Part shown: one piece after another, positions 1-25,646 of the stretch | Position numbering within the stretch: position 1 is the first letter of the stretch | Layout of the letters: each line of letters starts with the position of its first letter | From: a virus | DNA length: 25,646 nucleotides | Strand: one strand, 5' to 3' | Virus record (IMG/VR): IMGVR_UViG_3300044949_001278 | Span: 1-25,646 of that record | Notes under the pieces: model-generated | What the model was told of the DNA's origin: nothing | Database searches by the model: none | The model's input: the letters and a program-made list of their open reading frames with translations, nothing else | Program-made: the position numbers and the translations under genes

Positions 1-2420
1 CGCCGCCAGTGTCACCTTTCAACGTGTCAGCAATGAAACTCGCTGGTGCATACGGCCCAGAGGGGAAGGTGATTGCTGCCACCAGCACGACGCTAACCTT
101 GCCCTCCATTTCGATGGAAGCAATGCGCGGCTATGACGTGACCATCATCTCGGGCACTGGTGCTGGTCAGCGCCGCAGGATCATCGATGTGGCTGAACCG
201 GTGGTTCATGACAGTGGCATCGTAACCGCCGTCGCTAATGCTCTTGGCGGCATCACTTTGACCGACACGCTGAAGACGTGGAGCGTAAACCAGTGGGCTG
301 GCTACACGGTACGTATCGCTGGTAACTCTGGTCTCGGGCAGTATCGGCGCATCTTATCAAACGCTGCCACTGTGCTGACGGTTGGCGACTCTACGCAGAT
401 GAATATGCGTTTCAACAACCCGGCGATCTTTGCCCCGGCTATTGCATCTACTGCGGGCGCACAGAGCGCTTATGTGGTCGAATCGCAAGTCGTGACACTA
501 GACAGCGCTTGGGCAGTAACTCCCGATACGACCTCAGTGTTCCGTATCCAATCAGGCATGATTATGCTGGTCAGTCCGAACGCAGCGACAGCAACAGCAC
601 CGTTCTATCTGACTCAGTTGTACGACATTCTTACTGACACGTGGTACGTGCTGCCTACGATGACAAACATCATCACCGCTGCTGTAACAGACCTCAGTCT
701 GGAGCGGACGAGTGAGAACGCATCCATCTGGGCAAATGGCACTGCGACTGGAGGTACAACTACCACCCTCATTGACGCTTCGATGGGGGTAGAACGTGCC
801 GCATGGGGGACGAACCAGTGGGCAAACTACTGGGTCTACATTAGTTCAGGCACTGGTGAGGGCCAGATCCGTCAGATCGCATCGAATACCGGTACGACGT
901 TGACGTGGGCGACGGCTGGCACTGCCCCAACGGCAGGCAGTCGCTACCAGATTATTGGCTTCGACGCCGGTATCGCCACGGCGGGTGCTGCCTCAACGCT
1001 TACTGATTCCACTAAGTCGTGGGCTGTAAACCGTTGGGCTAACTACTGTGTCCGCATTCTGGCTGGAACTGGGGCCGGGCAGGTACGCCCCATCGTCAGT
1101 AATACATCGACTGTATTGACCGTTATTGGTACATGGGACACGAACCCCGACAGCACCTCTGTGTTTAGTATCCAGGGCGATCCTGACAAGGCGTACATCT
1201 TCGGTGGTGGTATTGCCGCCGCGCCGATCATCAACTTCTCGTCGCAAGTGCAGTCATTTGGTCGCCAACAGGATTGGGGTATCGCTCGCAACGCGTCATG
1301 TGCGGTCGGTGGGTATCAGCCAGTTGCTATCACCACACTGGCGAACGCTACGACGACAGCAACAGCCACCACAGCGCACCCGCATCAGTTCCGTGTTGGT
1401 GAACTCGTTACCGTGCGTGGTGCCACTGACGCCAACTTCAACGTCACGAACGTGGCAATCGCCACCGTGCCTTCAGTCACGACGTTCACCTACACGATGT
1501 CTGGGACGCCTGCGGCGACCACGATTCCCGGCACCCAGTCAACGACCACACTGACCGACGCTTCTAAAGCCTGGACTACCAACCAGTGGGCTGGCTTCAT
1601 GCTGTATATGTATGCCGCTACACCAACTGCTGCGACCGGTGCTACTACTGGTCAGGTTGTCCGCATTATCTCCAATACAGCGACCACCCTCACACTGTCG
1701 CATGTTGTTACGGCCCCGACGAACGGTATCAGTCGCTACGCAATCTGTGCGTTGTCAGCCGTTGGTGCTGTGGACTTCGGTGTTGCCACTGGCACGCACT
1801 CCACGACCACCTTGCAGGACACTACGAAGACTTGGGCCGTCAACATTCATGCTGGCAAGCGCGCCCGCATTGTGGCTGGGCCGGGTTCGCCCGCCGAGGC
1901 CGTCGTCTTGTCCAACACGGCTAGCACACTCACGTTCTCGGCGGCGCTTGGCGCAGCACCAGTTTCAGCACAGACGACCTATATCCTGCTTGAATCGACC
2001 TCCAAGGGTCTTGGAGTCAGCGCCAACTGGGCGTTTGGCACTAGCGATGCAAACATGCGTGGCAGGTATGTGTACTGTACACGTGGAGGTGCCACTTCTG
2101 GGTTTGACCGATGGGATGTCACCACTGACCGTGTGAACCCTATCGCCACATCACCTTTGACGGAAACTTTGACGACGGGAACTATGACCGCTTATGACGG
2201 TATGGATCGCATCTATTTCCATAAGGATGCAACACAAAGGGTGTATTCGTTAAACGTTATTACTGCAAATGTTAATGGCGCTGGAATGTATCCATATTCT
2301 GCACCAACTGCTGTACTTGGTAATCGTATGGAAATTTTTACAACAAAAGATGGTTTAAAGTATTTGTGGTTAAACCGAGCCTCTTTTGCCGAATGCTACC
2401 GATACCTTCTGTTCTGGTGA
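1..2420 (+). CDS. Repeat-containing phage structural protein, 5' end outside window
   Basis: The frame is open from the first bases, so the gene probably begins upstream; the first possible start inside the window is GTG at 9 (803 aa), with no room to judge a ribosome binding site. The protein is built from at least five degenerate units of the form TLTD-x-K-x-W-x2-N-x-WA-x-Y followed by GTG-x-GQ-x-R-x-I-x-SNT, starting near residues 83, 252, 330, 513 and 599 (counted from GTG 9), plus a weaker one near residue 25. Such Thr/Ser/Ala-rich beta repeats are usual in virion surface or fibre proteins. The C-terminus (YDGMDRIYF to RYLLFW) is not repetitive. DNA is GC-rich to about 2220 and AT-rich after that, unlike the rest of the gene. 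The next gene follows by 7 bases. A virion role is inferred from the repeats and from the tail genes downstream; the exact part of the particle is unknown. Confidence 0.7.
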   Translation, partial: PPVSPFNVSAMKLAGAYGPEGKVIAATSTTLTLPSISMEAMRGYDVTIISGTGAGQRRRIIDVAEPVVHDSGIVTAVANALGGITLTDTLKTWSVNQWAGYTVRIAGNSGLGQYRRILSNAATVLTVGDSTQMNMRFNNPAIFAPAIASTAGAQSAYVVESQVVTLDSAWAVTPDTTSVFRIQSGMIMLVSPNAATATAPFYLTQLYDILTDTWYVLPTMTNIITAAVTDLSLERTSENASIWANGTATGGTTTTLIDASMGVERAAWGTNQWANYWVYISSGTGEGQIRQIASNTGTTLTWATAGTAPTAGSRYQIIGFDAGIATAGAASTLTDSTKSWAVNRWANYCVRILAGTGAGQVRPIVSNTSTVLTVIGTWDTNPDSTSVFSIQGDPDKAYIFGGGIAAAPIINFSSQVQSFGRQQDWGIARNASCAVGGYQPVAITTLANATTTATATTAHPHQFRVGELVTVRGATDANFNVTNVAIATVPSVTTFTYTMSGTPAATTIPGTQSTTTLTDASKAWTTNQWAGFMLYMYAATPTAATGATTGQVVRIISNTATTLTLSHVVTAPTNGISRYAICALSAVGAVDFGVATGTHSTTTLQDTTKTWAVNIHAGKRARIVAGPGSPAEAVVLSNTASTLTFSAALGAAPVSAQTTYILLESTSKGLGVSANWAFGTSDANMRGRYVYCTRGGATSGFDRWDVTTDRVNPIATSPLTETLTTGTMTAYDGMDRIYFHKDATQRVYSLNVITANVNGAGMYPYSAPTAVLGNRMEIFTTKDGLKYLWLNRASFAECYRYLLFW

Positions 2421-2427
2421 GAATAAT

Positions 2428-2589
2428 ATGAAAATTTCAAATATCATTGAAATGTTAGAAAACAAAGTCATATTTTTAAAAAACCAAAGAGTTATGTTGC
2501 ATTCTTTAGGTGATCTTTCGGGAGTTATTAATTTAGATAATGAAATTGAAGAAACCGAAACTACACTTACTCAATTATTAGAACTCTAA
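2428..2589 (+). CDS. Small helical protein, unknown function (53 aa)
   Basis: A 53-residue protein starting at ATG 2428, preceded by GGTGAGA overlapping the stop of the upstream gene. An upstream in-frame ATG at 2386 lies inside the preceding gene and has no binding site, so it is rejected. The sequence is strongly helical, with hydrophobic residues at heptad-like spacing (IIEMLENKVIFL, then LDNEIEETETTL), so a short coiled coil is likely. Similar mini-proteins are common between structural genes in Gram-positive phages. Function is unknown; it is co-transcribed with its neighbours judging by spacing. Confidence 0.65.
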   Translation: MKISNIIEMLENKVIFLKNQRVMLHSLGDLSGVINLDNEIEETETTLTQLLEL

Positions 2590-2604
2590 AAGGGAGAACC
2601 GGCT

Positions 2605-3447
2605 ATGCTACTCATGCTTTTATCGGATAAAGAAAGTATTAGTGGCTCCAGTCTTATTCCAGGTGAAGGTAATTCATTAATATCTGGAATAATCGCTGCA
2701 AAAAGCTCAACTTCGGTAAATGAAATTAATGCGTCGGCTACTTGTTTAGTAAATGCAACTATAATATATAATACAAATGCATTAAATGCAGAAGGAACTA
2801 GTTCCACCTCTTCCAACATCTCTACAATTTCTGTATCAAATATAGTAACCGCTATTGGCCTTTCATCAGTAAATTCATTTGCTACTTCAACTTCGCAGAT
2901 AAACGTAATAAGTTCAAATGGTTTTGGATTCGCAAACGCAATAGGTTCTTTAATAAGTTCAACAAACATATTACTTGTAAATGGAACATCGTCTGTTCTT
3001 GGAATTGGTTCATTTATAGGTGGAACGACTCTTGTATTAAATCTGGTAGCAGCCAATGGAACTTCTATAGTAAATTCTAACATTGCGCAAATAAACAATA
3101 TAAGTTTAAATTCTAATGGATCTTCATTTATAGAATCCTTATTTACAATAGTTTCTGAATGCAATCCATATTCTGCTAATGGTACTTCAGAAGTTAGTAG
3201 TTTATTAGAAAAAATTATTCTACTTTATACCGATGTTAGTTCTGGAAATAGTGTTGTTTTATCATATTTTACAGCAAATGCCGCATTTAATATTTCTTGC
3301 AATGGTCTTTCTGAAACCTTAGCCTTTGGCTATGGGTTAACTATAAAACAAGAAATGCTCTTTTATTACGAACCAGGAACGTTAGCATTCTACGAACCAG
3401 TTTCAATATATTTTCACGAACCAAAAATTAAAGTCTTTTACGAATAA
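2605..3447 (+). CDS. Ser/Asn/Ile-rich low-complexity structural protein with C-terminal FYEP repeats
   Basis: 280 aa, ATG at 2605 with GGGAG about 9 bases upstream. Residues 10-240 are almost entirely S, N, I, T, V, A and G, with loosely repeated units like NGTSSV and SSTNI, suggesting a beta-solenoid or fibrous shaft. The last ~30 residues change character: about four tandem copies of an aromatic motif (FYYEP, FYEP, FHEP, FYE) spaced 8-9 residues apart. There are no Lys/Arg for long stretches. It is not recognised as a known family. The neighbours are small beta proteins and the tail fibre, so a fibre or decoration role is inferred. A 192-codon antisense frame over the same DNA is judged to be a shadow because all neighbours are on the + strand. 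Confidence 0.6.
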   Translation: MLLMLLSDKESISGSSLIPGEGNSLISGIIAAKSSTSVNEINASATCLVNATIIYNTNALNAEGTSSTSSNISTISVSNIVTAIGLSSVNSFATSTSQINVISSNGFGFANAIGSLISSTNILLVNGTSSVLGIGSFIGGTTLVLNLVAANGTSIVNSNIAQINNISLNSNGSSFIESLFTIVSECNPYSANGTSEVSSLLEKIILLYTDVSSGNSVVLSYFTANAAFNISCNGLSETLAFGYGLTIKQEMLFYYEPGTLAFYEPVSIYFHEPKIKVFYE

Positions 3448-3464
3448 AAGAGAAAGGAACTTTA

Positions 3465-3788
3465 ATGTCTGTTTGGACCTATCAAAAGCAAGCAGAACTT
3501 CCATATTTTTCAGTAGCTTGGTATGATGGCTCTGGCGATTTAATAAATTTTAATAATAACTACACTTTTGAAGTTAAATTAATATCTAAAAAAACAAATA
3601 CGGTCGCACTTACAAAAACAAATTTTATAGTTGGAAGTAATCTTAAACCAAATATCACTGTCGTTTGGCAACCTGGAGAATTAGACCTAACTGAAGGTCT
3701 TTACACATTAAGATTGAAAGCTACAAATACCGATGGTGACAGATTCTTTAGTCCAGATAATGAACCGGTCATAAGAATCATTTCGTAA
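3465..3788 (+). CDS. Small beta-sandwich protein, BppU N-terminal-like
   Basis: 107 aa with a clear binding site (GAAAGGAA) before ATG 3465. The pattern of alternating hydrophobic strands, NYTFEVKLISKK near residues 31-42, VVWQPGELDLTEGLYTLRL in the second half, and a terminal strand (EPVIRIIS) resembles the N-terminal domain of BppU-type baseplate or fibre adaptor proteins, an Ig-like fold that attaches receptor-binding proteins. This is pattern recognition, not a search result. It sits 14 bases before another small beta protein and two genes upstream of the tail fibre, which fits an adaptor or fibre-base role. Confidence 0.45.
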   Translation: MSVWTYQKQAELPYFSVAWYDGSGDLINFNNNYTFEVKLISKKTNTVALTKTNFIVGSNLKPNITVVWQPGELDLTEGLYTLRLKATNTDGDRFFSPDNEPVIRIIS

Positions 3789-3802
3789 TAGATGGAGGAA
3801 AC

Positions 3803-4183
3803 ATGTCAAAACAAGTTCCATTGTATATTACATCTGGACTTCCTTGTAGTCGGACAATTACTGTTACTTTACCAAACGGACGGTCTTGGTGGACTTCGGG
3901 CTCTCAGTTTGAAGTGCTCTCTCAAATCCGAGAGTCTTCTGATGAGTCGTCACCCCTTCTTTTAGATTTGAAACAGTATTTAGTGGTTACTTTTACAGCA
4001 CCAAACACCGTAGGGATAGTTCTTACGATTAGTGGCACAAACACAAGACGTTTAAAAAAGTCTGGTTACTATGATATGGTTATATCAGATCCGTTAAATA
4101 CAGACGATAGAGCCTTTGTTTTAGTAAGTGGGCCCGTTTACAGGGATAGTGTTGTGACTGCAGATGTTCAGGAATTAGGTTAA
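3803..4183 (+). CDS. Small beta-rich phage structural protein, unknown
   Basis: 126 aa, ATG 3803 preceded by GATGGAGGAAAC. The sequence is beta-rich: TITVTLPNGRSWW, YLVVTFTAPNTVGIVLTISG, SGYYDMVISD, RAFVLVSGPV. It resembles small domains found beside fibre genes in Gram-positive phages, where they hold or cap the fibre. No catalytic motif or membrane segment is visible. The stop is separated by one base from the start of the 752-aa tail fibre, so the two are very likely translated together and may work together. The function is inferred from context only. Confidence 0.5.
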   Translation: MSKQVPLYITSGLPCSRTITVTLPNGRSWWTSGSQFEVLSQIRESSDESSPLLLDLKQYLVVTFTAPNTVGIVLTISGTNTRRLKKSGYYDMVISDPLNTDDRAFVLVSGPVYRDSVVTADVQELG

Positions 4184-4184
4184 C

Positions 4185-6443
4185 ATGGCGAATGAAGAAG
4201 TTTTTGTAACTGTACAAAATGTTGTACCTACACCAATAACCGTATCTGTAACAGAAACGGTTCAAACACCAGTGTCTATATCCGTCGGTGGCGCCGTTCC
4301 TGGAGAGGCAGGGATGCTTAATGGAACCACTCTTGCGGCAAACGTCGTTACGTCATCTCTCACAAGCGTTGGTACGTTAACCTCTTTAAACGTTACTGGG
4401 ACAATAACTGCTGGTACATTCTCTGGTGCTCATTCTGGTACATTAAGTGGTAATGCGTCAACGGCAACAACACTCCAAACTGCTAGAAGCATAAACGGAA
4501 CAACTTTTAATGGTTCCGGCGACATTACGACGGCCAACTGGGGAACATCGCGAAATATAACGATTGGTAGCACCACTAAAGCTGTTAATGGGTCGGGTAA
4601 CGTATTTTGGACAACCGCTGAAATTGGTGCTGAAGATAGAGCTCCGTTGGGAGTTCCTCGATTCAATCTAGGAAACCCAACCGTTCGCGAAATGGCTTTA
4701 TTTGACTCACAGAGTAATAACAAAACCGAGTTTCTTCCAATCACAAGTATTTTTGTAGAATCGTCAACAAATGGTACAACCTGGACAACATTTTCTGTTA
4801 CAGATCAACAAAAACGTAGGCTTGTTGGTGGAGATTTTGAAACGTCTATAGTTATTCCTAATGGTACGCCATTTTTTAGAATAAGATTAAGACTACCATC
4901 ACCGCAGTACGTATGGGTTGAGCAGCTCTACTCATATTTCTCGACAAATGGTCATAGTTGGGGAGTTCGTGTTTTTAGAAAACACGATAGTGATTCTGGT
5001 TGGACGCAACACACATCATCAACTGCCACTGGAAACGGGTGGCCAGGTCATCTGTTTCTTCCTTTTGCTACCCCAATTCAGTGGCGAAACGACGGGAATG
5101 CAGTCCAGGGAACACACGATCACGAAATCTATATTCTGTTCACGCCGGTTTGGAACCCGATTTACCCATCAAATAATATCAACCTAACTAAAATTCAGTT
5201 GTGGGGTGGGTATCCTGCCGGCCGACGTAATCTTTATACAACCGACGATCTTCAAAACGCAACGTTTCCAGCAACAGTAACTGCTACAACTTTTTCCGGA
5301 GCTCATTCTGGCTCAGGCGCTTCTCTTACCAACATTCCAAACTCGGCTACGACGGCTTCCAGTTCAAACATAGGCAGCGCTATCGTGGCTCGTGATGCGA
5401 GTGGGAACTTCACGACATCAACAGTAACCGCAACTACTTTCACTGGTGCCTTAAGCGGAAACGCGACAACAGCAACAACTCTACAAACAGCTCGTTTAAT
5501 AAACGGCGTCTCGTTCAACGGCTCGGCTGATGTTACAATCCCGATGACTGGCGCTGCCGCAGCAGGATCATTGACTGGTACAACTCTAGCCGCAAACGTT
5601 GTTACGTCGTCTTTAACAAGCGTTGGTACGTTAACGTCTTTAACTGTTGCCGGAACAATAACTGCTACAACTTTTTCCGGAGCTCATTCTGGCTCAGGCG
5701 CTTCTCTTACCAACATTCCAAACTCGGCTACGACAGCAACCAGCGCAAACACCGCCAGCGCTATCGTGGCTCGTGATGCAAGTGGGAACTTCACGGCAGG
5801 AACGGTAACCGCTACCTTAAGCGGAAACGCCTCAACGGCAACTACACTGCAAACTGCTAGAACAATTAATGGTGTTTCATTTAATGGTTCAGCCAACATA
5901 ACTGTTGCTGCTGCAGCTGGAACTTTGACCGGGTCGGCATTGCCTAATACCGTAACCGCATCTTCACTTACCAGCGTCGGTATTTTAACCTCTTTAGATG
6001 TATCTGGTCTGGGAATAACTTTTAGTGGCGCAACGGTCGTTGGTACAGCAAACCAAATGGGTCTTCGATGGGCAGCTGGATTCTCTTCAATTATGGGAAC
6101 CGTCGATAACAGCGTATATGCAACTTTAGGAACAGTATCAGACCGTAGGCTTAAGCGAAATATTTTAGACATTGAAGACGCAATAGAAAACATCAAGCAA
6201 CTTCGACCAATAACATACCATGGTGTCGAATTTGATGGGTCTGATCCAGACGGGCCAGAACTTCTTGGTTTCATCGCAGATGAAGTCTCTGAGGTATACC
6301 CCTCTTTGGTTATGGGAGAGGCGACAGAGACAACTTATCAATCCGTTGATTATGCAAGAATGGTCGTTCTCTGCGTTAAGGCAATTCAACAATTATTGAC
6401 AAAGATAGAAGATTTAAATGACAGGGTAGATCTTCTCGTCTAA
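4185..6443 (+). CDS. Tail fibre with S74 intramolecular chaperone domain
   Basis: 752 aa. Residues ~40-120 and ~385-640 carry fibre-shaft repeats (SSLTSVGTLTSL, TLSGNASTATTLQTAR, SAIVARDASGNFT). Between them, about residues 150-360, is a non-repetitive aromatic-rich domain (STNGTTWTTFSV, FFRIRLRLPSPQYVW) that could be a binding module. The C-terminus from Ser652 (SDRRLKRNI, then LRPITYHG and LLGFIADEVSEVYP) is the peptidase S74 / endosialidase chaperone domain, which trimerises the fibre and normally cuts itself off just before the conserved Ser-Asp. So the mature fibre is probably ~651 residues. The start ATG 4185 follows the previous stop by one base. It probably contacts the host surface; the receptor is unknown. 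Confidence 0.88.
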   Translation: MANEEVFVTVQNVVPTPITVSVTETVQTPVSISVGGAVPGEAGMLNGTTLAANVVTSSLTSVGTLTSLNVTGTITAGTFSGAHSGTLSGNASTATTLQTARSINGTTFNGSGDITTANWGTSRNITIGSTTKAVNGSGNVFWTTAEIGAEDRAPLGVPRFNLGNPTVREMALFDSQSNNKTEFLPITSIFVESSTNGTTWTTFSVTDQQKRRLVGGDFETSIVIPNGTPFFRIRLRLPSPQYVWVEQLYSYFSTNGHSWGVRVFRKHDSDSGWTQHTSSTATGNGWPGHLFLPFATPIQWRNDGNAVQGTHDHEIYILFTPVWNPIYPSNNINLTKIQLWGGYPAGRRNLYTTDDLQNATFPATVTATTFSGAHSGSGASLTNIPNSATTASSSNIGSAIVARDASGNFTTSTVTATTFTGALSGNATTATTLQTARLINGVSFNGSADVTIPMTGAAAAGSLTGTTLAANVVTSSLTSVGTLTSLTVAGTITATTFSGAHSGSGASLTNIPNSATTATSANTASAIVARDASGNFTAGTVTATLSGNASTATTLQTARTINGVSFNGSANITVAAAAGTLTGSALPNTVTASSLTSVGILTSLDVSGLGITFSGATVVGTANQMGLRWAAGFSSIMGTVDNSVYATLGTVSDRRLKRNILDIEDAIENIKQLRPITYHGVEFDGSDPDGPELLGFIADEVSEVYPSLVMGEATETTYQSVDYARMVVLCVKAIQQLLTKIEDLNDRVDLLV
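5278..5353 (+). repeat. 76-bp exact direct repeat, copy 1 (within tail fibre)
   Basis: These 76 bases are identical to 5659-5734, 381 bases (127 codons) downstream in the same frame. They encode part of the shaft unit FSGAHSGSGASLTNIP. Similarity continues beyond the exact block with scattered changes through SAIVARDASGNFT. Confidence 0.9.
5659..5734 (+). repeat. 76-bp exact direct repeat, copy 2 (within tail fibre)
   Basis: Second copy of the 76-base block at 5278-5353. The in-frame spacing of 381 bases means recombination between copies would remove or add exactly 127 residues without breaking the fibre reading frame. Confidence 0.9.
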
Positions 6444-6463
6444 TCGTAGCGTTAGGAGATGTT

Positions 6464-7006
6464 ATGTTAACTCTTACAGTATCTGGTGGTGAACTTTTTG
6501 ACGAAGCCACACAAACATTCCTTTCCACTGAAGATGTAACTTTACACTTAGAACATTCTCTTTTGTCGCTGTCAAAATGGGAGTCAAAATTTCTAAAACC
6601 GTTCTTGTCAAATAGTAGCAAAACGACCGAAGAAATTTTATGGTACATTCGTTGTATGATAATTGATAATAATTACAACGAAAACTGCCTACTCCATCTA
6701 TCTCAAAGCAATCTTGAGGAGATTAACGCCTATATTAATTCTCCACAATCAGCGACTACCTTTGGTTCTATGCCAGAATCTAGAGGTAGAGGAGAGGTTA
6801 TAACCGCAGAGTTAATCTACTATTGGATGGTCGCATTCACCATCCCAATTACATGCGAAACCTGGCATATAAACCGATTGTTCTCATTGATTCGAATCTG
6901 CAATATTAAGAATTCAAAACCTCAAAAGGGTAATCGAAACGAAATTGCGGCAAGAAACAGAGCATTAAATGAACAGCGAAAACAACAACTTAATACAACC
7001 GGTTAG
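6464..7006 (+). CDS. Conserved phage protein, possible tail assembly role (180 aa)
   Basis: 180 aa, ATG 6464 with TTAGGAG upstream. Recognisable features of a family common in Gram-positive siphophages are: an N-terminal strand, the segment LEHSLLSLSKWESKFLKPFL (residues ~28-47), EEILWYIRCM, then ITAELIYYWMV and WHINRLFSLIRIC, and a basic tail ending LNTTG. These proteins sit next to the tail tube and tape measure genes, and I infer a tail-assembly or chaperone role, but no biochemical function is established from the sequence. It lies 11 bases upstream of the tail tube gene. Confidence 0.6.
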   Translation: MLTLTVSGGELFDEATQTFLSTEDVTLHLEHSLLSLSKWESKFLKPFLSNSSKTTEEILWYIRCMIIDNNYNENCLLHLSQSNLEEINAYINSPQSATTFGSMPESRGRGEVITAELIYYWMVAFTIPITCETWHINRLFSLIRICNIKNSKPQKGNRNEIAARNRALNEQRKQQLNTTG

Positions 7007-7017
7007 TTTGGAGAGAC

Positions 7018-7794
7018 ATGGCAAAGTTATCTTGGGATCAAACCGGAGTAAATGACTACGAGGGTGGCGTTGACAGGGGCGTAATTTATTCCTCTGATGG
7101 TCGAGTTTTTTCTTGGAGCGGTCTTGTTTCGGTAACCGAAAACTTCAACGTCACATCGAACCCGGTGTACTTTGACGGACAAAAAATTTCTGACTTCACA
7201 ACCCCCGGGGCCTTTTCCGGAAACATTACTGCAATAACATATCCAGAAATTCTTAATGATTTAATTGGGCTTGATTCTTTAAAACCTGGTGTTTACTTAA
7301 CCGGTCAGCGACCCAAAACGTTCGGGTTTTCTTATCGGACAAAGGTCGGTAATGATGGAGCATATAAAATTCATATCGTCTACAATGCGACCGCAATTCC
7401 GTCCGAAAGAAATTACGAATCTACCAATAGTAGTGTCTCTTTTGTAAACTTTTCTTGGGAGATACACACGGTGTCTGAAGAGGTCGATGGGTTTTTACCA
7501 ACCTCTTACTTGATTATTGATTCTAGAAAAACAAACCCGGCGCTACTAGAGCGAATAGAAACAATACTTTATGGTGGCGATACACCAAATCCATATTTAC
7601 CAAGCTTTTCGGATCTTATTGCTCTTATTTCTGGGTGGTCGATTGTCGAAATTATTGACAATGGCGATGGTACTTGGACTGCGACGACGCAGTATGATGG
7701 ATATATTACAATGCTTGAGGATGGAAAGTTCCGACTAGACAATGTCGATGCTACATTTATCAATGCTACCACTTATACAATTCAAACAAACTAG
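7018..7794 (+). CDS. Major tail (tube) protein
   Basis: 258 aa, ATG 7018 after TTTGGAGAG. The N-terminus KLSWDQTGVNDYEGGVDRG followed by VIYSSDG, then WSGLVSVTE, PVYFDGQKIS and ITAITYPEIL, matches the usual order in siphoviral major tail proteins of the WDQTG type, whose hexamers stack to form the tail tube. FGFSYRTKVG and YKIHIVYNATA fit the same family. The last ~55 residues (IIDNGDGTWTATTQYDGYI) look like a small added beta domain on the tube surface. It lies upstream of the tape measure gene as expected, though with the collar fibre and the gp10-like gene in between. Confidence 0.85.
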   Translation: MAKLSWDQTGVNDYEGGVDRGVIYSSDGRVFSWSGLVSVTENFNVTSNPVYFDGQKISDFTTPGAFSGNITAITYPEILNDLIGLDSLKPGVYLTGQRPKTFGFSYRTKVGNDGAYKIHIVYNATAIPSERNYESTNSSVSFVNFSWEIHTVSEEVDGFLPTSYLIIDSRKTNPALLERIETILYGGDTPNPYLPSFSDLIALISGWSIVEIIDNGDGTWTATTQYDGYITMLEDGKFRLDNVDATFINATTYTIQTN

Positions 7795-7811
7795 TTATCT
7801 AAGGAGATTTA

Positions 7812-8756
7812 ATGACTAGCGTAACGGCTTATACCGCTCAAAGAATGAAAGCCATCGAGGATGGGGCTGTTATCAGCGGAGCAGTTGTTGGCGATAATCT
7901 TATTTTAACAAAGTTTGATTCTACGACAATTAATGCTGGAAACGTTCGTGGCCCTCAAGGGGTTCAGGGGGTTCCAGGAGAAGTTAGCGCCGCTCAACTT
8001 AACCAAACCGTTCCTGCTGGCGTTATAGCAATATGGCCATTTGCTACAATTCCAACTGGTTGGTTGGAGCTTAACGGTCAAGCCATCGCAAACGCGCATA
8101 CTGCTGTCCCAGCTCTTTTTGCTGCTGCGCCATTAGGTTGGAAGGTGTCTAACACCCTGAACCTTCCAGATATGAGAGGGCGTTTTCCGGTTGGTCAACA
8201 TACAACCGACACGGCATTTGATACGCTTCAAGAAACTGGCGGAACGAAAGACGCTGTTGTTGTAACACACACTCATTCTATTCCCTCACATACACACGCA
8301 ATGCCTGCGCATACGCACTCTTATACAGGAAATAGTGGGGGCACACACACCCACGGGTTGTCTATTGTTTCCACGGGTCAAAACACTGCTTCTGATTTCG
8401 TTACAAGGCAGACCTCTTTTATAAATGGGGGTTTTGCTAGCGGTGTTATGACCAACCCTTGGACCGCATATAACCCTCCGGCTTTATCTATGAACAGCGG
8501 ATTGGCTGCACCAGTGGCAGGCATGGCACTTAGTTGGGAAAGCACTCATTTTCACACTGTAACCGGAGATACTAATAGTACAGGCTCTAGTCACTCTCAT
8601 ACGGCTACCGTAGATGGTGGATCTAGTGGATCTACTCAGGTTATAGTAAACCAGTCCGGTGGGTTATCAACCGACAATCCGACTTCTCATGTCAGCGGCA
8701 CGAACCAGAACCTTCCGCCATACATGGTTATGCGTTTTATAATCCGAGCATACTAA
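7812..8756 (+). CDS. Tail collar-domain fibre with short collagen-like segment
   Basis: 314 aa, ATG 7812 after TAAGGAGA. Residues 1-46 (RMKAIEDG, VGDNLILTKFD, INAGNVRGP) match the N-terminal anchoring segment often seen in minor tail proteins of actinophages. A short Gly-X-Y run (GPQGVQGVPG, residues 47-56) follows. Residues ~68-130 form a phage tail collar domain (IWPFATIPTGWLELNGQ, LNLPDMRGRFPVGQ). Downstream are clustered HTH, HTHA and HTHS motifs (residues ~153-181) of the type that bind metal ions in T4 short-fibre relatives, and the C-terminal NLPPYMVMRFIIRA strand. It is probably a trimeric receptor-contact fibre. Its position between tail tube and tape measure is unusual. Confidence 0.85.
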   Translation: MTSVTAYTAQRMKAIEDGAVISGAVVGDNLILTKFDSTTINAGNVRGPQGVQGVPGEVSAAQLNQTVPAGVIAIWPFATIPTGWLELNGQAIANAHTAVPALFAAAPLGWKVSNTLNLPDMRGRFPVGQHTTDTAFDTLQETGGTKDAVVVTHTHSIPSHTHAMPAHTHSYTGNSGGTHTHGLSIVSTGQNTASDFVTRQTSFINGGFASGVMTNPWTAYNPPALSMNSGLAAPVAGMALSWESTHFHTVTGDTNSTGSSHSHTATVDGGSSGSTQVIVNQSGGLSTDNPTSHVSGTNQNLPPYMVMRFIIRAY

Positions 8757-8773
8757 AAAATCAAAGGAACTTC

Positions 8774-9157
8774 ATGTTCAAACTATCAAGTTCCGGAGAT
8801 TTTAAAAATACAGATGCTTTTTTAAAAACTTTATCAAATCAAAAAAGTCTATATTCTGACCTTAAACTTTATGGTGAAATGGGCGTTGCTGCCCTTTCTA
8901 AAGCTACGCCAATTGATTCTAGCGAAACCGCTAAATCTTGGGGTTATCGAATTCTTAAGGGTCGAAATGAATCCCCAGGAATTGCATGGTATAACACCAA
9001 TGAAGAAGATGGCGTTAACATCGCAGTTTTAATTCAATACGGCCATGGTACTGGAACTGGTGGTTATGTTGCTGGCCGAAATTATATTAACCCGGCCATT
9101 AGACCAATCTTTGATATGATAGCAGATTCGATTTGGAAGAAGGTGACAAGTGCCTAG
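8774..9157 (+). CDS. HK97-gp10-like tail completion / head-tail joining protein
   Basis: 127 aa, ATG 8774 after AAAGGAAC. The second half, VLIQYGHGTGTGGYVAGR followed by NYINPAIRPIFDMIAD, is the characteristic end of HK97 gp10-like proteins of Gram-positive phages, which occur among head-tail connector and tail completion proteins. The early residues (SKATPIDSSETAKSWGY) fit that family as well. Its 3' end overlaps the tape measure start by 8 bases, so translation of the two is probably coupled. Placing it directly before the tape measure rather than with the connector genes is less usual. Confidence 0.65.
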   Translation: MFKLSSSGDFKNTDAFLKTLSNQKSLYSDLKLYGEMGVAALSKATPIDSSETAKSWGYRILKGRNESPGIAWYNTNEEDGVNIAVLIQYGHGTGTGGYVAGRNYINPAIRPIFDMIADSIWKKVTSA

Positions 9158-12100
9158 TATTGACAACCGCGTCGTATCAATTAGTTTTGATAATGCAGCG
9201 TTCCAAAAGAATGTTCAAGACACGATAAAAAGTCTTGATGATCTTAAAACTAAAATGAATTTTGGAGAATCTACTTCTGGATTTTCTGATCTCACAAAGG
9301 CGGCGCAGACCGTCAATCTTTCATCTATTAGTACAGCAGTAGACGGAATCGCTAGTAAGTTTTCTGCGATGGGTGCCGTCGCATTTACGGCTCTTCAGAA
9401 CATAACAAATCGTGCTATAGAGGCTGGAACTGCATTCTCAAAATCTTTTACAATAGCCCCAGTTACACAGGGTTTTTCCGAGTACGAGTTAAAGATGGGT
9501 TCAATCCAGACCATTATGGCTGGAACTGGTGAGACTCTTGATGTCGTTAACGGTAAACTTCAAGAGTTAAACGCGTATTCAGACCAAACAATTTATTCGT
9601 TTGCTGATATGACGCAAAACATTGGTAAGTTCACTAACGCAGGAGTATCTCTTGAAGACTCCGTTGCTGCAATTAAAGGTATTGCAAACGTAGCAGCCGT
9701 TTCTGGAGCAAATGCTGAGGAAGCATCCCGGTCGATGTATAACTTCGGTCAGGCAATGAGTGCTGGTACCATCCGAAACATAGACTGGAAATCAATTGAA
9801 CTGGCAAACATGGCCACTGTTGGTTTCAAAGACGAAATTATAAAAACAGCAGTAGAACTGGGTACTTTAACAAAGACTGAAGAGGGTTTTGTTACGGCCA
9901 ATGGAACCGCCGTTACCTCAACAAAAAACTTCACACAGAGCCTTGAAGAAGAATGGTTTACAGCAGACGTTTTAACTAAGACGTTAAACAGATACTCCGA
10001 TGCCACAACCGACGTTGGTGAAAAGGCAACTAAGGCTGCTACTGAAGTTAAAACATTCAGTCAGTTAATTGGTACCGTTAAAGAAGCTATTGGTTCTGGG
10101 TGGTCGGCATCGTTTGAAATCTTTATTGGTACGTTCGATGAAGCTAAAGCATTGCTCACTGAGGTTAACAATGCCATTGGTGGTTTTGTCGGAAGATCTG
10201 CTGATGCACGTAATGAGCTTCTATCAAAATGGAAGGCATTAGGCGGAAGAACCATTCTTATCCAAGGTTTACGCGACGCTTTCAAAAGCCTCGGCACAAT
10301 TTTCAAACCAATTCAGGAAGCATTCCGAGAAGTATTTCCAAAAAAAACCGCGGAGGATTTATTGGAAATAACAAAACGGTTTGCCGAATTTACAAAAAAT
10401 CTTGCGATAAGCGGAGAAACGGCAAGTGCGTTAAAGAGTATCTTTAAAGGAATATTCTCAATCTTTAAAATTGGCATTGAGATTGTAAAAGGTATTTTTA
10501 GTTTATTTAGTGGTTTGTTTGGTCTATTCACAGGCGCAGCTGGTGGAGGAATTCTTAGTTTCTTTGGGTCCATTGGTGATGGTATAACAAAGCTTAGTTC
10601 AGTTCTTGTCGGTGGGAATAAGATTTCGGGCTTCTTTAACTCAATATTCGAGACAATAGAGAAGCTAACTGGTAAAATTAACATCCAACCATTAATAGAC
10701 AAACTTAAGAGTTTTAAGGATTCAATCCTTGGAATTTTTGGTGGTGGAAGTGATGGGTCTAGCTCCTCAGTGAAAGAAGGAGGAGATCAAGTCGTCTCCA
10801 TCTTTGATAAGCTAGGTCAAGTTCTTGGTAAAATTGGTGGATTTGGCGAAAAAGTAGCTGGCACAATCGAAACAATCTTTAATGGAATTATTTCTTTTGG
10901 TTCAAAAGTTGTTAATGTAATCAAGACCGTTTGGAATTCTCTTACGGGAGTTTTTAGTGGAGATAACTTCGATAAAGCGCTTAAAGTGGCTGGGGTTGGT
11001 TTAATCGGTGGAGTGCTTGTACTTATAAGACGATTTCTAAACGAAGGTCTTGGCGGTCTTTTAGTTGGAACCGATGTAATGAAAGCCGTAACTAAGTTAT
11101 TTGGCGATCTTGGAAATACATTAAACGCGTTCTCAACAAATCTAAAAGCAGACGCTTTGTTGAAACTAGCCTACGCGATTGGTATCCTGGCAGCGTCCAT
11201 ATTCCTTCTGTCTTTTGTTGACCCACTTAAAGTTGCTTTTGGACTTGGCGCACTTGGTGCTGGTATTGCAATTCTCACCTTCGCAATAAAAAAACTCAGC
11301 AATATCGAGCTTGGTCCGGGTGGGGTCGCACAAATTGTTGCATTAAGCGTCGGTTTAGGTATATTATCAGGCGCAGTTTTAGTTCTAGCTGCTGCGGCTT
11401 TTTTGTTAGGGCGTAGTAACTTAGAGGATGTTGCGATTGGTTTAGGTGCAGTCATAGTCTTTATAGGACTATTGTCTGGAGCTGTTAAGCTTCTTGATGG
11501 TATGGGAAGAGAATTACTTTCTCTTGGTGTTACTATCGGTTTTATTGCTGTGGGTATGATTATTCTTGCTGTTGCAATAAAAATGCTTTCTTATATAGAT
11601 TATTGGGACTTGGTGCACGGTTTAGGCGCTATAGCTGTTGCGTTTACTGGGTTTATTGCAGCCATGAAATTAATGCCTCCAAAAACCGACATGGTTAACG
11701 TTGGCGGTGGAATAATTCTTATTGCTATAGGTATGCTTTTGTTAGCAGCAGCAATAAAGATATTGTCTAACTTTGATTACTGGGATTTAGGTAAGGGAAT
11801 CGGCGCCATGGGCGTTTCTTTGGGTGTTCTCTTGGGTGCACTTAATTTAATGCCAGAGAAAGACATATCAAAACTCGCGCTTGCATTAATTGCCGTAGGT
11901 ATAGCTATGAACTTAATTACTAGAGCAATTGAGGGTATGGCCGCGATAAACTTTTGGGATGTAGCAAAAAGCATTGTTGCGTTCGGTGTCACCTTTGCTC
12001 TTCTTGGTTTAGCACTAAAGACTGTAGAAAAGAGTGGCCCGGCCGGAGCTCTTGCGCTTATTGGTATAACCTGGGGTCTTGGTAAACTTGTAGATGTATT

Positions 12101-13970
12101 CAAGTCGATGGAAAGTATAGGATGGGGTACAATATTCAAGGCCCTTATTACTTTTGGTTTGTTATTTGCCGGACTAGCTATTGCGGCCGCTGTTGCACAA
12201 TATCTTGCCGTTGGTCTTATTGTACTTGGTGGAACCATATTTGCTATCGGAGCAGGCTTTGCTCTAGCCGGTGCTGGTGTATATTTACTTGCTCAAGGAC
12301 TTACGCTTTTAGCAAAAGCTGGAGAATCCGGTCTTCAATTCTTAATGAAGAATATTGACGACCTGCTCAGTCTTGTACCAAAGATTACATACGCCCTTGG
12401 TCAAGCACTTTTCATGTTTGTCGCTGGGTTTATAACTGGAATCCCAGAAATGTTAAACATGTTGCTTCCAATTTTGGACAAAATAGTAGATATGGGAATT
12501 CAATTAATTCCTAAATTAAAGATTTTATTACTAACCGCGATTGATGCAATCACTACTGTAATATCAGAAAGCGGCCCTAAACTAATTCTTGTTGGTTATG
12601 CTCTTCTGCTTAACTTCATAGAAGGATTTGCTGAAAATACAGCCGAGTTCACTACTGCTGTTGTTGATATAATTACAAACTTCTTAGCCGCTTTAACTGA
12701 GAGAGAAGAAGACTTACGGACTGCCGGAATAGATTTCTTAAGAACATATTTGACAGGCCTTACTGAAGGAATCAAGGAATTAGCCCCAGTAGTCGTGGCT
12801 CTAATTGTTGCGTTCATTGGAGAGGTTGGCAAGGCTTACTTACAGATAGTTCAAGCAGGAACCAAATTAATTATCGACTTCATCGTTGGTATTGGCGAAG
12901 CATCTGGTCAAATTGTCACTGCTGGTTTTACTACATTAATGAGCTTCCTCCAAGGTGTTTCGGATAACATCCAGAAGGCTGTTGATAAAGGCTTTGAGAT
13001 TGTTATTGAGCTTCTCAATGGTGTTGCTAATAGCATTCGGGAAAATAAGAGCAAACTTGCAGAAGCTGGTTTGAACCTACTCGATGCTATATTTGGCGGC
13101 ATTATCAGGAAAGCGCTTGAAGTTACAGCATGGTTTGTTGCCTTACCTGGAAAAATAATTGGTTGGATTGGTAACGCTCTAGGTACTCTTGTAACTAAAG
13201 GTGCGGAGTTCATAACCGGTCTTTGGACGGGCATTCAGGACCGAATAATAGGTGTAAAAACCTGGTTTGGTAACCTTGGAGAGACTGTTGTTGGATGGAT
13301 TGGTGACGGCCTTAGCTGGTTGACTCAGATTGGTAAAAATATAGTAGAGGGTCTTTGGAATGGAATTCTTGCCATGAAAGATTGGCTTGAAGGAAAAATC
13401 GGTTGGTTTATTAATCTTTTGCCTGGTTTTGTGAAGGACGTTCTTGGTATTGAATCTCCTTCTAAAGTCATGCGCGAACTCGGTCTGAATATTGGTCAAG
13501 GTTTAGGTCTTGGTATCATGGACAGCGAAAAGTACACCTCCGACGCATCCAAGGATCTAGCTAGCTCAGTGATTGATAATATGTATGTTAGCGATAAAGA
13601 TCTGGCAAACCAGACTATACAATCAATCAAGAATGCACTTGCAATGGTGTCCAGCGACCTTGGAAATATGGACGAATTCAACCCAACAATAACTCCAGTT
13701 CTTGATTTAACTGAGGTACAAAGGGATGCTCTTTCACTGAATTCCATATTTGCTATGTCGCCACTGTCAGCTTCGGCTTCTTATAACCAGGCAAGTTTGA
13801 TCTCTACGGCAGAAAACCAAAGAGCCAATGCCGAAGCTTCAGTGTCTTCGACACAAGAGGTGAACTTTAACCAGGTAATCAACTCACCAACTGCACTGTC
13901 TACAAATGATATTTACAGGCAGACTAGAAGTCAAATAGCACTAGCTAAGAAGGAGCTAAGCCTCGTATGA
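9150..13970 (+). CDS. Tape measure protein
   Basis: 1606 aa, the largest complete gene here, starting at GTG 9150 with AAGGTG just upstream, inside the end of the previous gene. Residues ~110-240 hold the tape measure N-terminal domain (ELKMGSIQTIMAGTG, YSDQTIYSFADMTQNIGKF, GTIRNIDWKSIE). Residues ~400-660 are amphipathic helices with Gly-Ser linkers. Residues ~670-1070 are a long hydrophobic multi-span region containing three units with DYWDL, DYWDL and NFWDV at residues 817, 876 and 934. The C-terminal part has the common LGIESPSKVMRELG motif (about residue 1430). Tape measures set tail length at roughly 1.5 angstrom per residue, suggesting a tail near 240 nm. The hydrophobic part may also help DNA cross the host membrane. 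Confidence 0.92.
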   Translation: MPSIDNRVVSISFDNAAFQKNVQDTIKSLDDLKTKMNFGESTSGFSDLTKAAQTVNLSSISTAVDGIASKFSAMGAVAFTALQNITNRAIEAGTAFSKSFTIAPVTQGFSEYELKMGSIQTIMAGTGETLDVVNGKLQELNAYSDQTIYSFADMTQNIGKFTNAGVSLEDSVAAIKGIANVAAVSGANAEEASRSMYNFGQAMSAGTIRNIDWKSIELANMATVGFKDEIIKTAVELGTLTKTEEGFVTANGTAVTSTKNFTQSLEEEWFTADVLTKTLNRYSDATTDVGEKATKAATEVKTFSQLIGTVKEAIGSGWSASFEIFIGTFDEAKALLTEVNNAIGGFVGRSADARNELLSKWKALGGRTILIQGLRDAFKSLGTIFKPIQEAFREVFPKKTAEDLLEITKRFAEFTKNLAISGETASALKSIFKGIFSIFKIGIEIVKGIFSLFSGLFGLFTGAAGGGILSFFGSIGDGITKLSSVLVGGNKISGFFNSIFETIEKLTGKINIQPLIDKLKSFKDSILGIFGGGSDGSSSSVKEGGDQVVSIFDKLGQVLGKIGGFGEKVAGTIETIFNGIISFGSKVVNVIKTVWNSLTGVFSGDNFDKALKVAGVGLIGGVLVLIRRFLNEGLGGLLVGTDVMKAVTKLFGDLGNTLNAFSTNLKADALLKLAYAIGILAASIFLLSFVDPLKVAFGLGALGAGIAILTFAIKKLSNIELGPGGVAQIVALSVGLGILSGAVLVLAAAAFLLGRSNLEDVAIGLGAVIVFIGLLSGAVKLLDGMGRELLSLGVTIGFIAVGMIILAVAIKMLSYIDYWDLVHGLGAIAVAFTGFIAAMKLMPPKTDMVNVGGGIILIAIGMLLLAAAIKILSNFDYWDLGKGIGAMGVSLGVLLGALNLMPEKDISKLALALIAVGIAMNLITRAIEGMAAINFWDVAKSIVAFGVTFALLGLALKTVEKSGPAGALALIGITWGLGKLVDVFKSMESIGWGTIFKALITFGLLFAGLAIAAAVAQYLAVGLIVLGGTIFAIGAGFALAGAGVYLLAQGLTLLAKAGESGLQFLMKNIDDLLSLVPKITYALGQALFMFVAGFITGIPEMLNMLLPILDKIVDMGIQLIPKLKILLLTAIDAITTVISESGPKLILVGYALLLNFIEGFAENTAEFTTAVVDIITNFLAALTEREEDLRTAGIDFLRTYLTGLTEGIKELAPVVVALIVAFIGEVGKAYLQIVQAGTKLIIDFIVGIGEASGQIVTAGFTTLMSFLQGVSDNIQKAVDKGFEIVIELLNGVANSIRENKSKLAEAGLNLLDAIFGGIIRKALEVTAWFVALPGKIIGWIGNALGTLVTKGAEFITGLWTGIQDRIIGVKTWFGNLGETVVGWIGDGLSWLTQIGKNIVEGLWNGILAMKDWLEGKIGWFINLLPGFVKDVLGIESPSKVMRELGLNIGQGLGLGIMDSEKYTSDASKDLASSVIDNMYVSDKDLANQTIQSIKNALAMVSSDLGNMDEFNPTITPVLDLTEVQRDALSLNSIFAMSPLSASASYNQASLISTAENQRANAEASVSSTQEVNFNQVINSPTALSTNDIYRQTRSQIALAKKELSLV

Positions 13971-14812
13971 AAATTACTAGCGTCGAACTCTATTCGAATA
14001 ATAAACATGCGGCTAGCTTTAGCTTCCGAGATCCTGGCGCATTGAATCCATACATTGTCCAAGGTATATTTGGACTGGATGCGGATGAGATCATCCCTAA
14101 GTTTTACAGTTTATCTCCAGACGGTTTAAATAAATATTACGACCTTACTCTAAGAAATAGAGAAATCGTAATTAGGGTTGCTTTAAACCCAAACACCGAT
14201 CTCAAGAAAACTTATTCTGAACTTAGGGATGATCTCTACCGTGCTATATCTTCGTCAAGGACCGGACTCATTCAACTTAGATTTAACAATAATCTATCTA
14301 CAGTTGCTGCTATTTCTGGTCGGATCACCAAATTCGAAGCCCCCCATTTCAATCAAACTCCGGAAGTTCAATTAACTGTAAAGTGTAGCGACTACTTCCT
14401 TAGGGCTTTAGATCCAGTTGAAGTCAATTACTATATCTTAGAAACACCAACCACAATAGTAGATCCATTTTCGACTGCACCTCATGGGTTTAGTTTAAAC
14501 ATAAAGTTTACGGCAGATACACCATCGTTTATAATGCGAGATTCGGATACGCCATCTTGGATATTTACAGTTACTCCTGGAGTTATCGGTGCAAATACCG
14601 GTTTTAAAATTAACGATGAACTTTATTTTTCGAGCGAAAACGACAAACAAATCTATATTGTTCGCGCATCAACAAAGATCCAACTAGTTGACAAAGTGCA
14701 GCCCGGATCATTTTGGCCAATGATGTTTCCCGGAGAAAACGATTTTGAGGTCGTTACCGGGACATTTACTTGGGGGTATCTAACCTATTACCCAACTTAT
14801 TGGGGCGTTTAA
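13967..14812 (+). CDS. Distal tail-type protein
   Basis: 281 aa, starting at ATG 13967 in an ATGA overlap with the tape measure stop. The position right after the tape measure, the start of moderate length and the pattern (LTLRNREIVIRVALNPN at ~residue 60, a YSELRDDLYRAIS helix, GRITKFEAPHFNQTPEVQL, then a Phe/Pro-rich beta domain) fit siphoviral distal tail proteins, which form the ring joining the tube to the tip complex. The C-terminal domain (residues ~160-281) ends in YLTYYPTYWGV and is probably a second beta-sandwich. The following gene starts one base after the stop. Confidence 0.72.
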   Translation: MKITSVELYSNNKHAASFSFRDPGALNPYIVQGIFGLDADEIIPKFYSLSPDGLNKYYDLTLRNREIVIRVALNPNTDLKKTYSELRDDLYRAISSSRTGLIQLRFNNNLSTVAAISGRITKFEAPHFNQTPEVQLTVKCSDYFLRALDPVEVNYYILETPTTIVDPFSTAPHGFSLNIKFTADTPSFIMRDSDTPSWIFTVTPGVIGANTGFKINDELYFSSENDKQIYIVRASTKIQLVDKVQPGSFWPMMFPGENDFEVVTGTFTWGYLTYYPTYWGV

Positions 14813-14813
14813 T

Positions 14814-15956
14814 ATGGAGATATTTAAGTTTAACCGGGATGAGTCAAACCCATCTTCGCCGATACTGTTCGAGCGAGGTTCAGCGATAAAAGATTTAAAA
14901 AGTGTAATGTGGGTTGAGCGGTATTTAGAATCTGGTGAATTTGAGATTGTTTCCGATCTTAGTTCAAATCTTCGAAACATATTACCCATAGGATCATTTA
15001 TTTCCCACACAAACACTACCGAAGTTATGGTTGTTGAAAATCATGAAATCTACGGCGCGAGTGATGGTGAGCTGGAAATAAAAGTGACTGGGCGTAGTTT
15101 TGAAACGTTATTAGACAACCGTGTCGTTGGAGCAAACCAGTCGTGGGGTTCAACTGGCCAAGCAGTAAGTGTTTACAACCTTGCTTCTGGGCCAGTTTGG
15201 ACGCAAGCAAAAACACTAATTGATAACCACGTTGTCTCAGGAATTGTTGTCAATTCACTTGACGCTATTCGAAACGTTGGTGTTATTGTAGACTCTGGTG
15301 TCGTATCTATTGCTGGAGACCCTCCAAATGAAATTCGACCACTTAAACGAGGAAGCGTTTATAAATCTTTATTAGAGATTTTAAATTTAGCAAACTTAGG
15401 TATTAAGAGCGTTCGGCCAGGATCATGGTCACCTTTACCGTCAAACCAAAATACACATCTTGCTCTCGTAATACATCGCGGTGTAGATCGGTCAAAAGAA
15501 GTAACATTTTCATATTCTTCTGGTGAGGTTGTAAACCCACAGTATTTCTGGAGTACTAGAAAATCAAAAAATGCAGTTCTTGTCACCGGTAAATGGCTAG
15601 AAATTTTAGTCACCGGATCAGAATCATATGATAGTCGAAGAGCTACCGTCGTAGACGCATCGGATCTAGATGATCCATATTCTAGTCTACCAACCGGAAC
15701 AACTAGAGATGATATCATAGCAAAGATGATTACTATCGGTAGACAGATTCTTGCTAGTCAGAATGAAGTATCAATAAGTAAAGTTGAAATCTCAAAAAAC
15801 ACCACTCGATATAAGTATAGAACCAATTATAATGTTGGAGATTTAGTTTCCGTTGAGGGTAACTATAATACTTCCGCAATTATGCGGGTCGTCGAATATG
15901 TGGAAATTGAAGATGAAACTGGAGAAAATAGCTATCCAACCTTAGCAGAAATTTGA
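14814..15956 (+). CDS. Siphovirus ReqiPepy6 Gp37-like tail protein
   Basis: 380 aa. VMWVERYLESGEFEIVSD (residues ~30-47), IGSFISHTNTTEVMVVENHE and the VTGRSFETLLDNRVV motif (residues ~90-104) are hallmarks of the ReqiPepy6 Gp37-like family, a tail tip component related in fold to gp27-like hub proteins. Later parts (LEILNLANLGIK, YFWSTRKSKNAVLVTGKW, NYNVGDLVSVEG) are also typical. It has no visible peptidase domain, so it looks like the hub only. The start ATG 14814 follows the previous stop by one base; a holin-like gene follows directly. Confidence 0.82.
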   Translation: MEIFKFNRDESNPSSPILFERGSAIKDLKSVMWVERYLESGEFEIVSDLSSNLRNILPIGSFISHTNTTEVMVVENHEIYGASDGELEIKVTGRSFETLLDNRVVGANQSWGSTGQAVSVYNLASGPVWTQAKTLIDNHVVSGIVVNSLDAIRNVGVIVDSGVVSIAGDPPNEIRPLKRGSVYKSLLEILNLANLGIKSVRPGSWSPLPSNQNTHLALVIHRGVDRSKEVTFSYSSGEVVNPQYFWSTRKSKNAVLVTGKWLEILVTGSESYDSRRATVVDASDLDDPYSSLPTGTTRDDIIAKMITIGRQILASQNEVSISKVEISKNTTRYKYRTNYNVGDLVSVEGNYNTSAIMRVVEYVEIEDETGENSYPTLAEI

Positions 15957-15957
15957 T

Positions 15958-16287
15958 TTGGCGGTAAAAAATATGGAAAACGTGCACGTTATGTTTATTT
16001 CGGTAATCACAACGTTAGTTGCTTCGTCTGGCTTTTGGGCATATTTGATAAAAAGAATGGAGAAGAATAACTCTACCACCAAACTTTTACTTGGGTTAGC
16101 CCACGACCGCATCATATTTCGTGGTATGCAATATATCGAACAAGGTTATATAGATCAACATGACTATAAAGACTTTCGTACATATTTGTATGAACCATAT
16201 AAGGAGCTCGGTGGGAACAGCACCGCCGATAGAGTTATGAACGACGTCACAAAACTCCCATTCTACAAGGAAGAAAAGATATCATGA
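15958..16287 (+). CDS. Membrane-anchored phage protein, holin-like
   Basis: 109 aa from TTG 15958, which is one base after the preceding stop. An alternative ATG at 15973 would give a protein five residues shorter; neither has a strong binding site. An N-terminal membrane span (VMFISVITTLVASSGFWAYL) is followed by a cytoplasmic helical domain with the pattern LLGLAHDRIIFRGMQYIE, TYLYEPYKELGGNS and VTKLPF. That combination is common in Gram-positive phages just upstream of the holin, often annotated as holin or minor structural protein. It overlaps the next gene by ATGA, so both are made together. A role in lysis is inferred from that coupling. Confidence 0.65.
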   Translation: MAVKNMENVHVMFISVITTLVASSGFWAYLIKRMEKNNSTTKLLLGLAHDRIIFRGMQYIEQGYIDQHDYKDFRTYLYEPYKELGGNSTADRVMNDVTKLPFYKEEKIS

Positions 16288-16637
16288 CTACAAAAAATAT
16301 GTTAAGCAACCGGGTATACGACTTACTTAACGTGATCGCTATATTCTGGATTCCTGCAATCTCGACGTTTTACTTTACTATATCTTCGCTGTGGGGGCTA
16401 CCGAATACGGAAGCGATTGTCGGGTCAATGGCAGCACTCGCCACTTTCCTTGGAACCCTAGTTCGCATGAGCAAGAAGTCCTACAACGCTAACGATAACA
16501 ACTTTGACGGTGTTATAAATGTGACTATGCCAACTCCAGATTCGACACTTTACTCTCTGGAATTGAATGGCGATCCCGCCGACATTAACAAGATGAAGAA
16601 CATGAACTTCAAGGTTAATCCATATTCAGGTGACTGA
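16284..16637 (+). CDS. Holin, r1t type
   Basis: 117 aa, ATG 16284 overlapping the previous stop; binding site AAGGAAGAAAAG. Two hydrophobic spans (AIFWIPAISTFYFTISSLWG and IVGSMAALATFLGTLV) are separated by LPNTEA, the usual turn of r1t-family holins, and the N-terminus SNRVYDLLNVIA matches that family too. The C-terminal ~55 residues are polar and longer than the minimal holin. Holins form lesions in the cytoplasmic membrane to start lysis. No endolysin gene is found nearby, which is unusual. Confidence 0.8.
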   Translation: MTTKNMLSNRVYDLLNVIAIFWIPAISTFYFTISSLWGLPNTEAIVGSMAALATFLGTLVRMSKKSYNANDNNFDGVINVTMPTPDSTLYSLELNGDPADINKMKNMNFKVNPYSGD

Positions 16638-16662
16638 TCGCAAATAATACAACTCCTATAAT
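16638..16662 (+). promoter_or_regulatory. Promoter P-A (TCGCA family, copy 1)
   Basis: TCGCA at 16638-16642, ACA at 16649-16651, -10-like TATAAT at 16657-16662. The ribosome binding site AAAGGAG begins 2 bases after the -10 box, so a transcript would start at or inside it, leaving a leader of about 7-10 bases for the 93-aa gene. Confidence 0.75.
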
Positions 16663-16675
16663 GAAAGGAGTGAGA

Positions 16676-16957
16676 ATGTCACGTAAAGAAGACGACCTTA
16701 ACACCGCCATCCAGTCTGTTATGGATACGATGGCAATGTATGGTCCGGATTCCGAAGAGTACCCGAAACTGGTACAGATGTTGGAAAAGCTCACCGCCCT
16801 CAAGAAACCGAGGCGCTGGTGGAGGCTTGACCCCAATACGCTGTTGCTGGTTCTCGGCAACCTCTTCGGCATCTTGATCATCGTTGCCGTCGAGCAGCAG
16901 GCTGCTTGGCGCTCAAAAGCGACCGACTTCATCATCAAGACGAAGACAACACCCTAG
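16676..16957 (+). CDS. Single-span membrane miniprotein (93 aa)
   Basis: Start ATG 16676 is chosen over ATG 16661 because the latter overlaps the -10 box of P-A and would not be transcribed from it; AAAGGAG lies 5 bases upstream of 16676. Residues 1-45 are a charged helical region (NTAIQSVMDTMAMYG, LVQMLEKLTAL), then a basic KKPRRWW, the motif LDPNTLLLVLGNLFGILIIV (membrane span, residues ~52-71), and a basic tail. It resembles small membrane proteins found in many Gram-positive phages, of unknown function. DNA is GC-richer than the flanking holin and DUF6353 genes. It forms a unit of its own between P-A and a strong terminator. Confidence 0.75.
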   Translation: MSRKEDDLNTAIQSVMDTMAMYGPDSEEYPKLVQMLEKLTALKKPRRWWRLDPNTLLLVLGNLFGILIIVAVEQQAAWRSKATDFIIKTKTTP

Positions 16958-16958
16958 C

Positions 16959-17013
16959 AAAACGCATGTGCCGTGTGAGAATATAACCAAATCTTACACG
17001 GCATATGCGTTTT
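16959..17013 (+). terminator. Strong terminator after the 93-aa gene
   Basis: A 22-base arm at 16959-16980 pairs with 16992-17013 (only two G-U wobbles, no mismatches) around an 11-base loop. The arm begins AAAACGCAT and ends ATGCGTTTT, so it has As on one side and Ts on the other and could act in both directions. A further long T-rich run follows at 17023-17039. Confidence 0.85.
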
Positions 17014-17073
17014 ACAAACGCTATTTTTTTTTCATTTTTGAAAATTTCCCGGGTGGGATTTTTCGCCATAAGG

Positions 17074-17098
17074 TCGCAGAAATTACAATCCCTATAAT
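17074..17098 (+). promoter_or_regulatory. Promoter P-B (TCGCA family, copy 2)
   Basis: TCGCA at 17074-17078, ACA at 17085-17087, TATAAT at 17093-17098. It has the same spacing as the other five copies. It leads into a ~90-base unit ending at terminator T1. Confidence 0.75.
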
Positions 17099-17123
17099 GA
17101 ACGACAATCAGTTAGGAGAGAAC

Positions 17124-17189
17124 ATGTTGTACATCATATCAGTAATTGCGCTGTGTATGATTACACAGACGATCGCCGATTGGCGATAA
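17124..17189 (+). CDS. Possible 21-aa hydrophobic peptide
   Basis: ATG 17124 is preceded by TTAGGAGAG at a good distance and lies ~20 bases after the expected transcript start of P-B. The product MLYIISVIALCMITQTIADW plus Arg is almost wholly hydrophobic and could span a membrane once. The stop TAA overlaps the start of terminator T1. Its tiny size means the frame could be chance, and the hairpins in the same DNA offer an RNA alternative. No known family was recognised. Confidence 0.4.
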   Translation: MLYIISVIALCMITQTIADWR

Positions 17190-17222
17190 CCCTCTGGCCC
17201 CTTAAACAAGGGCTATGGTTTT
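17188..17222 (+). terminator. Terminator T1
   Basis: Outer AACC/GGTT (17188-17191 with 17217-17220) and inner stem TGG-C-CCCTT with AAGGG-CTA around loop AAAC, then a T run that leads directly into promoter P-C at 17224. It is one of four related copies whose stems change in a compensating way. Confidence 0.8.
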
Positions 17223-17223
17223 C

Positions 17224-17248
17224 TCGCAGGAAATACACCCCGTATAGT
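17224..17248 (+). promoter_or_regulatory. Promoter P-C (TCGCA family, copy 3)
   Basis: TCGCA at 17224-17228, ACA at 17235-17237, TATAGT at 17243-17248. It starts right at the end of T1. The binding site AAAGGAGG begins 2 bases after the -10 box, so the mRNA leader would be only about 8 bases. Confidence 0.75.
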
Positions 17249-17261
17249 GAAAGGAGGTATC

Positions 17262-17456
17262 ATGAACCAGCCAAACAGTTTCCAGAAGGGTATCAACCGA
17301 CTGAAGCAGGAATGGGAGCGTCAGCCACTGACCGTGCTTTTCATCGCCGGAGTCGCAGCCACAGGGCTAGCGAAGCTTCTCGATGCGAGCAGTGCGGCAC
17401 AGGGCCGTCGTGCCTACGCCAAGCAAGTCGAGTACCGTACTCGAAACAAGCTGTAG
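17262..17456 (+). CDS. Single-span membrane miniprotein (64 aa)
   Basis: ATG 17262 follows AAAGGAGG by 4 bases; an in-frame ATG at 17247 overlaps the -10 box of P-C and is rejected. Residues 1-20 are polar and charged (INRLKQEWERQP), residues ~23-40 form a short hydrophobic span (LTVLFIAGVAATGLAKLL), then DASSAAQGRRAYAKQVEYRT and a basic end. The segment AKLLDA...QGRRAYAKQV is a pattern I have seen in small actinophage proteins of unknown function. The DNA is GC-richer than surrounding genes. It is a one-gene unit between P-C and T2. Confidence 0.75.
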   Translation: MNQPNSFQKGINRLKQEWERQPLTVLFIAGVAATGLAKLLDASSAAQGRRAYAKQVEYRTRNKL

Positions 17457-17470
17457 TTCACCAACCACCA

Positions 17471-17506
17471 AAGCCTCTGGCCCCTTAAACAAGGGCTATG
17501 CTTTTT
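17471..17506 (+). terminator. Terminator T2
   Basis: Same inner stem as T1 (CCCTT/AAGGG, loop AAAC), but the outer arm is AAGC (17471-17474) with GCTT (17500-17503) instead of AACC/GGTT. A C-to-G and a G-to-C change compensate each other. The T run ends inside TCGCA of promoter P-D. Confidence 0.82.
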
Positions 17507-17530
17507 CGCAAGAATTACAACTCTTAGTAT
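17506..17530 (+). promoter_or_regulatory. Promoter P-D (TCGCA family, copy 4)
   Basis: TCGCA at 17506-17510, ACA at 17517-17519, weaker -10 TAGTAT at 17525-17530. It shares its first T with the end of T2. Downstream is a 145-base structured stretch before the 38-aa gene and the DUF6353 gene. Confidence 0.65.
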
Positions 17531-17650
17531 GAGAAGAAGATAAGACACGACAGGTGTTGGTACATCTACCAACCTATCTGGTGCAACAGAAAGTTGCTAA
17601 TCACAGTTTGCGTTGGGCTGTGAACCCTAGTCTTCTCACCTTATTTTTTA
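17530..17650 (+). ncRNA. Candidate multi-hairpin structured RNA or 5' leader, unit D
   Basis: No credible gene lies here. TGAGAAGA (17530-17537) can pair with TCTTCTCA (17631-17638) and close three hairpins: GTTGGTA/TACCAAC (17556-17573, loop CATC), GCAAC/GTTGC (17583-17597, loop AGAAA) and CACAG/CTGTG (17602-17622). A T-rich run (17644-17649) follows, as in a terminator or attenuator. The closing arm begins next to the -10 box, so it would be complete only in a transcript starting upstream, for example by readthrough of T2. It does not fit a tRNA. It could be a small RNA or a regulatory leader for the two genes downstream. Confidence 0.45.
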
Positions 17651-17676
17651 GACCATCAAACAAAGGATAATATTTT

Positions 17677-17793
17677 ATGTCACGTCGTAGGTATGGATTA
17701 TTTAGCTTTCTTTTCGACCTATTCATGTTTTGCATTACAGCTGGATTTTGGCTTATTTGGATTTTTGTTCGTGAGATGCGGAGGCGTGGGTGA
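17677..17793 (+). CDS. 38-aa membrane miniprotein
   Basis: ATG 17677, preceded by AAAGGA about 10 bases upstream. The product has a basic start (MSRRRYG), one hydrophobic span (LFSFLFDLFMFCITAGFWLI then WIFV) and a basic end (REMRRRG). Very similar miniproteins, with an xRxYG start, FLxDLFM and WLIWIFVREMRRR, recur in actinophage genomes, so it is a real gene despite its size. Its stop overlaps the next gene's start (GTGA), indicating coupled translation with the DUF6353 protein. Function is unknown. Confidence 0.78.
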   Translation: MSRRRYGLFSFLFDLFMFCITAGFWLIWIFVREMRRRG

Positions 17794-18518
17794 AACCCGT
17801 TATATTTAAGCAAATCGAAAAGCTAGTAAGTCAAAACTCATCGTCAATTCTTACCGCATTAGGTATAAGTGGTGGTATAACCACGACCGTTCTTGCGGCA
17901 AAAGCAGGATATAAATCTGCTTTGATCATTGAAGCGTATGAACACGAATATGGATTAATCGTCACAAAGCGTGAAAAGGCTGAACTAGTTTGGAAATATT
18001 ATATTCCAACGGCTTTATCTGGTGGACTTAGTGTTGCTAGCATAATAGCATCAACAAGAATTAGTTCACGAAAGACTGCCGCAATAACCGCTGCATATTC
18101 ACTTAGTGAGAAAGCCTTTTTAGAGTACAGAGACAAAGTTACAGAAACTCTTGGTGATAAAAAAGAGAAAAAAATAAGAGACGAAATTGCCCAAGACCGG
18201 GTTAAAACGAACCCACCAAGTCAAGTAGTTATTGGTAGTGGTCCGGTTTTGTGTTGTGACTTATTCACTGGTCGATACTTCAACAGTGATATGGAAGCTC
18301 TGCGTAAAGCACAAAACGATTTGAATGCATATTTAATGCGTCATGATCGTGCAACAATCAGTCATTTCTATGACTTGATTGGGCTTCCTCATACGTCATA
18401 TTCTTGGGATGTTGGTTGGACATCGGATAAACTTTTAGAACTTGACTTCTCGACGGTTCTTTCTGAAGATAAGAAGCCGTGTCTTGCTTTCGACTTTAAT
18501 TATACCAAAGTTCTTTAG
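17790..18518 (+). CDS. DUF6353 family phage protein, paralogue 1
   Basis: 242 aa from GTG 17790, overlapping the stop of the 38-aa gene. The N-terminus is KLVSQNSSSILTALGISGG followed by ITTTVLAAKAGYKSAL, with two hydrophobic segments (residues ~18-38 and ~72-95). A signature ITAAYSLSEKAFLEYRDKV and LGDKKEKKIRDE occupy residues ~105-135, and the C-terminal part has FYDLIGLPHTSYSWDVGWTS. The same signature occurs in the gene at 20920, so the two are paralogues. This fits the DUF6353 family of phage membrane-associated proteins, whose function is not known. A third gene (20277) shares the GLP...GWTS segment. Transcription is probably from P-D. Confidence 0.78.
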   Translation: MKPVIFKQIEKLVSQNSSSILTALGISGGITTTVLAAKAGYKSALIIEAYEHEYGLIVTKREKAELVWKYYIPTALSGGLSVASIIASTRISSRKTAAITAAYSLSEKAFLEYRDKVTETLGDKKEKKIRDEIAQDRVKTNPPSQVVIGSGPVLCCDLFTGRYFNSDMEALRKAQNDLNAYLMRHDRATISHFYDLIGLPHTSYSWDVGWTSDKLLELDFSTVLSEDKKPCLAFDFNYTKVL

Positions 18519-18519
18519 G

Positions 18520-18544
18520 TCGCACAAAAAACAAGCCTTATAGT
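18520..18544 (+). promoter_or_regulatory. Promoter P-E (TCGCA family, copy 5)
   Basis: TCGCA at 18520-18524, two bases after the DUF6353 stop; ACA at 18531-18533; TATAGT at 18539-18544. The -10 box is half of a perfect inverted repeat (18537-18556). Confidence 0.7.
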
Positions 18545-18556
18545 GAGAACTATAAG
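18537..18556 (+). promoter_or_regulatory. Perfect inverted repeat over the P-E -10 box, possible operator
   Basis: CTTATAGT (18537-18544), spacer GAGA, ACTATAAG (18549-18556). It covers the -10 box and the expected transcript start, where a repressor dimer could bind. The right arm also runs into an AAGGAGG binding-site-like sequence. Confidence 0.4.
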
Positions 18557-18563
18557 GAGGATA

Positions 18564-18719
18564 GTGAAAACCAAGGAGCAAGAGAAAACCGTAACTCTCG
18601 ACACCATTATGACGATCGTCATGAACTCGAACGTATTCGAGAATGTAATGATCGTGTACAGGAGTGTCGAGTATACAGTACGTCTCAGCGTTTTGAAAAT
18701 TCAAAACCGCCAAAAGTGA
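18564..18719 (+). CDS. Possible 51-aa protein
   Basis: A frame from GTG 18564 to TGA 18719 gives a 51-residue protein with a charged start (KTKEQEKTVT) and a mixed beta-like body (TIMTIVMNSNVFENVMIV, YTVRLSVLKIQ). AAGGAGG is present but only 3 bases from the GTG, closer than usual, and no better start is available (ATG 18609 lacks a binding site). The frame ends one base before terminator T3. The strong hairpins in the same DNA make a noncoding RNA at least as likely. No family is recognised. Confidence 0.4.
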   Translation: MKTKEQEKTVTLDTIMTIVMNSNVFENVMIVYRSVEYTVRLSVLKIQNRQK

Positions 18720-18720
18720 A

Positions 18721-18754
18721 AACCCTCTGGCACTATAACAGGTGCTATGGTTTT
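18721..18754 (+). terminator. Terminator T3
   Basis: Outer arm AACC/GGTT (18721-18724 with 18749-18752), inner stem TGGCAC with GTGCTA around loop TATAACAG, T run 18751-18754. Compared with T1, the whole inner stem is replaced but still pairs. It is followed within 4 bases by promoter P-F. Confidence 0.8.
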
Positions 18755-18757
18755 GTC

Positions 18758-18782
18758 TCGCAGAAATTACAACCGCTATAAT
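18758..18782 (+). promoter_or_regulatory. Promoter P-F (TCGCA family, copy 6)
   Basis: TCGCA at 18758-18762, ACA at 18769-18771, TATAAT at 18777-18782. It reads into the 64-aa gene at 18815 with a leader of about 27 bases. Confidence 0.75.
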
Positions 18783-18814
18783 AGAAGTCCAAACCCACTA
18801 CAAAAGGAGAAACC

Positions 18815-19009
18815 ATGGACGAGCAGGAAAACACCATCGAGACCGTCGCCAACGACGAGACCTCGTCGGAGGACTCCAGCAACATCATCGGCAAGATCGT
18901 CGGCACACTCGTGACCGCGACCATCGGTGGTGGCGCTGTGATCCTCTGGAACAAGGTCCGCGCCAAGCGTGCGGCCAAGAAGGCGTTGCCCCCGCCCACC
19001 ACGGAGTGA
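18815..19009 (+). CDS. GC-rich single-span membrane miniprotein (64 aa)
   Basis: ATG 18815 with AAAAGGAG at a good distance. Residues 1-22 are very acidic and Ser/Thr-rich (DEQENTIETVANDETSSEDS), residues ~24-45 form a membrane span (IIGKIVGTLVTATIGGGAVI), followed by a basic patch (KVRAKRAAKKA) and a PPPTTE end. The charge pattern suggests the basic tail faces the cytoplasm. The DNA is strikingly GC-rich, with codons ending mostly in C or G, unlike the AT-rich genes on both sides, which suggests separate acquisition. It is a one-gene unit from P-F to T4. Function is unknown. Confidence 0.75.
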   Translation: MDEQENTIETVANDETSSEDSSNIIGKIVGTLVTATIGGGAVILWNKVRAKRAAKKALPPPTTE

Positions 19010-19028
19010 TCCCCCAAAAGGGAGACTC

Positions 19029-19068
19029 AAAAACCCTCTAACCCCTTAAACAAGGGTTATGGTTTTTT
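19029..19068 (+). terminator. Terminator T4
   Basis: An AAAAACC/GGTTTTT outer arm and inner stem TAA-C-CCCTT with AAGGG-TTA around loop AAAC. The GG/CT pairs of T1 are AA/TT here, again compensating. Unlike T1-T3 it is not followed by a TCGCA promoter, so the gene at 19091 depends on readthrough or an unseen promoter. Confidence 0.82.
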
Positions 19069-19090
19069 CACTTTTAACACAGGAGAAATA

Positions 19091-19477
19091 ATGTCACCAG
19101 AGAAATTTGAGTCAGTTTTCGAAAATCAAGTACTAGCCTGCCGTGAAACCTTAGTCCAAAAGGCTAAAGAATATGCAACCGACGACAGACTTCACAACTT
19201 CAAGGTTGCAGCAAAACTGCAAGGGACAACCCCAAGAGACGCGCTTTGTGGAATGATGGCAAAGCACATTGTTTCGGTATTTGACTTGTCTCGAAAAGAA
19301 GAACTTGCGGCAATGCATATTTGGGATGAAAAAATTGGAGACGCATTAAACTACTTGTTTCTTTTACGGGCGGTTGTTGAAGAAGAGTATTACGATACGC
19401 CTATAGCCGAACCGATGTTTTCAACAAACACCGAAACTAATTTTTACATAACAAACCAAACAAATAAAAGGAAATAA
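19091..19477 (+). CDS. Nmad1/DUF1599-like phage protein
   Basis: 128 aa, ATG 19091 after AGGAGAAATA. The core KAKEYATDDRLHNFKVAA (residues ~24-41), LQGTTPRDALCGMMAKHIVS and WDEKIGDALNYLFLLRAVVEE is characteristic of a phage family related to the DUF1599 / nucleotide-modification-associated domain 1, helical proteins of MazG-like appearance. The charged residues in KEY, KH and DEKIGD could form a metal or nucleotide site, but activity is not shown by the sequence. The last ~25 residues are a low-complexity Asn/Thr tail. It is first in the run of genes leading to the replication protein. Confidence 0.5.
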   Translation: MSPEKFESVFENQVLACRETLVQKAKEYATDDRLHNFKVAAKLQGTTPRDALCGMMAKHIVSVFDLSRKEELAAMHIWDEKIGDALNYLFLLRAVVEEEYYDTPIAEPMFSTNTETNFYITNQTNKRK

Positions 19478-19481
19478 AAAA

Positions 19482-19943
19482 ATGCTTAAGCGAACAGTAA
19501 ACTACGAAGACTTCAATGGAAATAACGTCAGCGAAGACTTTTACTTCAACCTGACGAAAGCAGAGCTTTTGGAGTTGGAGCTTAGTTATGACTCCGGGTT
19601 TGCGGAGTCTCTCCAGCGCATTATCGATGCAAAAGACAATAAGACGCTTGTGTTTCAGTTCAAGAAGCTTGTTCTTCTTGCATATGGTGTTAAGTCTGAA
19701 GACGGTAAGCGATTCATTAAGTCCGATCAGCTTCGAGAGGAATTTCAGCAGACCGCTGCGTATAGCGCTTTGTTCATGGAACTTGCTGTAGACGCTAATG
19801 CGGCATCCGCATTTATTACCGGAATCACGCCTAGGGACTTGATTGATCAGGTTCAGGACAAGCCTCTGGGCCCTCCTCCGAGTCCGATTGCATCTGCTCC
19901 TGTTATGACTTCCGAAATTCCGCCCCCGCCTCCTGCAGCCTAA
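19482..19943 (+). CDS. Tail assembly chaperone-like protein with Pro-rich tail
   Basis: 153 aa, ATG 19482 after AAAAGGAAA. The segment TVNYEDFNGNNVSEDFYFNL followed by TKAELLELELSY, FKKLVLLAYGVKSEDGKRF and YSALFMELAVDANAASAFI matches a family in Gram-positive phages often labelled as tail assembly chaperone. From residue ~130 the protein becomes Pro-rich (KPLGPPPSPIAS, PPPPPAA). No overlapping downstream frame or obvious slippery site is visible, so the classical chaperone frameshift is not apparent. Its place about 10 kb from the tape measure start is unusual for a tail chaperone, so the function remains doubtful. Confidence 0.45.
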   Translation: MLKRTVNYEDFNGNNVSEDFYFNLTKAELLELELSYDSGFAESLQRIIDAKDNKTLVFQFKKLVLLAYGVKSEDGKRFIKSDQLREEFQQTAAYSALFMELAVDANAASAFITGITPRDLIDQVQDKPLGPPPSPIASAPVMTSEIPPPPPAA

Positions 19944-19969
19944 TATAAATATGAAAGGAAAGGTTAATA

Positions 19970-20263
19970 ATGTCTAAGAAAATCGAGTTTATAAAGGGCG
20001 CGGTTGGTTTTGTTGCCGGTCTTGGTGTTTCACAGATTATAAATGGTATTATTTCGTCTACAACACCAACCGACACTAATTACCAAAAAGCAACCGTTGC
20101 CGCTGGTCGCCTGGCCATTGGTATGCTCGTAAACGACCTTGTCCGACAGCACACGGATGCAAAGATTGATTCCGCTGTAGAGTGGTGGCAAAAAACTGTA
20201 ATAGAAGTTAAGTTTAAGCAGATCAATCCACCTACTAATCCCGATCAACTTGATGGTCAATAA
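19970..20263 (+). CDS. Small membrane-associated protein, unknown (97 aa)
   Basis: ATG 19970 with GAAAGGAAAGG upstream. The N-terminal part IEFIKGAVGFVAGLGVSQII (residues ~5-24) is a hydrophobic Gly-rich segment likely to enter the membrane; a second weak hydrophobic helix (VAAGRLAIGMLVNDLV) follows, then an amphipathic helix (AVEWWQKTVIEVKFKQ). It is not recognised as a known family. It belongs to the same run as 20277-22583, several of which also have N-terminal hydrophobic segments, suggesting a membrane-bound group of proteins. Confidence 0.6.
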   Translation: MSKKIEFIKGAVGFVAGLGVSQIINGIISSTTPTDTNYQKATVAAGRLAIGMLVNDLVRQHTDAKIDSAVEWWQKTVIEVKFKQINPPTNPDQLDGQ

Positions 20264-20276
20264 TCAAAGGAAAAAT

Positions 20277-20894
20277 ATGGACTTTCCACCGAACAGTCAT
20301 AAGTCAAAAGAAGAGCAAAATCCGGAAAAAAAGAAAGAGCTTACAAAAATTGTTTCCGGCGAAGTAGTGACCAAGAAAAAGCCACTCAAACAGCGAATCA
20401 AGGCTATATTTGTTGGCGGAGAGTTTAAGAACGCTGCCGCTTATATTGCAATTGACGTGCTAATTCCGGCGGCTCGTAATATGGTTGTAGATGCCACTAC
20501 AAAGGGTATCGAACGTCTTATTTACGGCGAGTCATTACAGCGTACCAGACAGAACGACTACAACCGCTCACGCGTTTCGTACAATAGTCCGATTGACCGA
20601 AATCGTCAGCGTGGTGTTATGTTGCCTGATCAACCGCCATATCACGGAAGAAGCTCAAGAAACAGTAATGAGATAATCGTCAATTCTCGAAAGGATGCCG
20701 AACTTGTTCTTTCGACAATTGCCGACATCATCGAGACCTATGATGTAGCTTCTGTTGCCGATCTAAACGAACTTGTTGGTCTTCCGAGTACGCATATTGA
20801 TAACAAGTGGGGCTGGACCTCAATCCGACATGCCGATCTTCGTCAGGTACGCGAAGGTTGGTTAATTGATCTTCCTCCGGCAAAGCCGATCTGA
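20277..20894 (+). CDS. Conserved phage protein with C-terminal GLP-GWTS module (205 aa)
   Basis: ATG 20277 after AAAGGAAAA; an upstream in-frame ATG at 20250 lies within the previous gene and has no binding site. Residues 1-45 are Lys-rich, followed by RIKAIFVGGEFKNAAAYIA, a moderately hydrophobic helix (DVLIPAARNMVVDATT) and IERLIYGES, a pattern widespread in Gram-positive phages. A low-complexity Arg/Asn/Ser linker covers residues ~88-130. The C-terminal ~70 residues (ADLNELVGLPSTHIDNKWG, WTSIRHADLRQVREGWLIDL) resemble the C-terminal part of the DUF6353 proteins nearby. Function is unknown. Confidence 0.65.
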   Translation: MDFPPNSHKSKEEQNPEKKKELTKIVSGEVVTKKKPLKQRIKAIFVGGEFKNAAAYIAIDVLIPAARNMVVDATTKGIERLIYGESLQRTRQNDYNRSRVSYNSPIDRNRQRGVMLPDQPPYHGRSSRNSNEIIVNSRKDAELVLSTIADIIETYDVASVADLNELVGLPSTHIDNKWGWTSIRHADLRQVREGWLIDLPPAKPI

Positions 20895-20919
20895 TACTCC
20901 ATATTTTGAAAGGAACGAT

Positions 20920-21780
20920 ATGAAAATTCAAATTCCGATTCAGGTTACACAAAAACTTGCTCGACAGGCCTTAATTCTTCGAAAGCATTCTCCTAGGATT
21001 ATGTTTGTCGGTGGTATTGGTGGCGTTATAGTAAGTACTGTGTTAGCCTGCAAAGCAACGCTAAAGCTTAGCGACGTCGTTGATGAAGCAGAGACGACAA
21101 TCTTTGGTATTCGAAACGATCTTAAGGATAGTCCTGGGTATCGTAAGGATCTAGCATACGTCTATGGCAAAACTGCCTATGACGTAGTGAAGCTTTACAG
21201 TCCTGCAATTGTCGTTGGTGGAATATCGATCGGTGCTTTGACCGGCTCGCATGTTACTCTCACACGACGAAATGCTGCCGTCACTGCCGCATATGCTGCT
21301 ATGGCTAAGTCTTTCGATGAATACCGAGACCGCGTACGCAGAGACCTAGGTGACGATCGAGAGCGAGAGCTTCGACACGCAGTTGAGCTTGTTGATATTC
21401 CAGACAAAAATGGAAAGTCGAAGAAGAGCGCGGTTGCCGATCCTAACAGAATGTCGCCATATTCTCGCTTTTTCGACGAGTACTCCCCAAGCTGGCAGAA
21501 GAACCCCGAACTAAACAAGGTATTTCTTCTTGCCCAGCAGAACTACGCAAACCATCTACTTAGGGCTCGCGGACATGTATTCTTGAACGAGGTGTATGAT
21601 ATGCTTGGTTTAGAGAGGTGTTCCGCTGGCCAAATGGTTGGTTGGGTTATAAGCGAAACGGGCGATAACTTTATCGACTTTGGAATGTTCGAAGTTCGTA
21701 ATGCCGACTTTGTTAACAACGTTGAGCGTAGCATTCTACTGGACTTTAACGTCGACGGCGTTATTTACGATAAGATTTAG
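20920..21780 (+). CDS. DUF6353 family phage protein, paralogue 2
   Basis: 286 aa from ATG 20920 (binding site GAAAGGAAC); an upstream ATG at 20866 lies in the previous gene. RKHSPRIMFVGGIGGVIVST, VLACKATLKLSDVVDEAE and a second hydrophobic stretch (SPAIVVGGISIGALTGSHV) are followed by the family signature RRNAAVTAAYAAMAKSFDEY and RRDLGDDRERELR. The C-terminal part has YANHLLRARGHVFLNEVYDM and LLDFNVDG. Compared with paralogue 1 it is about 44 residues longer, mostly through an insert around residues 165-195. It probably associates with the membrane. No function is known. Confidence 0.78.
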   Translation: MKIQIPIQVTQKLARQALILRKHSPRIMFVGGIGGVIVSTVLACKATLKLSDVVDEAETTIFGIRNDLKDSPGYRKDLAYVYGKTAYDVVKLYSPAIVVGGISIGALTGSHVTLTRRNAAVTAAYAAMAKSFDEYRDRVRRDLGDDRERELRHAVELVDIPDKNGKSKKSAVADPNRMSPYSRFFDEYSPSWQKNPELNKVFLLAQQNYANHLLRARGHVFLNEVYDMLGLERCSAGQMVGWVISETGDNFIDFGMFEVRNADFVNNVERSILLDFNVDGVIYDKI

Positions 21781-21785
21781 GAGAA

Positions 21786-22583
21786 ATGGTGAACAATGTG
21801 ACTAGCGTTCTAAAGTCACAAGCTGCTAAGTACGTCGGAGTTGGCATTCTTGCCTTCTCCGGCGGAACAGGGCTTGGGTACTTTATTGGACGTAAAAAGA
21901 AAAATAAAGAAATGAATGTTTCTGAAGAAAGTGACGTTTCAGAAAATACCCAGTTGAGTTTGTTTGAGAAGTACCCAGCTCATAACCACCCACTTCCCTT
22001 GGAAAAGGGTGCCAAATCCAACGTCCCAAATCTTAATCCAGACCGACCTTGGATGAAGGAAACTTTAGTGCTTAACGAGGATTCGGCTGAGACAAAAGCG
22101 TTCGTTCACTCAAACAATCTTAAAGAATGGGTTAAACCTACTGTAGCCAAAATCGAACCCGAAGACGACGTCAAATATCTTAACATATTTAAGAGCAACG
22201 ATGATCAATGGGATTACGAAGCAGAGATGGCCGTTCGTACACCAAACGCTCCTTACGTTATTCATAGGGATGAGTACGTTTGTGAAGAAATGGGCTACGA
22301 ACAAACTACGGTGACATACTATGCAGGCGACGACATAATGACGGACATTAACGATGTTCCAATTTATAATCATGGGTCCATGATTTCGCCGCTTAAGTTT
22401 GGACATGGCTCCGGCGACCAAAATGTTGTCTATATTCGCAATGAAACACTTGAGCTCGAGTGGGAGGTTTTGCTGAGTACAGGTAGGTATTCGGTAGAAG
22501 TTTTAGGTCTTGAGGTCGAGCGTCACTATGACAATGACAACTTAGCGCATTCACGCTCAGTCTTAAAATTTAGAGACGAGTAA
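21786..22583 (+). CDS. Membrane-anchored conserved phage protein (265 aa)
   Basis: ATG 21786 after TTAGGAGAA, 5 bases from the previous stop. Residues ~17-37 (YVGVGILAFSGGTGLGYFIG) form a Gly-rich span, followed by basic RKKKNK, so the bulk is likely cytoplasmic. A disordered acidic/Pro region (to residue ~130) leads to a compact C-terminal domain: PYVIHRDEYVCEEMGYEQ, TTVTYYAGDDIMTD, FGHGSGDQNVVYIRN, LELEWEV, VEVLGLEVERH. This domain is common in phages of Gram-positive hosts, with no known function. It sits between the DUF6353 gene and the 176-aa protein, a gene order that seems to be kept in related phages. Confidence 0.65.
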   Translation: MVNNVTSVLKSQAAKYVGVGILAFSGGTGLGYFIGRKKKNKEMNVSEESDVSENTQLSLFEKYPAHNHPLPLEKGAKSNVPNLNPDRPWMKETLVLNEDSAETKAFVHSNNLKEWVKPTVAKIEPEDDVKYLNIFKSNDDQWDYEAEMAVRTPNAPYVIHRDEYVCEEMGYEQTTVTYYAGDDIMTDINDVPIYNHGSMISPLKFGHGSGDQNVVYIRNETLELEWEVLLSTGRYSVEVLGLEVERHYDNDNLAHSRSVLKFRDE

Positions 22584-22586
22584 GTA

Positions 22587-23117
22587 ATGTCGGAGCCAAT
22601 TGAAGATGCATATTTCAACTGGCTGTACCAAAAAGTAGCTTCCGTTGGAGTTAGAACTCCTTCAACATCATACTACACACTATTAAGGGAGTTGCACTCA
22701 ACAGAATTCATATGGCTTATTTCTGGCGACGATAATCGAGCTGAAGATGGTATAGAGCTTAGAAAAGAGTTCTTAATAAACACATCTTATGAATACGACT
22801 ATTCATGGTTAGGCCTCCCGTGTTCCGTTTTAGAAATGCTCATAGCCTTTTCTCGCAGAGCAGAGTTTGACACAGACTTTAGCGAAAGAGAATGGTTTTG
22901 GATGTTTTTAGACAATCTAGAGCTATCCGAATTAAACGATACAGTTCTTGGTATACCGGGAATTGTAGACTCTGTACTAAATACATTTATTTGGAGAACT
23001 TATGATTCTAACGGACACGGGGGGCTTTTCCCAACGGAAAGTTTCGAAAACGACCAAAGAAAAGTTGAAATATTTTACCAGTGGTGTAACTGGGTTTTTG
23101 AAAATGATTTACTCTAA
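22587..23117 (+). CDS. Conserved phage protein, unknown (176 aa)
   Basis: ATG 22587, three bases after the previous stop with only a weak binding site, so probably translated by coupling. Features include YFNWLYQKVAS, YTLLRELHSTEFIWLISGDD followed by NRAEDGIELRKEF, GLPCSVLEMLIAFSRRAEFD, REWFWMFLDNL, RTYDSNGHGGLFPT and a Trp-rich end (VEIFYQWCNWVFEND). It is soluble, acidic and aromatic. The family is widespread in siphophages of Gram-positive hosts directly upstream of the replication gene, as here. No enzymatic motif is recognised and the function is unknown. Confidence 0.7.
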   Translation: MSEPIEDAYFNWLYQKVASVGVRTPSTSYYTLLRELHSTEFIWLISGDDNRAEDGIELRKEFLINTSYEYDYSWLGLPCSVLEMLIAFSRRAEFDTDFSEREWFWMFLDNLELSELNDTVLGIPGIVDSVLNTFIWRTYDSNGHGGLFPTESFENDQRKVEIFYQWCNWVFENDLL

Positions 23118-23128
23118 AAGGGGGTTAC

Positions 23129-25646
23129 ATGGACTTTTTTAAAATTAACATATCAGTACCAAAGTCGGGACCCCCAGTCGTAACCCCTAATTGGACAATT
23201 GATAGGTCAAAAGACTTAATGATTCGTGGTCGTTCATTTTATGCTATATGGGACGAAGAGAAGAATTTATGGTCTAGGGATGAATATGATGTTCCTAGAT
23301 TAGTTGATGCCAAACTTTATGAGTATGCAAAAAATAACGGATCCGAAGTAATAGTCAAGGATCTTCGTTCGTTCCAAACTAATAGTTGGGCAACGTTCAG
23401 AAAATTTATTCAGAATGTTAGTGATAACAGCCATGAGCTGGATTCGAAGCTTATATTTGCTAACACAGAAGTAAAGAAGACTGACTACGCAAGCAAGAGA
23501 CTTCCATATTCTTTAGAGCCGGGAACGTGTGATGCTTGGCAAGAGCTTTTAAGCGTTCTATATTCTGAGGACGAGAGAGATAAGATTGAGTGGGCTATTG
23601 GTTCGGTTATATCTGGGGACTCAAAGAATCTACAAAAGTTCTTTGTGTTCTATGGTTCTGCCGGAACTGGAAAGTCAACTATACTCAACATAATACAAAA
23701 AATGTTCGTTGGGTATGTAGCAACTTTTGATGCAAAAGCACTTGGTAGTAACAACAATGCCTTTGCAACGGAGGTCTTTCGGTCTAACCCGCTCGTTGCC
23801 ATCCAACACGATGGTGATCTTTCTCGAATCGAGGATAACACCAAGCTTAACTCAATTGTCTCTCACGAAGAGATGACGATGAATGAAAAGTACAAGCCAA
23901 GTTATTCTGCCCACATCAATGCCATATTGTTCATGGGAACTAATCAACCAGTTAAAATTAGCGACGCTAAGTCTGGTATAATTCGCAGGCTTGTGGATAT
24001 TCACCCAACAGGTGCTAAGATCGAAAACGATCGCTATAACACTCTAATGAACCAGGTTGATTTTGAGCTGGGTGCAATAGCATATCGGTGTCTACAACGA
24101 TATAAAGAGCTTGGTAAAAAGTACTATAATTCATATCGTCCTCTCGAGATGATGCTTCAGACAGACGTTTTCTACAACTTCATAGAGAGCGTGTTCGACA
24201 TATTTAAGAAGCAGGATGGCGTAACGTTAAAACAGGCTTACAGTTTGTACAAAGAGTTCTGCGTGGAAAGCGGCATCGAGAAGATGCTACCTCAATACAA
24301 AGTTCGAGAAGAACTAAGGAACTATTTCGAAAAGTTCGAGGATCGTGCTATGATTGATGGCGTATCAGTTCGAAGCTATTATTCTGGCTTCAAAGATCTT
24401 ATTCCACCTAGCCCAAATGTTAGGGATGAGGATTACAAACTCGACTTTAGTTCTGAGAACTCATATCTTGACCGTATTCTATCGGATATGCCTGCCCAAT
24501 ACGCAAAAGCAAGTGGGTTTCCCGGTCGTAAATGGGAAGACGTACAAACAAAGCTCTCTGACTTAAACACATCGAAGCTTCATTTTGTAAAGGTACCCGA
24601 AAATCATATTGTAATTGATTTCGATTTAGTCGACGAAAACGGAGAGAAAGATCTTAATCGAAATATAGAAGAAGCGTCAAAATGGCCTCCAACTTATGCT
24701 GAACTTAGTAAAAGCGGAAAGGGCATCCACCTCCACTATCTATATTCTGGAGACGTGTCTAAGCTGTCGTCCATATTTGACATTGGTATCGAAGTAAAAA
24801 CTTTGTTAGGTGACGCTTCGCTAAGACGACAACTCACGAAGTGTAATATTCTAGAAATTGCCACTCTTACGAGCGGGTTGCCCATTAAGGAAAAGCCCAT
24901 GATTGATACCAAAACCATTAAAAGCGAAAAGACGCTTCGGGACTTAATCGATAGGAACCTCCGTAAAGAGATTCATCCCGGAACAAAACCGTCAATCGAC
25001 TTCATCCATAAGATACTAGACGAAGCATACGATTCTGGAATGTCTTATAACGTTGAAGATCTTCGTCCTGTTATGATTTCTTTCGCAGCAAAGAGCACGA
25101 ACCAATCGGCGCAAGCTCTAAAGATTGTCAAAACAATGAAGTTCTGCAGCAAAGATGCAATGAAGACTTCGGACGATGAGTCAAAGCCAATTGTGTTCTT
25201 TGACGTCGAGGTATATCCCAACTTGTTTGTTGTTTGTTGGAAGTACGAGGGTGATGACAACGTAGTTAAAATGGTTAACCCCTCACCTTCTGATATAGAG
25301 CCTCTTTTCGGAATGCGTCTCGTTGGGTTCAACAACCGTCGGTATGACAATCATATTCTTTATGCTAGATTCCTTGGGTACTCTAATGAAGAACTCCATA
25401 TTTTGAGCCAAAAGATAATCGCTAATAACGATAAGGTTCTATTTGGAGAGGCATATAATCTTTCTTATGCTGATATTTACGACTTCAGCTCTAAGAAACA
25501 GGGTCTTAAGAAGTTTGAAATTGAGCTCGGTCTTCATCACATGGAAATGGATCACCCTTGGGATGAACCGGTTCCTGAATCAAAGTGGCCAAAAGTAATT
25601 GACTACTGCGTTAATGACGTCATCGCGACTGAAGCCGTGTTCAAAG
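23129..25646 (+). CDS. Helicase-primase-exonuclease (probable polymerase) fusion, 3' end outside window
   Basis: Open from ATG 23129 (preceded by AAAAGGGGG) to the window end: 839 codons without a stop. Residues ~140-300 are a superfamily 3 helicase of the D5/P4 primase-helicase class: Walker A GSAGTGKST at 176-184, a VAIQHDGD segment near 222, and the sensor-like FMGTNQPVKI near 270. Residues ~470-590 look like an archaeo-eukaryotic primase (PrimPol) core: DFD at 497-499, SGKGIHLHY at 529-537, GIEVKTLLG then LRRQLTKCN. From residue ~687 a DnaQ-type 3'-5' exonuclease follows: FFDVEVYPN with D692/E694, FNNRRYDNH near 735-742, and DYCVNDV near 825-831. The exonuclease style (DVEVYPN) is that of family A phage polymerases, so a polymerase domain likely follows. 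The order helicase-primase-exonuclease is reversed from common primase-helicase proteins. Confidence 0.85.
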   Translation, partial: MDFFKINISVPKSGPPVVTPNWTIDRSKDLMIRGRSFYAIWDEEKNLWSRDEYDVPRLVDAKLYEYAKNNGSEVIVKDLRSFQTNSWATFRKFIQNVSDNSHELDSKLIFANTEVKKTDYASKRLPYSLEPGTCDAWQELLSVLYSEDERDKIEWAIGSVISGDSKNLQKFFVFYGSAGTGKSTILNIIQKMFVGYVATFDAKALGSNNNAFATEVFRSNPLVAIQHDGDLSRIEDNTKLNSIVSHEEMTMNEKYKPSYSAHINAILFMGTNQPVKISDAKSGIIRRLVDIHPTGAKIENDRYNTLMNQVDFELGAIAYRCLQRYKELGKKYYNSYRPLEMMLQTDVFYNFIESVFDIFKKQDGVTLKQAYSLYKEFCVESGIEKMLPQYKVREELRNYFEKFEDRAMIDGVSVRSYYSGFKDLIPPSPNVRDEDYKLDFSSENSYLDRILSDMPAQYAKASGFPGRKWEDVQTKLSDLNTSKLHFVKVPENHIVIDFDLVDENGEKDLNRNIEEASKWPPTYAELSKSGKGIHLHYLYSGDVSKLSSIFDIGIEVKTLLGDASLRRQLTKCNILEIATLTSGLPIKEKPMIDTKTIKSEKTLRDLIDRNLRKEIHPGTKPSIDFIHKILDEAYDSGMSYNVEDLRPVMISFAAKSTNQSAQALKIVKTMKFCSKDAMKTSDDESKPIVFFDVEVYPNLFVVCWKYEGDDNVVKMVNPSPSDIEPLFGMRLVGFNNRRYDNHILYARFLGYSNEELHILSQKIIANNDKVLFGEAYNLSYADIYDFSSKKQGLKKFEIELGLHHMEMDHPWDEPVPESKWPKVIDYCVNDVIATEAVFK

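Follow-up and report, generated by a model that had tools for sequence, protein, structure and literature searches.

The window, meaning the whole stretch of DNA that was analysed (25646 nt), is the complete virus record IMGVR_UViG_3300044949_001278, and a nucleotide search with it found no match among cultured phages. It carries tail and holin genes and a block of unknown genes that leads up to a long open frame at its right end (Table 1). This frame begins with an ATG, contains no stop and is still open at the contig end, and as the window is the complete virus record, the gene to which it belongs is truncated by the end of the record. The frame matches phrog_4210, annotated as "DNA polymerase", with residues 1-839 aligned to positions 1-873 of 1304 (1301 bits). 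Compared by tblastn with GP55 of lactococcal phage 1706, a replicase purified by Zhang et al. in 2025 (PMC12205980), its product is 38.3% identical over 98% of the length (E 6e-179). The sequence AAAAGGGGG lies directly 5′ of the ATG at 23129, and in the alignment the starts of the homologs coincide with this position, at MDFY/VDFY. A chance frame or a wrongly chosen start was ruled out by the full-length homology and the conserved start.

The gene for a phrog_4678 protein ends 11 nt before the replicase start. Nearly all replicase loci with enough flanking sequence have an upstream homolog in the same orientation, 106 tblastn hits being obtained among the replicase loci, of which 107 have at least 700 nt upstream. 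Further from the replicase, the + strand frames at 17790-18518 and 20866-21780 are paralogues of the DUF6353/phrog_2152 type (26% identical, E 6e-16). Of 94 loci, 76 have a DUF6353 homolog in the 3 kb before the replicase, and among the 61 loci whose upstream flank reaches 5.9 kb or more, 29 were counted as having two copies. At the left end of the window, two + strand frames (9-2420, 803 aa, and 2605-3447, 280 aa) gave no Pfam match; in PHROGs the larger had no match and the smaller one marginal match of unknown function. No homolog of either was found in the loci that were fetched.

Table 1. Features of the replicase gene and its upstream neighbour (window positions)
Feature	Position	Strand	Basis
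176-aa protein, phrog_4678, linked neighbour outside the replicase	22587..23117	+	E 1.4e-56
HelPrimPolB-type replicase gene, 5′ two thirds (839 aa)	23129..25645	+	open frame, phrog_4210, GP55 homology
N-terminal alpha/beta domain ahead of the ATPase, residues 1-134	23129..23530	+	conserved in relatives; predicted structure
SF3 helicase ATPase core, residues 174-287 (Pfam DUF5906)	23648..23989	+	E 6.8e-12, above Pfam cut-off
Walker A GSAGTGKS, residues 176-183	23654..23677	+	K182 = GP55 K189
Poxvirus D5-like C-terminal helicase part, residues 346-406, weak	24164..24346	+	Pfam PF03288, E 0.0023, below cut-off
AEP (PriS-like) primase domain, about residues 440-590	24446..24898	+	hhalign to Prim-Pol phage proteins
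AEP motif I, D497-F-D499	24617..24625	+	both D in 71/71; D499 = GP55 D509
AEP motif II, KSGKGIHLH (528-536)	24710..24736	+	H534, H536 in 71/71
AEP motif III, IEVK (554-557)	24788..24799	+	E555 invariant; Prim-Pol proteins have D there
Alpha-helical domain (aHD), about residues 598-670	24920..25138	+	model helices and conservation
3′-5′ proofreading exonuclease subdomain of PolB, residue 686 to contig end	25184..25645	+	Exo motifs

Helicase, primase and helical domains

The frame joins an SF3 helicase, an AEP domain and a DEDDy exonuclease in one chain. The residues named in the first-pass annotation of this DNA (Walker A G176...GK182-S183, DFD 497-499, KSGKGIHLHY 528-537, D692/E694, D740 and D830) are all where it had placed them. 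In the alignment with GP55, the residues K189, D509, Y655, F667, D712 and E714 of that protein correspond to K182, D499, Y640, F652, D692 and E694 of the window protein.

The protein opens with an alpha/beta domain which matched no library family over residues 1-134, and for which the predicted model has pLDDT values mostly of 81-93. These residues fall inside the stretch that the GP55 work assigns to the helicase part (GP55 1-439). The SF3 helicase proposed in the first-pass annotation is borne out by the DUF5906 match of the ATPase core. The Walker A lysine K182 is identical in all 71 aligned sequences, and mutation of its GP55 counterpart abolishes unwinding (PMC12205980). The weak D5-like match further along is shared by 33 of 45 aligned sequences, with a best E-value of 5.2e-5.

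An AEP-like primase had been proposed behind the helicase. Here the Pfam Prim-Pol match is weak, being obtained with 15 of 45 sequences (best E 0.019), and as the primase was the shakiest of the domain assignments, a family profile of residues 440-595 was built. It was compared by hhalign with a profile of seven independent Prim-Pol phage proteins, the first of which, Burro gp2, lies above the Pfam Prim-Pol cut-off. The comparison upheld the proposal with a probability of 95.1% (E 3.2e-8), and it pairs DFD with DID, SKSGKGIHLHY with SKSGTGYHLFY, and IEVK with VDIR (window family and Prim-Pol proteins, respectively). As a control, the polymerase profile scored 0.1% against the same Prim-Pol profile. 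A search of solved structures with the AEP profile found no primase.

The helical domain that follows consists, in the predicted model, of helices at residues 600-611, 622-635, 643-654 and 660-668, and its place matches that of the aHD of GP55. Its residue Y640 is kept in 68 of 71 sequences and F652 in all 71; the two equivalents in GP55 are required for priming (PMC12205980).

The small size of the AEP-like domain, the glutamate in place of aspartate in motif III and the fact that no PriL or helix-bundle partner domain was recognised would fit a decayed, non-priming remnant in a phage that primes its DNA in another way. Against this, the DxD and both motif II histidines are invariant in all 71 sequences, as is E555 in the alignment, and the tyrosine and phenylalanine of the helical domain are retained. 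Moreover, GP55, which has the same motifs, does prime, and with the change D509A it is described as primase-deficient (PMC12205980). Such a remnant is very improbable, and an archaeo-eukaryotic primase (AEP) followed by its helical domain is the preferred reading.

Exonuclease, polymerase family and continuity of the chain

All three exonuclease motifs are present in the window protein, namely ExoI (D692/E694), ExoII (D740) and ExoIII (Y826-x3-D830), and the four acidic residues are identical in 71 of 71 sequences. The DEDD exonuclease of the first-pass annotation stands. It is not a separate unit of the DnaQ type: the exonuclease is the proofreading part of a PolB, as the fold match of exonuclease and polymerase together and the GP55 work (PMC12205980) both indicate.

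The same annotation expected the chain to run on into a family A polymerase. A polymerase does follow in the relatives, where the roughly 400 aa missing from the window protein are a family B polymerase by motifs, profile and structure. Beyond the point at which the contig ends, the relatives continue into DVASMHP, KIVINIVYG and KTDS, PolB motifs A, B and C, and every complete relative has an aspartate at the position of the GP55 polymerase residue D949. As Pfam alone was convincing for neither the AEP nor the PolB part (DNA_pol_B gave E 0.0045, below the cut-off, in Gordonia phage Pherobrine), profile-profile and structure comparisons were used. The C-terminal profile of the relatives matched E. 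coli Pol II (E 2e-7), and also Pol alpha and KOD, with no family A match. An AlphaFold2 model of residues 661-1249 of the relative L001 (pLDDT 88.8, pTM 0.82) had family B polymerases as all of its top 50 PDB matches, with a best E-value of 5.7e-16.

That the chain of this phage should nevertheless continue into a family A enzyme has in its favour the presence of a DEDD exonuclease, as in family A enzymes, and nothing else. The relatives scanned gave no DNA_pol_A match, their profile and fold matches and their motifs are all of family B, and GP55, at 38% identity, is a characterised PolB (PMC12205980), which makes a family A continuation extremely improbable. For the relatives, family A was excluded by motifs, profile and fold. 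The DNA_pol_A scan of the window was likewise empty; the window ends before the polymerase part of the gene.

In all complete relatives MotifC of the polymerase reads I/V-K-T-D-S (L001 residues 1060-1064). The first aspartate of the usual DTD is replaced by lysine in all 70 sequences that reach this motif, in agreement with the divergent MotifC reported for the HelPrimPolB group (PMC7544198). GP55 also has VKTDS, without the first catalytic aspartate, yet polymerises well (PMC12205980).

By tblastn, 274 phage records match the window protein, 253 of them with at least 80% query coverage. Matches in cultured phages are mostly to phages of actinobacteria (Arthrobacter, Gordonia, Streptomyces, Rhodococcus and Curtobacterium), with Lactococcus and others also represented, and are frequently annotated as "DNA primase/polymerase". 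In line with the first-pass impression that similar large proteins occur in metagenomic phages, matches were obtained with 80 IMG/VR loci, and the ones that were aligned share 55-75% identity with the window protein where the two overlap. Bacterial genomes and MAGs, whose titles point mostly to Firmicutes, gave about 33 convincing loci with the same chain.

The contig stops at residue 839, and the frame might end soon after the exonuclease, with the polymerase as a separate gene. Two relatives lend this some colour, L011 with an in-frame TAG at codon 914 and L096 with an insert of about 1.2 kb near residue 897. On the other hand, the 69 complete IMG/VR relatives are uninterrupted single ORFs of about 1240-1380 aa, the nearest (L001-L003 and L069) included, and in L011 the homology resumes in frame past the TAG. 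A stop behind the exonuclease with a separate polymerase gene, the arrangement that had been named as speaking against a single polypeptide, was found in none of these 69. Such a split is highly improbable in this phage, and the missing end of the window protein presumably resembles that of its relatives, in one chain.

The L011 replicase, whose match begins at 5177, has the single TAG and then a normal end; the TAG may be a sequencing error, a mutation or recoding. In L096, open stretches at about 7697-8890 resemble by eye a BRO-type protein and an HNH endonuclease, and the insert in the replicase is possibly an intron or other mobile insert.

With a probability of roughly 96%, the gene encodes a HelPrimPolB replicase, the core of a phage replisome in a single chain, composed of an SF3 helicase, an AEP primase, a helical domain accessory to the primase and a PolB with its own exonuclease.

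Proposed working of the replicase and its neighbour

The activities of the window protein can be proposed by homology to GP55. The N-terminal helicase module would dimerise the protein and unwind DNA, for which GP55 uses UTP or dTTP. The AEP and helical domains would make short RNA primers at loosely specified sites, which the C-terminal PolB would extend while proofreading and displacing the strand ahead. Within a dimer, primers made by one subunit may be handed to the polymerase of its partner.

The phrog_4678 protein might be a replisome partner, such as a loader, an origin binder or a single-strand binder, needed by most HelPrimPolB replicases; this suggestion is tentative and rather unlikely to be correct. 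No phrog_4678 homolog was found by tblastn in phage 1706, unlike in the window, and if the suggestion were true, such a partner could not have been seen in the GP55 work.

Comparison with known replicases

The first-pass annotation held the functional layout to be little studied, which is contradicted by the literature. The HelPrimPolB group was named by Kazlauskas et al. in 2020 as family B polymerases of an EpsilonN-like clade (PMC7544198), the helicase-primase-PolB fusion having been first reported in an earlier paper (ref. 3 of PMC7544198). In this group, as in the window protein and its relatives, an SF3 helicase and a PrimPol lie N-terminal to PolB; its divergent MotifC compares with the K-T-D-S of the window's relatives, in which the first Asp is missing. 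No difference of substance was found between the group and the window protein, the copy in the window being truncated by the contig end.

For GP55, four activities (helicase, primase, exonuclease and polymerase) were shown in 2025. Its unwinding depends on UTP/dTTP, its RNA priming has 5′-CCAAC-3′ as a strong site, and proofreading exonuclease, PolB extension and de novo DNA synthesis were described; the protein dimerises via its helicase domain, a new helical domain is needed for priming, and over 1000 homologs were counted (PMC12205980). The window protein has the same domain order, and the catalytic and helical-domain residues that were checked inside the contig are all kept. GP55 carries an insertion near its C-terminus, absent from the other sequences aligned with it. 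As the family has been both named and biochemically studied, the window protein is one more member and not novel in kind, and alone it adds one truncated sequence to a characterised family.

The primase-first primase-helicases, such as P4 alpha, NrS-1 PrimPol and ORF904, share AEP and SF3 helicase modules with the window protein, but in these the primase precedes the helicase and there is no fused PolB. P4 was matched by the window protein in the helicase part only.

The nearest known homologs are the "DNA primase/polymerase" proteins of Gordonia, Arthrobacter, Streptomyces and Curtobacterium phages and gp072 of Rhodococcus phage ReqiPepy6, the nearest being 59-61% identical over the shared 839 aa. 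Their annotation usually omits the helicase and exonuclease, and their upstream gene neighbourhood is similar to that of the window where checked. Most cultured relatives in the phage collection searched are far closer to the window protein than GP55 is, and these actinophage relatives could show whether the unusual traits of GP55, such as its UTP/dTTP-driven unwinding and the exchange of the customary accessory domain of the primase for another, are common to the whole family.
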